Assembly: GCA_900473175.1 (NCBI GenBank)
Contig: UCKM01000019.1
Span: 22,049-86,048 of the forward strand
Reading direction: 5' to 3'
DNA: 64,000 bases
Source: Hyphomicrobiales bacterium
GTDB lineage: Bacteria > Pseudomonadota > Alphaproteobacteria > Rhizobiales > Rhizobiaceae
Shown: piece by piece, positions 1-64,000 of the stretch
How positions within the stretch are numbered: position 1 is the stretch's first letter
How the letters are laid out: the number at the start of each line of letters is the position of its first letter
The notes under the pieces: generated by a model
Told to the model about the DNA's origin: nothing
The model's input: the letters and a program-made list of their open reading frames with translations, nothing else
The model's database searches: none
Program-made: the position numbers and the translations under genes

Positions 1-38
1 AAATGCGGATAATTCGACCGGCGGGTTGAAAGCAGTTT

Positions 39-62
39 GTTGGTTTGCGCACGCAAACCAAC
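39..62. repeat. Perfect inverted repeat, 11-bp arms
   Basis: GTTGGTTTGCG at 39-49 is matched by its exact reverse complement at 52-62, with a 2-base loop. No T-run follows on either strand, so it is not a clear intrinsic terminator. Nothing gene-like is convincing in positions 1-235; a short minus-strand reading frame (about 80-170) has no start codon. Confidence 0.5.
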
Positions 63-235
63 GGCTGGGTTTCCGGCTGGCGGCCACCACCTTTGTCAGG
101 CGGCGTCGTCCGATGGGTAAACATCGGCCTCGCCACCTTCCGCGTGGATTGTCTCGCCATCCGAGAAACAGAACTGGTTTCATTTAAGCAAGAAAGGCTC
201 TAGAGGATAGCCTGACTTAGCAATTGGATAGTGCG

Positions 236-454
236 ATGCCCGTAAGGCTGAAGAAACTCATTGGTACATTCCTCCTTGTGGCACTGGTCTGCATCTACGC
301 GGTCGTTGCGACAATCTTCGCCGTTGCGCTCTTGGCCAATGCCAGCCCCTGGATCCACCTGCTCTACTTCTTCGGCACCGGCATCCTGTGGGTGGTGCCC
401 GCAATGTTCATCATCAGTTGGATGGAGAAGGCACCGAAGAAGAAGGCGCCCTAG
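236..454 (+). CDS. DUF2842 family small membrane protein
   Basis: A 72-residue protein beginning MPVRLKK with two hydrophobic helices (about residues 7-30 and 38-60) and a lysine-rich tail. The pattern (basic N-terminus, two membrane helices, conserved W in LWVVPAMFIISWM) is that of the DUF2842 family of alphaproteobacterial inner-membrane proteins of unknown function. An upstream TTG at 224 is in frame, but the ATG at 236 gives the usual family start. It converges with the deacetylase gene on the other strand, with only 2 bases between the stops. Confidence 0.8.
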   Translation: MPVRLKKLIGTFLLVALVCIYAVVATIFAVALLANASPWIHLLYFFGTGILWVVPAMFIISWMEKAPKKKAP

Positions 455-456
455 CA

Positions 457-1509
457 TCAAGCCTGGACGACGCGCCGCCCCGCATTGGCAATTGGCGTCG
501 TAACGCCGCTCATCATTGTTTGTGCATAGACCAGCTTCTGAAACCGGCCATTGATCGAAATGCGCGGCAGCGCATGCAGGTTGGCGCGGTGCTCGACCTG
601 GATCGTGCCGTGGCGCGTCGTCACCGCCGAAACAAAACCCTCCTCCGCCGCGATCCTGGCTTCCCGCCTGCCCGCCGCCTTTGCAGAACCGTAGGGATAG
701 GCGAAGTGTGCCGGGCGCTTGCCAAGCTCATCCTCGAGCATGTCGGCAGACTGGCGCATCTCCTGCCCCACCATTTGGGGCGTCAACCGCTTGAGATTAT
801 AGTGGTGAACCGTATGTGCGCCGATCGTGCACAGCGGATCGGCGGCAATGCGGCGCATTTCCTTCCAGCTCATGACGTCCTGATCGGCGGCGACGCCGCA
901 GACCATTCCTTCCGCAGCACACATGTCACGCAGGACCGGGAGCTGTTCGATCTCGCTCAGCGAGAAGGAAAAATAGCGCATCAGTCCATGAAAGGCAGCG
1001 CGCTTCTGGAACAGCGTCTCGCAGCGCCATTCGGGGCCACCCGGAACACGAATAATGGAGGCCTTTGCTATGAGCTTTTCCGCGACCTCCCACCACAGGA
1101 CCGCCGCTCCTTCAACGAGCCCCGGCGCGGCATAGATCGTGAACGGCACATTGTGCTTCTGAAACACCGGGTAGGCGTGGTTCAGATTGTCATTGTAGCC
1201 GTCGTCGAGCGTGATCGCGGCAAAGCGGCGTTCATGGCGCGCGCCTGCCTTGACCCGTTCGGCCATCTCATCCATGGACACGATTTCAGTGCCCTCGGCT
1301 TTCAGCGAGGCCACTATCTCATCGAGAAATTTGGGTGTGATCGACAGGGAGCGGGTTACGCCAAGCGGGCTGATGCAGTCGGGACGGACACGGTGCAACA
1401 TGATGATCGAGCCCAGCCCGCCAAAGCGGGTGCGGGCACTGGACGCGAAACCGCTGTGCCAAGCCAGTCGCATCACGGCCTTTCGTATCAAGTCAGCCGC
1501 GTGGACCAT
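457..1509 (-). CDS. Polysaccharide deacetylase family protein (NodB homology)
   Basis: About 350 residues. The NodB-type metal site is visible: the TLDDGY motif (catalytic/metal Asp pair), the HTVHHYNL His-rich motif, and a downstream YPYG motif. The family removes N- or O-acetyl groups from polysaccharides using a divalent metal. No signal peptide is evident, so a cytoplasmic or membrane-associated role is likely. It is divergent from an acetyltransferase gene and near the exopolysaccharide cluster, which suggests cell-surface polysaccharide modification. The start is uncertain: a GTG at 1527 extends it by six residues; the ATG at 1509 is used here. Confidence 0.85.
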   Translation of the reverse strand: MVHAADLIRKAVMRLAWHSGFASSARTRFGGLGSIIMLHRVRPDCISPLGVTRSLSITPKFLDEIVASLKAEGTEIVSMDEMAERVKAGARHERRFAAITLDDGYNDNLNHAYPVFQKHNVPFTIYAAPGLVEGAAVLWWEVAEKLIAKASIIRVPGGPEWRCETLFQKRAAFHGLMRYFSFSLSEIEQLPVLRDMCAAEGMVCGVAADQDVMSWKEMRRIAADPLCTIGAHTVHHYNLKRLTPQMVGQEMRQSADMLEDELGKRPAHFAYPYGSAKAAGRREARIAAEEGFVSAVTTRHGTIQVEHRANLHALPRISINGRFQKLVYAQTMMSGVTTPIANAGRRVVQA

Positions 1510-1634
1510 TCCTTCACCAATTTGCACTATCGAAGAATATTCTGAGAGTTGTGTTGATCAAGTCATGCAACTTAATTGTTTATATAAGGTTGATCAACGA
1601 ATCCTCCCCGCAAATCCCGCCCTGGATCACTATA

Positions 1635-2762
1635 ATGTCCTTTCCCCGGCCAGAACCAAGAATTGTGTCACCAGACGAAGCCAAGACTTTGTGGGATGAG
1701 CTCGGCAGCGACTTCCTCGCCGGCGCCGCGCAGAACGCCGACTGGTTTGCGTCCTGGCAAGCCTTGGTCAATCCGGATTGCCTTGTCGCGGCGCTTTATG
1801 TCGCGAGCAAGCCGGTCTTTCTGCTTCCGCTCGAGATCATACGCAAAGGCAGCGTTCGCATTGCCAGCTTCGCCGGAGGGCCGCACGCCAACTGCAATTT
1901 CCCCGCCCTGTCAACCGGGTACAAAATTACAACCGATGACCTTGCGGCCTTGTTCGACGCCCTGCACCGGGCAAAGCCCGATATCGATGTGGTTTCGCTG
2001 CCCCGCCAACTGGGTGAGCTTGCCGGTACGGGAAATCCGCTGGTGCAACTGCCAAGCCGGGAAAACCCCAACATCAGCCTGGCAATCACACTGGACGGAC
2101 CGTTCGAGGCGGTGCTTGGGCGCAACAATTCCAAGCGGAAAACAAAAAAACATCGGCATGTCACAAGGCGTTTCGAAGAGGCGGGCGGATATCGCGTGGT
2201 TACCGCAACCTCCGCATCCGAGACGCGGGCGATGCTCGAAGCCTATTTTGCCTGGAAAGCCGATCGGCTGGCCAAGGCCGGCATCAAGAACACCTATGAG
2301 CCCGAAGGTATCAAGGAATTCTTCCAACGGCTGTTCGCAAACGAAGTCGGATCGCCGTCGCCGCGTTATCTGCTGAAAGCGCTGGAAGTCGGCGGGCAAT
2401 ATCGGGCAGTTCTCGGCAAATCCTGCGCAAGGGGTCAGACATTCATCGACTTCATCGGCATTGCCGTAGATGATTTGACCAGCCTCAGTCCCGGCGAGTT
2501 CCTGTTCTTCAAGGATATCGAGGAGAGTTGCGGCGGGGGTCTTGCCGTTTACAGTTTCGGCATCGGCGACGAGCCCTACAAGCGCAGCTGGAGCGATATC
2601 GAAACACCCACCTATGATACGGATATCAGCCTGACTGCGAAAGGCCGGCTGTTCGCGCTCTACCTCACCACACGGGGCAAGCTCGTGCGGAAGATAAAGC
2701 ATAATGAGGCGCTCTGGGCGGCGGTAAAAAAAGCCCGTTCACAATTGCTGGGAAAACATTGA
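1635..2762 (+). CDS. GNAT-fold acetyltransferase, CelD/BcsL-like (FemAB-related)
   Basis: 375 residues. The C-terminal half matches the GNAT domain of the CelD/BcsL family, proposed to acylate exopolysaccharides: an RKTKKHRHVTRRFEE-type basic helix around residue 185, then residues around ARGQTFIDFIGIAV and the SPGEFLFFKDIEE region that contacts acyl-CoA in the fold. The ATG at 1635 is preferred over an in-frame GTG at 1551 because the intervening residues are not family-like. It is divergent from the deacetylase gene; together they could set acyl decoration of surface polysaccharide (inference). Confidence 0.75.
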   Translation: MSFPRPEPRIVSPDEAKTLWDELGSDFLAGAAQNADWFASWQALVNPDCLVAALYVASKPVFLLPLEIIRKGSVRIASFAGGPHANCNFPALSTGYKITTDDLAALFDALHRAKPDIDVVSLPRQLGELAGTGNPLVQLPSRENPNISLAITLDGPFEAVLGRNNSKRKTKKHRHVTRRFEEAGGYRVVTATSASETRAMLEAYFAWKADRLAKAGIKNTYEPEGIKEFFQRLFANEVGSPSPRYLLKALEVGGQYRAVLGKSCARGQTFIDFIGIAVDDLTSLSPGEFLFFKDIEESCGGGLAVYSFGIGDEPYKRSWSDIETPTYDTDISLTAKGRLFALYLTTRGKLVRKIKHNEALWAAVKKARSQLLGKH

Positions 2763-2773
2763 GGTGCCAGCGC

Positions 2774-3358
2774 TCAATAGGATTTTCCCACGGTCAGCGG
2801 TTCGCGGAATGCCGCATCGTCATCGATGTAGACCGCTTCTGGACCGGCACCCGTCGCATCGAAAAACCGGCTGACAAAGCAGCGGAATGAGGCGCAAAGC
2901 GCAATATCGCAGATCTGCTGGTCTGAGAATCCGACGGCGCGCAACCTGTCGATATGGCCTTGGGTAATTTTGGACGCATCCTTTGTGATCTGCTCGGCAT
3001 AGGCGAGCATTTCAACATCCTTCTCCAGCAGACCAGCGGTGCGGAAATCCTCCTGAACCGCAACGACCGCCTCCTTCGATCCGAGATCGCCGATCAACTG
3101 CTTGCCGTAAACATAGGAGCAATAGGTTGACGGTACATGCTTGGCGGCAATCAGGGTTATCAGCCGCCACTCTCGTATCCCCAGCGAAAATCCGCCGCGA
3201 ACCTTGTCGATGAAATCCGTATAGATCGGCAGCAGATCCGGCCGCGGCGTGAAGGATTTCGCCGTTTCCATGATGAAACCCATCTGAGATTTCTGCACGT
3301 CGTAGATTTCAGCAACCCTGCCGGTCGCTTCATCCTCGGCAATCGTTTGCAAGTACAT
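2774..3358 (-). CDS. AhpD-like / carboxymuconolactone decarboxylase family protein
   Basis: 194 residues, all helical in character. The region REWRLITLIAAKHVPSTYCS resembles the peroxidase-related CMD/AhpD core, but the two-cysteine CxxC catalytic motif of AhpD is reduced to a single YCSY cysteine, so peroxidase activity is doubtful. The ATG at 3358 follows a GGAGGG ribosome-binding site, ruling out the TTG one codon upstream. It lies between the acetyltransferase and the exopolysaccharide co-polymerase, on the same strand as the latter. Confidence 0.7.
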   Translation of the reverse strand: MYLQTIAEDEATGRVAEIYDVQKSQMGFIMETAKSFTPRPDLLPIYTDFIDKVRGGFSLGIREWRLITLIAAKHVPSTYCSYVYGKQLIGDLGSKEAVVAVQEDFRTAGLLEKDVEMLAYAEQITKDASKITQGHIDRLRAVGFSDQQICDIALCASFRCFVSRFFDATGAGPEAVYIDDDAAFREPLTVGKSY

Positions 3359-3425
3359 CAATTCCCTCCGCCGAGCGCGATCAAGCGATTAATGTAACAA
3401 AACGCAGGTTGGATGGGAAATGATC

Positions 3426-5582
3426 CTAAGCCGAGCGAACAATCCTGCCGGCATCGAGCCGCAGGTGCTCGGTGCGGAAGGGTGTCAGCAATTCGGGCTC
3501 GAGCAGTCTGGCGTCATATACCGCCTTTGCGGTGGCAACGACATCGGGATCATCCGGATTGACGACACCGAGGATCAACTCGGTGCCGTCGGCGAGCAGA
3601 TGCTTCAATTCCGCGACTGTCGCAGGCCCGCAATCGACCACGACGAGATCATAAGCCGACTGGAGCGCATTGAGGATCATCGGCAGGCGTCCAACGGATT
3701 GCATTGCCTTTGCGGGATCGTGATTGCCGAGGGGAATGATCTCCGCTTGCGAATAATGATCACCGTGGATCACATCGCTGAAATGTTTGTCGGAGACGAG
3801 AAGATTGGTGATGCCGGGCAAGTCCTTGGCGTCGAGCATCGAGCGGCCGATTTCACCCGAACCGGTCATGTCGATGAGAATGACACGCACGCCGCGATCG
3901 GCGAGTTCCCGCACTAGCAGGATCGTAAGGGCCGATGCCTCATCGCCCTCCGGCGAAACAATAACGGCTCGCGCCGCGCCGCTGGCCATCAACCGATCGG
4001 CGACACGAGCAATGCCGGAATGATCGGCGGTGATCGACGGCGCTGCTGCAAGGGGTTCGAGCGCGTCGCTGACGGCCGGTGCGGCGCGTTCGGGCAGATC
4101 CGCCGGCGGGGCGATCGCTGGGGTCACCACCGTCTCGCGGACAACGATCGGCGCTTCAGTCTCAGTCGGGCGTGGCTTCCGCGCATAGGCCGGACGCAGC
4201 GCTTGGCCGTTGAACAATGCGCGAAGCAGCGTACCGATGCTGAGCAACAACAGCGACGCAACGAAGGCGGCGATGGTCATGGGAATCTTTTTGGGGAAAT
4301 AAGGCTCGATCGGCCTGTCGGCGCGCGAGAATATGCGCGCATCGGCGGGCAAGGACTCGCGATCCGTCCGCGACGAGGCCTCGCGGTAGCGTGTCAGATA
4401 GGATTCGAGCAACTGGCGCTGGGCCGTCGCCTCACGCTCAAGCGCGCGCAATTCGACCTCTTCCTCACCTGCCTTGGAAGATTGCTGCTTCAACTCATTG
4501 AGAGAGAGCGTTAATTGGCTCTCACGCAGGCGAGCAGTCTCGACTTCATTCTCGAGACTTCCGAGCACCTTGCGGGCTTCGAGCCGGATCTGCTGGTTGA
4601 GATCGGACAGTTGCGAACGCAAGGCCTTGATGCGCGGATGACCGCTGAGCAGCGAGGCCGATTGATCGGCAATGTCATTGTTGAGCTGCACCTGACGTTC
4701 GCGCAGCCGCTGGATCAGCGGTGAGGCCATGACATCGGGCAGGGTTTCAACCGCGGCGCCCTTGGCAAGGGCCGAGCGAACGCTCTCCGCCCTCGCCTCG
4801 CCCGCCGCGCGGTTTGCGCGCACGCGGGAAAGTTCGGTGGACAATTCCGACAATTGCTGGGTCGCGAGAACCGCATTGTTCTGGCCGATCAAAAGGTCGG
4901 ACGAGCTACGGTAAGCGGCGACTTTCGCTTCCGCTTCTTTCACGCGCTTGCTGAGGTCGGCGATTTCCGGCTGCAGCCATCCCGTTGCATCTTCGTTCGA
5001 CTGGGATTTCGACGCCCGCTGGGTGGCGACATATTCATCGGCGACGGCATTGGCAACGGAGGCGGCAAGCACCGGATCCTTCGAGGAAAACTGGATTACG
5101 ATAACCCGCGAATTTGGTACGGCATAAACCAATAGCCGATCGCGGACAGCGTCGAGGATATAGTCCTCCCGCGTTGCCGCGTCCGGGTGGCTGCCAATGC
5201 CCACGACACCAAACCATCTTGCCAGCGCCGATGGCTCGGCCCCCGCGGACAGTTCGGCATTGTTACTGAGATCGAGCTTGGTGATAACGCGCTTCAAGAG
5301 GTCCGAAGAGTTGATGAGTTCCACCTGACTCTTGATGCCCTCCTGATCCACCACAAGCCTGTCATCGGCCTGCTGACTGGTCGGGCGGGTAAAGATGGAT
5401 TCTCGCGTTTCAATAAGAATGCGGGTTTCAGCGCGGTATTTCGGCGAAACCAGTGATAAGGCAGCGAAGGCCAAGGCAGTCAACACCAGCGAGCCGAGCA
5501 GAATCCACCACTTGCTGCGCCAAAGGCTGGCGAACAATGCACCTATATCAATGTCCACGTCGTTACCGACAGAGTCAGTCAT
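3426..5582 (-). CDS. Exopolysaccharide co-polymerase, Wzc/ExoP-like, with degenerate kinase domain
   Basis: 718 residues. N-terminal Wzz-type domain with a first membrane helix (about 33-55), a long coiled-coil periplasmic region (about 190-400) and a second helix (about 435-460) after the conserved PxxPxxPxx-like segment PIEPYFPKKIP. The C-terminal domain (about 530-718) keeps the BY-kinase fold order, but the Walker A loop reads SPEGDEASALT, lacking the GKS/T lysine, and Walker A' reads VILIDMTGSG. No C-terminal Tyr cluster is visible. It probably controls chain length and export without ATP-driven autokinase activity. It is divergent from the Wza-like gene. Confidence 0.88.
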   Translation of the reverse strand: MTDSVGNDVDIDIGALFASLWRSKWWILLGSLVLTALAFAALSLVSPKYRAETRILIETRESIFTRPTSQQADDRLVVDQEGIKSQVELINSSDLLKRVITKLDLSNNAELSAGAEPSALARWFGVVGIGSHPDAATREDYILDAVRDRLLVYAVPNSRVIVIQFSSKDPVLAASVANAVADEYVATQRASKSQSNEDATGWLQPEIADLSKRVKEAEAKVAAYRSSSDLLIGQNNAVLATQQLSELSTELSRVRANRAAGEARAESVRSALAKGAAVETLPDVMASPLIQRLRERQVQLNNDIADQSASLLSGHPRIKALRSQLSDLNQQIRLEARKVLGSLENEVETARLRESQLTLSLNELKQQSSKAGEEEVELRALEREATAQRQLLESYLTRYREASSRTDRESLPADARIFSRADRPIEPYFPKKIPMTIAAFVASLLLLSIGTLLRALFNGQALRPAYARKPRPTETEAPIVVRETVVTPAIAPPADLPERAAPAVSDALEPLAAAPSITADHSGIARVADRLMASGAARAVIVSPEGDEASALTILLVRELADRGVRVILIDMTGSGEIGRSMLDAKDLPGITNLLVSDKHFSDVIHGDHYSQAEIIPLGNHDPAKAMQSVGRLPMILNALQSAYDLVVVDCGPATVAELKHLLADGTELILGVVNPDDPDVVATAKAVYDARLLEPELLTPFRTEHLRLDAGRIVRSA

Positions 5583-5774
5583 GCACGCACTCCACTACCA
5601 ACAGCACCATGGTAAACACCTATGGTAACCAGTGGGTTAAGAGTTGACCTTCTCAACCCAGGATTGCTTGGAGTTTCCAGGTATTTTACCAGCCATTAAC
5701 CTTAATGAACCGATAATGCGACCAGAATCGAGAAATCTCCTTACGGCCATCTCGTTAAAGCTAGGGTTCAAGAC
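5583..5774. promoter_or_regulatory. Divergent promoter region of the exopolysaccharide locus
   Basis: 192 bases between divergent export genes. It contains repeated GGTAA/TTACC words: GGTAA at about 5611 and 5623, GTTAA at about 5635, then TTTACC at about 5682 and TTAACC at about 5696, in inverted orientation. Such spaced words could be a regulator binding array, but I cannot assign a regulator. Confidence 0.4.
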
Positions 5775-6341
5775 GTGTTCAGCAAGCAGATCTTACTGGT
5801 AGCCGTCGGCGTTCTGTCGATGATCCTCGGCGGATGCGCCAGTTACCGCCCGGCCCCACCCGCTTTCAACGCGGCCATCAACAAGCCCTACATGCTGGAT
5901 GCAGGCGACCGCATCCGGCTGACTGTCTTCGATCAGGAAGGCATCACCAATACCTATAGCGTCGACCAGGCGGGTTATATCTCGGTCCCCCTCATTGGCA
6001 GTGTCGCCGCGCGTGGCAAGACCATCCAGCAGATCGAGGCGGCCGTGGCGGCCAAGCTGCGCAAAGGCTTCCTGCGCGAACCGGACGTGGCGGTCGAAGT
6101 CGATCGTTACCGCCCGATTTTCGTCATGGGCGAAGTCGGCGCCGCCGGGCAATACTCCTATGTTCCGGCAATGACAGCGCAGAAGGCGATTGCCGCTGCC
6201 GGCGGCTTCACGCCACGTGCCAACCAGGCCGATGTGGATATTACGCGGCAGTTCAACGGTGAGAGCATGACTGGCCGCGTCACGATCTCCGATCAGGTGC
6301 TGCCGGGCGACACGATCTACGTGCGCGAACGTTTCTTCTGA
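5775..6341 (+). CDS. Polysaccharide export lipoprotein, Wza/ExoF-like
   Basis: 188 residues. N-terminal lipoprotein signal with lipobox around Cys 21 (LGGCAS), then the Poly_export domain (LDAGDRIRLTVFDQEG, about residues 40-120) and a SLBB-like segment (FVMGEVGAAGQYSYVP). This family forms the outer-membrane polysaccharide export channel or its periplasmic ring; at 188 residues it is a short, one-SLBB form. The start is GTG. It is first in a rightward operon with the glycosyltransferase 9 bases downstream. Confidence 0.88.
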   Translation: MFSKQILLVAVGVLSMILGGCASYRPAPPAFNAAINKPYMLDAGDRIRLTVFDQEGITNTYSVDQAGYISVPLIGSVAARGKTIQQIEAAVAAKLRKGFLREPDVAVEVDRYRPIFVMGEVGAAGQYSYVPAMTAQKAIAAAGGFTPRANQADVDITRQFNGESMTGRVTISDQVLPGDTIYVRERFF

Positions 6342-6350
6342 TAATTCGAC

Positions 6351-7490
6351 ATGAACAGTTCGACCTCGCTGCGCATCGTCCACTGCTTTCGCGCCCCCGT
6401 TGGCGGGATATTCCGGCACGTGCGCGACCTCATCGATGCGCAGGTAAAGGCCGGGCACAAGGTTGGCATCGTCTGCGATGCCTCGACGGGGGGCGAGTTC
6501 GAGGAGGCCCTGCTCGCTGCCATGCGCAACAAGCTTGAACTCGGACTTCAGCGCATCGCGATGCAGCGGCAAATCGGGCCTGGCGATGCGGTGGCTGCGG
6601 CGCGTACCTACAAGATCATCAAGACGATGCGGCCGGACGTGCTGCATGGGCACGGCGCCAAGGGCGGCACCTATGCGCGATTGTTCGGCACGGCGCTGCG
6701 GCTGTCGGGTTCACGCGTTGCCCGTTTCTATTCGCCGCACGGCGGCAGCCTGCACTTTGACCCGGCAACCACGCAGGGTCGTATCATCTTTCGCGTCGAA
6801 CGGTTTCTCGAACGGATGACCGACCGGATCATCTTCGTTTCAGGGTTCGAGCAGGGCGTTTATACGAGGAAGGTAGGCGAGCCGCGCTGCGGTTATTCGC
6901 TGATCTATAATGGCCTGACGGACGCGGAATTCGAACCCATTGTCCCAAATGCCGATGCCGCGGATTTCCTGTTCATCGGGGAAATGCGCGCGCTGAAGGG
7001 CCCGGATATCTTCATCGGCGCTCTGGCCGAGGCAAGCATGGCGCGCGGCCATGCCTTGACCGCCGTGATAGTCGGCGATGGCACGGACCGCGCCGCCCTG
7101 ATTGAGCAGGCACGAATTGCGGGGATTACCGCCAGTATCCGCTTTCTTATGCCGATGAAGGCACGCGATGCGTTCCGGCTGACCAAGGTGGTGGTCATTC
7201 CGTCGCGCGCCGAGGCGCTACCCTACATTGTGCTCGAGGCGCTGGCCGCCGGGAAGCCGGTCATTGCCACTCGGGTTGGCGGTATTCCCGAAATACTTGG
7301 GGACAACTCCCCCGCCCTTGTGCAACCCGATATCTCCGATCTTGCTGCAAGAATGGTCAGTGTGATCGACGATGTCGGCGTTTTTCGGCGGTCGCTGCCC
7401 GATCTGCAGTCCTTGCGCGCCAAATTCAGCGTTGCGAACATGGCGGGACAGCTCGAGGCCGCGTATTTGGCCGCTCTGGGCCGGAATTAG
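6351..7490 (+). CDS. Glycosyltransferase family 4
   Basis: 379 residues with the GT-B fold. The N-terminal acceptor domain includes GGIFRHVRDLIDAQ, and HGHGAKGG-like sequence is near residue 100. The donor-binding domain carries the GT4 signature EALPYIVLEALAAGKPVIAT with the conserved EX7E (about residues 285-300). It should transfer a sugar from a nucleotide-sugar to a lipid-linked intermediate at the inner face of the membrane. It is the only classical glycosyltransferase in this operon, so further sugars must be added by enzymes encoded elsewhere. Confidence 0.88.
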   Translation: MNSSTSLRIVHCFRAPVGGIFRHVRDLIDAQVKAGHKVGIVCDASTGGEFEEALLAAMRNKLELGLQRIAMQRQIGPGDAVAAARTYKIIKTMRPDVLHGHGAKGGTYARLFGTALRLSGSRVARFYSPHGGSLHFDPATTQGRIIFRVERFLERMTDRIIFVSGFEQGVYTRKVGEPRCGYSLIYNGLTDAEFEPIVPNADAADFLFIGEMRALKGPDIFIGALAEASMARGHALTAVIVGDGTDRAALIEQARIAGITASIRFLMPMKARDAFRLTKVVVIPSRAEALPYIVLEALAAGKPVIATRVGGIPEILGDNSPALVQPDISDLAARMVSVIDDVGVFRRSLPDLQSLRAKFSVANMAGQLEAAYLAALGRN

Positions 7491-7572
7491 AGCTTTCTAC
7501 TTGTGGTTTTATTTGAAGCTTTTCTTAGCCGATCCGTGCTATTGGGAGGTGTTACTATCTTCAGGATGAATC

Positions 7573-9114
7573 ATGAGAACTACTAAAGCCGAGCACGGGC
7601 TTTCGCGCGAGTCTGTTCGTAAGCTCACTTCTGCTGCAGTTCCGGCAGCCGAGGAAAAAGCCAAACTTAGTCCGTTCGCCCAGGCAATTGCCTCGCAGTA
7701 TGCGCGCAATACCAACTCGCCGGTCATGGTCAGCGGTATCATGCGCATCATCGAATTCATGATCGTTGCGCTGGCTGGCCTTGCCGTTTTCTTTTTCTAT
7801 GTCGGCACGACACAAGGAGCTCTCCTCGATTATTTCCTGGCAGCCATCGCAACTGCAACGCTGAGCGTCCTGCTGCTGGAATTTACCGACAGCTACCAAC
7901 TCGCGGTGATGCGCGATCCGTTCCACACATTCGGACGGCTGCTGATGGCGGTATCGGGCGCATTCGCGCTGGTGTCACTGATCGGCTTTTTCATGAAGAT
8001 TTCCGAGGACTTCTCACGTGTCTGGTTCGGCGCCTGGTACGTCGCGGCGCTCATTGTCTTCATGATGTTTCGCCTGATCATGTCACGGCTGATCCGCCGC
8101 TGGGCCCGCAACGGCACAATGGAACGGCGCGCGGTCATCGTCGGAGGCGGCAAGCCTGCCGAAGACCTGATCCGATCGATCGAACAACAGACCTACAACG
8201 ATATCCGTATTTGCGGCGTATTCGATGATCGCGACGCGAAGCGGTCTCCTGCAATCGTGGCGGGCTATCCCAAGCTCGGCAACATCGCCGAGCTGATCGA
8301 ATTCGCGCGCATTGCCCATATCGACATGCTGATCGTTTCGCTGCCGATCACCGCGGAAGCGCGCGTTCTCTCGCTCTTGAAAAAACTCTGGGTGCTGCCG
8401 GTCGATATCCGCTTGTCGGCCCATAACAACCATCTGCAATTCCGTCCGCGCGCCTATTCCTATATCGGCTCGGTGGCGATGATCGACCTGTTCGACAAGC
8501 CCATCAATGACTGGGACTCGGTCGCCAAGCGCGCATTCGATATTTTCTTCAGCCTGGTCGGCATCATCCTTTTCAGCCCGATCATCATCGCCACCGCGAT
8601 TGCCATCAAGCTGGAGAGCAAGGGACCGGTCATCTTCAAGCAACAGCGCCATGGCTTTAACAACGAGCTTATCGAAGTCTGGAAATTCCGCTCCATGTAT
8701 ACTGAGATGTGCGACCCGACGGCGCGCAATGCCGTGGTAAAGCATGACCCGCGCGTAACGCGCGTCGGCCGGTTCATTCGCAAGACCTCCATTGATGAAC
8801 TGCCGCAGTTCTTCAACTCGCTCAAAGGTACATTGTCGCTGGTCGGTCCGCGTCCGCACGCGGTATATGCCCATACGCGCAATCTCCTCTACCACGAAGT
8901 CGTCGACGGCTATTTTGCCCGGCACCGGGTCAAGCCGGGCGTGACCGGCTGGGCACAGATCAATGGCTGGCGCGGCGAGGTCGATACGGACGACAAGATC
9001 AAGATGCGTACGGAGTTCGATCTTTACTATATCGAGAACTGGTCGTTGTGGTTTGATCTCAAGATCCTGTTCCTGACACCCATCCGCCTTCTCAACACGG
9101 ACAATGCCTATTGA
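7573..9114 (+). CDS. Undecaprenyl-phosphate sugar phosphotransferase (WcaJ/ExoY-type PGT)
   Basis: 513 residues. Four to five N-terminal membrane helices (about 55-180), a Rossmann-like CoA_binding_3 domain (about 185-300, VIVGGGKPAEDLIRSIE), another hydrophobic helix (about 320-345), then the bacterial sugar-transferase domain with the signature KFRSMYTE, the DE pair in TSIDELPQFFN and LVGPRPHA. It transfers a sugar phosphate from UDP-sugar to undecaprenyl phosphate, the first step of repeat-unit assembly. Its last bases overlap the polymerase gene start (TTGA). Confidence 0.92.
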   Translation: MRTTKAEHGLSRESVRKLTSAAVPAAEEKAKLSPFAQAIASQYARNTNSPVMVSGIMRIIEFMIVALAGLAVFFFYVGTTQGALLDYFLAAIATATLSVLLLEFTDSYQLAVMRDPFHTFGRLLMAVSGAFALVSLIGFFMKISEDFSRVWFGAWYVAALIVFMMFRLIMSRLIRRWARNGTMERRAVIVGGGKPAEDLIRSIEQQTYNDIRICGVFDDRDAKRSPAIVAGYPKLGNIAELIEFARIAHIDMLIVSLPITAEARVLSLLKKLWVLPVDIRLSAHNNHLQFRPRAYSYIGSVAMIDLFDKPINDWDSVAKRAFDIFFSLVGIILFSPIIIATAIAIKLESKGPVIFKQQRHGFNNELIEVWKFRSMYTEMCDPTARNAVVKHDPRVTRVGRFIRKTSIDELPQFFNSLKGTLSLVGPRPHAVYAHTRNLLYHEVVDGYFARHRVKPGVTGWAQINGWRGEVDTDDKIKMRTEFDLYYIENWSLWFDLKILFLTPIRLLNTDNAY

Positions 9115-10373
9115 GCGCAATCACTGATCAAAGCGAGACGGACGGCGCCCGTCACGCCGCGAAGAACCGCGCGCTGGTCAAGCTGATCTCGACCTTTGCT
9201 ATTGGCTTCGGCGTGTTTCTTTCCGGGTTCGTGATCGATGAGCCCGCTCCCTATGAGCTTTATATGGCCGGGCTCATCGCCATCTGGGCGCTGTTCGGCC
9301 TCAGGCTCTCGCGAACCACATCGGTCCTGCTTGCCATCCTTGTTATCTTCAATCTTGGCGGCCTCATATCGATGGGGCAAATGCCGGATCTGAAGGCTGC
9401 GCCGATGTACATCGCCGTCTCGCTGTTCCTTGGTTTCACTGCGGTGTTCTACGCGGCAATCATCAACAGCGACGACAGCATCCTTTCGGTCATCTTCAAG
9501 GCCTATATTCTTGCTGCCGTTTGTACGTCGCTGCTCGGTATCCTTGGCTATTTCGATGCGTTTCCCGGTGCTGACATGTTCACGCGCTATGGGCGAGCCA
9601 TGGGTGCATTTCAGGACCCCAACGTCTTCGGTCCGTTCCTGCTCCTGCCCCTTGCCTGGCTGGTGCATGGCGTGCTTGTCGGTGATCTGCGGGCACTGCC
9701 CATTCGCCTTGCGCCAATCCTCATTCTCGTTCTCGGCATTTTCCTTTCCTTCTCGCGCGCCGCCTGGGGCATGACCGCCTTCATCATCGCCGGCGTGGCC
9801 TTTGTTCTGTTCATCCGCACCTCCGACAGGGTCTTCCGGCTGCGGATCATTCTTCTTGCCGGACTTGCCGTCATATTCGTTGCGCTCGCCATTATTGTCG
9901 CGCTGCAAATCCCCAGCGTCGCCGATCTTTTCAATGCACGGGCGCAATTGGTGCAGGACTATGATGAGGCGCAGTTCGGACGGTTTGCCCGGCACTGGTA
10001 TGGACTGCTCATGTCCATCGACCATCCACTCGGCATCGGCCCATTGGAATTCGGACCGATCTTCGGCGAGGACACCCATAATATCTGGCTCAAGGCGGCT
10101 CTGGATTATGGCTGGATCGGGTTTATCAGCTACCTGACGCTGACAATGCTGACGCTCGGTCTCGGTTTGCGGATTCTCTTTCGCGAACGGCCGTGGCAAC
10201 CTTACCTGCTTTGCACATACCTCGTTTATGTCGCGCACGTCGCTGTCGGCAATGTCATCGACACTGATCATTGGCGTCATTTTTGGCTGCTGATCGGCAT
10301 TATTTGGGGATGCGCCGCGCTCGAAGCGCGCTTTCAAAGCAGGCTTATCGCTAGCGAACCGACGAATCGTTAG
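9111..10373 (+). CDS. O-antigen ligase / Wzy-type polymerase membrane protein
   Basis: 420 residues with about ten to twelve hydrophobic helices. The Wzy_C domain is recognisable around residues 200-350, including the large periplasmic loop with HPLGIGPLEFGPIFGEDTHN, where the His in DTHN fits the conserved catalytic region of ligases/polymerases. The start is TTG, overlapping the previous stop by four bases, indicating translational coupling. It closes the exopolysaccharide operon. No Wzx flippase is in the window. Confidence 0.85.
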   Translation: MSAITDQSETDGARHAAKNRALVKLISTFAIGFGVFLSGFVIDEPAPYELYMAGLIAIWALFGLRLSRTTSVLLAILVIFNLGGLISMGQMPDLKAAPMYIAVSLFLGFTAVFYAAIINSDDSILSVIFKAYILAAVCTSLLGILGYFDAFPGADMFTRYGRAMGAFQDPNVFGPFLLLPLAWLVHGVLVGDLRALPIRLAPILILVLGIFLSFSRAAWGMTAFIIAGVAFVLFIRTSDRVFRLRIILLAGLAVIFVALAIIVALQIPSVADLFNARAQLVQDYDEAQFGRFARHWYGLLMSIDHPLGIGPLEFGPIFGEDTHNIWLKAALDYGWIGFISYLTLTMLTLGLGLRILFRERPWQPYLLCTYLVYVAHVAVGNVIDTDHWRHFWLLIGIIWGCAALEARFQSRLIASEPTNR

Positions 10374-10560
10374 ATAGAAATGCCTTTGCTAAGCGGGGGA
10401 TCGACATTTGACGTTTCTGGACGACGACAATCCCAACTATTCCAAAGCGGATGGCGAACTGTAAGCGGTGTCCCGGTCGCACCCTGACCAAGATACTTTA
10501 GGTAGTTTCGAGGATTGCCGCCATGACGGGAAGGCTGCTTCGCGCCGCCAAAAGCGGTCA
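10374..10560. other. Non-coding stretch after the polysaccharide operon
   Basis: 187 bases without a supportable gene. It follows the wzy-like stop and abuts the truncated DUF1254 gene. I looked for the missing DUF1254 C-terminus on the minus strand here and did not find it. Confidence 0.4.
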
Positions 10561-10875
10561 TTAAAGCTTTTCGGCGAAATCGAAATAGGTCAGCATCTCG
10601 CCATTCTTCCCACCGAAGACATTGTAATGCGCCCGACGCCATTCGTCGAGGCCGACGGCGGGAAGGCCCCAGATGTAGGCTTGTGACGCCCGTTGAAAAT
10701 CCATCTCGTCATAGAGCTTGTCGACCGTCTCACGGGACGGATAGCCGCTCTCGAAATGCAACGTTCCAATGCGGGTTTCGAGCGTATCCGGGGTCTCCCG
10801 TGCATAGGAAACGGGCAAGCTCACTCCTACGAGCAGAGCGGCGGATAATGCGATATGCATCTTCCTGCCAAGCAT
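10561..10875 (-). pseudogene. DUF1254 protein, N-terminal fragment
   Basis: 104 residues: signal peptide (MHIALSAALLVGVSLPVSYA) followed by the first section of a DUF1254 protein (SRETVDKLYDEMDFQRASQAYIW, then LPAVGLDEWRR). The intact neighbour at 10928-12463 has the same motif order but runs to 511 residues, so about 80% of the domain is missing. A good GGAGG site precedes the ATG, so it may still be translated as a small secreted protein. It is a truncated paralogue of the gene 52 bases upstream. Confidence 0.75.
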
Positions 10876-10927
10876 GGCATCCTCCTGTCGTTGATGGGAC
10901 CGAATTCAGATTAGGCGAGCCGAGAAG

Positions 10928-12463
10928 CTACTTGAGCTTCTCGATGTCGCCGGGCTTCCAGCTGTAATCGACGGCGTGTTCGCCTGGGCCATAGAGGCGA
11001 AGAATTGCGAAGAAGCCACGGCCGGGGGCTGTCGCGAGCCAATTGGCTTCCTTGCCATCCGGGGCTTTCGGCCCAATGTAGAGGTCGATCGTGCCGTCGG
11101 GGTTCTTGACCGGTTTGTCACGCGATCCGAGCGATGGGAAGCGGCGAGCTTCGGTTGCGAGGCCGGACGCATTCTCCGCCTCGTAGAGCGTCAACGACCA
11201 GAAGAGTTCGGCTGGGACGTTCGGTGGCAAGGTCAGCTTGTAGTTGCTGTCTCCCGAAAGAGCGTCGTTGGCAGCATCGTTGAAGGCGATAGCATAAAAC
11301 GCCCCGCGTCCCGCCGTCAGCGACACCATGCCAGGACTAATCGAGTAGTAGTCGGTGAACATCCAGACGCGCCGAGCGATGTCGGTATATCCGTGCTCCC
11401 GATCCACCCAGTGGAAGTCGATGGACTTTTCCGGACCCGGTTCGGCGGCGGTATTGATTGGATTTGTCCAGCGGCGGTCCGGCCAGACAAGGAGCGAGCG
11501 CCCCTCTACCGTCTCACTGAGGCCGACAACCCGGCTCATTTTGTAGCCCACGTTGGCCCCGTAGTTGAGGATCGTTCTGGCGGAAGGTGAAGGAGCAAAC
11601 GGCTTGCCTTCGATGAGACCGATATTCGCGAGGATTCCGAGACCTTCCGGACCTGCGAGATTGCGACCCTCCCGGTCAACCAGCCACTTCAACTGCTCGA
11701 AAGCGGTGATATCCGAGCGCGGCAGCATGTTCGCGGAAACGCCCGACGCATCCGGGTATTCCATCGGCTTGCGCTCGCTTTCCGGGACATTCAATGGATA
11801 GACCTTCGCCTGTTCCATCAGCTTAACAGCAGGCGAAAGGTCGCTCGGGTCCTTGTAGAAGGCTCGCAGGAAGATGAAGAGGTTGTTGGTGCCCGAACGA
11901 AAGATATAGTAGCTTTTCGGCACCTCGCCCTTGTAGCCCGGAGGCAAAACGAGAAACTTGCCGCCCTTGCCAGCATCCGGCCCCGGCAGTCCAACGTCAC
12001 CCATGAACTTGCCGCCATCGACCGGGATCGGCCGCTGCCAGAAATCGAGCAGAATGCCCTGCAGATTCGGCGGCGCTTCAAACACGATTGGCCCCGTATC
12101 ACCCATGTCGACATAGCCCATCGCATAGATCACATCGGAATTGGGCGTCGTGACCAATGTCTTGGTATCCAGTCGCTCCTTCCATACCGGCAGGATATTG
12201 TACCCTGCTCCGAAGACCTGTTCGGAGCCGAACTTCATGCCCAGCGTGTTGACCAACGGGAGAGCCCAGAGATAGCCCTGTGTCGCCTCCTGGAACAGCA
12301 TCTCATCTTTCAGGGTCTGGGCTGTTTCAGCTGTGGGACGGTTCTGTTCGAAGGGAAGATCGGCAAGGTTTCCGAACCTGCTTTGGTCGGCAAGCGCGGA
12401 ACCCGCCATACTGATGACCAAGGCGGTCGCTGTCAGTAGGAAATTCTTGTGCATACGATGCAT
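10928..12463 (-). CDS. DUF1254/DUF1214 domain secreted protein
   Basis: 511 residues. Signal peptide (about 1-25, cleavage near ALA-DQ), DUF1254 domain (about 70-200, TTPNSDVIYAMGYVDM) and C-terminal DUF1214 domain (about 370-490, FWSLTLYEAENASG). It is a periplasmic protein of unknown biochemical role; the family is often encoded near phospholipase, sulfatase or channel genes. The ATG at 12463 has a GGAGGCG site. An arylsulfatase and an MscS channel lie nearby. Confidence 0.85.
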   Translation of the reverse strand: MHRMHKNFLLTATALVISMAGSALADQSRFGNLADLPFEQNRPTAETAQTLKDEMLFQEATQGYLWALPLVNTLGMKFGSEQVFGAGYNILPVWKERLDTKTLVTTPNSDVIYAMGYVDMGDTGPIVFEAPPNLQGILLDFWQRPIPVDGGKFMGDVGLPGPDAGKGGKFLVLPPGYKGEVPKSYYIFRSGTNNLFIFLRAFYKDPSDLSPAVKLMEQAKVYPLNVPESERKPMEYPDASGVSANMLPRSDITAFEQLKWLVDREGRNLAGPEGLGILANIGLIEGKPFAPSPSARTILNYGANVGYKMSRVVGLSETVEGRSLLVWPDRRWTNPINTAAEPGPEKSIDFHWVDREHGYTDIARRVWMFTDYYSISPGMVSLTAGRGAFYAIAFNDAANDALSGDSNYKLTLPPNVPAELFWSLTLYEAENASGLATEARRFPSLGSRDKPVKNPDGTIDLYIGPKAPDGKEANWLATAPGRGFFAILRLYGPGEHAVDYSWKPGDIEKLK

Positions 12464-12520
12464 GACATTCGCCTCCAGATAGTAAAATCTTGACGCTTCT
12501 CATTCGCATTTCAGGGCGGA

Positions 12521-12883
12521 CTATGCGATCAGTCGTTGCGAGCGGCTATGCGATTTTTGCCAAAATTCAAATCCACGTTTCCGACAGTCGTCGCTGGTGA
12601 ATGCCAGCCAGTGTAGCGCTCGGAAGCCCTCCAAAAACATCGGGATGTCCAGCGCCTTTCCCAGAGACAAGGTGTCGGGCGACAATGGGCCGCGCAAAGC
12701 GACGCGGCCGTCGATCAATCCGCCGGCATAGGTGATGTCGCCGTCTTGGGCGAATACAATGCTTCCCCCCAGTTTTCCGCGAGACATCTGGGTCGCTTCC
12801 ATTCCGGCACCATGCACAGCGTCGGCAAGGTCTTCAACCCGCGAGGTATTAAGTCGATGCCATGCTGTTGTCGTCTGGACCAT
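12521..12883 (-). pseudogene. AraC-type regulator, N-terminal domain remnant
   Basis: 120 residues. The first about 80 residues (VEDLADAVHGAGMEATQMSR, then SIVFAQDGDITYAGG and LRGPLSPDTLSLG) resemble the cupin-like sensor domain preceding the HTH in one branch of AraC regulators. The last about 38 residues no longer match, and the HTH pair is absent. A GGAGAG site precedes the ATG at 12883. It is probably a regulator cut by rearrangement; loss of DNA binding is expected if translated. Confidence 0.55.
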
Positions 12884-12968
12884 ATTTGCTCTCCAAGATT
12901 GTCGAGCACCTACCGCAGGGTTGAGGCTCGACTTTTGGGAGGAAGACACCACTTGCCCTGTCGAACTG

Positions 12969-12986
12969 GAAGTACGTTACGGTAAA
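12969..12986. promoter_or_regulatory. GTTACnGTAAC-type operator (imperfect)
   Basis: GAAGTACGTTAC followed by GGTAAA. The first 12 bases are identical to the site at 18954-18965, and the core GTTAC-G-GTAA is a one-off match to the palindrome GTTACnGTAAC. It lies upstream of the AraC-type remnant. Confidence 0.45.
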
Positions 12987-13050
12987 TTTTGCGCTGAATC
13001 GACGTCTACCAACGGCGACACCTTGTTCTCGCGCTGGTTACGGCGAACTG

Positions 13051-13263
13051 ATGCTTCGAGCCTTCGAATCTGCGATGGCGAGACTGAAGATTTCCGATGA
13101 AACCGATCCGGAAATCGACAGGCTGGCGCGGCTTGTCAGGGCCGCCTTCATTATCGGCAATCGTGATCCTGCCGCAATGGCGGAGTTTGCGGTGAACGCC
13201 GTCCTCTTGCGGCGCAGCCGGCCACAAAGCACAACCCCGCTTCCTGAAGCTCCTGGCGGCTGA
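13051..13263 (+). CDS. Small hypothetical protein
   Basis: 70 residues with a DPEIDRLARLVRAAF...GNRDPAAMAEFAVNAV pattern, reminiscent of small alphaproteobacterial proteins that carry a DPxxxxxA...GxRDPxxI repeat. No ribosome-binding site is clear, and the frame stays open upstream of the ATG. It could be a remnant of a longer gene. Function unknown. Confidence 0.4.
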   Translation: MLRAFESAMARLKISDETDPEIDRLARLVRAAFIIGNRDPAAMAEFAVNAVLLRRSRPQSTTPLPEAPGG

Positions 13264-13270
13264 TGCGCGT

Positions 13271-15433
13271 CTACCCTTCGCCTTCCCCCGACTTCGCCGC
13301 ATCGGCGGCCTTCTTGCGAGCCATGGTTTCTCTTGTGGCCGCCGCCACGGCCCCGGCCGAATGGTCCTCGTTGCCGGCAACCTGCACCGTGGGCGAAGCA
13401 AATCCGATGCCGTTCTCCGCAAAGGCTTCGCGGATCATCGCGTAGGCCCGCCGCCGGATCGTGGACTGGTGGCCCGGCTTTGTCATCATGGCGAAGCTCA
13501 GGTTGATGCCATAGTCACCAAAGGCCTCCACGCCCTTCATTTTTACCGTCTCGATGATTTGCGGGCCAAATTCTTCATCTGCGAGCAGTGCCGCACCGAC
13601 ACCCTTCACAAGCTTTTTGACCTTGGCGATATCGGTGTCGTAATTCACGGAGATCAGGAACTTGTCGATGACCCAATCGCGGCTCATGTTCTGAACCGCA
13701 CCCAGCGAACCGAAGGGAACGGTAAAGATGGGGCCGCGGTGATGGCGCAGCTTCACCGAACGGATACTGAATGATTCGACCGTGCCCTTGTAGCTGCCGC
13801 TCTGGATATATTCCCCTACGCGGAAAGCATCGTCGGTCATGTAGAATACGCCGCTGATGACGTCCTTCACGAGCGACTGCGAGCCGAAACCGATCGCGAC
13901 GCCGAAGATGCCGGCACCGGCGATCAAAGGACCGATCTCAACGCCGAGGCCGGAGAGAACCATCATGATAGCGATGGCGGCGATCAGCGCCGCAAGGAAG
14001 TTGCGCAGGATCGGCAGCAGGGTCAAAAGCCGCCCGCTGCGGGCAAGTTCGGCCGCATCGCCGCCTTCCACGCGGGCGCGTTCGATGCGCCGGTTGATGA
14101 GACCCTTGACCAGTTGCCAAATGAGGTCAGCGGCAAGCAGGACCACCACGCCGCTCAATACGCCGCGCACGATGCGATTGGCGCTTTCATCTCCCATCAG
14201 ACCACTGGCCCGTAAGCGGACGACCGTGGCAAGCCAGGCCACGGCAAGCCCGATGACGATTGCCCTTGCTCCCCGCTCCATAAGCACTTCGAAAATGGCA
14301 TTGCGCGATTTGGCCGCGTCGTCATTGTCGGCGAAGAATGATTTCACGATCGTACTGGTCGACCTGAGCACAGGGGGCAGGACGAGGGCATAAATACCGA
14401 CCCACAACAACAGGTTCATGCCCGCGACCCACAGGAGCCAGAGCAGGCACAGGAAGAAGGTCAGCAGCCATTCCTTGAGGTAGTAAACCCTGGACGCAGC
14501 GGGTGGTGCTGGTCGTCTCCATACGGTTTCTATGCCGATCGCCAACAGACCGAGCCCAAGGACATAAACCACCAGGCTTCTGACATTGGGGGTGAAATGA
14601 AGGATGTCCATCTGGCCGGCCAAAGCCCAGCCGACAAAGAATATGCCGGCGAACATGGCGACGCGGCGGTGCCAGAACGCCGCCTTAGCATCGTCCATCG
14701 GAATGAGACGCATCTTGGGTTGGCCGTCCTCGTTTGCTTTGCCCCGGCCCGTACCAAGCAGGATCGTCGTGATCTGCATGATCACCCGCCAGCCGATGAG
14801 GGCGACGAGCAAGGTCAGGACAAGGGAAGCAAGGAGCGGCGGCCAGGTGAATGCGAGAAAGGCGCCGACGCTGGCGGCTGCGAACACCACCAGCGGCGCA
14901 ATGGCCATGAAAATGGCACGGCCGACGAGGTGATGGCGTGCCGGCGTGTCGGCATCGGTTGCATGCGCTAGGCTGCGCTGATGCGCGCGGCCGACGATGC
15001 GCCGAAACACCATCTCAGCACCGAAACCGAGCGCCGCGAACCCTAGGAACAAAACTAGGATCGCCCCCGGCCCTCGCCCATGGATCTCGGTCATGATCGT
15101 CGAGCTTGCATCCTCGAACTCTTCGGGAACTTCGGGAATAGCTTCTCCGACCTCGCGCAGGTGCGCCCGAATGGCGTTCGACCAAATCATGAAGTCGCTG
15201 GCGGAAGCGCCCATCGACATTTCCGGCGCCGGCGGCGCGCCCTTCTTGGCGATCCACGTCTTGACCTCGGGATCATCGAGGAGCTTCAGCAGCTGCTCAA
15301 CCTTTTCCGGTGGCGGTGGCGGTGCGACGGTTTGTGCCTGCGAGAGCGCAGCGAAGGCGATGAGTGCCGCCAGACCCAGGGAAAACACAAGGCCAGCCCG
15401 CGCGGCAATGACCCGAAACACGACAACTCTCAT
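13271..15433 (-). CDS. Large mechanosensitive channel, MscS family
   Basis: 720 residues. Signal peptide (about 1-33), a periplasmic Pro-rich/helical segment (about 35-110), some ten membrane helices, then the MscS pore helix and beta domain (about 495-640): GVAIGFGSQSLVKDVISGVF is the TM3 pore signature, followed by VESFSIRSVKLRHHRGPIFT. It is much longer than E. coli MscS (286), like MscK/YbdG-style paralogues. It should open under membrane tension during osmotic downshock. A GTTACAGTAAC palindrome lies 233 bases upstream. Confidence 0.9.
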   Translation of the reverse strand: MRVVVFRVIAARAGLVFSLGLAALIAFAALSQAQTVAPPPPPEKVEQLLKLLDDPEVKTWIAKKGAPPAPEMSMGASASDFMIWSNAIRAHLREVGEAIPEVPEEFEDASSTIMTEIHGRGPGAILVLFLGFAALGFGAEMVFRRIVGRAHQRSLAHATDADTPARHHLVGRAIFMAIAPLVVFAAASVGAFLAFTWPPLLASLVLTLLVALIGWRVIMQITTILLGTGRGKANEDGQPKMRLIPMDDAKAAFWHRRVAMFAGIFFVGWALAGQMDILHFTPNVRSLVVYVLGLGLLAIGIETVWRRPAPPAASRVYYLKEWLLTFFLCLLWLLWVAGMNLLLWVGIYALVLPPVLRSTSTIVKSFFADNDDAAKSRNAIFEVLMERGARAIVIGLAVAWLATVVRLRASGLMGDESANRIVRGVLSGVVVLLAADLIWQLVKGLINRRIERARVEGGDAAELARSGRLLTLLPILRNFLAALIAAIAIMMVLSGLGVEIGPLIAGAGIFGVAIGFGSQSLVKDVISGVFYMTDDAFRVGEYIQSGSYKGTVESFSIRSVKLRHHRGPIFTVPFGSLGAVQNMSRDWVIDKFLISVNYDTDIAKVKKLVKGVGAALLADEEFGPQIIETVKMKGVEAFGDYGINLSFAMMTKPGHQSTIRRRAYAMIREAFAENGIGFASPTVQVAGNEDHSAGAVAAATRETMARKKAADAAKSGEGEG

Positions 15434-15664
15434 CTATCAGCCCCCGGCGAAATTTCTTTTACTATGACCACAATATGCTTTTCTGTCTCATGAATAAATC
15501 AATGCTGCTTTGCACCCGAGCGGAGCCGGAATTGTCCGCAGGAGCGGATTTGCCGACAAGGGAGATCAGCCTGCAATTGCCAGTCCCGCTCAGGTGGGGC
15601 AATCGGAGGGAGGCACCCTGGTTGCCCGCTGAATGTTGGTTCAAATTCGTTGCTGCGTCAAAGC

Positions 15665-15677
15665 TGTTACAGTAACA
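15665..15677. promoter_or_regulatory. Perfect palindrome TGTTACAGTAACA
   Basis: A 13-bp perfect palindrome in the divergent region between the MscS gene (minus) and the small secreted protein gene (plus). It shares its core with sites at 12969 and 18954 and is probably a dimeric repressor site of TetR-like style (inference). Confidence 0.5.
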
Positions 15678-15766
15678 TCGTTGCAATTGCCGAAGTTGCA
15701 TAGCAGGCTTTCCGGCAAATGCGGCCTTCCTGCTGGAGCCGGATATCAAGGGAGGTTTTCACCGAT

Positions 15767-16048
15767 ATGCGACTTGTCCTTCCCGCTCTCTTGTCGGTTC
15801 TATGCATCACTGATCTGGCGGCGGCACAAACGATGCAGACCAACATGCTCGAGCGAAGGACCGCCAGGGCGATCCGCAACGCGGGATTCTGGTGCGACCA
15901 GGTTTCCGATGCCTATATCGACAAGGCGCTGTCATCGACGGGGCCAACGATTGTTAGGGTGACCTGCGATGACAAGACGCGTTTCGAGCAGTACAAGCTG
16001 ACGATGACGAAAGACAACAAGATCGCGAAGATCGAGGTGTGGAAATAG
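15767..16048 (+). CDS. Small secreted protein of unknown function
   Basis: 93 residues. A typical Sec signal peptide (residues 1-20, cleavage near AAA-QT) is followed by a compact domain with two cysteines (GFWCDQV and VTCDDKTRFEQYKLT) that could form a disulfide in the periplasm. The ATG at 15767 is chosen because it starts the signal peptide; the frame is open 48 bases further up. It lies immediately upstream of the tRNA-Pro gene on the opposite strand. No family assigned. Confidence 0.7.
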   Translation: MRLVLPALLSVLCITDLAAAQTMQTNMLERRTARAIRNAGFWCDQVSDAYIDKALSSTGPTIVRVTCDDKTRFEQYKLTMTKDNKIAKIEVWK

Positions 16049-16072
16049 CGGCGCACCGCCGCTTGGGGAATT

Positions 16073-16160
<88 letters not shown>

Positions 16161-16173
<13 letters not shown>

Positions 16174-16189
16174 GGGCTTTTTTTGGCAA
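16161..16189 (-). promoter_or_regulatory. tRNA-Pro promoter supplied by the element
   Basis: On the minus strand, TTGCCA (16184-16189) and TAGGGC (16161-16166) are spaced by 17 bases upstream of the tRNA. At the right end the original chromosomal counterpart reads TTGCGC and TACGGC with an 18-base spacer. The intact tRNA is therefore transcribed from a promoter brought in by the element. Confidence 0.6.
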
Positions 16190-16234
16190 TACCCCAAATA
16201 GAAGAAAAAGAACAAACTGCACACAAATGCACCT

Positions 16235-16279
16235 CGTGGGACCGAACGGCACCAAATGTCCCACGGAGAATCCCACGGG
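16235..16279. repeat. Arm-type integrase site cluster, left end
   Basis: CGTGGGAC (16235-16242) is inverted relative to GTCCCACG (16258-16265), and a third TCCCACGG lies at 16271. The same word GTCCCACGGAAA occurs twice at the right end (56919 and 57437). Position close to both attachment ends fits arm-type integrase binding sites. Confidence 0.5.
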
Positions 16280-16392
16280 TGTTCTCGAACTGTTCGTGGC
16301 GTCGGAGCTGATGTCGATCGCCAAGCGGCCCTTTGGGTTAAGTCGGGCGGGGACGGGGATGCGATATCCCCGCACACCACCGCGAAGGCCAC

Positions 16393-18798
<2,406 letters not shown>

Positions 18799-18953
18799 TG
18801 CTCCCTGTTGGGCTGAACCAAAAGCGGGTAAGCGGCTGATACTTTTACGATCTCAAACGTTATTTCCGTGGGTTAATGAAAATCTGTAGCAATGCGGAAG
18901 ACATAAATTTAACGAACCGATCGCAGAAGCGTCTCAGATTATTGGCCGGCAAT

Positions 18954-18971
18954 GAAGTACGTTACTGTAAC
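18954..18971. promoter_or_regulatory. GTTACTGTAAC operator upstream of arylsulfatase
   Basis: GAAGTACGTTACTGTAAC with a perfect 11-bp core palindrome (18961-18971). It shares 16 of 18 bases with 12969-12986. The 18799-19091 gap otherwise holds nothing I can name. Confidence 0.5.
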
Positions 18972-19091
18972 ATACGGAACCCCCTGTGAGCGGTTATGAG
19001 GGCGGTCGACCCTGCCAGTAGTCGCTGGTGGCGCAAAGTTGCCGGTTGGCAGCCTCATGGATGCCGAAGACTGAAGTCCAAATTATGGGGT

Positions 19092-19343
19092 CTAAAGACT
19101 ACTCGGCCCGTAATACGGGATACAGGTTAGGCCAACGTCTTTAGATGCGCACTTCGCGCATCGTAGCTTTGGCACCAGATCGTCATGCATGGCGCCATGA
19201 GTTCTTCCAAGCCTTGCAGCGAGCCGCTCAAGGTCGAGTTTCTGACAATGGTGACAACCCTTGGCGAAACAAGAAGTCCATAGCTCATAACGGTTCTCGA
19301 TGAGCGAGCCTATGGTTGAATTATCTGATTGTACGGCGCTCAT
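19092..19343 (-). CDS. Small zinc-ribbon-like protein
   Basis: 83 residues. Two Cys pairs: CHHC (about residues 30-33) and CAKC (about 62-65), the latter in LRCAKCASKDVGLTC. This spacing suggests a structural zinc site. Its ATG overlaps the stop of the upstream gene (ATGA), so the two are translationally coupled. No enzymatic motif. Probably a small nucleic-acid or protein-binding accessory factor (inference). Confidence 0.7.
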   Translation of the reverse strand: MSAVQSDNSTIGSLIENRYELWTSCFAKGCHHCQKLDLERLAARLGRTHGAMHDDLVPKLRCAKCASKDVGLTCIPYYGPSSL

Positions 19344-19597
19344 TCCCGTACCGGACGCCAGATGACCCGCTTCTTGTTGACGCGATCGCGATCATCCTCG
19401 TAAGGCATGACTTCGCAGTCTGTAGAATTGCAATCCCGGCATCGGAAAGTAAGGCTTTCGAACGTCCGCCCATGCCCGAGAACACCGGCTAAATCGATTG
19501 CTGTGAACGTCGCAACCTTGTCGCATTGTCGGCAGCCCACGCGCACAAACATGCTGTGGCGCGCGGCCTGCCCGATATTCTTGATAGTCATCGTCAT
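19340..19597 (-). CDS. Small zinc-ribbon-like protein, partner of downstream gene
   Basis: 85 residues from the ATG at 19597. Cys pairs CRQC (about 22-25) and CRDC (about 52-55) with surrounding FVRVGCRQC and SLTFRCRDCNST. It resembles the downstream gene in having two CxxC pairs, but differs in sequence. An in-frame upstream ATG (19756) would overlap the divergent SRAP gene start, so the internal start is preferred. Confidence 0.65.
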   Translation of the reverse strand: MTMTIKNIGQAARHSMFVRVGCRQCDKVATFTAIDLAGVLGHGRTFESLTFRCRDCNSTDCEVMPYEDDRDRVNKKRVIWRPVRE

Positions 19598-19690
19598 GAG
19601 AACAAGATGAGAACATATTCCCAAATCGTCAAGGCCTGACGAGGGCAGAAGCGATCTTGCGAAGGCCCGTCGGATAGCTATCATCGCGGC

Positions 19691-20362
19691 ATGTGCAACT
19701 TGTACAACGCCACCACCACGTTCGAAGCGATGCGGCAGCTTTTCCTGCCGATCCATGATTTGACTAACCGTCTAACCCCGCAGATGGATGTCTTTCCCGA
19801 CTATCACTCACCGATCGGCCGCAAGAATGCTGATGGTGAGCGCGAGCTCGCGTTGGCTCGATGGGGCATGCCCACACCACCGCAGTTCCTCAAAGGCGAA
19901 GTCGATTACGGCGTCACCAACATCCGCAACGTGAAGTCGCCGCACTGGCGGCGCTGGCTTAGACCTGAGAGCCGCTGTGTCGTGCCAGCCACAAGCTTCT
20001 CGGAATACGGCAAGGTCGCTGATCCAGTCACCAAGAAGAAACCCCTTCATTGGTTCGCAGTGAATGAGGAAAAGCCGCTGCTCTGGTTCGCCGGTATCTG
20101 GACGAGCTGGTACAGCATTCGCAAAAAGAAGGAAGGACCCGTCCAGGCCGATATCTTCGCTTTCCTCACGACAGAGCCGAATAGCGTCGTGGCACCAATC
20201 CATCCGCAGGCGATGCCGGTCATTCTGACCACAACCGAAGAAATCGACGTTTGGATGAATGCGCCGGCCGAAGAAGCTTTGCAGTTGCAAAGACCACTTC
20301 CTGACGATCGACTTGTAATTTTAAATAGCGACGAGACTGAAAGTGAGCCAATGTTGTTGTAG
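19691..20362 (+). CDS. SOS response-associated peptidase family protein (SRAP, YedK/HMCES-like)
   Basis: 223 residues. The invariant Cys 2 (MCNLY), which forms the thiazolidine crosslink with abasic DNA, is present. So are the active-site Glu in the VPATSFSEYGK segment (about 100-110) and the His in the HPQAMPVIL motif (about 177-185). The family shields abasic sites in single-stranded DNA. Length is normal for the family. A decayed copy of its 3' end lies at 24794-24880, showing an internal duplication of this stretch. Confidence 0.92.
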   Translation: MCNLYNATTTFEAMRQLFLPIHDLTNRLTPQMDVFPDYHSPIGRKNADGERELALARWGMPTPPQFLKGEVDYGVTNIRNVKSPHWRRWLRPESRCVVPATSFSEYGKVADPVTKKKPLHWFAVNEEKPLLWFAGIWTSWYSIRKKKEGPVQADIFAFLTTEPNSVVAPIHPQAMPVILTTTEEIDVWMNAPAEEALQLQRPLPDDRLVILNSDETESEPMLL

Positions 20363-20375
20363 GGAGGGCTTTACA

Positions 20376-20618
20376 ATGACGATACCCAGACCGGAACGAA
20401 CGAGATGTCATCCTGACCGCTTTGACGCATGTCAACTGGCGATAGAGGATGAGTTGATTGAACTCCTTGGACGCGCCTGTGATGCAGGATGGCACAGAGA
20501 TGAAGTTATCTCGGCCATCACCGAGGTAGCCGATAATCTCGCGCTGGCGAGGCGGGAAGATGTTGCAGTGTCGGTTGAACTTCACGTCGCTCGGCTAATG
20601 AAAAAGCGAAGCGTCTGA
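20376..20618 (+). CDS. Small conserved helical protein (paralogue of 22366 gene)
   Basis: 80 residues: H-P-DRFDACQLAIEDELIELL then AGWHRDEVISAITEVADN. The gene at 22366 shares HPxRFxxCQxAIEDxxxEx(L/I)xxAxxAGWxxDEVxxAIxxVAD, so they are paralogues of one Rhizobiales family of unknown function. Start at ATG 20376 after AGGGAGGG. Confidence 0.7.
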   Translation: MTIPRPERTRCHPDRFDACQLAIEDELIELLGRACDAGWHRDEVISAITEVADNLALARREDVAVSVELHVARLMKKRSV

Positions 20619-20628
20619 GCCCTGGTCA

Positions 20629-21312
20629 ATGCACGTTATTTGGCAAAGAACCATCATCGGCGGCAATGGGTTGGACCACGACTTCTGCGCCTACGTCGAG
20701 AACATCAAAATTGCACGAATCTTCCGGGACGAGGATTCGGATCATCGCAATTTCTGGAGCGTCAATTTTTACATTGGGGATGGGAAAAGCGATTCCTGCC
20801 TGACCCGGCGCGAAGCGATCGATTGGGTCGAGCATAAGTTTGCGCTGTTTCTTGAAACTGAGGAGGGCAAGTCTGACCCGCAGGAATGGCCGGGCGATCA
20901 GCGGTCGATGCAGCTCCGCTATCTCAAGGCGTCTGATCCATCCGTTTACCAAGGTCGACGATCTATAGAGCGGGAGGCTGGAGCGCATTCGCAGGAAGAC
21001 ATGAGCAAAAGTGCCGAAGAAAAAGAAGCTCTACGCAAAGCCAAGAAGGCCGAGAAGATGAGGCAGTGGCGCGCCAAAAACCCTCTCTCTCCCGAGCAGA
21101 GAGCAAAGGAAGCCGAGCGAGCAAAACAATGGCGGCTAGCAAACCCAGAGAAATATCGGGAGCAGCAAGACGCATGGTATGCTAAAAACCGCGAGCGGGA
21201 ATTGGCCCGGCAGCGTGCGAGAAGACGCCGTACCGTAGCGGATGATGGGAGCGCTTCACATGGTGATCGAAAGACCACGCAAGCCCGCGGGTCACAAGAA
21301 CCGATTGAGTGA
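20629..21312 (+). CDS. Hypothetical protein with basic C-terminal coiled region
   Basis: 227 residues. The N-terminal half (about 1-100) is a compact domain without recognised motifs. The second half is strongly basic and helical with a repeated (M)RQWRxKNP / KQWRLANPEKYREQ pattern, typical of proteins that bind nucleic acid. It starts 10 bases after the preceding gene. No family assigned. Confidence 0.6.
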   Translation: MHVIWQRTIIGGNGLDHDFCAYVENIKIARIFRDEDSDHRNFWSVNFYIGDGKSDSCLTRREAIDWVEHKFALFLETEEGKSDPQEWPGDQRSMQLRYLKASDPSVYQGRRSIEREAGAHSQEDMSKSAEEKEALRKAKKAEKMRQWRAKNPLSPEQRAKEAERAKQWRLANPEKYREQQDAWYAKNRERELARQRARRRRTVADDGSASHGDRKTTQARGSQEPIE

Positions 21313-21380
21313 CTGCCAAAGAGCGATTGAAGACACAACATAATCGATCGCTATCGGACTATCGAAAGACGGAGAGGTGA

Positions 21381-21674
21381 ATGCGGCGACTAAGAGAGGG
21401 GATCGATCCGGACCTGAGCGTGCGCGCGACACAAATGATTACGCCCGAACAGTCGCGCGCTGCGAGAGGGCTCATGAACTGGTCTCAGACTGAGCTGGCG
21501 GTAAAGGCCGGCATCAGCTTGTCAACCGTGCGTGATATCGAAACAAGTCGCAGAATGCCGAACAGCACCAACCGCGCGGCAATCCTCAGGGCCTTCGAAG
21601 ATTCGCGCGTTGAATTCATTGAGGGTGGTGTGCGGCGAAATTCTGCGGCGAGCAAAAACAATGACGGGAAATAG
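21381..21674 (+). CDS. XRE-family HTH regulator
   Basis: 97 residues with a lambda-repressor-like HTH: ITPEQSRAARGLMNWSQTEL, then AVKAGISLSTVRDIE (about residues 19-60). There is no C-terminal peptidase or sensor domain. GGAGAGG just upstream supports the ATG at 21381. An alternative ATG at 21435 gives the minimal HTH unit. It overlaps the next gene by 14 bases. Confidence 0.85.
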   Translation: MRRLREGIDPDLSVRATQMITPEQSRAARGLMNWSQTELAVKAGISLSTVRDIETSRRMPNSTNRAAILRAFEDSRVEFIEGGVRRNSAASKNNDGK

Positions 21675-22107
21675 CTTAACTTGGAAGGCGATCCATTTCG
21701 ACGATCGTAAAAAACCAGATGAATTTATCGCGGTTGCCTCTGGGATATCAATTGGTCGCATATACCGCGTTGGCGGCGGTATTCTGCATGGCAAGTGGTA
21801 TTTCAACTTCCAGCTTGGTCGTCGACCATTTCGTACGAGCGCTATGAATGGGGTCGCTCCGAATCGCAAAGCTGCGCAACAGCAACTGCTACAAATATTC
21901 GAAGAGTACTTGGAAACGCCATCGGACCTGGGCGGAGGTAGACCAGGTGGTTTTGTCGATCCAAGTGCCAAAAAAACAGATCGATTGATTCGAATTCCGG
22001 CAATCGGTCTCGATCGCTCCTTGGCCGCGGACTCGGCAACGCCTACAGCCCGTCACAATCCCATCCTTGCCACGTCGCTGTCTCAATGCTTTAATAACCA
22101 AGCCTGA
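21661..22107 (+). CDS. Hypothetical protein coupled to XRE regulator
   Basis: 148 residues. The region around GRIYRVGGGILHGKWYFNFQ and VAPNRKAAQQQLLQIFEEYL suggests a small alpha/beta domain. The start codon overlaps the regulator gene, implying coupled translation and possibly a regulator-partner pair. No toxin signature is visible. Function unknown. Confidence 0.55.
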   Translation: MTGNSLTWKAIHFDDRKKPDEFIAVASGISIGRIYRVGGGILHGKWYFNFQLGRRPFRTSAMNGVAPNRKAAQQQLLQIFEEYLETPSDLGGGRPGGFVDPSAKKTDRLIRIPAIGLDRSLAADSATPTARHNPILATSLSQCFNNQA

Positions 22108-22125
22108 CTCCCCAAAGGTCAGACA

Positions 22126-22163
22126 GAGGCCCGGGCTCCAACTTCACATTTTGGCCGGGCCTC
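22126..22163. repeat. REP-like hairpin, copy 1
   Basis: GAGGCCCGG (22126-22134) and CCGGGCCTC (22155-22163) flank a 20-base loop. It is of the same general form as the hairpins at 27284 and 31002. Confidence 0.45.
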
Positions 22164-22365
22164 ACCTGTATCTGGACTGGCAGCCTACAGCGCCGTCGTA
22201 TCCCACTCAGCCCGCCTTGTGACCGCATTCTTGAACAGTCCCAAGGCAGCATCATGAGCCAGGCCAGGATGGCAGCATCATCGTTTATATCTCCGCCCGT
22301 TTGCGCGAAAGACACGAACACAGCAAAGGAGAGCCTTTGCTTCTCTGACAAAGGATCGATCTATT

Positions 22366-22620
22366 ATGGCCGCTATCCCAAAGCCCCAAATTCACCCCGG
22401 CCATCCGAGCCGGTTTGCCGAGTGCCAAAAGGCCATCGAGGACCGTGTTCTCGAAATATTCGGAGAAGCTGTTGCGGCCGGCTGGAGTGAAGACGAGGTG
22501 TTCGCGGCCATTGTCGCGGTGGCGGACACGACACAGCTTGCCATGCATCAAAACGAACTGCTGTCCACGGAGACAGAACTAGGAAAAATAATGAAGAAAA
22601 TGCGGCGTCGGGATGTCTAA
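22366..22620 (+). CDS. Small conserved helical protein (paralogue of 20376 gene)
   Basis: 84 residues, sharing with the 20376 product the HPxRFAECQKAIEDR and AGWSEDEVFAAIVAVAD signatures and a basic tail. The two probably derive from an old duplication within the element. Function unknown. Confidence 0.7.
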   Translation: MAAIPKPQIHPGHPSRFAECQKAIEDRVLEIFGEAVAAGWSEDEVFAAIVAVADTTQLAMHQNELLSTETELGKIMKKMRRRDV

Positions 22621-22919
22621 AAAGAAGTCCTTACCCGATGTATTATGCCTGAGTTCGCCTCTTAACCATTTCGATTTACCGACGGAACCTGCTGCCGCAG
22701 CAAGGGATTGAACAGAGTCGGAGAGTCCACAAACTTTACCGACAGAGGCTCGGCGCGCACCCCGTCCATTGCCCACGCGCCGGGCCTCACTGTATCAATG
22801 TGGGGAGTCGTCAAGGCTTTGGGCCTCCCGCCAATTTTTGATGGACAGGCCTGCTGCCCTATTGAATCTGGAAAAACACAAAAATATATTTTGTCCCGTT
22901 CTTCTTCTTTTTTACAGGG

Positions 22920-23144
22920 GTGAGTAAAATGGAACGGAAGTTGGACCACGGACTTGAATGCCCAAACTGCGGCACGATCTATCTCAATATTCCCAAAGAC
23001 GTCACCGACTATACACCGATTGCCTGTACGACCTGCGGCTCGTTTCTTGGCAGTTGGGGCGACCTCGAAAGGTCCTTTAATATGCAAGGCGGGCAGCATG
23101 GGATATTCGAGATGAGTGAGGGCCAGATCATTCGCAAAGACTGA
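22920..23144 (+). CDS. Small zinc-ribbon protein (paralogue of 24232 gene)
   Basis: 74 residues. CPNC (about 15-18) and CTTC (about 36-39) form a likely zinc ribbon, followed by GSFLGSWGDLE and FEMSEGQIIRKD at the C-terminus. The gene at 24232 has the same layout. Start is GTG at 22920 or ATG at 22929. Confidence 0.7.
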   Translation: MSKMERKLDHGLECPNCGTIYLNIPKDVTDYTPIACTTCGSFLGSWGDLERSFNMQGGQHGIFEMSEGQIIRKD

Positions 23145-23441
23145 ATGATCGATGGAACAACTCCAATCTCCCACTGTTTATCTACGCTGAGCCCTACGTC
23201 GCAAGCCCTTCGGGGCTCAGCGCAACGATAGTTGGTTAGGAAGCGCGGCCAGCCAGGGTATTGTTGCGCCAGCCGCGCTCGATCCAGAGAGGCAAGGGAG
23301 TCCATCCGTATCACGCGAAGGATAACACAGTGGCCGTAGTGGCGTGAGGGCTAGGCCTTCAATAGTTGGGCAGGCTATCCGATAGGTCCCAAAGAATTCG
23401 ATGGGGTAGAAATTGGAGCGAGCCCGTCAGACCTTCCAACC

Positions 23442-23463
23442 TGTACGAAGATTACCGCACCTT
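23442..23463 (+). pseudogene. Start fragment of a DUF982 gene
   Basis: TGTACGAAGATTACCGCACC and the next two bases match the start of the intact DUF982 gene at 25924 with one difference (C for T at the fifth base). The match stops abruptly at the 3' end of the minus-strand DUF982 pseudogene, as if two copies had recombined. The 23145-23441 gap holds nothing else I can identify. Confidence 0.5.
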
Positions 23464-23726
23464 AGTTGGTCTCACCGGGTTTTTCCCAGACATAAATACC
23501 GGCTTCTTTTGCCGCGCTGATGAACGCGTTCCGCACATCGTTGATTGAGACGAGACCGGCCAATCCACCAGTACAAGCTGTGCTAGCAGCACGAAACTTT
23601 GGACCATCCTTTATCGGCCAGCCTTCTGCCAAAAGTGCACAGGCTATCCTGGATAGAAGAGACGTTCAACAACAGCCCCGAGTTCAACGCCTTGATGATT
23701 ACGTTTGGCAAATTAAAATTGCTCAT
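23462..23726 (-). pseudogene. DUF982 protein, frameshifted
   Basis: The minus strand starts at the ATG at 23726 (MSNFNLPNVIIK). The frame is broken by one extra base near 23639; after it the reading continues as LAEGWPIKDGPKF, then NDVRNAFISAAKEAGIYVWE, to a stop at 23462. Joined, this aligns end to end with the DUF982 gene at 25211. The original frame hits a stop about 15 codons after the shift. It is a recent frameshift, or possibly a sequencing error. Confidence 0.7.
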
Positions 23727-23896
23727 ACATTGCGAACGGGCCATACAGACTTCAGTCCGATACCCACTTCAAGCGCGAAGGGTATTCGATTGACTTACTG
23801 CAGATTTAAGCGCGTTAGTTGAACGTCGTCAGGCATGAAACGGCCACTGACGCTTGAGAGTATCTGCTCCCGCCTGTTTACCGCGAGGAGACAGAC

Positions 23897-24232
23897 ATGC
23901 TGCCCCATAAATCGAAAACCGGCCCGCGTCTATTACTCGCCAATGATTGGATTGTGCTGCAAGCTGCGCATGACGGCGCATCGAAGAATTTGGGCCGATC
24001 CCCCAAAAACCATCCCTATGCCGACCGTTTGGCCAAGCAGGTTTTCCGTTTGTTTGATTTGGGCCATCGTGACATTGCAATCATCGCCGCAATCGCTGCG
24101 CAAACCGAACGCGCCCGCGCCCGCAAATCGTACACCATTAACAAAATGCTGACGCTCGTTCCTTCCGCGAACGAACGGGAATGGGCCTACCGATTGTCCG
24201 GTTGCGGACAGAGCCTTAACGGTTACCATTGA
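23897..24232 (+). CDS. Hypothetical protein
   Basis: 111 residues, start ATG after GGAGACAG. Helical, with YADRLAKQVFRLFDLGHRDIAIIAAI followed by a basic helix. The stop overlaps the ATG of the next gene (TGATG), so it forms a coupled unit with the zinc-ribbon gene. Not recognised. Confidence 0.6.
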   Translation: MLPHKSKTGPRLLLANDWIVLQAAHDGASKNLGRSPKNHPYADRLAKQVFRLFDLGHRDIAIIAAIAAQTERARARKSYTINKMLTLVPSANEREWAYRLSGCGQSLNGYH

Positions 24233-24486
24233 TGGAAACTGGAACCCTGCGATCCATCATGCATCGCTTCATGACCATACGCTTGGACAACAAGCTTGAA
24301 TGTCCGCAATGCCGCACCCTCTATCTGACCCTTACAGATGGTGTCAGCGGGAGCACGCCGATCCATTGTAGCTCGTGCGGCCCCTACCTCGGCAGCTGGG
24401 CAGAACTTGAGCAGGATTTCTTTCGGCAGGGCCGGAGCCGCGGCGTGTTTGAAATGCGAGAAGGCCAGATCGTGCGAAAGGATTGA
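24232..24486 (+). CDS. Small zinc-ribbon protein (paralogue of 22920 gene)
   Basis: 84 residues. CPQC and CSSC pairs, then PYLGSWAELE and FEMREGQIVRKD, matching the 22920 product across its length. The first about 13 residues have no counterpart there, so an internal ATG at 24271 may be the true start. It is coupled to the following gene by a TGATG overlap. Confidence 0.7.
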   Translation: METGTLRSIMHRFMTIRLDNKLECPQCRTLYLTLTDGVSGSTPIHCSSCGPYLGSWAELEQDFFRQGRSRGVFEMREGQIVRKD

Positions 24487-24758
24487 TGATTGTGTTCACG
24501 ATGGGACGCCAGGCAAGTGTCATGCCTAAGACCTATTACAATTGCCCGATTTCTGAGGAACCGGTTCATGAAGTGTTGCCGCGAGCCGCTGATTTCGTTG
24601 AGTTCTTTTGCCCAACGTGCGGTCAGTTTCGCATAGCCAAAACCGCAATTGGAGCGGTGAAGGACATGCCTCAATCTGAGCGTGAAGCATTGCTGACCGC
24701 AGCGAGACTGAATGCACAGGGCGGCGTAGGAATTCCCTTCATAAGCAGCATTCACTAA
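24486..24758 (+). CDS. Small zinc-binding-like protein
   Basis: Up to 90 residues. The conserved-looking part starts at MPKTYYNCPISEEPVHEVL (ATG 24522) with FFCPTCGQFRIAKTA, giving one CPTC pair and an isolated Cys. It is the third member of a coupled group of small Cys-pair proteins. Function unknown. Confidence 0.6.
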   Translation: MIVFTMGRQASVMPKTYYNCPISEEPVHEVLPRAADFVEFFCPTCGQFRIAKTAIGAVKDMPQSEREALLTAARLNAQGGVGIPFISSIH

Positions 24759-24793
24759 CACCTACATATCCCAAGCAGGGTATCGCATGAGTT

Positions 24794-24880
24794 GCGCTGG
24801 CCGACGAAGCGCTGCAACAGCAAAGACCACTTTTTGACAGCGACTTGTCATTTTGAACCGCGACGAAACTTCAAATGCGC
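24794..24880 (+). pseudogene. Remnant of SRAP gene 3' end
   Basis: The stretch encoding LADEALQQQRPLFDSDL aligns with the SRAP C-terminus at 20262-20342 (PAEEALQLQRPLPDDRL), including shared DNA words such as GCAAAGACCACTT and GCGACGA. A stop follows, and the rest of the gene is missing. It shows that a second SRAP copy once lay here. Confidence 0.65.
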
Positions 24881-24935
24881 CTATTTTCCAATGTCTGAAG
24901 TGCGCCTTAACCAACTACCTGAAGGACAAAGCCGA

Positions 24936-25175
24936 ATGTCGAGGAAAACAGCCCAAACAGAACGCGACGAGTTTATCGAGGGGCTGAAAGGTGTCATTAA
25001 GGAATATCAGACTAAGGCGGAGCGGCTCATAGCTGGAACCGATCGTATTTTCAGCACGGGAAGAGACGCTGAGGAAATCTCGGTTGAAACCGCGGTACAC
25101 TATAAGAGCCTTATTTCCCACTACGGGCGCATTGTCGCACGCCATGAGGCGGAAAAGCAGGAAAAGAATTTGTAG
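24936..25175 (+). CDS. Small helical hypothetical protein
   Basis: 79 residues, start ATG 24936 after GAAGGA. Almost all helix with charged residues (EFIEGLKGVIKEYQTKAERL), no membrane segment. It lies downstream of the SRAP remnant. Function unknown. Confidence 0.55.
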   Translation: MSRKTAQTERDEFIEGLKGVIKEYQTKAERLIAGTDRIFSTGRDAEEISVETAVHYKSLISHYGRIVARHEAEKQEKNL

Positions 25176-25210
25176 CTCTACCAGCGGGGTCGCGCCTCGA
25201 GAAAGTTGAT

Positions 25211-25486
25211 TTATCGCGATTTACGGGGGGCTGATAAGGTTCGCTCTTTAACAAGAATGTCAGCCTCTTTAGCCGCCGCAACGAAGGCAGACCGAGCCGC
25301 CTTGACGGACTGCTTGCCTTCCAACGCGTCGAGACAGGCTTGGCGTGCCGAGTTGAACTTCCTGCTCTTCTGGGTCGGCCAAGATTGCAAAAGGAAGTCG
25401 ACCGCCTCATCCACGGACGCGACCGTTACCAGCCGCCCGTTATGTTCGGTCATAATTACAACATTAGCGAAAGACGCATTGCTCAT
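25211..25486 (-). CDS. DUF982 family protein
   Basis: 91 residues. DUF982 signature: SVDEAVDFLLQSWPTQKSRK (hydrophobic helix ending in W-P) and a C-terminal helix SAFVAAAKEADILV. ATG at 25486 preferred over the TTG three codons upstream. It is the first of a tandem pair on this strand. DUF982 proteins are Rhizobiales-specific, very small and of unknown function. Confidence 0.8.
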   Translation of the reverse strand: MSNASFANVVIMTEHNGRLVTVASVDEAVDFLLQSWPTQKSRKFNSARQACLDALEGKQSVKAARSAFVAAAKEADILVKERTLSAPRKSR

Positions 25487-25572
25487 ACTCAGCAAACGCC
25501 TTTGTCGTGGAGTAGTTCCAGCGCGGTTGCGCCAAAGAATGATCCATCGACCGCCGCTTTTTGAGGATGCGG

Positions 25573-25827
25573 TTAACCGCCGGGGGTGTTTAAATCGATA
25601 AATATACCTGCCTGGTTGGCAGCATAAATCAGCGCGTCACGTGCTGCCGCAGAAGCTGCTTTACCGTTTAAAACGATTTTGCAAATAGCCAAGGCTTTCA
25701 TTCGCGTGGAATGTTCAGAGGGCCAGCGCTGCTCAAGGAAAAACACAGCTTGCTCCACCGAATTGACCACACGCGGCCGGCGCCCCTTAATTCGTAAACA
25801 TATGGGTGTGAACCTAGTTTCCTCCAT
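25573..25827 (-). CDS. DUF982 family protein
   Basis: 84 residues with SVEQAVFFLEQRWPSEHSTR and ARDALIYAANQAGIFID, the two conserved DUF982 blocks. It is divergent from the third copy at 25923, with a 95-base shared promoter region. Confidence 0.8.
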   Translation of the reverse strand: MEETRFTPICLRIKGRRPRVVNSVEQAVFFLEQRWPSEHSTRMKALAICKIVLNGKAASAAARDALIYAANQAGIFIDLNTPGG

Positions 25828-25922
25828 CTCGCTTAACGGGCTTCCGTGCGAGGTGTTCCTTGTGATTTTATAAGGAATCTTATTGAGTCGAACTTTAGAA
25901 AACCCTCCCCTACATTCCCGCC

Positions 25923-26240
25923 ATGTATGAAGATTACCGCACCTTCCCCATTGTGTCCGTGATGAGCCGCAAGCCTGGTCAGGTGAACGGCATTACCTCG
26001 GCCTATGATGCCGCGAAATTCATGCTGGAGGATTGGCCCGAAGAGGATGGGCCAAAGGCGAGACTTGCGCGGGAGATATTGCTGAAATGCCTGGAGGGTG
26101 GCTGCTCGCCGGCAGTGGCGCGCGTGGCGTTTGTCGAGGCCGCACGTGAGGCAAATGTTTTCATTGAGAACGAGGCGCGGCCGCCGAGTACCGGAAAGGT
26201 CGAGCGATGGGGCAAACGGAAAACTGCGCGGCGTCGGTAG
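25923..26240 (+). CDS. DUF982 family protein
   Basis: 105 residues: SAYDAAKFMLEDWPEEDGPK and ARVAFVEAAREANVFIE, then a basic tail GKVERWGKRKTARRR. The tail sequence is also preserved in the remnant at 26993-27090. It is the longest intact DUF982 member here. Confidence 0.82.
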   Translation: MYEDYRTFPIVSVMSRKPGQVNGITSAYDAAKFMLEDWPEEDGPKARLAREILLKCLEGGCSPAVARVAFVEAAREANVFIENEARPPSTGKVERWGKRKTARRR

Positions 26241-26483
26241 CTGTTGAACTAAGAACCTTAGCAGGTCGAGAGAGCTATTCATCAACATGGGCTGGTTCCG
26301 CTGACAGAGCACATCAACCACCAGCGAGAAGCAGCTTGGCGCCATTCCATTCGGCCCAAGCCCTTTTTTGCCATAACGAGTTTGATGAATTTTCGAATCT
26401 GGCCAACCATCGCCTATGTTTCCACTCATGTACTGAGATGTTCGTGAAGTGACATACCGCACCAGTGCGAACGGAGAGAGACT

Positions 26484-26960
26484 TTGATTATCAGATTGTG
26501 CAAAATTGCATTGGTCGCTGCTGTTGCCTTATTCTTTTCGCTGGTTGCGTTGGGCAATTTTGCCGACTACGATAGTAACTGGCAGTTCGTGAAACACGTA
26601 CTGTCTATGGACACTACATTTCCCAATTCAATTCTTCATTGGCGTGCAATAACCGACCCGACCGTTCAGACACTCGGATACTGCCTCATTATCGCGACCG
26701 AGACAGTCACTGCGCTTCTGTTGTGGGTCGGTGCCATCCGCATGCTTGTCGTAGTCAAAGCCGCTAGGTTCGGCCAGGCAAAGAGCTTGGCAATAGTCGG
26801 ATTGTCTGTGGGACTTCTCCTTTACATGGTGGGTTTCATTGTCATTGGCGGCGAGTGGTTTGCCATGTGGCAGTCGCAAATATGGAACGGCCAGCAGAAG
26901 TCGTTCGATTTTGTCACAATGATCGGGATTGTTCTAATCCTGCTGCTGCTCCCGGAATGA
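26484..26960 (+). CDS. DUF2165 family small integral membrane protein
   Basis: 158 residues with four hydrophobic helices (about 5-25, 60-85, 105-125, 138-157). NFADYDSNWQFVKHVLSMD between helices 1 and 2 is the DUF2165 signature. The start appears to be TTG, supported by GGAGAGAG five to ten bases upstream. Inner-membrane protein of unknown function. Confidence 0.82.
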   Translation: MIIRLCKIALVAAVALFFSLVALGNFADYDSNWQFVKHVLSMDTTFPNSILHWRAITDPTVQTLGYCLIIATETVTALLLWVGAIRMLVVVKAARFGQAKSLAIVGLSVGLLLYMVGFIVIGGEWFAMWQSQIWNGQQKSFDFVTMIGIVLILLLLPE

Positions 26961-26992
26961 GAAACGGCAAGATATGGATTGAGCATCACCCG

Positions 26993-27090
26993 TTTGCTAG
27001 TGCGGCGCGGGAGGCGGACTATCCATTGGAGAACGCACCGAGACCCCATCAACCGGCAAGCTTGAGCGGTGGGGAAAGCGCAAAGTTCCC
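26993..27090 (+). pseudogene. DUF982 C-terminal remnant
   Basis: Directly after the DUF2165 stop, the sequence reads FASAAREADYPLEN and, after a one-base shift, ERWGKRKVP. This mirrors FVEAAREANVFIEN...ERWGKRK at the end of the intact 25923 gene. No start or N-terminal domain remains. Confidence 0.6.
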
Positions 27091-27188
27091 TTGGCAAGAG
27101 ATCGACCGTCCAGGTAGGGCCAAAACGCATACTAAAATCCAGCAAGCGACGGAAGTTTAAATACCACCAGTTTTTGAACGCAAAAAGT

Positions 27189-27221
27189 GCCCGCCGCCGG
27201 TTATCCGGTTGGCGGGCTTTT
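27189..27221 (+). terminator. Intrinsic terminator
   Basis: GCCCGCC (27189-27195) pairs with GGCGGGC (27211-27217), with an inner CCGG/CCGG pair and TTAT loop, followed by TTTT. It closes the DUF982/DUF2165 direction. Confidence 0.7.
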
Positions 27222-27283
27222 GATTGACAAATCTTTTGCATTGCAACAGGGTCCCGTCGTCGGGAGGCCAACACGTCTCGGCT

Positions 27284-27331
27284 GTGAGGTCCGGTCGTTC
27301 AAATCATTTCGATTGAAGGGCCGGACCTCAC
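27284..27331. repeat. REP-like hairpin, copy 2
   Basis: GTGAGGTCCGG (27284-27294) and CCGGACCTCAC (27321-27331) form an 11-bp perfect stem with a 26-base loop. No transposase is nearby. Confidence 0.5.
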
Positions 27332-27728
27332 CTTCCCCTGGGAACAGGTCATGGGATACGCCAGATGCCGCGGACGACAATCTCAACGGTGCTATTAGGT
27401 GCGGTGCGACACCCGTCATATTTTTAGATGACATCCAAGCGTCACAGTGGCACGTCGCGGAAATTGGCTGCCTGGCTGCCCGTTGGCCACACCGATCTCC
27501 ACCGTTTCTAGACCGCGGGATGGGTCGACTAAACCTGCTGATTAGAACGTTACGCCCCCTGCACGATAGGATGATTTGTCTCCCCAGTTATTGTCGAAAG
27601 CGATCGACTAGATCCGAAACATTCACACATCAGTCAACCGATGTAGGACTGCTTCGCTTTTACTGTTCAATTGGCGTCCGCCGCTGACTGCGATCCGCGG
27701 CAGACACCACCAATGTCAAGTGAACGGA

Positions 27729-28709
27729 ATGACAAAAGAACACCGACTTACCTCTTTTGAAACATCTCGGCGCAACCTTCTGTTGGGCAGTTTGAGCGCC
27801 GCCGTCGCGATGACGTTGCCCGCTGCTGTTACAACAGACAGTGCGCTCGCGGCCCTCACTACCGGGCGCACAAAAGGAACCAGAATTATGAGTACAATAA
27901 AAACGAAAGATGGCGCAGAAATCTATTACAAGGACTGGGGCTCCGGCCCGGTGGTTACATTCTCCCATGGCTGGCCGCTTAACAGTGACGCCTGGGACGG
28001 CCAGATGCTGTTCTTGGTGCAGCAGGGCTATCGTTGCGTTGGTGTAGACCGCCGTGGTCACGGCCGCTCGAGCCAAGCCTCGGAACACAATGACATGGAT
28101 GGTTACGCTGACGATCTCGCCGCTGTCATCGAGGCGCTCGATCTCACGGAGGCAACGCTGATCGGCCATTCTACGGGCGGCGGCGAGGTCGCCCGTTATA
28201 TCGGCAGACACGGTACAAAGCGCGTCAAAAAAGCAGTGCTGGTTGCGGCGGTTCCGCCGATCATGTTGCAGAGTCCGGCAAACCCTGAGGGGCTGCCGAT
28301 CGAGGTGTTCGACGAGATTCGCGCTGGTGTCGCAGGCGATCGGTCGCAGTACTACAAGGATCTCGCTGTTGCCTTCTACGGTGCCAATCGTCCCGGTGCC
28401 AAGGTCTCGCAAGGCATCCTTGATCAGTTCTGGCTGTGGAGCATGCAGGCTGGCACGAAGAATGCGTACGAGAGCGTCAAGGCATTCTCCGAAACCGATT
28501 TTACCGACGACTTGAGGAAATTCGATGTGCCGACCTTGGTTCTGCATGGCGAGGATGACCAGATCGTACCCGTGAAGGACTCGGCCAAGAAATCAGCCCA
28601 ACTAATCAAGGGGGCCAAGGAGATTTATTACCCCGGTGCGCCGCACGGTCTGACAGCGACGCATGCCGACCAGGTTAACGCCGACCTCCTCGCATTTGTC
28701 CGGAGTTGA
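27729..28709 (+). CDS. Alpha/beta hydrolase, chloroperoxidase-like, Tat-exported
   Basis: 326 residues. A twin-arginine signal (SRRNLLLG, about 15-22) with hydrophobic region and AALA cleavage. The catalytic core has the oxyanion region SHGWPLN, nucleophile motif GHSTGGG (Ser about 149), acid in HGEDDQIVP and His in GAPHGL, the pattern of cofactor-free haloperoxidases/esterases. An internal ATG (27889, MSTIKTKDG) corresponds to the usual cytoplasmic start; the Tat leader is an N-terminal addition seen in some homologues. It is probably a periplasmic esterase or perhydrolase. It lies next to phage lysis genes as cargo. Confidence 0.87.
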
Positions 28710-28872
28710 CTGCATACAGGCAGTGGAATTGGCTCCGCCCAATGCGGGTGATGTCAATTCCCGCCAACCTGCAGCTCTTGAGATTTGACAGTGCCCTTCC
28801 CAGGGCTCTTTCGCTCGACTAGGCGGCCCCGCCGCGATAAAGGGAATGAGCTGACACTCTAAAACATAAAAA

Positions 28873-28905
28873 GCCCCGGCATCCGTGAGGACACCGGGGC
28901 GAAAT
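28873..28905 (-). terminator. Terminator of the leftward late operon
   Basis: GCCCCGG (28873-28879) and CCGGGGC (28894-28900) pair; on the minus strand a run of T follows. It lies just past the last lysis gene. Confidence 0.7.
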
Positions 28906-29002
28906 TTTCTCATCAACAGGCAGACTACATAGAGACAACGATTCCATCGGGCCTTGATTGAACAAGGGCCCCTTCCCGGCGGCCCTGACCGGCAAGGCAT
29001 TG

Positions 29003-29371
29003 CTATTTGTGAAAAAGACGCGAGACCCACTCGAATGAGTTGGCGATGCTGACGCCTAGAGCAGTGCCGCCGATGCCGACGACACCAAGCGCACCAAGTC
29101 CCATCAATTTCCACTTTCGTACCTCATCAGTCACGATCTTGCTGTCCTTAACCTGTTCCGTGACCGTGGCGATGTCGGTCTTGATGTCACCTACCTCGGC
29201 AACGATCTCATCCATTCGGCGATGAACGACGGCGCGCTTCTCATCAGCTTCTCGGTTCTCAAGTGCAGCTCGACGCTCCGAGGCTTCCATGTCGCGTCGA
29301 AGCCCCTGTACCTCCGCCGTCAGCGCGCCGATCGAGCGATAAATATCATTCAAGCTGAGATCGACCATCAT
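29003..29371 (-). CDS. DUF1515-like phage protein with C-terminal membrane helix
   Basis: 122 residues. A long helical region (about 5-85, LTAEVQGLRRDMEASERRAA and HRRMDEIVAEV) followed by one membrane helix (about 92-112). It resembles the DUF1515 family found in rhizobial prophages. Possibly a holin-like or spanin-associated protein, given its place at the end of the lysis cassette. Two adjacent ATG codons make the exact start uncertain by one residue. Confidence 0.65.
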   Translation of the reverse strand: MMVDLSLNDIYRSIGALTAEVQGLRRDMEASERRAALENREADEKRAVVHRRMDEIVAEVGDIKTDIATVTEQVKDSKIVTDEVRKWKLMGLGALGVVGIGGTALGVSIANSFEWVSRLFHK

Positions 29372-29575
29372 CTACCAGCACTCTCTCGCTTTGCCGAAAG
29401 CGTTGTGAGAGGCGATGCCCTGCCCGGCCGGCTGATCATTGCCCGCCAGATAAACGGCTGTCGCCGGCTTGACCGATATCCGCTGCCAGCCCGCGCAACT
29501 GTTGCTCACAGTCGGACTGCACGCCGCCAAGCTCAATGCAGAGAGCAACCGCATCGAGAGAGTCAATGGTCTCAT
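29372..29575 (-). CDS. Rz1-like outer-membrane spanin lipoprotein
   Basis: 67 residues. A signal sequence ending in the lipobox LSLAAC, then a short mature part with CAGWQRISVKPATAVYLAGN. It is encoded in a different frame inside the Rz-like gene, the classic arrangement for Rz/Rz1. A second ATG at 29554 gives a shorter leader. The mature lipoprotein should sit in the outer membrane and pair with the inner-membrane spanin. Confidence 0.7.
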   Translation of the reverse strand: MRPLTLSMRLLSALSLAACSPTVSNSCAGWQRISVKPATAVYLAGNDQPAGQGIASHNAFGKARECW

Positions 29576-29720
29576 TGGTGGTTGCCCTTTCTTGATAGGC
29601 TTTCGCAGTTTCCTTGATCGCGCCGACAGCGGCTTGCTGCCGGCCCTGGCTCGCGCCATAGAGATACACGGGACCGGCAGCGAGAAGCGCGCCCAGCACA
29701 GCCCCTGCCCGATCTGCCAA
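29436..29720 (-). CDS. Rz-like inner-membrane spanin (start uncertain)
   Basis: About 94 residues. N-terminal membrane helix (VLGALLAAGPVYLYG), then a helical periplasmic region (QAAVGAIKETAKAYQERATT) with two cysteines. No ATG exists in this frame at the expected place. The ATG that overlaps the endolysin stop (29743, MIAALLKYWQI) is in the frame of Rz1 instead, so either a TTG at 29720 is used or one frameshift separates MIAALLKYWQI from the rest. Confidence 0.6.
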   Translation of the reverse strand: MADRAGAVLGALLAAGPVYLYGASQGRQQAAVGAIKETAKAYQERATTNETIDSLDAVALCIELGGVQSDCEQQLRGLAADIGQAGDSRLSGGQ

Positions 29721-29739
29721 TATTTCAGCAGCGCAGCGA

Positions 29740-30795
29740 TCATGACTTGATGGCCTCAGCCTTCTCGGCCTGTTTCTTCCGATCCTGAATGCGCGACCAG
29801 ACCATAAAGGCGCCAAGCCCGATGAAGGCCGCGACAACGAGGACGATCAGGTTCTGCCACGGAATCGTCCCGACATTGGCCACAGCCGTGGTTACGGTCG
29901 TTCCGGTCACGCCGAGCGCCGCCAGGCTCTTTGACTGATACCAAGGCTTTTCGGGGTTGCCGAGTTTGATGGGCACCTTCTTCTCCTCAACAACCGGAGC
30001 CGCTTGGACAGTCTTGGCGAGCGCTGGCTTATCCGTCATCGCCACAAGTGCCTTGTGCAGCTCGGCGCGTGTCAGCGGGCCGGATGATCCATCAGCGGCC
30101 AAGCCGTGTTCCTTCTGAAACTTGGTGAGTTCATTGACGCCATCTCCGAGCAACACGAGCGCCGTGCGATCGTAATACTCCAGCACCTCGACGTAGCCGT
30201 TGAGTCCGCCATTGATGACGCGACGCAGGTTCTCGGGGTCATTGCGGTCAGCAAACCTGTTGCAGTCATTCACATCCCAGAACCAGACGGTGGCGAGGAA
30301 GCTCCAAGGGTTTGCCGTGATAGTGCCTGGATTGGCCACGAAGTCGGGCGCATCCGTGAATATATCGCGAACCCATTTCGTGAAGGCTGCATAGTTGGAA
30401 TTGCCGGTTATTTGCTTCGGCGTCCGGCCGCGGTAAAGCCAGCCGTCGCCGGGCTTGGTGTTGCCCATGCGGCCGGCATAGACCTTATTAGCCAACTTTT
30501 CGGGATTGCGCACATATGGCTGGCATTCACCCACGCTCTTGAAGCGAGGGCTTTTGCTTGAGCCCTTGAACACGTCATAGATACGCTGCGCGCTCGCATA
30601 GTTGAGGTTTTCCGTCTGTCGCGTGAAGTTCCCGCTCTCCAGCGTGACATTGGCGAGATAGTGCGCAATGCGGTGTGGCTGATCGAGACCGAACTTCTCG
30701 CCGTGAGTGTTGAGGCCATCGACGATGAGGGCAACGATGTTCGCGTTCGGAGTCGCCTTCGCAATCCGACGCAGCATTTCTGCTGTCAGTTCCAT
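29740..30795 (-). CDS. Phage endolysin: GH19-like domain, peptidoglycan-binding domain, membrane tail
   Basis: 351 residues. A lysozyme-like GH19 domain (about 1-190) with the catalytic Glu in LANVTLESGNF and substrate-cleft sequence LANKVYAGRMGN, then DGWLYRGRTPKQITG. It is followed by a PG_binding_1-like helix bundle (about 210-245, ELTKFQKEHGLAADGSSGPL) and a C-terminal region with one or two membrane helices (about 285-335). It should cleave the glycan strand of the wall at lysis. The membrane tail is unusual for an endolysin and may tether it until release. Confidence 0.85.
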   Translation of the reverse strand: MELTAEMLRRIAKATPNANIVALIVDGLNTHGEKFGLDQPHRIAHYLANVTLESGNFTRQTENLNYASAQRIYDVFKGSSKSPRFKSVGECQPYVRNPEKLANKVYAGRMGNTKPGDGWLYRGRTPKQITGNSNYAAFTKWVRDIFTDAPDFVANPGTITANPWSFLATVWFWDVNDCNRFADRNDPENLRRVINGGLNGYVEVLEYYDRTALVLLGDGVNELTKFQKEHGLAADGSSGPLTRAELHKALVAMTDKPALAKTVQAAPVVEEKKVPIKLGNPEKPWYQSKSLAALGVTGTTVTTAVANVGTIPWQNLIVLVVAAFIGLGAFMVWSRIQDRKKQAEKAEAIKS

Positions 30796-31001
30796 GGGAA
30801 TTTCCTAGTTGCGGATAGGGTTTAAATAAGCCCCACTTAGGGTTCTTCCTTAAGCCGGATTATCAATTGATAGACAGTCTGAGATTGTTATGTTGCACCC
30901 GCTGGCGTCCACATTGCCGGTGGTCATATTCCAATTTTCGCATACGCCCTTCTGTGGGATTATGACCCTTTTATCCTCCCAAGGCGTCCCGCGCGGCGGG
31001 C

Positions 31002-31045
31002 GAGGTCTGGCGGAAGCATGCACTCCTTTTCACACGCCAGACCTC
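31002..31045. repeat. REP-like hairpin, copy 3
   Basis: GAGGTCTGGCG (31002-31012) and CGCCAGACCTC (31035-31045), 11-bp perfect arms, 22-base loop. Confidence 0.5.
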
Positions 31046-31124
31046 AATTGGAGGTACGCCCAAGTAACGTATTGCTCGAGCGGCCGTCAGCGTTTCTAAT
31101 GCGGAGGTCAACACCCCGTTGACC

Positions 31125-31166
31125 GAAGCCTGGCGTCCATCCCACGATGACCGCGCGCCAGGCTTC
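31125..31166. repeat. REP-like hairpin, copy 4
   Basis: GAAGCCTGGCG (31125-31135) and CGCCAGGCTTC (31156-31166), 11-bp perfect arms, 20-base loop, followed by an AT-rich stretch on the plus strand. It shares CTGGCG/CGCCAG with copy 3. Confidence 0.5.
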
Positions 31167-31272
31167 ATTATTTGTTAACCATACGGGCGCAGCTTTGAAC
31201 GGCTGGCCCCATCCCCAATCCCACAGTCAGCACCCCGGCCGGCGCTCCCCGTGTCGGTCGGGATCATCCTTG

Positions 31273-31470
31273 CTACGGCTCTTGTTGACGACCCCAAACT
31301 CGTATTTTTTTGATGGACCGGTCGAGGAGGCAGGCGTGAATTATCGCAATGGGCCAGACTACGAATCCATACAGAGCCCACAACCAGAAGTTCCGCCCTT
31401 TTCTGCTCGCCAAGACGGCGGGCGCGAAAACCAGACCTACCACCAGCACAATTTTCAAAAGGACTTCCAT
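31273..31470 (-). CDS. Small membrane protein, possible holin
   Basis: 65 residues from the ATG at 31470: two hydrophobic segments (about 4-20 and 27-47) separated by a basic turn (SRKGRN), then a basic tail. Size and topology fit a class II holin, and it sits between capsid and endolysin genes, but the sequence itself is not diagnostic. Confidence 0.5.
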   Translation of the reverse strand: MEVLLKIVLVVGLVFAPAVLASRKGRNFWLWALYGFVVWPIAIIHACLLDRSIKKIRVWGRQQEP

Positions 31471-31566
31471 TAAACAACCTATGCTAATGCAATCGTCTCG
31501 CTTAGGACGTGACGTCCCGTGAGACAAGCACCAAAACGTCCTAGCACTGCTCAGGCATTTGCGTGT

Positions 31567-31911
31567 TTAAAGCGCGGACGCTGAGCGCCACAGGTCGTCT
31601 ACGTCTGTAGGTGACATGCCATACATCGAGCCGAACGCGTCGGTCAGAGGATGTGCCCGCTCGAAAGACGTGGCACCTGCCAGCAACATCCTTGCAGGGA
31701 ACTGTTGTGCCGGTGGAAGCTGATCAATGAACGTGGTGAGTGCTGCGGGCAGCGTCCCAATTTGAACCGCCGCCAATGCGTCAACCTCGGTAATCAATCC
31801 AGCAACGGCAAGCTGTTGGAAGAACTGACGGTCACTGATCGTTTCCGGGACGGCCACGGGTTCAGTGTACGCCGGAATTACGTTGCCTTCATCTTCCCAT
31901 TTCGCAATCAA
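31567..31911 (-). CDS. Conserved phage protein downstream of capsid
   Basis: 114 residues: SDRQFFQQLAVAGLITEVDA, then LTTFIDQLPPAQQFPARMLL, GATSFERAHPLTDA. Proteins of this pattern follow capsid genes in rhizobial prophages; function unknown. The start is a TTG overlapping the capsid stop (TTGA), because the only ATG (31977) would lie well inside the capsid gene. Confidence 0.65.
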   Translation of the reverse strand: MIAKWEDEGNVIPAYTEPVAVPETISDRQFFQQLAVAGLITEVDALAAVQIGTLPAALTTFIDQLPPAQQFPARMLLAGATSFERAHPLTDAFGSMYGMSPTDVDDLWRSASAL

Positions 31912-33845
31912 CTGGCGGTGACGGTTGCCCAGTTGATGAACCGTTCCGCGCGGATGCCGACCATATTGTGCTGCCACAGCGAGACCATGACCGTCGCAGC
32001 TACAACGGGGCTGGTCGGTGCGCTGTCCATTTCCAGCGAAGCTTCGCGGGAAACATCGAGCATCACCTGTCCATCGTCGGCCAGAAGGATTTCCGGAGCC
32101 TTGGCGAGGATGATGCGCGATCCGGCGCCGACAAGCGGAGAACCGCTGCCCGGATTTGCCGGAACGTTCTCAGAGAGAACCACCGGAAGGCCGAAGAACG
32201 TGCCGCCGCTGGTGCCGTTGACTGCCAGACCGGGGAATTCCGGCTGACCAAGCGGGTTGAGCATCAGAGCGAGGCCGAGAGCCTGCGTCTCCGTCATGAT
32301 GAACACTGCACCGGCAAGCGACATGTTTGCAGCCAGGAACTTGGCAAACAGCTTCTTAACGTCCGCGCGGACAGCATCGGCGTCCGTGCCGCTGGCAACC
32401 ACCGGAGTGACGCCATTGGTGATGGATGCAGGCGACACGCCTTCCGACACCGCCTTTGCGGGATCAACGAAGTCCTTGTCCATCGTCTGAACGATCGTGT
32501 TGATCAGGTCCTGGCGCACCAGGGCCTCAGCCGAAGGATTTGAAAAGCGGACCAGTTCATCGGTCAGGACGACAATGCCGGCAAGTTTGGCAAAACCAAG
32601 CGTGATTTGGTCGAACGCGAGTTCGCTGACCGGCTTCGGCTTCCCTTCGCCCACCCACTGCGCAGCAGCGCCGGCAGTCTGGCGAGGAATTTTGATGTTG
32701 AACGGAACGCGGCGAAGGCCGGGAATGCGACCGATGATCGTCTGCGGACGCAACAGATCGACGAATTCAGAAGCCATGTTCTGATATTCAACAAGCGGCT
32801 TGGCCCAATCGGCATCAGTCGTCGTGCCGGCGGCAACCGCCGCTTTCAGGATGGTCTCGACCTCGGGTGTATCGCCCCAAGCCTTAGCCACCTCGGCAGC
32901 CTGCATGAGATTGCCCTTGCCCCGGGCCAGAGCAATGGCATATCGCGTGAACGCCGTACCCTTCGGCAAGACCGTCTTTGCCACAGCGGGGACTGCACCG
33001 CCGCCTCGAACGTCGGAGCCAGACTGCTGGTCCTTTACGCCATCGACTGGCCTCGCCTTGGCTGCATTGGCCTTTTCGAGGGCCGCTAGGCGTACGAGGT
33101 GAGCGTCGATCGACTTTACTTCGGCTTCTAGGCCATCGTATTCCTCGGTCTGCTCGGCATCGAGGGTCACGCCCTCTTGGGCCGCAGCATTCATCAGTTC
33201 TTCCATGCGCGCCGACTTGGCGACACGGGTTGCTTCAAACGAAGCGATCTGTTCGGCAATGGTTTTCATTGCTTTCCCTTTCTTCGGGTCTGGTGTGATG
33301 GTTTTGACAACTTTTCCCGAACCGCCGGGCTTTACAGGTCGGTCGCTGTCCTTCGGCTCATTGCCTGTCGCGGCGAGCACAGGGGCATCAATCGACTTGA
33401 TCAGTGAAATGGTGGCGTCGGCATTGGCCGGGATCGTCACCAGAGAGAGTTCGTAAACCTCGGATTTGACAAAGCGGATGCCGCCGTCATCGAGGAATGC
33501 ATATTCAATCGCACGGAAGCCAATCGACACCGCAGCGACCAATCCGGCCTTGACCGACTGCCAAGCCTCGTCGACGCGATCCTTTAGCGCACCGGGCTCG
33601 TCGATCGTCGGAAGTTCAGCCTCGAACGTGATGCCGTCCTTTGTCGGCTTGTCGAACTTGACCAGGCCGACTGGCTTGTCAGCCTTGTGCGCCCAAAGGA
33701 GAGGCATAGGGTTCTTGAACTGGACACCGAGGGGTTCGACGATATCGCCCACACGGTCAGGGCTTGGTGTCGTGGCGGTGCCGCGTATGACGCGACGGTC
33801 TTCATCGACCGCTTTCACGGTCATGATGGAATAAGCACGGTTCAT
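31908..33845 (-). CDS. Fused HK97-type prohead protease and major capsid protein
   Basis: 645 residues from MNRAYSIMTVKAV. Residues about 1-175 form the S78-type prohead protease, with the His in PLLWAHKADKPVG and Ser in VSIGFRAIEY. A linker with helical delta-like scaffold region (about 225-290, EQIASFEATRVAKSARMEEL) leads to the HK97 capsid fold (about 330-645, TIIGRIPGLRRVPFNI). Protease and capsid are usually separate genes; here they are one continuous frame, so self-cleavage after assembly is expected. A longer frame to 34031 would overlap terminase and is rejected. Confidence 0.92.
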   Translation of the reverse strand: MNRAYSIMTVKAVDEDRRVIRGTATTPSPDRVGDIVEPLGVQFKNPMPLLWAHKADKPVGLVKFDKPTKDGITFEAELPTIDEPGALKDRVDEAWQSVKAGLVAAVSIGFRAIEYAFLDDGGIRFVKSEVYELSLVTIPANADATISLIKSIDAPVLAATGNEPKDSDRPVKPGGSGKVVKTITPDPKKGKAMKTIAEQIASFEATRVAKSARMEELMNAAAQEGVTLDAEQTEEYDGLEAEVKSIDAHLVRLAALEKANAAKARPVDGVKDQQSGSDVRGGGAVPAVAKTVLPKGTAFTRYAIALARGKGNLMQAAEVAKAWGDTPEVETILKAAVAAGTTTDADWAKPLVEYQNMASEFVDLLRPQTIIGRIPGLRRVPFNIKIPRQTAGAAAQWVGEGKPKPVSELAFDQITLGFAKLAGIVVLTDELVRFSNPSAEALVRQDLINTIVQTMDKDFVDPAKAVSEGVSPASITNGVTPVVASGTDADAVRADVKKLFAKFLAANMSLAGAVFIMTETQALGLALMLNPLGQPEFPGLAVNGTSGGTFFGLPVVLSENVPANPGSGSPLVGAGSRIILAKAPEILLADDGQVMLDVSREASLEMDSAPTSPVVAATVMVSLWQHNMVGIRAERFINWATVTAS

Positions 33846-33856
33846 TTGGGTATCTC

Positions 33857-35530
33857 CTAGGCGGCAAAGATCATCTGGTAGCTCGGCTCTCGCTTCACTT
33901 CCGGATTCCTGCTCATCACTGTCACGGCGTCGAACAGCGCCATCACCGGGTCGATCTTGGCATCGCCGGCGTTCTGTTTCGTCGCGCGAATTGCGGTTGC
34001 GGTCGGCTCGATTTTGAGGTTGCCGACACACCAGTTCATCAGCGCCGAGCCTGAATGAAGCAGCGTGCCGTTCGTCAGCTTCCGCTCTGTCGTCTTGATC
34101 GCGTTCATCATGGCGTAGCCTTGCGGCGCGCCGATAATGTTCTTGGCCTCGTCGTTGACGCCGATCTCATCGAGGGCATCGACGAGCTCGCCGAGGCCAG
34201 CAGGATCGACCGCCACCGCGGCGAGGAGGTTCCGGTCCTTGATGTCCTGAATGATCTCGACGATCTCGGATAGGTCGTCCAGCTTGTCATCAACGATCGT
34301 CAGCTCGCCGGCCTTCTCAAAGTCCCGAAGCTTCGAAGCAATGGACTTGCGCCGATCCAGCACGCCGATGTGGCACCAAGCATGAGACCAACAGAGCCAA
34401 TCCTTTGTCACGCGATGGCGCCCGACGATGGTCAGGCCGAACAGATCGTCAAGGCCACCGCCGTCAACGCCCGGCACGATCACCTCACACACTTCCAGAA
34501 CGTGATCGAGGGTGATGGCCTTATCCGCCCTCGCCTCCCAGAAATCAGCGCCCGGCCACCGGTTGGCCCGCAGGTTCATCCCGATTTCTATGTTCAGGTG
34601 CTTGGCGAGGAACGTCCGCTTTGTATCGCCGGCGCCGTTCAGCTCCTTGACCATCTCCTCCTCAAGCCATTCTTGGCTCACGGAGCGCCCGAGATTGGGG
34701 TTGGTGATGTAGAAATTGTCAGGATCGAGGAATGTTTCGGCCTCGACCATGGCCTTGGGAAACTCGTAAAGCACGCCGAGGGTCTTCCGATCAGGGATTT
34801 TCCCGTCACGAACGTCTCGAAAATAGTCCAGTTTCGCCTTGAATACACCCGCCGGCGGCGCGTCTGATTGCGTCGATGGGTATATGACAAACCCTTCCGG
34901 CCTTGATACGAGACCGCCGGTCGCCTCCCGCAGCATCGCGTCGGCGTTCGACTTCTTGCCGAACAGCCAAAGCTCGTCGACAAGCACGAACGCAGCTTTT
35001 TTGCCGCCGACCGTATCAGTGTCGGCCGCGACAACCTTGAGAGTCGCCTTCGTCAACCGGTGGGTTATCTGGCGAAAGTTGTCCTGAATGTGCAGCAAAT
35101 CCGTCAACTCGGGATCCGCTCGCACCATGTCGGCCGCGGGCTTGTAGCTGTTGTTGGCAACCTCAAGGGTCGGCGCGAGGATGAGCAACTCGCAGGAATG
35201 CCGCCAATTGCGGATCAGGGCCGTGATCATAATCCCGGCGGCGATCGTCGACTTGCTGTTCTTCTTGCTGATGAGAAGGAAGAATTCACGAATATGCCGC
35301 TTCGCCGCCTCGTGATCGTACGCTCCGAAGATGGCCTGAACGAAGTCGAACACCCACTCCTCACAAGCCTCGCCGAACGTCGGCTGACCGGGTGCATCGA
35401 CAATCTTGAGCGATTTGAACACCGCAAGCGCTGCTTCCGCCTCATCGGGGAACAGCGGGTCGAACTGTATGAGCGACTGTCCGGCAACGATGCGCTTCTC
35501 CCAGTCGAGACAGCTAGTGGTCCATTCCAT
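33857..35530 (-). CDS. Phage terminase large subunit (HK97/Terminase_1 type)
   Basis: 557 residues. The ATPase has the Walker A-like loop ISKKNSKST (about 88-96) and Walker B FVLVDELW (about 181-188). The C-terminal nuclease domain has acidic residues in [11 protein letters not shown] (about 349-359), [10 protein letters not shown] and the late ASP motif PVMALFDAV. It packages DNA into proheads. The ATG overlaps the TerS stop; a GTG one codon earlier is possible. The gene is followed directly by protease-capsid; the portal gene normally found between them is absent. Confidence 0.93.
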
Positions 35531-35958
35531 CACTTGTTATGGACAACCAGTTTTGGCGCGGTGGGCGGAGCAAACTTGCCGCCCACGCCCTTCGCGGCCA
35601 ACTGCTGCTCTTCCTTTTTGCCGAGTTTCGGCTGTTTGGGCTCCGCAAATTCACGCCCCGCCTCGGCAGCGCCAGCAAACCTACCCAACTCTTCGAGCTT
35701 CTTCTGGGCCGCAACGTTACCTTCGCGTGCCGACTTGAACAGAAGTCCGATCACTTCCTTTCGGCGTTGTGCATGGCCGTCAGCCAACTCATCCACGAAG
35801 TGCTTGCGGAGCGTATCCGGATCAATTCCCAAGGAGCGTGCGATTGCGTTCTCGCTCTCGCCGACGAACTTCAACTCCTCGACCGTCTGCCGATCCGCAA
35901 GAGAAGGCCGATATGCCGGACGCCCCCTCTTCTCAGATGCTTTGCTTTTTTCGGTCAT
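35530..35958 (-). CDS. Phage terminase small subunit-like protein
   Basis: 142 residues with an N-terminal HTH ([20 protein letters not shown], then [17 protein letters not shown]) and a helical oligomerisation region (about 60-95), ending in a Lys-rich tail. Position and overlap with TerL support the assignment. It recognises packaging sites. Confidence 0.82.
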
Positions 35959-36203
35959 TTTGATCCTTCACCGGAAATTTCGATGTGGCGGAAAAAATTG
36001 TGCGAATGCGGGGCACGCGGGTCTAGGCCGGAAGGTGTCTCAGACTTTTGATACCCCCGCCCCCCTTGTTCGAGTGGCTCACCGTCACAGCGATGAAAGA
36101 ACAGCTTTTCCTGAATCAAATCGCTTCACACTCACGCTTGTGATAAAATCTCGCTTAATCGAATAAGCGGGGATTGGGCGGACTTTTCGAAAGAGAGGTC
36201 ACC

Positions 36204-37181
36204 ATGTTTTCGACCGACAGGCGCGCTTTCTTGAAAGCCGCGGCGGCTGGATCCGTTGTTTCAGTTTTCGAAATCCCGTCATTGGCGTCAGCAGCAAATG
36301 CCGGACCCGTCAAACCTTCGCCAGGATCCTACTCGTTCGCCATTGGCGAGTTCCAAGTTACAATGCTTTGCGACGGCGTGTTCTTTTTGCCGACCGACAG
36401 CTTTGCAACAAACGTCCAACCGGAAGAGAAGAAGCCGTATTTCGATGCGCACTATCTCGCGCCTGACATCGTGCGGCTTCAGGCTAACCCGCTTGTGATC
36501 GACACGAGGCAGAAGCTGATCTTGGTCGATACGGGCCTTACCCCTGGTACGGAGTGGGCCGCACATGCCGGACATTTGGCCAAGTCGCTATCTGCCGCCG
36601 GTATCGAGCCGGGTTCTGTTGACACGGTCGTCCTCACGCATTGCCATCCCGACCACATCGGTGGGCTTATCACCGATCCGACAGGACAATTTCCCAAGGC
36701 TGATTTGGTCCTCTCCGAAACCGAACTGGATCTCTGGAATTCGCCGGATGCCGCATCGAAACTGCCGGATTGGGCAGCCGCAGGTGCGCCGGCGGTAAAA
36801 CAGGTATTTGCGGCGCTTGGCGACCGGCTGCACCCGATCAAGGGAGGATCCGACATTGTCACGGGCATCACCGCCGTTGATACACCCGGGCACACCCAAG
36901 GCCACATATCGCTACTGGTGGGGTCCGGCAGCGATCAATTGTTAATTACCGGAGACGCCATAACCAATATCCACTTTTCCTTTGATCATCCCGAATGGCA
37001 GATCAAATGGGATCATGATCGGGAGCAGGCGGTGAAGACCCGCAGCGCATTATTGGATCGGGCCGCAACCGAGAGGCTGTTGGTGGTTGGATATCACTAT
37101 CCGTTTCCGGGCGTCGGTCACGTCGTGAAGGAAGGCAAGGGCTATCGCTGGCTGCCTGCGGATTGGGTCGTGGATGGTTGA
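36204..37181 (+). CDS. Metallo-beta-lactamase-fold hydrolase, Tat-exported
   Basis: 325 residues. A twin-arginine leader (DRRAFLKAAAAGS) is followed by an MBL domain with THCHPDHIGG (Zn ligands), a further His in VDTPGHTQGHIS, Asp in LLITGDAITN and late His in VGYHYPFPG. GAGAGG precedes the ATG. The family includes lactonases, arylsulfatase-like and quorum-quenching enzymes; the substrate cannot be told. It is on the plus strand between the HNH and TerS genes of a minus-strand phage module, so it interrupts that operon. Confidence 0.88.
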   Translation: MFSTDRRAFLKAAAAGSVVSVFEIPSLASAANAGPVKPSPGSYSFAIGEFQVTMLCDGVFFLPTDSFATNVQPEEKKPYFDAHYLAPDIVRLQANPLVIDTRQKLILVDTGLTPGTEWAAHAGHLAKSLSAAGIEPGSVDTVVLTHCHPDHIGGLITDPTGQFPKADLVLSETELDLWNSPDAASKLPDWAAAGAPAVKQVFAALGDRLHPIKGGSDIVTGITAVDTPGHTQGHISLLVGSGSDQLLITGDAITNIHFSFDHPEWQIKWDHDREQAVKTRSALLDRAATERLLVVGYHYPFPGVGHVVKEGKGYRWLPADWVVDG

Positions 37182-37226
37182 TGGGTCTTCATTGCTTTGT
37201 CGAGGAGCTTGTTGATGTCTTGCCGT

Positions 37227-37574
37227 TCATGCTCTCCGCTCCTGTCTCTGTTTTGAGCTATCGTGGCATGGCTTACACACGCACTGAAGATTAGTGTCCT
37301 TCCAAAACAAGTACTCGCTGCCGCGGTGGGGTGTCTTATGATCGGCTACCAGTTGAGAGGTGTTGGGCTCCAGCCTCTTGCACATCTGGCAGGTGAATAG
37401 ATCACGGACGAGAACTGACATCCGTAGCTTTTGCCAACGCGCTGTCTTGTACCACCTACGCCAAGGCTGGGTGTCGTCCCTGTAGCGAGAGCGCTCCGCC
37501 TCATCACCTGGCCTGTATCGCTTGACGCGTGAGGTTAGCGTTCCAACCTTGGGCTTGAGTGTCCGGAGGGCCAT
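37227..37574 (-). CDS. Phage HNH endonuclease
   Basis: 115 residues. Zinc-coordinating CQMC and CKPCH pairs surround the HNH core (VADHKTPHRG, then NLQCVCKPCH). Such proteins are encoded beside TerS/TerL in HK97-like phages and assist packaging cleavage. Here the neighbouring terminase genes are separated from it by an inserted hydrolase gene. Confidence 0.9.
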   Translation of the reverse strand: MALRTLKPKVGTLTSRVKRYRPGDEAERSRYRDDTQPWRRWYKTARWQKLRMSVLVRDLFTCQMCKRLEPNTSQLVADHKTPHRGSEYLFWKDTNLQCVCKPCHDSSKQRQERRA

Positions 37575-37632
37575 CTTGCTTTCCTATGTGTGGCGAGGTT
37601 CATTTGCACCGCGATCTTTGTGGGAGGGACAT

Positions 37633-37827
37633 ATGGCCGGGATAACTATCGCCGACATGGGCGACTTAGAGGTTATAGACGGGAAGCTCCATTGGAAGGG
37701 ACAGGCTCTGGTAGTTGACCAGAAGGTGTCACTCCGGAAATACGAGCTTATCCTTGCTACAGCCGGAGCGCTCGGCGCGCTATTGGCTGGCATCCATCCC
37801 TTCATGGTTTCTCTCGGTTTGATCTAA
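37633..37827 (+). CDS. Small protein with C-terminal membrane helix
   Basis: 64 residues: hydrophilic N-terminus (IADMGDLEVIDGKLHWKGQ) and a membrane helix near residues 43-63. GGGAGGG stands five bases before the ATG. Divergent from the HNH gene. Function unknown. Confidence 0.6.
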   Translation: MAGITIADMGDLEVIDGKLHWKGQALVVDQKVSLRKYELILATAGALGALLAGIHPFMVSLGLI

Positions 37828-37916
37828 TGCAGATCAGCGAAGATCAAGCGCGAGCTATCCGCAACCGGGCTATTTCGCATCCTGAAGAAGCAATCTATCT
37901 TTACGGAATTATGTAG
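37827..37916 (+). CDS. Very small coupled reading frame
   Basis: 29 codons (MQISEDQARAIRNRAISHPE and nine more), starting by TAATG overlap with the preceding stop. It could be the surviving beginning of a longer gene or a leader-like peptide; no family match. Confidence 0.35.
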   Translation: MQISEDQARAIRNRAISHPEEAIYLYGIM

Positions 37917-38077
37917 CAACAACCACCAGCGGCAATTGTCCCGTCTAGCCGACGAACACCTAGACGGGACAATCACCCAGAATTATGCGATGTTTCGATC
38001 ACAGCGGTTAGGGGACTGCGCGATCGATCCAGTTCTCGTGCAGATTTTGCCTCGCGCTACTACGGGGGGACTTGGGC

Positions 38078-39421
38078 ATGGAAGCAGCATTGCTGATTCG
38101 CGAACTCGAAAAAACGAGAATAGATGGTGCGGTGCTGGGTTCGGGTCATGGCGACTATGATGACCACCGAAAAGTATGGAATGCCATAGCGGACAGGCGG
38201 CCCGCCGCCATCGTGCGTGCGCAAAATGTACGAGACGTAACAAAAACCATTGCAATTGCTGCGAAGCGCGAGGTTTTGCTCGCCGTCCGAAGTGGTGGCC
38301 ATAGCCTGCCAGGTCTGTCGACATGCGACAATGGCATCGTGCTCGACCTGTCTGCGATGAATGAAGTTGTCGTTGATCCCATCGCACGGACTGCTGAAGT
38401 GGGTGGTGGCGCACTCCTGCAGCATCTGGATGCAGCCGGTTCTCATGCTCGCCTCGCTACCCCAGCGGGCCTCGTGTCGCATACGGGCGTTGCCGGGCTG
38501 ACCTTGGGCGGAGGCATGGGATGGTTGAGCCGCCGCTTTGGCCTGACAATCGATAACTTGTTGGCGGCCGATATTGTTACTGCTGATGGGCAATTGATTC
38601 ACACCAGCGCGGATACCGAGCCAGACTTGTTTTGGGGCATACGCGGCGGGGGCGGCAACTTCGGTGTTGTGACCAAATTCAGGTTTCGCATGCATTCGTT
38701 GGGTCAAGTTGTCGTTGGAATCTGGGAATATCCAACCAGCGATTGTCAGGTCGCTCTTCGTGGATATCAGGAGCTAGCGCGCAACGCACCCCGCGAGCTA
38801 ACAACTTCATTTACATTGACATCCAGCAGCATTGTTGTGACAGCAGTTTGGTCAGGGTCGTCTGACCGGGCCGACACTATCCTCCCCCAGTTTGGACGCC
38901 TTGGCCGTGCCGTGTCGGGGTTGCACAGCTCCATGGCATATGTTGACCTGCAGAAGCGGAACGATGACCATCTATGCTGGGGCCGGCGCTGCTACGCCAA
39001 GGGTGGCTATTTTAGCGAAATCAACAGCAAAGTGATCGAATGTATGAAAGACGCGATAGCGTCATCCCCTTCGCCGGACTCTGAAATTTATGTGATGCAA
39101 CTTGGCGGTGCCATAGCCGACGTTGCGGAAAGCGCCACCGCTTACAGCGGACGGGAGGCATCGTATTATTGGATCGCCGATGCAATATGGGACGACAAGA
39201 CCGATGATCCGCGCTGCGTAGCATGGGCACGATCAACTGCCGCACGCTTGGCCGCACTTTCACTCAGCGGCAATTACGTCAATGAACAGGCGGATGCAGG
39301 CAAGGATGTTGCATTTACTGCCTACGGTGCAGAGAAATATCGTAAGCTGGCCAGAATCAAGGCGCGTTTCGACCCTACCAACCTTTTCCGGCTAAACCAG
39401 AATATTGAACCGAAGCCGTAG
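38078..39421 (+). CDS. FAD-linked oxidoreductase, berberine-bridge-enzyme family
   Basis: 447 residues. FAD_binding_4 domain: RSGGHS (His about 75, the likely 8-alpha covalent flavin site), VGGGALLQHL, GLTLGGGMGWLSRRFGLTID and WGIRGGGGNFGVVTKF. The C-terminal BBE motif is NYVNEQ. The second covalent Cys of bicovalent members would be in the SHTGVAG segment, where it is absent, so a single covalent bond is likely. No signal peptide. Oxidises carbohydrates or similar alcohols with O2. Cargo gene. Confidence 0.9.
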   Translation: MEAALLIRELEKTRIDGAVLGSGHGDYDDHRKVWNAIADRRPAAIVRAQNVRDVTKTIAIAAKREVLLAVRSGGHSLPGLSTCDNGIVLDLSAMNEVVVDPIARTAEVGGGALLQHLDAAGSHARLATPAGLVSHTGVAGLTLGGGMGWLSRRFGLTIDNLLAADIVTADGQLIHTSADTEPDLFWGIRGGGGNFGVVTKFRFRMHSLGQVVVGIWEYPTSDCQVALRGYQELARNAPRELTTSFTLTSSSIVVTAVWSGSSDRADTILPQFGRLGRAVSGLHSSMAYVDLQKRNDDHLCWGRRCYAKGGYFSEINSKVIECMKDAIASSPSPDSEIYVMQLGGAIADVAESATAYSGREASYYWIADAIWDDKTDDPRCVAWARSTAARLAALSLSGNYVNEQADAGKDVAFTAYGAEKYRKLARIKARFDPTNLFRLNQNIEPKP

Positions 39422-39989
39422 CTTCAGTTCGACTCTCGCTGGTTTCGGAGACATTAAAACTTTTCAGAATAGAATCCGTTTGCCGCGAGCGTTGCGCCCG
39501 GGCTGGGTTTGACCGGCGAGTATTCCCTGTTCAAAGGTCCGCACTGAACATCAAATCATCCACTTGCATGATATACTGATTTGCTTCCTATATAAAGGAT
39601 TATTTTCTTTCAAACTGTGAATAACTGCCTAGCCCCCAATTCGACTGACGCGACGTACTAACAGAGCTCGATGGCGCAAACCCTACCGACTTTCGAGACT
39701 TCTCAACGAGTTCTCGACGGGATAGTCCGGTGTTGGCCCTAAGCGGACATTAATGACTGTCAACAACTGACCAATGCGGGCCATCCCAGAAGCTTCAGGA
39801 ACCGACTAGCTGTTTCACGCCAGCTTCTTGAACGAGATGATCCTTGCGGCAAGCCTTGAAAAGGCGCACCGTAAGCTTTTTCGCCGCGTCGAAGGTATTG
39901 CCCAGCGCCGAGTATTGGGTGCCCCTCGCGACCTTGATCATTTCGAGGCGTGCAGCCCATCGGCTGCAACCAATGGGAGGAGTGGCGTT
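39422..39989. other. Intergenic stretch, 568 bases
   Basis: Contains the word AGCGGACATT near 39744, of a kind that recurs between cargo genes (44820, 47694, 47731). A minus-strand frame at 39795-40022 looks protein-like in part but has no ribosome-binding site and overlaps the next gene start. Nothing supportable. Confidence 0.4.
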
Positions 39990-41132
39990 ATGGCTGTCGA
40001 CCAGGAAAGCATTTTCGTCCATCGGCGGGATGTTGTTTGTGGTGGCGGGGCGGTGATGCTCGGTACACTGCTAGCGTCATTGCTCGGCGGCGCAAGACCG
40101 GTCTGGGCGCAGGGAATCCCCGGCGCTATCCCTGAAGTAGACCGGGTGGCGGTAAGGGTGGTTGTCGACAATTACCAGATCACAGTAGCGCCGAGCCTTA
40201 AGGCTGGCAGCGTCGAGGTACAGCGCTTCGGATGGCCTCTCAGCGATCAGCCGCCCGACAAGGCGATTATCAGTGAATTCGGCCTATCGCTACACGCGGA
40301 ATCACAACGCGGTAGCGAGGTTCGAAACCTGCTCGTCGACTTCGGTTTTACATCGGAGGCCTTGCTCAACAATGCGGAGTTGCTGGACGTTGATCCTGCT
40401 ACTCTCGATGCTTTGGTGTTGAGCCACGGTCACTACGATCACTTCGGCGGTCTCGTGGGCTTCCTGCAACGGAACAAGGGCAAGCTAAAATCGAAACTGC
40501 CACTTTATGTCGGCGGCGAAGAATGCTTCTGCTCCCGTCAGTGGACGGCACCACCGTTGAAAGGTAATTTCGGCGCTCTCGACCGCAAGGCCCTTGAGGG
40601 CGCAGATGTGACGGTTACCTTTGCCGAAGTACCGGCTCTCGTCGCCGACCAAGCCTTTACTACTGGTCAGATTAGCCTCGGTACTTTCGAAAAAGTATTA
40701 TCCCCGAGCGCCATGAAAATTGGGGTGCAGACCGGCATCGGTTGCTACCCGGAACAGTTCAGCGATGCGGAGCGGCAGCAGGGCGTCGTCCCCGACCAAT
40801 TCCGCCACGAATTGGCGACCAGCTTCAACCTAAAAGGCCGAGGCCTGATCGTGCTGACCTCGTGCAGTCATCGCGGAGTCGTCAACACGATCAAACGGGC
40901 ACAAGCGATTTCGGGCATCAGCAAGGTCCATGCTGTGATCGGCGGCTTCCACCTCGCGCCTTATCCTGAAGAGTATGTGCGCCAAAGCGTTGCCGCTCTA
41001 AAGGAGATCGATCCCGACTACGTTATTCCCCTGCACTGTACCGGCGAACTGTTCTACGAGATCTTCAAGACCGAGATGCCAAACAAGTTGCTGCGTTCAT
41101 TCACGGGAACCCGCTTCGTCTTCAATGCCTAA
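39990..41132 (+). CDS. Metallo-beta-lactamase-fold protein, COG1237-like, exported
   Basis: 380 residues. Leader with HRRDVVCGGGAVMLG, a twin-arginine-like signal ending VWAQG. The MBL domain has SHGHYDHFGG, further Zn ligands in LTSCSHRG and GGFH, and a late PLHCTGE motif, as in the dihydropterin-ribofuranosylaminobenzene-phosphate synthase-like family. The real substrate is unknown. GGGAGGAG precedes the ATG at 39990; the longer frame from 39828 adds no family sequence. Confidence 0.85.
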   Translation: MAVDQESIFVHRRDVVCGGGAVMLGTLLASLLGGARPVWAQGIPGAIPEVDRVAVRVVVDNYQITVAPSLKAGSVEVQRFGWPLSDQPPDKAIISEFGLSLHAESQRGSEVRNLLVDFGFTSEALLNNAELLDVDPATLDALVLSHGHYDHFGGLVGFLQRNKGKLKSKLPLYVGGEECFCSRQWTAPPLKGNFGALDRKALEGADVTVTFAEVPALVADQAFTTGQISLGTFEKVLSPSAMKIGVQTGIGCYPEQFSDAERQQGVVPDQFRHELATSFNLKGRGLIVLTSCSHRGVVNTIKRAQAISGISKVHAVIGGFHLAPYPEEYVRQSVAALKEIDPDYVIPLHCTGELFYEIFKTEMPNKLLRSFTGTRFVFNA

Positions 41133-41249
41133 TTCCGGAGAGAAATCCATGTGCTCCTCCTCAACAATGGGCCCTGTGCCGGAAGGTGGATCAGGCAGAG
41201 CGCTCTTGCCTGTTGTGACCTCGCTCCCGGCGATCGGTGAAGGTAAGAT

Positions 41250-44200
41250 GTGAACATCGAGACTTGGCTGCGTAGCTTGCAGCTCTCACAGTACGAGCAG
41301 GCGTTTCGTGACAACGATATAGGCGCCGACATTCTGCCTGAGCTCACGGCGGAAGACCTGGTCGGCCTCGGCGTCACCTCGATCGGCCACCGCCGCAAGC
41401 TGCTGGCGGCAATCGCGGCGTTGCGCAGCGAGGGCTCGGCACGTGGCGTCACAGCCGAGCCACAACCGGCGGCCCTGCCAACTGAGGAACCGCCGCGAGC
41501 AAGGGCTGAGCGGCGGCAGCTTACGGTTGTATTTATCGATCTGGTCGGTTCGACCGCACTCTCGGCCCGGCTCGATCCCGAGGACATGAGCAAGCTCCTC
41601 CGTGCCTACCAGAACGCCGTGGCGGCTGGGGTTGCGCGCTTCGAAGGCCATGTCGCCAAGTTGATGGGCGATGGGGTGCTTGCCTATTTCGGGTGGCCGA
41701 GGGCGCACGAGGACGAGGCCGAGCGCGCCGTGCGGGCGAGCCTCACGGCCGTCGAGGCGGTGGGGCGTCTGGCGAGCCCGACCGGCGAGCCGCTCGCGGC
41801 CCGGGTCGGCGTTGCGACAGGCGTGGTCGTCGTCGGCGACCTTATCGGCGAGGGGGCGGCCCAAGAGGAGGCGGTCGTCGGCGAAACGCCAAATCTTGCC
41901 GCCCGCCTGGAGACGCTGGCGCGGCCCAACGAGGTGGTGATCGGCGAGGGTACACGAAGGCTTCTAGGTGGGTTGTTCGAGGTCGAGGATCTCGGGCTCC
42001 AGTCGCTCAAGGGGCTAGCGGTGCCGGCCCGGGCCTTCCGGGTGCGCGGACCCGGACCCGCAGCGAGCCGCTTCGAGGCACTCCATGTCAGGGAGCTGGC
42101 GCCAATCGTCGGGCGTGACGCGGAGCTGGCGCTGCTTCTCGAGCGTTGGCGGCGGGCCAAAGCCGGGGAAGGCCAGGTGGTGCTGCTTTCCGGCGAGCCC
42201 GGAATTGGCAAATCGCGGATCGTCCTCGCGCTGCGCGAGGCGCTCGCCCAGGAACCGGTCACCGTACTGAGCCATTTCTGCTCGCCCTACCACATGAACA
42301 GCGCGCTCTTTCCGGTCATCGGGCAGCTCGAGAGGGCCGCCGGATTCGCCCGCGAGGACGGGCCGGAGGAAAAGCTCAGCAAGCTGGAAACGTTCCTCAG
42401 CCCCTATGCCGAGCGCCTTGACGAAGACGCGAGGGCGCTCATGGCCGCCCTGCTATCGCTGCCGGTCGATCGCTACACGGCCCTGGATTTGACGCCTGAA
42501 CGCCAGAAGCAGCGCACCTTCGAGGTCCTGCTCCGGCAGTTTGAAGCCTTGTGCGGCCAGCAGCCAGTCTTTGCCGTCTATGAGGATGTGCACTGGATCG
42601 ACCCTTCCACGATGGAGTTCCTGGAGCTTGTGACCGAACGCGTTCAAGGCCTGAGGGCGCTCACGGTAATCACGTTCCGGCCGGAATTCAGCCCTCCCTG
42701 GACCGGCCAAGCTCATATTACCTCCCTTTCTCTCTCCCGGCTTGTCCGTGGCGACGTGGCGATGATCGTTGGCCGCGTCGTTGGCGGAAAGGCCTTACCA
42801 GCGGACATTCTGGCCCAGATCACCAGCAAGACGGACGGTATCCCGCTGTTTGTCGAGGAGCTAACGAGGACGGTTCTCGAATCCGGCTTGTTGCGAGACC
42901 TCGGTGACCACCTCGAGCTTGTCGGCGTGCCGGCGGCGTTCGCCATTCCTTCGACCTTGCAGGATTCGCTCATGGCCCGGCTGGATCGGCTGGCACCGGC
43001 CAAGGAGTTGGCGCAGATCGGCGCCTGTATCGGTCGCGAGTTCGATCACGATCTCCTAGCCGCGGTGTCGCCGCTGCAAGAGCCGACGTTCAGCGAAGCG
43101 CTCGTTAGGCTCGTCGGCTCCGATTTGGTTTTCCGGCGCGGCCAGCCGCCCAACGCGACCTACGCCTTCAAGCACGCGCTGATCCAGGATGTCGCTTACG
43201 CGACCCTCCTCAAAAGCCGGCGAGTGGAGCTTCATGCGGGTATCGCCGCGGCGCTCGAAGCGCAGTTTCCCGCTGTCGTTGAGCGCCAGCCCGAACTCCT
43301 GGCCCGGCATCTCTCGGAGGCCGGGATTCGCGACCGGGCCGTAGATTGGTGGCTGCGCGCCGGCCGATTGGCGCGGCAGCGCTCGGCCAACAAGGAAGCG
43401 ATCGGTCACCTGACGAGGGCGCTCGTCATGCTCGAGGAGGCGCCTCCCAACGAAGCGCGCGAGCGCCAGGAGCTCGAGGTCCAGGTGGCTCTGGGACCGC
43501 CGCTGATCGCAACCGAGGGCTTTGCTGCACCCCAAGTCGCAACGGCTTACGCCCGCGCCGAGGCGCTCGCTCGCCGGCAAGGACACGAGAGCTATCGCGC
43601 GCGAGCGCTGCGCGGCTTGTGCCACGTCTATCACGTACGCGGTCATCTAACCCACACGGGCAAGCTTGGCGCCAAACTGCTCAAGCTGGTTGAACGGCGC
43701 GACGACTGCGTGCGTCAGGCTGACGCCCATCATGCGCTGGGATTCAACCTGTTCCATCTGGGCCAGCATGGTCTGGCCCATACTCACCTGGAGGCAGCGC
43801 GCAACAAGATCGAGCGTGCTGGTGATCCCGCCGACGCGTTCGCCGCTGGCGTCAACATCCACGTCCACGGTCGCGCCTATGCTTCACATGTCAACTGGCA
43901 TCTCGGGTACGCGGATCGTGCACTCGTGGACATCGGCGAAGCGATTGAGCTGGCCCGACGACTTGACCATCCATTCAGCCTCGTCGTTTCCCTTGCCTAC
44001 GCCTCGATGCTGCACCAGTTTCGCCGCGAACCAGCGATGGTGCGCGTGCATGCCGACGCGGCTTACGCAGTCTGTGCCGAGCATGGGTTCAGCTATTATC
44101 TTGCCTGGGCCGCGATCATGGGCGGTTGGGCGTCCGCCGAGGAGGGCGACCTCGATCGGGGTATCGTGCGGCTGCGCGATGGTCTGCGAGATCTGCGCGC

Positions 44201-44657
44201 GACCGGCGCCGGGCTCAGGGTGCCGTACTATCTTGCGATCCTGGGCGAGCTCTACGTCAAAATGCAGCGGCTAGAGGAGGCGCGCGCCATCCTCGCTGAG
44301 GCCGACGCCGTCGCGGAGCGCTATGGAGAATCGTGGGCCAACGCGCGGCTTCGCCTCCTCGAGGGCGAGCTATCGCTCACCACAAACCGAGCGGCGGCGG
44401 ACTGCTTTCGGCGCGCCGTGGAGATCGCGGCGGCACAAGGGGCTCTATCCCTCGTACTGCGAGCTGCTATTCGGCTCGCGCGCCATCTGCGTGCAGATGG
44501 TAAGTGCGCGGAAGCGTACGACACGCTCGCAGCTTCTTGCGACTCGATCAGCGAGGGCTTCAACACGCCGGATCTCCTGGAGGGGAGAGAACTGCTCCAC
44601 GAACTGCGATTAGATCGCCCCTCCGGCCCTAAGCGCGCAACTCGAAAGCAACGATAG
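41250..44657 (+). CDS. Multi-domain class III nucleotide cyclase with SAM, AAA and TPR domains
   Basis: 1135 residues, GTG start. An N-terminal SAM domain (about 1-62, WLRSLQLSQYEQAFRDNDIG), class III cyclase domain (about 88-265) with metal Asp residues in VVFIDLVGSTALS and KLMGDGVLAYFG, an AAA/STAND ATPase with GEPGIGKSRI (about 315-324) and a long TPR-like region (about 690-1110). Such proteins are common in rhizobia and link signal-sensing TPRs to cAMP synthesis. It is one of two cyclases in the element. Confidence 0.92.
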   Translation: MNIETWLRSLQLSQYEQAFRDNDIGADILPELTAEDLVGLGVTSIGHRRKLLAAIAALRSEGSARGVTAEPQPAALPTEEPPRARAERRQLTVVFIDLVGSTALSARLDPEDMSKLLRAYQNAVAAGVARFEGHVAKLMGDGVLAYFGWPRAHEDEAERAVRASLTAVEAVGRLASPTGEPLAARVGVATGVVVVGDLIGEGAAQEEAVVGETPNLAARLETLARPNEVVIGEGTRRLLGGLFEVEDLGLQSLKGLAVPARAFRVRGPGPAASRFEALHVRELAPIVGRDAELALLLERWRRAKAGEGQVVLLSGEPGIGKSRIVLALREALAQEPVTVLSHFCSPYHMNSALFPVIGQLERAAGFAREDGPEEKLSKLETFLSPYAERLDEDARALMAALLSLPVDRYTALDLTPERQKQRTFEVLLRQFEALCGQQPVFAVYEDVHWIDPSTMEFLELVTERVQGLRALTVITFRPEFSPPWTGQAHITSLSLSRLVRGDVAMIVGRVVGGKALPADILAQITSKTDGIPLFVEELTRTVLESGLLRDLGDHLELVGVPAAFAIPSTLQDSLMARLDRLAPAKELAQIGACIGREFDHDLLAAVSPLQEPTFSEALVRLVGSDLVFRRGQPPNATYAFKHALIQDVAYATLLKSRRVELHAGIAAALEAQFPAVVERQPELLARHLSEAGIRDRAVDWWLRAGRLARQRSANKEAIGHLTRALVMLEEAPPNEARERQELEVQVALGPPLIATEGFAAPQVATAYARAEALARRQGHESYRARALRGLCHVYHVRGHLTHTGKLGAKLLKLVERRDDCVRQADAHHALGFNLFHLGQHGLAHTHLEAARNKIERAGDPADAFAAGVNIHVHGRAYASHVNWHLGYADRALVDIGEAIELARRLDHPFSLVVSLAYASMLHQFRREPAMVRVHADAAYAVCAEHGFSYYLAWAAIMGGWASAEEGDLDRGIVRLRDGLRDLRATGAGLRVPYYLAILGELYVKMQRLEEARAILAEADAVAERYGESWANARLRLLEGELSLTTNRAAADCFRRAVEIAAAQGALSLVLRAAIRLARHLRADGKCAEAYDTLAASCDSISEGFNTPDLLEGRELLHELRLDRPSGPKRATRKQR

Positions 44658-45046
44658 GAGGATTGGCCAAACCATACGCCACGAGAGAGCAACAATCTCG
44701 GCGTGCCGTCGAGCTTTGGTGTCATTGAACTGCATGTCAACTCCGGCATAGATCACTTCGATGATTGCGGCATGAGCGGGCCGTTTTCCCCGTGGAATCG
44801 AAGGTCCGGTGTTGGCGCAGAGCGGACGTATTTGGATGGCGGCTTCTGGCTCAAAGGCGACCTGTGTAGGCCGGGTCGAAGGCCTGAAAAGGGGACATTT
44901 CGCCTCGTCGTAAACGCGGCGGGAACAACCACTTAGCGCCCCAATGCCAGGCATGCGCAAACATATGAAAGGCTCGGCCTAATGCGAGAAGATCGGCATG
45001 CAGAACGGAAAGCGCACCGCCAACAAGGAATTTGTTCTGAACCACT
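44658..45046. other. Intergenic stretch, about 390 bases
   Basis: Between convergent cyclase genes. No supportable gene. It contains a CCGGTGTTGGC...AGCGGACGTATT segment near 44807-44830 of the recurrent intergenic type noted elsewhere in the element. Confidence 0.4.
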
Positions 45047-46951
45047 CTAGTGCAGTCTGAAAACGTTTGTCGCCTCGTGCCGTCCGCGCAATACATACTG
45101 GCCGACGGTTAATGCCGAGCATCCGGACCGGGCAGATCGAAACACGACGTCGCTGACCAGAACGACCACTTCGTCATCGTCGGTCATACACTCTTTGGCG
45201 ACCTCCTCGATGCGTTGCGCCGTGTTCACAACATCTCCGACGAGGGTATAGTTGATACGCCCCGGAACCCCAATGTTTCCCACCACCGCAGGGCCAGCAT
45301 GTATGCCTATCCGGATTCTCACGGGTGGCAGGCCAAGTCCCCTTCGACGCCGATTATCGCCAACAATTGCGGCCGCGATCGCGCCCGCTGCGCGACAGGC
45401 CAGGGCGGAATGATCCAGCTGCAATTCAGGCGCTCCCCAAAATGCCATCAACGAGTCGCCGATGTACTTATCTATTGTGCCGCCTTCAGCCTCCACACAG
45501 GCGGCGAGCAGCCGGAAATGGTCGTTCAGAAACGTCGCCGCATCGGAGGCCGATAGCCGCTCGGCAAGGCTTGTGAAGTCGACAATGTCGGTGAACAGCA
45601 CCGTGACGTTTCGCTCTACAAGCGCTGTCGCCTGTTCGCCCTGTGCCATCAACTGCTTGACCAAGCGTCGAGGCACATAGGTCTCGAACCAGTGCAAGAC
45701 CGCGATGAGCGCGTTGTATGCCCGGATTGCCTCGTCGAGTTCGCGAAGATGACTGCCCGCGAGCGGGCGGGCAGAAGTGAGATCGAGCGTGCGAATTGCC
45801 GATGTTGCTCGCGCCAGACGCAATATCGGCTTTCCAATCGCATAGCCGACCAGCCATGCGCCGGCGACAGCAGCAAGGACGGCCGCCAGCCCCAGCCAGG
45901 CTGCGAACTCAAGCCTGCGGACTTCGCTGCCAAGTTCGTCGAGCGGCAGATAACGGCCGACCATCCAGGGCTGGTCGCCATATCCTGAGATGTCGCGGTA
46001 GATGAAGACATAGGATGTGCCATCGACCGTGACGATATGGCTTTTCGAAGAACCTGCAAAGGGGACCGCACCCGCCTGAGGGTCCGGATTCCAGATCGAC
46101 GCGAGCACCCGATCCCCGATCTCGCTCACTTCCGGAAGGGGCTTATCGCGCTTGAACAGTTGAGGATTGTGCGCAAGTGCTGCGTGGGCGAGGACATGGT
46201 TGCGGCCAAGAAGGATGAAAGCGCCGACGTCTGACCCAGCGGGCGACTCGGCGAGAAAACGTGATAATTCCGCGACCGTGACCGTGGTCAACAGAATCCC
46301 GAGAAAAGCACCCTCATACCATAGGGGGGTGCGAACGTTGACAAGAGGCTGGTTCAGCCGATCACTCCACAGAAGTTCTCCCCAGACGGGGCGACCTGCG
46401 CTTCGAGCCATCTCAAACGCTTCGTCGAGTCCGGGCACGGTTCGCATGTCGATCTTCCGCATGACGACATTGTCGCCTTGGCGTTCGACACGTAACTGCT
46501 TCAAATCGGTGCGGATGACCGCGAGCGCGGCGATCTGTGGGATGCCCGCGAGTGCCGCCCGAAGTTGGCTCAGTGAGGCAGATTCATCCTGCGGGTCGAT
46601 ATCACCGTCGCGGAAAAGCTTGGCCAGGAATTCGGACTGGTCGCGGGCTGGATCGAGGTGGAATCGTGTCCGGTCTACGATCGTGTCGATAATTCTCTCA
46701 CTGAGGTTGCCGGCGAGTGCGATTGTGTTTTGGCGGCCGCTTTCCAGGGCGAGAATGAGCGCCGCTGCGATGACGGCGATTATGACACCGAACGTGAAGG
46801 CTAACGCAACACGTATGGGGACGCGCCGCGGATGCCCCGACGATGCTTGCTCGTCGCTGTTGGGCGGAGCCTCATCGACGCCTGCAGATCGCGCCCCGGG
46901 AAGGAATTTCCGGGCCAAAAACCTTCGCAATTTCAGACCGATAATGGACAT
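45047..46951 (-). CDS. Membrane-bound class III adenylate/guanylate cyclase with extracytoplasmic sensor
   Basis: 634 residues. A first membrane helix (about 48-68), a periplasmic Cache-like sensor (about 75-335), a second helix (about 340-370), a HAMP-like linker (GYAIGKPILRLARATSAIRT) and a cyclase domain (about 440-634) with metal sites VLFTDIVDFTSLAERL and IGDSLMAFWG and later NYTLVGDVVNTAQR. It senses an external ligand and makes a cyclic nucleotide. It is convergent with the multi-domain cyclase gene. Confidence 0.9.
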   Translation of the reverse strand: MSIIGLKLRRFLARKFLPGARSAGVDEAPPNSDEQASSGHPRRVPIRVALAFTFGVIIAVIAAALILALESGRQNTIALAGNLSERIIDTIVDRTRFHLDPARDQSEFLAKLFRDGDIDPQDESASLSQLRAALAGIPQIAALAVIRTDLKQLRVERQGDNVVMRKIDMRTVPGLDEAFEMARSAGRPVWGELLWSDRLNQPLVNVRTPLWYEGAFLGILLTTVTVAELSRFLAESPAGSDVGAFILLGRNHVLAHAALAHNPQLFKRDKPLPEVSEIGDRVLASIWNPDPQAGAVPFAGSSKSHIVTVDGTSYVFIYRDISGYGDQPWMVGRYLPLDELGSEVRRLEFAAWLGLAAVLAAVAGAWLVGYAIGKPILRLARATSAIRTLDLTSARPLAGSHLRELDEAIRAYNALIAVLHWFETYVPRRLVKQLMAQGEQATALVERNVTVLFTDIVDFTSLAERLSASDAATFLNDHFRLLAACVEAEGGTIDKYIGDSLMAFWGAPELQLDHSALACRAAGAIAAAIVGDNRRRRGLGLPPVRIRIGIHAGPAVVGNIGVPGRINYTLVGDVVNTAQRIEEVAKECMTDDDEVVVLVSDVVFRSARSGCSALTVGQYVLRGRHEATNVFRLH

Positions 46952-47007
46952 CCGACGAACACCGCCCGCGAGGTCGCTCGCTTGATGTATTGAGCTCAGC
47001 TTCAGTC

Positions 47008-47526
47008 TTAGTAGTGAAGGTGCAGCACAATCGGTGCTTGATCCCCCCTCGGAACAACCACGAACAGATTGTCATACGCACTTCGTTCGATCTTGATTGC
47101 CTCGGGATATCCGAGCGCCTTGAGAATCTCTGGGATGGTGCTCCAATGCCCCACGACGAGCACCCTGTCCTTGCCGTTCTCCGAGCGGAGCAGCCGGACC
47201 AAACCGTCACTGTCCTCATAAGAATGAACACGAATTTCAAGTCCACGAGCCTTGGCGAGAGGCTCGGATGTCTCGACTGTCCGCCTGGCTTGCGTCGCAT
47301 AGACGGCGCTGATGCCGGCGTCTTTTAGTCGCTCAGCCAGCATCTTGGCGCGCTGTTGTCCGGACTCCGACAGCGGAGTTTCGTCGAGAATCTCATCCAG
47401 ATTCAATGTCGATGGTGGATCACTGTGCCGAACGATGTAGATCACCTCCTGCGCATTGACCGATTGGGGCAATACGAGGATGCCGGCAGCTAAACCGACC
47501 AGCAATCGGATGGCCCAAACTCCCAT
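47008..47526 (-). CDS. Histidine phosphatase superfamily protein, secreted
   Basis: 172 residues. Signal peptide (about 1-25). The catalytic motif is YIVRHSDPP (RHS in place of RHG), with the second Arg in ATQARRTVET and second His in VLVVGHWSTIPEI. Small branch-2-like member; substrate unknown. Downstream of and on the same strand as the sensor cyclase is the other way round: this gene is upstream of it by 56 bases, so they may be cotranscribed. Confidence 0.82.
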   Translation of the reverse strand: MGVWAIRLLVGLAAGILVLPQSVNAQEVIYIVRHSDPPSTLNLDEILDETPLSESGQQRAKMLAERLKDAGISAVYATQARRTVETSEPLAKARGLEIRVHSYEDSDGLVRLLRSENGKDRVLVVGHWSTIPEILKALGYPEAIKIERSAYDNLFVVVPRGDQAPIVLHLHY

Positions 47527-47995
47527 GGCGTTTTTCCCCTGTGTTCACTTCTCCCGGACGAAACGCACGATTGTACCATGCAAGGCAGGTTACAGATAGG
47601 CAGTTGGCTCGTCCCACGTCCGGTCGCAACGGGGGATCGGAGGTTCTGGCAGCAAATCCAAACCGACGACAGGTACGTGCTCCAAGGCGGCTTAGCGGAC
47701 GGGTAGACAAGCGTCCGCCCATGGCGCGAAGCGGACACGAATGAATGTCCGCAAGCCCAAAGCGGTCGTCGGAATCAACATTGTCGCGATCCAGGGATGC
47801 ATGAACAGGCGACTTACGGCATGCATGACCGTTTAGGCGCCCTGGTTCAACAATCAGCGGCTACTGGAGCGACCGGTTACCTTCCGCCGGCCGAAGTCGA
47901 GAAGTGTCACTACGCCAGGCGAAAGGAGCTCAGCATTAACTGTGTGCCTCAAACCAGCGCCTCCGGAAAACCGAGGTGGCTCACCGAGTTCGAGG
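47527..47995. other. Intergenic stretch, about 470 bases
   Basis: No supportable gene. Contains two AGCGGAC words near 47694 and 47731. Confidence 0.4.
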
Positions 47996-50590
47996 TCAGG
48001 GTTGCGGGCCCCGAATGATGCCTTGTTGAGGGCTTGGAGGTATAGGGTTCTTATTCAAGTAGGCGGGCGGGCTGGTGATCACCATCAAGTCGGGGATTTC
48101 AGGTCCACGTACCACATTTGGCGCCGCCGCGTCCTTACAGACGCACGAGCCGTTTTTGTATTCTGCTGTGCCTGACTCGCAATAGGTCAGATTGGAACAT
48201 TGGCTAGCTAACGATTGATTCACACCGCCGCCTAACGCTGGAGCGGCTCCACAGCCGCAGGTTCCCTGACTGGTCACAAATGCTGATTCACCGCCGGCGC
48301 AATAAACGAGCCCGCACTGTTTCATCACCAATCCTTGCGACGCACCGGGGTCCATCAACGCCAAACACTTCGAACCACGCGGAGCGCTTGTAGCGGTCGT
48401 TTCTTCAGGATCGCAGTTGCGCGGGTCGCAGCCCAGCCCGCGTGCCATAAACTCAGGAGGCTGAGTATCCTGTGTCGTCTTTTTTACGCATGCCATCGTC
48501 TTTCGAGCAGACTCCGACATCGCCGTGCACCTATTGGCATCGCACTCTGGATTGTCGGGATCGCATCTGCCGCGTCTAGCTTCGCCTCGAAGAGACCCTG
48601 TAGTCCCTTGCAAGAGAATCGCTTGGATCTCTGGCAAGAGCTGCGGCGGTTCCACTTGCTTCGGCAGTACGTCGTCGTCCCATTCCTCCTCAGCTGCCTT
48701 ATTTGCTTTCTCTAGACGCTTGTTGGCCTTTTCCAATTCGGAATCGGCCGCCCTTTTCGCCGCCTCGGCGACGGTCACGGCGCGTTCCGCTCTGTCCTTA
48801 GCTTGTCGTTTGTCGTCTAGGTCCTGGTCGGCCGCCGCCTTTTTCTCCCGCGCCTTTTTGATGGCATCCTGGTCGGGCGGAAAACCTTGAGTAGCTTTTT
48901 GAAATTCCGTGTAAGCGGCTTTTGCCGCTGCCTCTGCCTCACCCAGTTCTTTTTTTGCTTTCTCGGCGGTGGCCTGTGCTGCACTCAACGTATCGGATTT
49001 CTTGTTCGCATCGAGCTGCGCGTCCCGCTGTGCGGTTTGGGCATTTTTTAGTTCGTCGCGAATTGCCGGCGAAAGCGGGCGAGCAGCCGTGTTCTCTGAC
49101 CCGTTCGCTTCGTCGCCGCCAATGCCGCATTCCTTCCCGACGGGAACGCCATTGAGATCGTTGCTTCGAAGGTCCTTGCTTAATCGTCCGACCGGATCGC
49201 TACAGTATCCAGAGGCCTCCATCACGCACGACATTACTTCCGTGCCGGGACGTACGACTTGCCTGCTGACACAATTGAGAGTGGCCGCCAGCGGTGAAAG
49301 TGCGTTGCCAGTCGCCGCCCCGCTGCATAGAGAGCCTCCGCCTCCTTGAGGTTGCTCGCGGCCAGACAGACAAATAGGGCCGACCGCGTCCGCTGGCAAG
49401 CGACCGAGGCCGCCGGCGGCCTTAAGAATCTCCAGCTTAGATAGGGCAGTCTCGCGCGCGGTAGATGAACCATTGAGTACATCGAAGGCAGCCGACTCTA
49501 GTTCACGGTCAAGTTCGCACGTTGCTCCACCGCACACGTAGCCTGCGTCGCCTAAGCCGCGCTGCACCATCTCGCTGAAGGAGCAGTCGCCGGCTCCCAG
49601 GTTTTCCGGAGATGTCACAGATGTGAAGAAGCGGTCGAGGCGAACCTCGTTCTCGTCCTTCGGACTGACCCGGTCTGCAAAACCCAACAGTCGGCCTGTC
49701 GTTCTGTCGTAAAGCCAAAGTCCATGCCATTTCAGGGGCAAGCGCCGATGATGCGCGGCCTCGACGAGCACGTCCTGGTACCTGCTGAACCAACGTCCTA
49801 AAGGACTGTCCACACCCCGGTATTTCTCGACGTCGTAAAACAGCACCAATGGCTGTGCCAGCAGTGTGGCAAGTGAAGGAATGACCCACTCCAGCCTCTG
49901 GACTCTGAGGAACGCTTCGACGTCAGCGAAAGCGTTGTTCGAGGCCCGCGCAAATTGATCGCTCTGCTCGGTACCAAGACAGGCACTCTGCGCTGCAATT
50001 CGACCGAGCGAGTCAGCAACGCGCTGTATCGAAGACGTGGAATCGCCCCACACGGCACGCAGGTAATCGAGCAGCATCTGGTCTGCAAGCAAGTCTCCCG
50101 CGCATCTTGAATCGCTCTCCAAACCAGAGACCGAAGTGTGCAAGCCCCGCTGTAAATGACGCCTCAATTGGCTGTGCCAGTGCAGCGCCGCCAGTTGTAC
50201 GAGCAGAATGCGATTCTCGACCGTCAGTTCTTTCGAAGCAGCGATGTATGCATCTTCCAGGGCTCTATTCATCTGATATTCGAGAGCTAGGAGCTGCTCG
50301 GCCTCGTCAGTAAGTCGCGTTGCCGCCGACCTATACGCGACTTGCACATCCATGTTGCTGGCTGACTCAGCCGAACTCAAATGCCATGTACTCCGACGCA
50401 AACGGGAGAGCAACGAAACGCGAAACGAAGCTTCCTTGTCGAGCGCGATAAGATGATCTATGTCAAGATTTTTGGGATCGGCAAGCGCACACGACGTCAA
50501 CAAAATAACAAACGCAACCAGAGTGACCAAAGAGATTTGAAGAATGCGCGAGACTGGCGCGCTATACCCGGCGGTGTTTGCTAGGGTCAT
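47996..50590 (-). CDS. Large secreted Cys-rich protein with coiled coil, unknown
   Basis: 864 residues from the ATG at 50590. N-terminal signal with a possible lipobox (LLTSC, near residue 34). A helical domain (about 40-330), a Cys-rich segment (about 340-490), a highly charged coiled coil (about 510-640, Ala/Lys/Glu-rich) and a second Cys-rich region (about 665-830) with CDPDNPECDANRC and CGCGAAP, ending in a Pro-rich tail. About thirty cysteines suggest extensive disulfides outside the cytoplasm. No family recognised. Possibly a surface or secreted structural factor. Confidence 0.75.
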   Translation of the reverse strand: MTLANTAGYSAPVSRILQISLVTLVAFVILLTSCALADPKNLDIDHLIALDKEASFRVSLLSRLRRSTWHLSSAESASNMDVQVAYRSAATRLTDEAEQLLALEYQMNRALEDAYIAASKELTVENRILLVQLAALHWHSQLRRHLQRGLHTSVSGLESDSRCAGDLLADQMLLDYLRAVWGDSTSSIQRVADSLGRIAAQSACLGTEQSDQFARASNNAFADVEAFLRVQRLEWVIPSLATLLAQPLVLFYDVEKYRGVDSPLGRWFSRYQDVLVEAAHHRRLPLKWHGLWLYDRTTGRLLGFADRVSPKDENEVRLDRFFTSVTSPENLGAGDCSFSEMVQRGLGDAGYVCGGATCELDRELESAAFDVLNGSSTARETALSKLEILKAAGGLGRLPADAVGPICLSGREQPQGGGGSLCSGAATGNALSPLAATLNCVSRQVVRPGTEVMSCVMEASGYCSDPVGRLSKDLRSNDLNGVPVGKECGIGGDEANGSENTAARPLSPAIRDELKNAQTAQRDAQLDANKKSDTLSAAQATAEKAKKELGEAEAAAKAAYTEFQKATQGFPPDQDAIKKAREKKAAADQDLDDKRQAKDRAERAVTVAEAAKRAADSELEKANKRLEKANKAAEEEWDDDVLPKQVEPPQLLPEIQAILLQGTTGSLRGEARRGRCDPDNPECDANRCTAMSESARKTMACVKKTTQDTQPPEFMARGLGCDPRNCDPEETTATSAPRGSKCLALMDPGASQGLVMKQCGLVYCAGGESAFVTSQGTCGCGAAPALGGGVNQSLASQCSNLTYCESGTAEYKNGSCVCKDAAAPNVVRGPEIPDLMVITSPPAYLNKNPIPPSPQQGIIRGPQP

Positions 50591-50617
50591 CACGATAAGA
50601 CTCCCGCGCATTTGCAA

Positions 50618-51098
50618 ACGTGCTTTTGAGTCTACTCAAAGCTTACATCCTCGGGGATACTCCGAAGCCGACTAGTAATGGCGAGACGAACTGAGGGCCC
50701 GAGCTGGAGATTTTAGATATACATGCGAAGCGACAGATAATTTGAACTTGCTAGATAACATCTGCTTTCTGATACTAAAATGCTCTTCAGTCGGGCATTC
50801 GTCAACCTGAAAGTCCGCGGGTTCGGTCGATGCTAGTTGGCGAGGTCAGCTTTATCCTTCGGGTGCGGGGGTGTTGGCAATCCTTGCCTCGACGACTTAT
50901 TGCATAAGCGGGAATGGCGGCGGTGTTCACGAGCAACACTGTTCGATGACGTGTTGATCGATCTAAACTGGCTTGCCGGTGTCAGGGTTGGGTTGCGGGC
51001 GTCAATTCGGCAGGGACGAACGAACTTCCGTAAGGGCTCGAAGTCGGCCACCTATTGGACCTCTTATCAATGACGCAATGCGGACATCAGTCTCATTC
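50618..51098. other. Intergenic stretch, 480 bases
   Basis: Marks the border between the cargo segment and the phage early operon. No gene is supportable. It is AT-richer near 50700-50800. Confidence 0.4.
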
Positions 51099-51509
51099 TT
51101 ACGCCGCAGGAGTGAGTTGTTTGGGTTCGAACTCCACCGGCGTCATGCGTCCGAACAGTTCCATCAGTGCAAGGACTTTGCCAGCTTTCGTCACCTCGTC
51201 CACAACCCCGCTGAACGTTGCGAATGGGCTTGCCCGATCGGTGACAAAAACCATAGTCCCGGTCAGATATCGCATCGCTGTGGTTTCTTTCTCGGTCTTT
51301 GCCTCTTCCTTCCGGTGGACCCGCGCGGCCCGCGTCTCGTCGAATTTCATGTCCATCTCAGCCATGAATATCTTCTCAACGTCCTTTGCCATCACCCGGA
51401 TCGGACGTCCATCGACACCCAGGATGCATTCAACTCCATCCTGCTTGTCTACCCGATAGAAATTCTTGCCATCTGGCGGAAACACTGGCATTGCGGGAGC
51501 GGAACTCAT
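51099..51509 (-). CDS. NusG-like KOW-domain protein of the phage early operon
   Basis: 136 residues. The C-terminal about 55 residues match the NusG/Spt5 KOW module: GTMVFVTDRASPFATFSGVV then VDEV and LFGRMTPVEFEPKQL. The N-terminal about 70 residues do not look like the NGN domain that binds RNA polymerase in NusG. Its ATG overlaps the DpdA stop (ATGA). It is the last gene of the leftward early operon, directly facing the cargo. A likely role is antitermination or control of transcription of downstream phage genes (inference). Confidence 0.65.
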   Translation of the reverse strand: MSSAPAMPVFPPDGKNFYRVDKQDGVECILGVDGRPIRVMAKDVEKIFMAEMDMKFDETRAARVHRKEEAKTEKETTAMRYLTGTMVFVTDRASPFATFSGVVDEVTKAGKVLALMELFGRMTPVEFEPKQLTPAA

Positions 51510-52276
51510 GCGGCAATCCTCCATAGAGGCAGAGGTAACTGCCATGCTTCAAATGCGCGGGAAGCAGCCCCCTGGACGCGATCCGCGAAGGCTTTTGCTT
51601 CTTTCCATGAATTGCCGTCCCTGCCCTGTTTGCGAGCTGCAAACGACCAAGCCATGCTGTCGGCGCTATGGAGCATCGATCGAACGCCGGGATGAAGTAG
51701 AGAAGTTTGCTTGATACCGAATCCATGCAAACGCAGATCAGGGCGAACGGCATGAATCGCGGAGAGAACCGCAACAATCTTTTCCGGGTCGCCGTTCCGC
51801 TTACACACGGATCCTACGCCTACCCACATTCCTTGGTGAAGGCGGTCACCATAGTCACGAACATGCTTCGCATAGTCACTCGGCGCGAAACCTTGCAGGA
51901 CCGGCATGATAGGAAAAGGTAGATCTTGCGCAATTAAGTCGTCATATCGCTCAATCGTCAGGCGTTGATGGTCCTCGACCGTTTGACCGGTCTTCGCAAG
52001 CATGAAGGGTTCGCACATGTAATCCTGAGCGACAGTCGCTGATATCGACACAACGCCTGATGAGTGGATGCGCCGAAGCTCATCGGCATATTCTTTGACG
52101 CTGTGTCGGTATCCGCCGAATAGATTGATTTCGGTGAAGGCTCCGCTGTCCACCAATACGTCGGCGCAGTCGATTGGCTTCTTCCGTCCTCGGAGCCGTC
52201 GCACGCTGATGCATGCACGATCGAAGTTCAAGGCGTCGCCTGGCTGGTGCAAACCTACGTAGAAGCGCACACTCAT
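51506..52276 (-). CDS. dpdA: DpdA-like 7-deazapurine DNA transglycosylase (TGT family)
   Basis: 256 residues. TGT-superfamily features: VLVDSGAFTEI (the DSG catalytic Asp region), the MPVLQGF strand, and VGVGSVCKRNG matching the GGxG-type substrate loop, then LHGFGIKQ. It lacks the zinc-binding Cys cluster of tRNA-guanine transglycosylases, as in phage DpdA enzymes that insert preQ0-type bases into DNA. No deazaguanine synthesis genes are in the element, so host preQ0 would be the source. Coupled by ATGA overlaps on both sides. Confidence 0.8.
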   Translation of the reverse strand: MSVRFYVGLHQPGDALNFDRACISVRRLRGRKKPIDCADVLVDSGAFTEINLFGGYRHSVKEYADELRRIHSSGVVSISATVAQDYMCEPFMLAKTGQTVEDHQRLTIERYDDLIAQDLPFPIMPVLQGFAPSDYAKHVRDYGDRLHQGMWVGVGSVCKRNGDPEKIVAVLSAIHAVRPDLRLHGFGIKQTSLLHPGVRSMLHSADSMAWSFAARKQGRDGNSWKEAKAFADRVQGAASRAFEAWQLPLPLWRIAA

Positions 52277-52635
52277 GACTTCACCAAAACGATGTCGTGG
52301 CCGAACACTGCTCGGAACAACTTCGCCTTTATCTTGAAATCCTTGGTCTCGATGCCCTTCACGTCCTCTGTGACGCGCTTTTTCGAATGGACGTGCCAAT
52401 ACCGGAAGTCGCCAATGTAGGTGCAGACCTGAACGCCGTTGACGGTGAGTTTCACCTTCGGCTGAAGCTCCAATTCGGCGATTTCGCCAGCGGCCTGCAA
52501 CAGCTTCAGTTGGCAATAGCGCTTGCCCTCCGCCCTGCTGTCGAAACGGATTCCATCAATCCAAACGGGCTCGTTGCCGTATTTGCTCGGCTTGCTCTGC
52601 GTCATCGCGCGAAACTCGGTGGCGCTCATCCTCAT
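52273..52635 (-). CDS. DUF1064 phage nuclease-like protein
   Basis: 120 residues. DUF1064 pattern: YGNEPVWIDGIRFDSRAEGKRY (the S-x-x-E of a PD-(D/E)xK-like fold), ELQPKVKLTVNGVQVCTYIGDF (Asp) and TEDVKGIETKDFKIKAKLF (E/K). Typical of Holliday-junction-resolvase-like phage endonucleases. The start at 52635 overlaps the upstream stop (ATGA). Confidence 0.82.
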   Translation of the reverse strand: MRMSATEFRAMTQSKPSKYGNEPVWIDGIRFDSRAEGKRYCQLKLLQAAGEIAELELQPKVKLTVNGVQVCTYIGDFRYWHVHSKKRVTEDVKGIETKDFKIKAKLFRAVFGHDIVLVKS

Positions 52636-52838
52636 GCCGCACCTCGATCGCGTTCTGCGGCAGCGGCATAGTCCGATACAGCCTGTTTCAAAACGGCTAG
52701 CTCGCGCCAACGGGTTTCGATCTCGTGATCTGGACGCTTGCGCCTGCCTTCGGAGAAATCCTGGAGCCATGTGGCTTTCCCGATTACAAGCTTGTTCAGC
52801 TCCTGGGCCATGTCCAAGTTTGAGATCCTCGTCGTCAT
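52632..52838 (-). CDS. Small hypothetical phage protein
   Basis: 68 residues, helical and basic, coupled by ATGA overlaps to genes on both sides. Not recognised. Confidence 0.7.
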   Translation of the reverse strand: MTTRISNLDMAQELNKLVIGKATWLQDFSEGRRKRPDHEIETRWRELAVLKQAVSDYAAAAERDRGAA

Positions 52839-53518
52839 TCGGCGGCCTCCGCAAACATTTCATGCTGACGAGCGTCGGCATTGCGATCCAGCGTGCGAAG
52901 GACGGTTTCCCCCTTGTGCTTACGATCCCAAACAAACCAGGCGTTGAGCATTGGCGGAGCGCCCTGCCCCGTGAAGTCGATCTTCCAGCGCATAAGGTAG
53001 ACGCGCGCCGGCGGGTGCTGCGCCCAGAAATGCTTGAGTCCACCAGCGCCTGGCCATCCCCAATTCATCAGGAGGGCCATGTATTCGACCTCCAGAACGT
53101 CAAGCGAATGCTTGAGCCAGCGGGCTTTGCCATTGCCCCATCCACATTCCGAGAATGGTGGATTGGTGATGATCGCCGGCGCTATCGGATCCTTCCACTC
53201 GTAAAACGATTGGATGACCGCACCGCACCCGCGATCTACAATGTCGGAAGTGAAGACGTCGAACCCGAGCGCTTCGAACTCGCGCGCCATGGCTCCGTCG
53301 CCGGCCGCAGGCTCCCAGATCAAATCATAGTCTCGCAGCCGCTCGATCTCGGCATGCAAGAACGCTCGGGTCGGCTCGGGAGGGGTTGGGTAAAAATCAT
53401 CCGTCTCGCGCTCAAGCTGCTCGACCTTCTCAAAGGTGCCATCAAGCTGGCGCTGGACGACTGGCTTGGACTTCTTGCCGGTGGCGCGAAACAAACCGCG
53501 TGCCGAGGGAGCATTCAT
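52835..53518 (-). CDS. Phage DNA methyltransferase-like protein (class I SAM MTase)
   Basis: 227 residues. SAM-binding motif I is WEPAAGDGAMAREFEALGFD; catalytic motif IV is TNPPF, the adenine-N6 (or cytosine-N4) class. DDFYPTPPEPT is near the N-terminus, a segment often seen in phage MTases. The start at 53518 (MNAPSARGLF) overlaps the small membrane protein stop. It could protect element DNA from restriction. Confidence 0.85.
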   Translation of the reverse strand: MNAPSARGLFRATGKKSKPVVQRQLDGTFEKVEQLERETDDFYPTPPEPTRAFLHAEIERLRDYDLIWEPAAGDGAMAREFEALGFDVFTSDIVDRGCGAVIQSFYEWKDPIAPAIITNPPFSECGWGNGKARWLKHSLDVLEVEYMALLMNWGWPGAGGLKHFWAQHPPARVYLMRWKIDFTGQGAPPMLNAWFVWDRKHKGETVLRTLDRNADARQHEMFAEAAE

Positions 53519-53631
53519 GGCCGTACCTCGATTGCCAAATAGGTCAGCGATACCAGGCCAATCAGAATGGTGGCCGCCAGAAGGATCCCGATGATTTCCC
53601 AAGCTTTGATGGGGGCTCGATTGTCGTTCAT
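53515..53631 (-). CDS. 38-residue single-pass membrane protein
   Basis: MNDNRAPIKAWEIIGILLAA, continuing TILIGLVSLTYLAIEVRP, is one membrane helix flanked by a short charged N-terminus. It starts at 53631 and its stop overlaps the methyltransferase ATG (ATGA), so it fits perfectly in the coupled operon. Function unknown. Confidence 0.65.
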   Translation of the reverse strand: MNDNRAPIKAWEIIGILLAATILIGLVSLTYLAIEVRP

Positions 53632-53634
53632 CTG

Positions 53635-54066
53635 CTACCGGCCTCCCGCCGGATATTTTCTTCGCGGCGCGGTTTTCTTCGCTTCACGAACCTTCGCCAG
53701 TAGCTGCGAAGCCTCGCGCTCAAAATCTTCCATATGAGCATCCGGATTTATTGACCTTTCGACTTCGAGCTCGTGTGTGAGGTTCGCAATCTGTCGCTCG
53801 CAGAAATCGAGGTAGGCTGCCCGGATGCGCAGAAACGTATTGTCATCGACCGTTTTTGCTCGGCGCTTCCTGAGATGATTTAAGGTCCAGAATGATAGTC
53901 TGTAGCGGACACCTAATCGTTCCATGGCTGGGAAGACATCTCCCCATCCGTGGCTCTCAACTTCGATCATGCGGTTAACGTAACCACTTGCAATTTCGGC
54001 CCTACTCACGACTTCCGGCTCCGATTTCAATTTGTGTACGTGGTGCTGAGATTCTGTGCACGTCAT
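53635..54066 (-). CDS. Hypothetical phage early protein
   Basis: 143 residues. VIEVESHGWGDVFPAMERLG-like region and a C-terminal helical, basic tail (RKYPAGGR). Helical and probably nucleic-acid related. It is four bases upstream of the small membrane protein gene. Confidence 0.65.
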   Translation of the reverse strand: MTCTESQHHVHKLKSEPEVVSRAEIASGYVNRMIEVESHGWGDVFPAMERLGVRYRLSFWTLNHLRKRRAKTVDDNTFLRIRAAYLDFCERQIANLTHELEVERSINPDAHMEDFEREASQLLAKVREAKKTAPRRKYPAGGR

Positions 54067-54094
54067 GCTCGAATTCCTTGGCTAGGTTGCTCGC

Positions 54095-54412
54095 ATGACG
54101 AGCAACACGAAGGAGGAGCAGACGGACACAGTAGGATTGCCCCTCGATGGGGCGAACGACATCAGCGATAGCGATGGGGATCACAACGCTGATGGATTTG
54201 AAAATATTGGGGTTCTCGCGAAGCGTATCCTGTCCCGCGCTGAAGAGGCGAGGAAAGAGACGGAGGAACTCAGTGCCGCGGCTTCCTCCGTCAATTTCGC
54301 TAGCGGTTCCATCGGAGGTTACCCTGCAGGAACTGTGCACAACCGAAGTTATAGCGCTTCTCAACGCGTGGTTGCAATACCGGCCAAGATTCGCGGGCGC
54401 ACTGCCGAATGA
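54095..54412 (+). CDS. Possible small hydrophilic protein
   Basis: 105 residues, acidic N-terminus (DISDSDGDHNADGFE) and a helix ILSRAEEARKETEEL. It lies on the plus strand in a gap of the minus-strand early operon, 28 bases from a divergent start. Translation is not certain. Confidence 0.4.
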   Translation: MTSNTKEEQTDTVGLPLDGANDISDSDGDHNADGFENIGVLAKRILSRAEEARKETEELSAAASSVNFASGSIGGYPAGTVHNRSYSASQRVVAIPAKIRGRTAE

Positions 54413-54423
54413 GGCACAGTCCA

Positions 54424-55323
54424 TCATGCGACCTCGCCTTCATTAGGCGCAATCAGCTTCGAACAGGAATAGCAATGCTTGAGCCCGGACACGCCGCAGG
54501 CCCCTGGCTTCTGACAATGGGGGCGATAATCGCGGATCGACTTCGCTGTCTGTTCCTTGGCCAGGAACGCTGGGGGCTCGAAATTGGTGACGGCTTGCTC
54601 TTCTTCGGTACCCGTATGATTACACCCGCTTTCGCGGCCCTGACCAACGATGGAATGGGTGCCATCGCTTTTTGCGCCCGCGGGAGAAGAGCTTGGTATG
54701 CTGCGCCGGCCGTCAGCGGCGCCCAAGGTGTGCGGGTCAGGGGTAATCTGAGAATTGGTTGCGCCGGCTTCCACGGCGCTGCTGGCGCGCAACGCGCTGC
54801 TGTCTACATCGTCGCCTCCTGCATTGGCAGCGTCCGTGGCCGGATGGCTGCTTGGGGCTTCCTGTCCCTCTCCATCGAGGGAAACCTTATCGTCGAGGAT
54901 TTCGCCCGTCTCAGGATCAGCTTGCTCGCCGGCTTCGCGCTCGATCATGATATCGACCGCGGCAATCAGAGCCTTCCGGCCCGTTTCGGTCTGGACCGCA
55001 TTTGCGACGGTAGCAACGAGCTTCGCGTTCACGGGAAATTCTTCAATGTTTTCTCGTGCGCGCGCAGACGCAGGCGCCTGACCACCGGCTTCGTACGCTG
55101 TGAGGTAAAGATCGAAGATTGCTTCCCGCTCATGGAGCGTGTCGCGACCAAGCTTCTCGATCTTGTGCAAATAGGAAACAACGTTGCCGAGCACTGTCTT
55201 GTCATAGCCCCTGCCCTTGGCCTCGGCATAAACTTCACGAACATCGTCGCCCAGCGTGTCCTGCTCTTCCTTGAGGCGAAGAATGCGGTCAATGAATTGT
55301 TTGATTTCCACGTCGGCGCTCAT
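54424..55323 (-). CDS. GapR-like (DUF2312) protein with long C-terminal extension
   Basis: 299 residues. The N-terminal about 60 residues match GapR/DUF2312: QFIDRILRLKEEQDTLGDDV and REVYAEAKGRGYDKTVL. GapR binds AT-rich, overtwisted DNA. The host protein is about 90 residues; here a 230-residue disordered, Ser/Ala-rich tail ends in CQKPGACG...CYSCSK (possible zinc knuckle). It is second gene of the leftward operon, overlapping the Cro-like gene stop. Confidence 0.72.
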   Translation of the reverse strand: MSADVEIKQFIDRILRLKEEQDTLGDDVREVYAEAKGRGYDKTVLGNVVSYLHKIEKLGRDTLHEREAIFDLYLTAYEAGGQAPASARARENIEEFPVNAKLVATVANAVQTETGRKALIAAVDIMIEREAGEQADPETGEILDDKVSLDGEGQEAPSSHPATDAANAGGDDVDSSALRASSAVEAGATNSQITPDPHTLGAADGRRSIPSSSPAGAKSDGTHSIVGQGRESGCNHTGTEEEQAVTNFEPPAFLAKEQTAKSIRDYRPHCQKPGACGVSGLKHCYSCSKLIAPNEGEVA

Positions 55324-55550
55324 GCTGCGTTCTCCTCGATCGGGAGAAAGTCATCAGCCGATAGCTTCACACCCTTCTCGTGCGCTGCGGCGAGCAGCGT
55401 AGGTACATGCTTAAATGGGATTGTGCCGCCAGTGCCGCCGGACTCCTTGGATCGCATCCAGTTTGAAACGCGCGTTCGATGAACCCCAGCGATCGAAGCG
55501 ACTACTGAGGGGCCACCAAGGTTTCTGATGATAGTACGAGCTGGTTCCAT
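55320..55550 (-). CDS. Cro-like regulator (YdaS/Cro HTH)
   Basis: 76 residues. HTH: IIRNLGGPSVVASIAGVHRT, then RVSNWMRSKESGG. It is divergent from the CI-like repressor with two TGTAGCG sites between them, so it is the early, anti-repressor-side regulator. It starts the ATGA-coupled leftward operon. Confidence 0.78.
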   Translation of the reverse strand: MEPARTIIRNLGGPSVVASIAGVHRTRVSNWMRSKESGGTGGTIPFKHVPTLLAAAHEKGVKLSADDFLPIEENAA

Positions 55551-55560
55551 GGCGCACAAA

Positions 55561-55600
55561 TGTAGCGATTATAGCAACAAATGCAAGCCATAATGTAGCG
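55561..55600. promoter_or_regulatory. CI/Cro operators
   Basis: TGTAGCGATTATAGCAACA (55561-55579) and TGTAGCG (55594-55600), between divergent cro-like and CI-like genes. The second site abuts the repressor start codon. They share the half-site of the palindrome at 56436. Confidence 0.65.
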
Positions 55601-55603
55601 AAT

Positions 55604-56218
55604 ATGGAAAAAGACAGTTTTGTGAGGAACAGCTATGAATTCCATATGTTGTCAGAATGGCTACAAACTGCGCTAAATGATTCTGGTGTATCGCAATCTG
55701 AGCTTGCTCGCTTGCTGACCGAACGGCTTGCCCGTTCTGTTGATCGTGCCGCCGTGAACAAGATGCTCAAGGGCACGCGCACGATTTCCGGCGAAGAGCT
55801 TCTGGCCATAGAAGCTATAACCGGCACCACCGCGCCTAAAGAGCTCCATGTCCCACTGAAGGGGAAGGTAGGCGCAGGCGCGGCGGTCTTTGCGATTGAT
55901 GATGGCGGCGACGATACGGTGGAAGCACCTGCCGATGCCCGGCATGGCACCGTAGCAGTACAAGTGTCTGGAGACTCGATGTTTCCCGCTTATGAAGAAG
56001 GCACCATACTATACTACTCAAGACTGCTGCCCCCTTCTGAGCTTGTAAACAAGCGGGCTGTTGTACAGTTGGGCGATGGACGCATCTTCGTGAAGATCGT
56101 TCGGCCAGGAGCCGATGCGGCAACGTGGACGCTCACAAGCATCAACGGTCAATATGCCGATATGATGGATCAAGTAGTCGAATGGGCCGCGCCGATTGAT
56201 TGGATAAAACCCCGATAA
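55604..56218 (+). CDS. CI/LexA-type repressor (XRE HTH + S24 peptidase)
   Basis: 204 residues. An N-terminal HTH (GVSQSELARLLTERLARSVD) and C-terminal S24 peptidase domain with the nucleophile Ser in VSGDSMFPAYEEG (about 126) and the catalytic Lys in GRIFVKIV (about 165). The cleavage-region dipeptide VGAGA is near residue 88. RecA-stimulated self-cleavage at DNA damage is expected, inducing the element. Confidence 0.9.
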   Translation: MEKDSFVRNSYEFHMLSEWLQTALNDSGVSQSELARLLTERLARSVDRAAVNKMLKGTRTISGEELLAIEAITGTTAPKELHVPLKGKVGAGAAVFAIDDGGDDTVEAPADARHGTVAVQVSGDSMFPAYEEGTILYYSRLLPPSELVNKRAVVQLGDGRIFVKIVRPGADAATWTLTSINGQYADMMDQVVEWAAPIDWIKPR

Positions 56219-56410
56219 TTGACCCTGTAGATCACAACTATCGGCTCTTTGCTCACGGGATTGTACGACGGCCAGTCCCAAGCGTTGGGTTTTAGTCACA
56301 TTTTTCCCATTCACGACATCCACCCTCAAGCCTAAATTAGGACTCCTTTGGAGCCACTTTTTGAGTTGTCCGTAGTGAGAAGGTTATTGCCGTTTAATAT
56401 TTGTTTCTAA

Positions 56411-56454
56411 TATCGCTACAATCTGATTGACACACTGTAGCGATATACGCTACA
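56411..56454. promoter_or_regulatory. Perfect CI-type operator palindrome upstream of integrase-derived genes
   Basis: TGTAGCGATATACGCTACA (56436-56454) is a perfect 19-bp palindrome with the same half-sites as 55561 and 55594; a further half-site TATCGCTACA is at 56411-56420. Confidence 0.7.
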
Positions 56455-56482
56455 TTGCATTCATCGAACAAGGATGGATGCA

Positions 56483-56971
56483 ATGAACATCGTCAATCAC
56501 GAATTCAAAACCTCTGATCAGATTGCGACCGAAACCGGTTTCACGATTGAGGCCCTTGGCGATGCTCTCCGTCAGTTCCAAGACACCAATTCCAAGCACT
56601 ATGCCTGCGAGGCAGCCAAGGAAGGCAGAGGTTCTTTCTGGGCGCGTACCAGTTACGGCAACACCGCATCTTCGCTCTTCGTCGATCATGCGAACCTGAT
56701 AGGCGATCTGGAAACAGCAATCGCACTGGCAAAGCTGCCGCGCGTCAAGGTCAGCAATTTCCGCTTTCACGACACCAGGCACACGGCAGCGACAAGGATT
56801 TTGCGCGTGAGCAATCTGCGCGTTGCGCAAAAGCTGCTTGGCCATGAAGACATCAAGACCACCACGAAATATGCTCATGCAATGGTCGAGGACATCAGAA
56901 ACGGTCTCGATGCAATGAGTCCCACGGAAAGCGCTTTGCCTGAGAACCCAACGAGAAAGTCTAAAGGATGA
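56483..56971 (+). pseudogene. Chimeric ORF: phage protein N-terminus fused to integrase C-terminus
   Basis: 162 residues. The first about 75 (MNIVNHEFKTSDQIATETGF...) look like an unrelated phage protein. From about residue 87 the sequence is tyrosine recombinase C-terminus: FRFHDTRHTAATR (HxxR, catalytic His and Arg), LLGHEDIKTTTKYAH (catalytic His and Tyr). The arm-binding domain and first catalytic Arg are missing, so strand exchange is unlikely. The end encodes -SPTE- via AGTCCCACGGAAA (56918-56930). Confidence 0.8.
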
Positions 56972-57510
56972 GCCTTTATAAACGGTCGGATAGTGATTTT
57001 TACAGCTACGATTTTCAGTTAGATGGAAGGCGTTATTCTGGCTCTACAGGGACCGATGATCTGCAACAGGCGCAGCGGTTTGAGCAGACTATGCGAAATG
57101 ACGCAAACGGCGTCAGCATCCTTTGCCGATCTGTCATCAGAAGAGCGGCACGCAAGCTACCCACAACGATACGATCCAACAGCGGTTATGTTTACATGAT
57201 CCGAAGCGGGTATTTCATTAAGATTGGGCATTCCAACGACCCGGCCAGCCGACTGAAATCTATCAGCACAGCAACACCTGACGATTGTGAGGTTCTGTTC
57301 TGCATACCGGGCGACGTGAAATTGGAACGCCGGTTGCACACTGAGTTCGCGGCCTGCCACTATAAGAAGGAATGGTTCTTCCTTTGCGGCAAGCTCAAGC
57401 AGTTTGTTGATGAGTTCGAAGTGGCGGATGCAAAAAGTCCCACGGAAATCACTGTGAGACAGGGTGACGATCACCTTAAACCATTACAATTGCTTGAAAA
57501 TTCGGAGTGA
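56968..57510 (+). pseudogene. Chimeric ORF: integrase N-terminus fused to GIY-YIG/MUG113 domain
   Basis: 180 residues. Residues 1-45 (MSLYKRSDSDFYSYDFQLDG, RRYSGSTGTDDL) are the arm-binding N-terminus of a phage tyrosine integrase. From about residue 72, GYVYMIRSGYFIKIGHSNDP and RLHTEFAACHYKKEWF is a MUG113/T5orf172 GIY-YIG nuclease-like domain. It overlaps the preceding ORF by four bases and ends just before attR. The tail has -SPTE- encoded by the same 13-bp repeat (57436-57448). Confidence 0.8.
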
Positions 57511-57520
57511 GGCTCTTTTT

Positions 57521-57583
57521 CCCCCAGTCAAGTGCGCTACCGGGCTGCGCTACACTCCGAACCGGGGAAAGCCGTAGATTACT
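57521..57583. repeat. attR: half tRNA-Pro with original upstream promoter
   Basis: Second copy of the attachment repeat. The 3' half of the tRNA is replaced by element sequence to the left. The original minus-strand promoter remains on the right (TTGCGC 57595-57600, TACGGC 57571-57576), so transcription from it now runs into the integrase-derived genes antisense. Confidence 0.93.
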
Positions 57584-57716
57584 CAGGTTTCTTGCGCAAG
57601 AGGCAAAATCCAAAAAAGAACAAAGATGTACAGAACTGCTACGCACACGTCACGTCCGACGGAACATATGCCGTGTGCAGCCGTTATAGCTGCTGTGACG
57701 AACAGGAGCTTTTGTA

Positions 57717-57980
57717 ATGACAATATTCTCGAAGAATGCGGATGATATCCAGGCTGACGTCGAAGCGCAGATCGCTGCTTTGCGCAAGGAAATCTCAAAA
57801 ATCTCCGCAAGTCTTTCCGATCTCGGCGGCGAACGCTTTGATGACATGAAACGCGTCGCTGCCAAACAGGCGCGGTATGCAGCCACCACGGCCAAGGAAA
57901 ATCCGATTGCAACGCTGGCCATCGTCGCAGGCGCCGCCTTGCTTATCGGGCTGTTTTCACGCCGCCAACCAGGGGGATGA
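57717..57980 (+). CDS. DUF883 / ElaB-like membrane-anchored protein
   Basis: 87 residues. A helical, charged region (about 10-60) and a C-terminal membrane helix (about 63-80, IATLAIVAGAALLIGLF) with a short basic end. It resembles ElaB/YqjD-type DUF883 proteins, which can tether ribosomes to the inner membrane in E. coli. It is the first gene after attR and pairs with the next one. Confidence 0.8.
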   Translation: MTIFSKNADDIQADVEAQIAALRKEISKISASLSDLGGERFDDMKRVAAKQARYAATTAKENPIATLAIVAGAALLIGLFSRRQPGG

Positions 57981-57984
57981 TCTC

Positions 57985-58302
57985 ATGGATACCGCCGATA
58001 CCGTCACAAACAACGTCGAAAAAGAAGCAGACAAGGCGCGCCTAAGGGCCGAAATCGCTACGCTCAAGCGCGATCTGGCTGCAATCACCAAAACACTTGC
58101 GGATAAGGGCATCGAACTCCTCGACGATCTTGGAGATGATGATTCAACAACCTTTGACGACATCAAGGAACGGGGCCGCCGAGCAGCTATGGGTCTAGGA
58201 TACCAGGCCAAGAAGATTGCTGATACGCCCACGCAGAATTCGGTGTCGACGCTGATGATCATCGCTGGTCTCGGCGTCATCATCGGCATGTTGGCCCGAT
58301 GA
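57985..58302 (+). CDS. DUF883-like membrane-anchored protein
   Basis: 105 residues with a charged coiled region (KARLRAEIATLKRDLAAITK) and C-terminal membrane helix (about 88-104). Start ATG 57985, four bases after the previous stop. Together these two form a small operon. Confidence 0.78.
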   Translation: MDTADTVTNNVEKEADKARLRAEIATLKRDLAAITKTLADKGIELLDDLGDDDSTTFDDIKERGRRAAMGLGYQAKKIADTPTQNSVSTLMIIAGLGVIIGMLAR

Positions 58303-58356
58303 GAAAATATTGAAATTTCTGTGGAACCTTTAAGCGGGCCCCGCGTTTAATTAAAA

Positions 58357-58436
58357 CTGGTTCCCAACCAGTAGGCCGCACCCCCACGGCCGACCCCCAA
58401 GTCCCAGCTTTCAATCAATGAAAGCTGGGCTTTTTT
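58357..58436 (+). ncRNA. Candidate sRNA with three stem-loops and terminator
   Basis: Three successive hairpins: CTGGTT-CCC-AACCAG (58357-58371), GGCCG-CACCCCCA-CGGCC (58374-58391) and the terminator CCCAGCTTTC/GAAAGCTGGG with a T6 tail (58403-58436). The C-rich loop and linker (CACCCCCA, GACCCCCAAG) could bind Shine-Dalgarno-like sequences. No open reading frame covers it. It could instead be only the 3' end of the DUF883 operon mRNA. Confidence 0.55.
58403..58436 (+). terminator. Strong intrinsic terminator
   Basis: A 10-bp perfect stem, AATCAAT loop and T6 run after one C. It ends four bases before the convergent MerR gene. Confidence 0.85.
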
Positions 58437-58440
58437 CGGC

Positions 58441-58995
58441 TCACCGCACTTGATCGAGGAGGCGTTTGCACTCCAGGAGGTCAAACAGCGTTTCCTGGAG
58501 CAGTGTGCGGTTGTCTTTGGAAAGCCGCTTGCCGTCAGCTGCGACCGGACCGTCATCGTCACCCTTGATCAACCCGAAAAGCCGCCGGCCCTGCGGGGCC
58601 TTCGGCGTACCCATGACTGCTGCTTCCTCATCAGCATCCGCGCGGCTTTGTTCGGCGGCTAGCGCCTCCTCCTGACGCGCACTCGCCTGCTTCTGCTGGC
58701 TGATCGCTTCGGCGGCGGCCGTATCGCCACTGCCGAGAGCGATGATGAATTGCGTGCCGTTTTCGCGCAGGAGACGCTGCACGCCCTTGATCGTATAACC
58801 TTGATCGTAAAGCAGGTGACGGATGCCCTTCAGCAGATCGACATCGAGCGGACGGTAATAGCGCCTGCCGCCACCCCGTTTCATCGGTTTGATATGCGTG
58901 AACCGTGTTTCCCAGAAACGCAGGACGTGTTGCGGCAGATCGAGATCTTCTGCGACTTCGCTAATGGTTCTGAATGCGTCGGGGCTCTTGTCCAT
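58441..58995 (-). CDS. MerR-family regulator of the ihfA/fabH block
   Basis: 184 residues. Mer[24 protein letters not shown], then [13 protein letters not shown] and [16 protein letters not shown]-terminal domain rich in Ala/Gln with no metal cysteines. This gene sits after ihfA in many Rhizobiales genomes; regulon unknown. Confidence 0.9.
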
Positions 58996-59130
58996 GTTTT
59001 CACCCTTTCAGGAGAAAATCTGATTCGAGGTCCATTTCAGCGGTTTGTGATCCATAATTCAAGCGGAGCACGAGATTACCTCACAGCAATCTCGTTGAAC
59101 AGTCCGGGAAAGGTGCAGATGCGCCTCGTT

Positions 59131-59451
59131 TCAGGCAGTTTTCTTCTTGCGCGTCTGATGCGAGCGAAGAATCCGCTGCTTGAGGACATTGGATGCCTTG
59201 AAGGTCATTACCCGGCGCGGCAAAATCGGCACTTCTTCGCCTGTTTTGGGATTGCGGCCAATGCGCTCATTCTTGTCTCTTACCTGGAACGTGGCGAACG
59301 ATGACAATTTGACTGTCTCGCCACGAACAATTGCGTCACATACTTCATCGAGAATTGTCTCGACGAGCGAAGCTGACTCTGTTCGCGAAAGCCCTACCTT
59401 GCGATAGACAGCTTCGGCCAGATCAGCGCGCGTAATGGTCTTACCCCCCAT
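59131..59451 (-). CDS. ihfA: Integration host factor subunit alpha
   Basis: 106 residues, typical IHF/HU fold: [53 protein letters not shown] (the DNA-intercalating NP turn). The Lys-rich tail is usual in alphaproteobacteria. IHF bends DNA and is a cofactor for phage integration as well as host promoters. Confidence 0.95.
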
Positions 59452-59573
59452 ACGATCTCAAAGCTCTCGTTTGTTGCAAATCTACCAGGTGATAGCGGAA
59501 GTTATAGGATGAGAACCGATCGGGCAAGCAGCTTGGAAAAGTTCGTGAACTAAACTGCTTACCTATCGGTTCA

Positions 59574-60545
59574 CTACCAGCGTAGCAGAACTGCACCCCA
59601 CGTAAAGCCCCCGCCCATGGCTTCGAGCAGCACTAAATCGCCCTGTTTGATGCGGCCGTCGCCGACGGCGGTTGCAAGGGCTAAGGGTACTGAAGCGGCT
59701 GAGGTATTTCCATGCTGGTCGACGGTGATGACGACCTTTTCTTCGGCAAGGTGGAGCTTCTTCGCCGAGGCGTCGATGATGCGCTTGTTGGCCTGGTGCG
59801 GGACGAACCAATCGATGTCCGCGGCGGTAATTCCGGCCCCGGCAAACGACGCTTCGATCACGTCCGTGATCATGCCGACGGCATGCTTGAAGACCTCCCG
59901 GCCCTCCATCCGAAGGTGGCCCACGGTCTGTGTCGTGGAGGGTCCGCCATCAACATATAGCTTCTGCTTGTGCGACCCATCCGAGCGCAGATTGGCCGTC
60001 AGAACGCCGCGATCCGAGGTGAGTCCGCGGCCTTCATTGGCTTCGAGTATGATGGCGCCGGCGCCATCACCGAACAGCACGCAGGTGGTGCGATCTTCCC
60101 AGTCGAGAATGCGCGAGAAGGTCTCGGCACCAATCACCAGCACGCGCTTGGCCATGCCGCCGCGAATGTACAGGTCGGCCGTGGTAACGGCATAGACAAA
60201 GCCGGAGCAGACAGCCTGCATGTCGAAGGCGAAGCCGTGTGTCATACCGAGGCGCGCCTGGATATCGACAGCGGATGCAGGAAACGTATTGTCGGGGGTC
60301 GAAGTTGCAAGGATGATCAGATCGATATCGTCCGGCGTCATCCCGGCATTGTCGAGCGCCGCGCGAGCAGCCGCTTCACCCAGCGACGCAGTCGTTTCGC
60401 CCTCGCCCGCAATATAGCGTTGTCGGATACCAGTACGCTGAACAATCCATTCGTCCGAGGTTTCAACGATACCTTCAAGGTCGGCGTTCTTCACCAGGCG
60501 CGCCGGCGTGGCGGCCCCAATACCCTTAACGACAGACCGGATCAT
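59574..60545 (-). CDS. fabH: Beta-ketoacyl-ACP synthase III
   Basis: 323 residues. The catalytic triad is visible: Cys in [13 protein letters not shown] (about 112), His in [13 protein letters not shown] (about 249) and Asn in [10 protein letters not shown] (about 279). It condenses acetyl-CoA with malonyl-ACP to begin fatty-acid synthesis. The ATG overlaps the plsX stop, so both are made from one mRNA. Confidence 0.97.
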
Positions 60546-61627
60546 TTACTTCCCTGTTCTATTTCAACCTCGACATCGCTTTCCGTTTCATCCTGGAAAG
60601 CCACGCCGACGGGGCTTTTGTGGAAATGGGTAAGATCGGCAGCGATCTTGTCCAGTAGCTTGTTGTGGGCCATGTCGTAGCCCACATCGATGGCCGAAGC
60701 AAAGCCCAAAGCATCGGTGCCGCCATGGCTCTTGATGACGACGCCATTCAATCCGAGGAAGACGCCGCCATTGGTCTTGCGGGGATCCATCTTTTCGCGC
60801 ATGCGGTCGAACGCGCCCTTGGCGAAGAGGTAGCCGATCCTCGACATCCACGTGCGGTTCATCGCGTCGCGCAGATACTGAGTGTACTGTTTCGCGGTGC
60901 CCTCGGCGGCCTTGAGCGCGATATTGCCGGCAAAACCTTCCGTCACGACGACGTCGACCGTGCCTTTGCCGATGTCGTTGCCTTCGACGAAGCCGTAATA
61001 TTCAAGGCTCGGCAGCGGGATTTCACGCAGGATCCGCGCGGCGTCCTTGACATCATCCTGCCCCTTGATCTCTTCGACGCCCACATTGAGCAATCCGATG
61101 GTCGGCCGCTGAATCTCGAACAAGGAGCGCGCCATGGCCGCGCCCATGACAGCATAGTCGACCAGTTGCTGCGCGTCGGCGCCGATCGTGGCGCCAACAT
61201 CCAGAACGATGCTCTCGCCCTTGAGCGTGGGCCAGATACCGGCAATCGCGGGGCGTTCCACATTCGCCATGGTGCGCAGGCAGAATTTCGACATGGCCAT
61301 CAGCGCGCCGGTATTGCCTGCAGAAACGCAGACATCCGCTTCCCCGGTCTTGACCGCTTCGATCGCGCGCCACATGGACGACTTCCACCGGCCGTTGCGC
61401 AAGGCCTGGCTCGGCTTTTCGTCCATGCGCACTGCAACATCGCAATGGTGGAACGTCGAAGCGTTGGACAAGGATTGGTGGCGGGCAAGGATCGGTTTGA
61501 CTTCCCCCTCGCGTCCGAAGATCACAAACCTGACGTCAGGATGGCGCTCCAGCGCCGTTGCCATGCCGGGAATAACGATCTCGGGACCGAAATCACCGCC
61601 CATGGCGTCAATAGAAATTCTGATCAC
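60542..61627 (-). CDS. plsX: Phosphate acyltransferase PlsX
   Basis: 361 residues. [18 protein letters not shown] at the N-terminus, then [13 protein letters not shown] and [11 protein letters not shown], and [17 protein letters not shown]. It converts acyl-ACP to acyl-phosphate for phospholipid synthesis. Typical length and context upstream of fabH. Confidence 0.97.
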
Positions 61628-61836
61628 TCTCGATTGTCCTGTCCTGTTCAGTACTTGTGAGTAAGGCTTTTTGAAAAGACTCGGCGAAAATAGTCATTTT
61701 GCGTAGGTGCACAACTCATTTCTGCCCATCCGTCGGCGCGCCCAGTTGAGTTTTCGTGAACCTCGTCCCTGATATTGGTCCTTAATCTACTCCCCCGGCC
61801 ATCTTTGACGCATCTAGTCGAATGATGCGGTCCTTA

Positions 61837-62406
61837 TCAAGTCTTCTGTTTCCAATCCTTCAGCGCGGCGAACGGGTTTGCGGGCTTTTCAACATGGTCC
61901 TCGTCTTCACCGAAGGAGGCGACAACTGGAGGAGTTGCCTCGACGCCCGGCTTGCGCGGATAGGGATCGATGGCAAGTTCAAAAAACTCTTCTGCTATCG
62001 CGCCGGCATCAAGCATATCGCCCGAAAATGTCTCCGGTATGTCTGGACCTTCGGCGCTGATAACCAGTTCCCCGTTCTCATCGAGCGGCAAGCGCGCCAG
62101 GCGCGAATCCTCCGGGACGAAGATCGTATCGATCTCCGCGTCGATCTTTGCATCGATGGGATCCGTCGTCACCACGCAAAGCTGGACGATATCGGCGCGG
62201 ACCGATCCGCGAACCCGCACGCCGTCCTTCTTCCAGGGAGCAATCAAAAGCTCGGCCTTGAAGGATTTGACATCCTCAAGATCGTGAAAATCACGCAGCG
62301 CCTCGCGCTCGCGCGCATTCGCCTCGATCTTTATGGTCAGGCCCTTCAGGGGGAGCCGCTGTACCGAGACAGGATAGCTCAATGTTCCGTCTGTATTCCT
62401 AGTCAT
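61837..62406 (-). CDS. DUF177 (YceD) family protein
   Basis: 189 residues. The family segment is present: VRADIVQLCVVTTDPIDAKI, DTIFVPEDSRL, and LELAIDPYPRKPG-like sequence near the C-terminus. The alphaproteobacterial form lies upstream of plsX. In other bacteria YceD is linked to 23S rRNA maturation; the role here is inferred. GAGGAGG stands before ATG 62406. Confidence 0.88.
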   Translation of the reverse strand: MTRNTDGTLSYPVSVQRLPLKGLTIKIEANAREREALRDFHDLEDVKSFKAELLIAPWKKDGVRVRGSVRADIVQLCVVTTDPIDAKIDAEIDTIFVPEDSRLARLPLDENGELVISAEGPDIPETFSGDMLDAGAIAEEFFELAIDPYPRKPGVEATPPVVASFGEDEDHVEKPANPFAALKDWKQKT

Positions 62407-62420
62407 CAAGCTGCCTCCTC

Positions 62421-62978
62421 TCACAGTGGCGATGATTGCGTTTCGGCGGCATCCGGAAATGTCACCTTGCCGCTTGCAATCATATCATCTGTTTGGCCTT
62501 CAAGATGTCCGACTGTCCGCATCACGTAATTTGCGAGGACGGACGCACCGGTCCAACCTTCCTTGTCCGGCTGGATATTGCGGGCAAGCGCCGCCGTAAG
62601 TGCCGCATGATCATTGTCTTCGAGAGCCTTGTCATAGGATTCAACGCGTCCGTAGAACATGCGGGCGAGCTTCTTCATGCGCTTCGGCACGCCCGAATCA
62701 CCAATGCCGAGTTCGCGCAGGGAATGGTCGACATCCCTGAAAAACTCGTCCGTCACCTCCTGGCCGATCGATTTGAGGGCTCCAGTGCGGCCCTTGATCC
62801 GGCGGATGAACAGGAAAACGTGCAGCGACAGCATTTCATAGCGGCCCAGCGGCGAATCCTGGACATCAAGATTGGAATAAAAATAGGGCTGCCGCGCCGC
62901 CGCCACGATCGCATCGTAGAGGGCAATGGTAATCGCCTCATTTGCTTTGGCCTTGCGGCTAAATAGACTGAGAATCAT
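62421..62978 (-). CDS. Ubiquinol-cytochrome c chaperone family protein
   Basis: 185 residues: ALYDAIVAAARQPYFYSNLD, SLHVFLFIRRIKGR, DDVDHSLRELGIGD-like region and KKLARMFYGRVESYDKAL. Matches the CBP3/UQCC-type chaperone family, which assists cytochrome bc1 assembly in mitochondria and alphaproteobacteria. The ATG at 62978 is preferred over an upstream start that adds a non-family leader. It is followed 15 bases on by the DUF177 gene. Confidence 0.9.
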   Translation of the reverse strand: MILSLFSRKAKANEAITIALYDAIVAAARQPYFYSNLDVQDSPLGRYEMLSLHVFLFIRRIKGRTGALKSIGQEVTDEFFRDVDHSLRELGIGDSGVPKRMKKLARMFYGRVESYDKALEDNDHAALTAALARNIQPDKEGWTGASVLANYVMRTVGHLEGQTDDMIASGKVTFPDAAETQSSPL

Positions 62979-63091
62979 AGAGTTGTGCCTTAACTTGAGT
63001 CTTCCTTGCAGCATGGTTGGCATGTTGCATCGGACATCAAGGTGGTTTACCGAAGTTCTGCGGGCAGCGAAAGACTTGCGCCCAGATTGTA

Positions 63092-63625
63092 ATGGAGATG
63101 TCGTTGCTGCAGCGGATTTTCAAGATCGACCGTTCACGGGAATTCCTTCTCGCCGGAACACTAATTTTAGCCGCTGGACTTACTGGTTGCAAAACCGCCG
63201 ACCTCGATCCATCGGAGACAATAACGCAAGGTTATGTGCTTGATCAGAAGGCGCTGGACTTCGTTCCGGTGGGTTCAAGCCGCGAGCAGGTCATCCTCTC
63301 GCTCGGCAGTCCCTCGACCACTGCAACGTTCGACAACGAGGTGTTCTACTATATTTCGCAGAAGCGTCAGCGCTCTGTCGCGTTCATGATGCCGAAGGTA
63401 ACGGATCGCCGTATCCTGGCTGTCTATTTCGACAAGGACGGCAAGGTTTCCAGCATTTCCAACTACGGATTGCAGGACGGCAAGGTATTCGACTTCATTT
63501 CCCGCACCACACCGACAGGCGGCAAGGACCTCTCCTTCCTCGGTCAGATGCTGCAAGGTGTCAGCAAGACGCCGAGCTCGATACCCGGTGCAGGCCGCAC
63601 GCCGACCGGCGGCGCGCCTGACTAA
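63092..63625 (+). CDS. bamE: Outer membrane assembly lipoprotein BamE/OmlA
   Basis: 177 residues. Lipoprotein signal with lipobox LTGC, then the SmpA/OmlA domain: LDFVPVGSSREQVILSLGSP and FDNEVFYYISQKRQR, RILAVYFDKDGKV. A Gly/Pro-rich tail follows. Part of the BAM outer-membrane protein assembly machine. Start is likely ATG 63092 (or 63098). Divergent from the ubiquinol-cytochrome c chaperone gene. Confidence 0.9.
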   Translation: MEMSLLQRIFKIDRSREFLLAGTLILAAGLTGCKTADLDPSETITQGYVLDQKALDFVPVGSSREQVILSLGSPSTTATFDNEVFYYISQKRQRSVAFMMPKVTDRRILAVYFDKDGKVSSISNYGLQDGKVFDFISRTTPTGGKDLSFLGQMLQGVSKTPSSIPGAGRTPTGGAPD

Positions 63626-64000
63626 GCCGCTAATAAGTCAGGCTGCATAGGACTCCTCGCCGGGAAGGCGAGAAGCATGGGTAAAGGCAATGCCCATGCG
63701 TCGCCACGTGTGAATTTGCGGCTCGGATTTGGACGAAACAGCGACGGCCTTGATTGCGCACTGACGATGCAGCGCGTTTGACGCACGCGATGATCATATT
63801 CAAGCTGTACATTCCCGACCTTGCCACAACCATTAGCAATCATCGATTGTATATTTTAGATATTTTCAAGTAATTTTCAGAAAAATTATCAACTATCGAT
63901 AGTGCTTTTCGATTGTAATAATTGCTATCGCCTATTGTTCCATAGTATTATTGCAATTCTGAAACTCTACGAATTACAATCTACTGAAAGGTCTGCATGC
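63626..64000. other. Gene-free window end with hairpins and AT-rich region
   Basis: Two short hairpins follow bamE: CTCGCC/GGCGAG (63656-63672) and GCATGGG/CCCATGC (63675-63699), without T-runs. From about 63840 the sequence is strongly AT-rich and includes the palindrome ACTATCGATAGT near 63892, which may be a promoter region of a gene beyond the window. Confidence 0.45.

Follow-up and report, generated by a model that had tools for sequence, protein, structure and literature searches.

An integrase arm-type domain joined to a GIY-YIG domain beside a tRNA-Pro(GGG) prophage attachment site

Phage ICP1 encodes Odn (Gp88), a T5orf172 nuclease with a RepA_N domain, which cuts the origin of a satellite (PMC8263062, PMC10448857). 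Its N-terminal domain is 42% identical to that of the satellite donor (PMC8263062). In the published accounts of phage homing endonucleases consulted here, the DNA-binding domains named are Zn-finger, NUMOD, HTH, RepA_N and AP2, and an integrase arm domain is not among them (PMC1564403, PMC10448857). Our search of the literature found nothing joining GIY-YIG, MUG113 or T5orf172 to integrase arm domains; being limited to open access, it is weak evidence of novelty.

Here we describe a gene in which an integrase arm domain precedes a GIY-YIG domain, an architecture present at four loci. One of these lies in the window, by which we mean the whole 64,000-nucleotide stretch of DNA analysed, from a Hyphomicrobiales draft genome of 4.88 Mb in 45 contigs.

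A prophage in tRNA-Pro(GGG)

Two reading frames, ORF1 (from an ATG at 56474 to 56971) and ORF2 (56968 to 57510), lie at the right end of a prophage that occupies tRNA-Pro(GGG) and is bounded by exact 53-bp repeats (Table 1). A 39-bp core occurs in two copies within the window. The att core corresponds to the 5' half of the tRNA; at the left end of the element, the restored tRNA therefore receives this half and its upstream region from the element. All eight related genomes compared at the tRNA locus have a single tRNA-Pro(GGG) (ARAGORN). In three of them (L197, L198 and L203), the two flanks in the window match on either side of this tRNA, with about 5.8 kb of other sequence on the right in L197; the other five match one flank, not both.

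Table 1. Features of the tRNA-Pro(GGG) element in the window.
Feature	Position	Strand	Basis or remark
Complete tRNA-Pro(GGG), left end	16073..16149	-	ARAGORN
attL copy of 53-bp core	16111..16163		5' half of tRNA-Pro(GGG) and upstream bases; exact repeat of 57521-57573
CI-like repressor (HTH and S24 peptidase)	55604..56218	+	PF00717 32.2 bits, phrog_4
Operator-like repeats TGTAGCGA before ORF1	56412..56454		Copies at 56413 (-) and 56436 (+)
ORF1 5' part: first 86-88 codons of early gene X	56474..56737	+	Identity to X
ORF1 3' part: C-terminal ~75 residues of tyrosine integrase (HxxR, H, Y region)	56738..56971	+	PF00589 45.1 bits
Arm-type-site-like motif AGTCCCACGGAAA inside ORF1 tail	56918..56930	+	
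ORF2 N-terminus: integrase arm-binding domain	56968..57117	+	Alignment; N-domain HMM 6.4e-19
ORF2 GIY-YIG domain, MUG113/T5orf172 type	57172..57423	+	Y, KIG, R, E, H, EWF kept
Second arm-type-site-like motif	57436..57448	+	~74 bp before ORF2 stop
attR copy of 53-bp core	57521..57573		10 bp past ORF2 stop; exact repeat of 16111-16163

The element looks like a decayed prophage. Among the 20 of its proteins that we scanned, one is a prohead protease/capsid protein (31908-34031) and a few more are phage-like, while many are metabolic or signalling proteins.

Between phage remnants, positions 16393-51000 encode a sulfatase, an SRAP peptidase, an alpha/beta hydrolase, two metallo-beta-lactamase-fold proteins, an FAD-binding oxidase-like protein and two cyclase-domain proteins. 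The prophage early region also holds a DpdA-like protein (51506-52516, minus strand; PF23859, 135 bits), of a family for DNA base modification, with a relative in L149 that is 83% identical.

Many phages use or adjoin tRNA-Pro(GGG), as indicated by core matches near related integrases. Three of the 24 examined had no downstream sequence, and 11 of the other 21 had at least 37 of the 39 core positions within 400 bp. For seven of these 11, the core was in the window's orientation and about 40 bp or less from the stop codon.

ORF1: an early gene joined to an integrase end

The first-pass annotation described two ORFs overlapping by four bases, which we find as an ATGA overlap; ORF1 itself extends upstream of the in-frame ATG at 56483. 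It also placed the HxxR...H...Y region of a recombinase at the end of ORF1, behind a foreign N-terminus, and homologues bear this out. Residues 94-137 match Pfam Phage_integrase at its end (45.1 bits, cut-off 27.1), while residues ~88-153 share 91% identity over 66 residues with the intact 380-aa integrase of L052. The foreign part is the front of gene X, which encodes a protein of 142-158 aa and is present in 8 of 20 genus genomes, the source genome included. ORF1 residues 1-88 are 68-75% identical to X in L050/L081/L147, L051, L146, L149, L150 and L151, 56% in L152 and 42% in L153, and at none of these other X loci does X run into an integrase. The breakpoint, which a search for intact homologues was proposed to locate, joins X codons 86-88 to the last ~75 integrase residues.

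ORF1 thus looks like a deletion scar, as a deletion that starts within X and stops within the integrase gene would produce such a frame. This event, or an equivalent recombination, would have removed the remainder of X together with the early operon and the first ~300 integrase codons. In G202, X and an intact integrase lie on one strand about 17 kb apart, and the integrase adjoins a tRNA-Pro-like core; this is the single relative seen with both genes, so we infer the extent of the deletion.

X is apparently the first gene of a repressor-controlled early operon; in L051, it is the first in a run of rightward ORFs. The CI-like repressor of the window has a counterpart in L051 with 90% identity over 219 residues. 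Counted from ORF1, the TGTAGCGA pair is 61 and 38 bp upstream; in L051 it is 62 and 39 bp upstream of X. Further copies in the window are at 55561 and 55594. L151 also has the pair, and the word is absent at five other X loci (L146, L147, L149, L150 and L152). By its position, the deletion would have placed the nuclease gene directly behind the operator region of the early operon.

A functional tyrosine integrase has an arm-binding domain, a core-binding domain and a complete catalytic domain in one protein. Against an integrase of ~380 aa, ORF1 aligns to the last ~75 residues alone and ORF2 to the first ~50 alone. The middle of the integrase is missing, as first annotated, with the core-binding domain and the first catalytic Arg absent from both ORFs. 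Because of these missing domains, ORF1 presumably cannot recombine DNA. The genome has 12 other PF00589 matches, none of them an intact integrase of ORF1's family; the closest is 42% identical to ORF1 over 53 residues, so no intact sister integrase is seen in the genome. The earlier view that the element is locked in place stands in this respect: it should be unable to excise itself.

ORF2 and related integrase-linked genes

ORF2 was described as an arm-binding N-terminus continuing into a GIY-YIG/MUG113 domain, and both parts are recognisable. Residues 1-50 are 36-50% identical to the N-termini of ten integrases, with no Pfam match to residues 1-60. Residues 85-139 match MUG113 (45.3 bits, cut-off 22.3) and, more weakly, T5orf172 (32.2 bits, cut-off 20); together with the conserved Y, KIG, R, E, H and EWF, these matches mark a predicted GIY-YIG nuclease of this type. 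The same intact integrase ORFs match ORF2 residues 1-~48 and ORF1 residues ~88-153, and, judged on the sequences, the integrase match of both ORFs is not due to chance. Even so, ORF2 is probably not the missing front half of ORF1's integrase.

Genes of the same plan were found elsewhere. Searching IMG/VR with the integrase N-domain gave 54 loci, 53 of which have one integrase ORF (partial in L263), while L228 has two. In L228, the stop of an intact 380-aa integrase gene overlaps (GTGA, 4 bp) a gene for a 239-aa protein with an arm domain and GIY-YIG. Searches with this protein and with the N-domain added L278 (390-aa integrase, 14-bp overlap, nuclease 63% identical to that of L228 in the best segment) and L312 (381-aa integrase, 4-bp ATGA overlap). 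An HMM of the arm-type N-domain matches all four proteins, with E-values from 2.9e-16 (L312) to 6.4e-19 (ORF2); for GIY-YIG, L228 and L278 fall just under the Pfam cut-off and L312 is over it. In a predicted model of the L312 protein, two domains show a possible, weak resemblance to solved integrase arm domains, whose fold is a three-stranded sheet plus a helix. A tRNA half lies within ~40 bp 3' of the gene in L278 and L312 (read by eye; ARAGORN finds no whole tRNA), the L228 contig stops at the nuclease gene's stop codon, and in the window the att core is just downstream. The class would comprise genes between a phage integrase gene and att, with a short overlap of the integrase stop.

Across the loci collected, an arm-domain ORF without the catalytic part occurs in eight distinct places, four of them with GIY-YIG attached (the window, L228, L278 and L312). 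The other four, L219, L263, L288 and L307, are broken or partial integrases; in L307 (4001-6524), an inserted transposase-like ORF pair splits the integrase past the arm domain, leaving a 58-aa arm-domain ORF.

The idea of one permuted integrase gene finds no support in these comparisons, with ORF1 explained by the X-integrase deletion and ORF2-type genes following intact integrases at three loci. By the first-pass annotation's own standard, relatives conserving both proteins as functional genes would count against its reading; for ORF2 such relatives exist in plan, and for ORF1 they do not. ORF2 lacks a second, DNA-binding-like domain that the L228, L278 and L312 proteins carry between the arm domain and the nuclease, its linker has no significant similarity to theirs, and its GIY-YIG subtype differs. 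Given the different subtype and the missing domain, ORF2 could have arisen separately as a fusion of the same plan, or could be debris.

Beyond IMG/VR, no full-length member was among the matches listed from 397 genomes of the order (L228 protein as query) or 367 genomes of the class (alignment of the L228, L278 and L312 proteins). These matches had the arm domain, middle domain or GIY-YIG part singly, the GIY-YIG ones mostly in ORFs of ~600-700 aa. The gene class had no match in 50,697 phage records, and two in 72,556 plasmid records, both partial. Proteins of ~380-530 aa in L302, L283, L285, L289 and L296 have an N-terminal part resembling the L228/L278/L312 middle domain. Four of them were scanned, with no Pfam family over cut-off, and one is near a tyrosine recombinase on a Bradyrhizobium plasmid.

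The arm-domain/GIY-YIG gene appears to move independently of the integrase, since their similarities are discordant. L228 and L278 have integrases only 36% identical but nuclease genes 61% identical, whereas L278 and L312 have integrases 69% identical and nuclease genes 46% identical. The N-domains are 52% (L228), 42% (L278) and 50% (L312) identical to those of their own integrases, and those of L228 and L278 are 66% identical to each other. L313 shares the tRNA end of L312 but lacks the nuclease gene.

L312 encodes a second GIY-YIG protein (2102-2617, MUG113 type), upstream of an excisionase-like gene and the integrase and 39% identical to ORF2's domain over 74 residues; the integrase of this phage is thus flanked by GIY-YIG genes. 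In phage RHph_I3_18, the sequence immediately upstream of the integrase gives a GIY-YIG match (E 0.001).

The motif [AG]GTCCCAC(GGAAA) is concentrated around att and the 3' end of the integrase gene, and from its position and spacing it looks like an arm-type site. It occurs in 28 places at -150 to +200 of the integrase stop versus 20 in all other sequence compared, a 31-fold enrichment by density that is partly by choice, as the motif was picked from some of the tested loci. It is present for 17 of 98 distinct integrases (81 are without it), eight of which have two copies 11-13 bp apart; in L052, L053, L054 and L082 the motif is found twice, with 12 bp separating the copies, within the end of the integrase gene. 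The window's copies (56918 and 57436) flank most of ORF2, so its arm-domain/GIY-YIG part appears to lie between two such sites.

Possible functions and comparison with known systems

By a small margin over even odds, we favour the reading that ORF1 is a deletion joint, and ORF2 an arm-guided nuclease gene of the integrase-linked class or a copy of its plan. The arm-type domain would guide the nuclease to arm-type sites next to the attP of related phages, and the candidate sites AGTCCCAC beside att are possible targets for a nuclease directed as Odn is. Cutting at the attP arms could lead to the gene being copied in (homing), or could stop a rival's integration, as Odn does at origins.

Perhaps the gene class consists of homing endonucleases, a special case of the favoured reading that we regard as possible. 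Such genes would cut the gene-free attP of co-infecting phages and be copied by repair, with no benefit to the phage. The presence and absence of the gene at one att (L312 vs L313) and its discordance with the integrase fit this, and GIY-YIG/T5orf172 domains are described as common in phage homing genes (PMC10448857). However, target sites and cleavage are both putative, and a domesticated weapon would explain the discordance equally well.

It is somewhat doubtful that ORF2 is debris. On this view, a second integrase gene at the att end lost its middle to an unrelated GIY-YIG gene by illegitimate recombination, and both products are without function. The ORF2 tail copies an integrase end, agreeing with intact ones in length, arm-type motif and the 10-bp spacing to the core. 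ORF2 is also a singleton in sequence searches, has a GIY-YIG subtype unlike the other three, and sits where the neighbouring integrase and early operon are lost. Yet at three other loci an intact integrase is followed, at the same position, by an arm-domain/GIY-YIG gene, and ORF2 keeps an open frame, an ATGA overlap like that of L312 and the GIY-YIG signature residues. A function of the arm-type site and core as DNA may account for the preserved tail geometry.

A more elaborate version of the favoured reading strikes us as unlikely, though worth stating: temperate phages would carry a family of att-directed nucleases that copy the DNA-reading domain of integrases and cut the attP arms of rivals for the same tRNA. 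The prophage would have lost the rest of its early operon and its integrase, and kept the weapon behind a repressor-controlled promoter region.

We consider it improbable that the arm-domain protein regulates its own integrase, occupying arm sites to help excision or block integration, with GIY-YIG secondary. The overlap with int suggests co-translation, and the arm domain is there, but the N-domains are no closer than 52% to those of their own integrases, and the L228 and L278 N-domains resemble each other more. An assembly artefact of the draft is very improbable despite three foreign junctions in 1 kb, as the stretch lies inside its contig (78.5-79.6 kb) rather than at an end, neither frame is interrupted, other loci repeat the layout of the second gene, and the att repeats and flanks are orderly.

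If the arm-type domain aims the nuclease, these genes would let phages compete for integration sites or spread by way of them, a counterpart to Odn's action at replication origins. The system is testable, with a small protein, candidate DNA sites and natural phages that carry or lack the gene at a shared att (L312 and L313).

The ORF1 C-terminus and ORF2 N-terminus are parts of the family of Rhizobiales phage tyrosine integrases (for example that of Rhizobium phage RHph_I3_18, L049), whose genes adjoin the same tRNA-Pro core, as in the window. Unlike these integrases, ORF1 and ORF2 have no core-binding domain or first catalytic Arg. With free-standing phage GIY-YIG/T5orf172 homing endonucleases, as far as these are described in PMC1564403 and PMC10448857, the ORF2 class shares the nuclease domain, the presence or absence of the gene and independent movement. 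From what is reported of Odn, it is like ORF2 in combining a GIY-YIG-superfamily nuclease with a DNA-binding domain borrowed from a mobile element's site-binding protein, at a comparable identity to the donor (42% for Odn, 36-51% to integrases for ORF2). Odn differs in using a RepA_N domain and cutting a satellite origin, whereas ORF2 has an integrase arm domain, overlaps an integrase gene and adjoins att, with putative cleavage.
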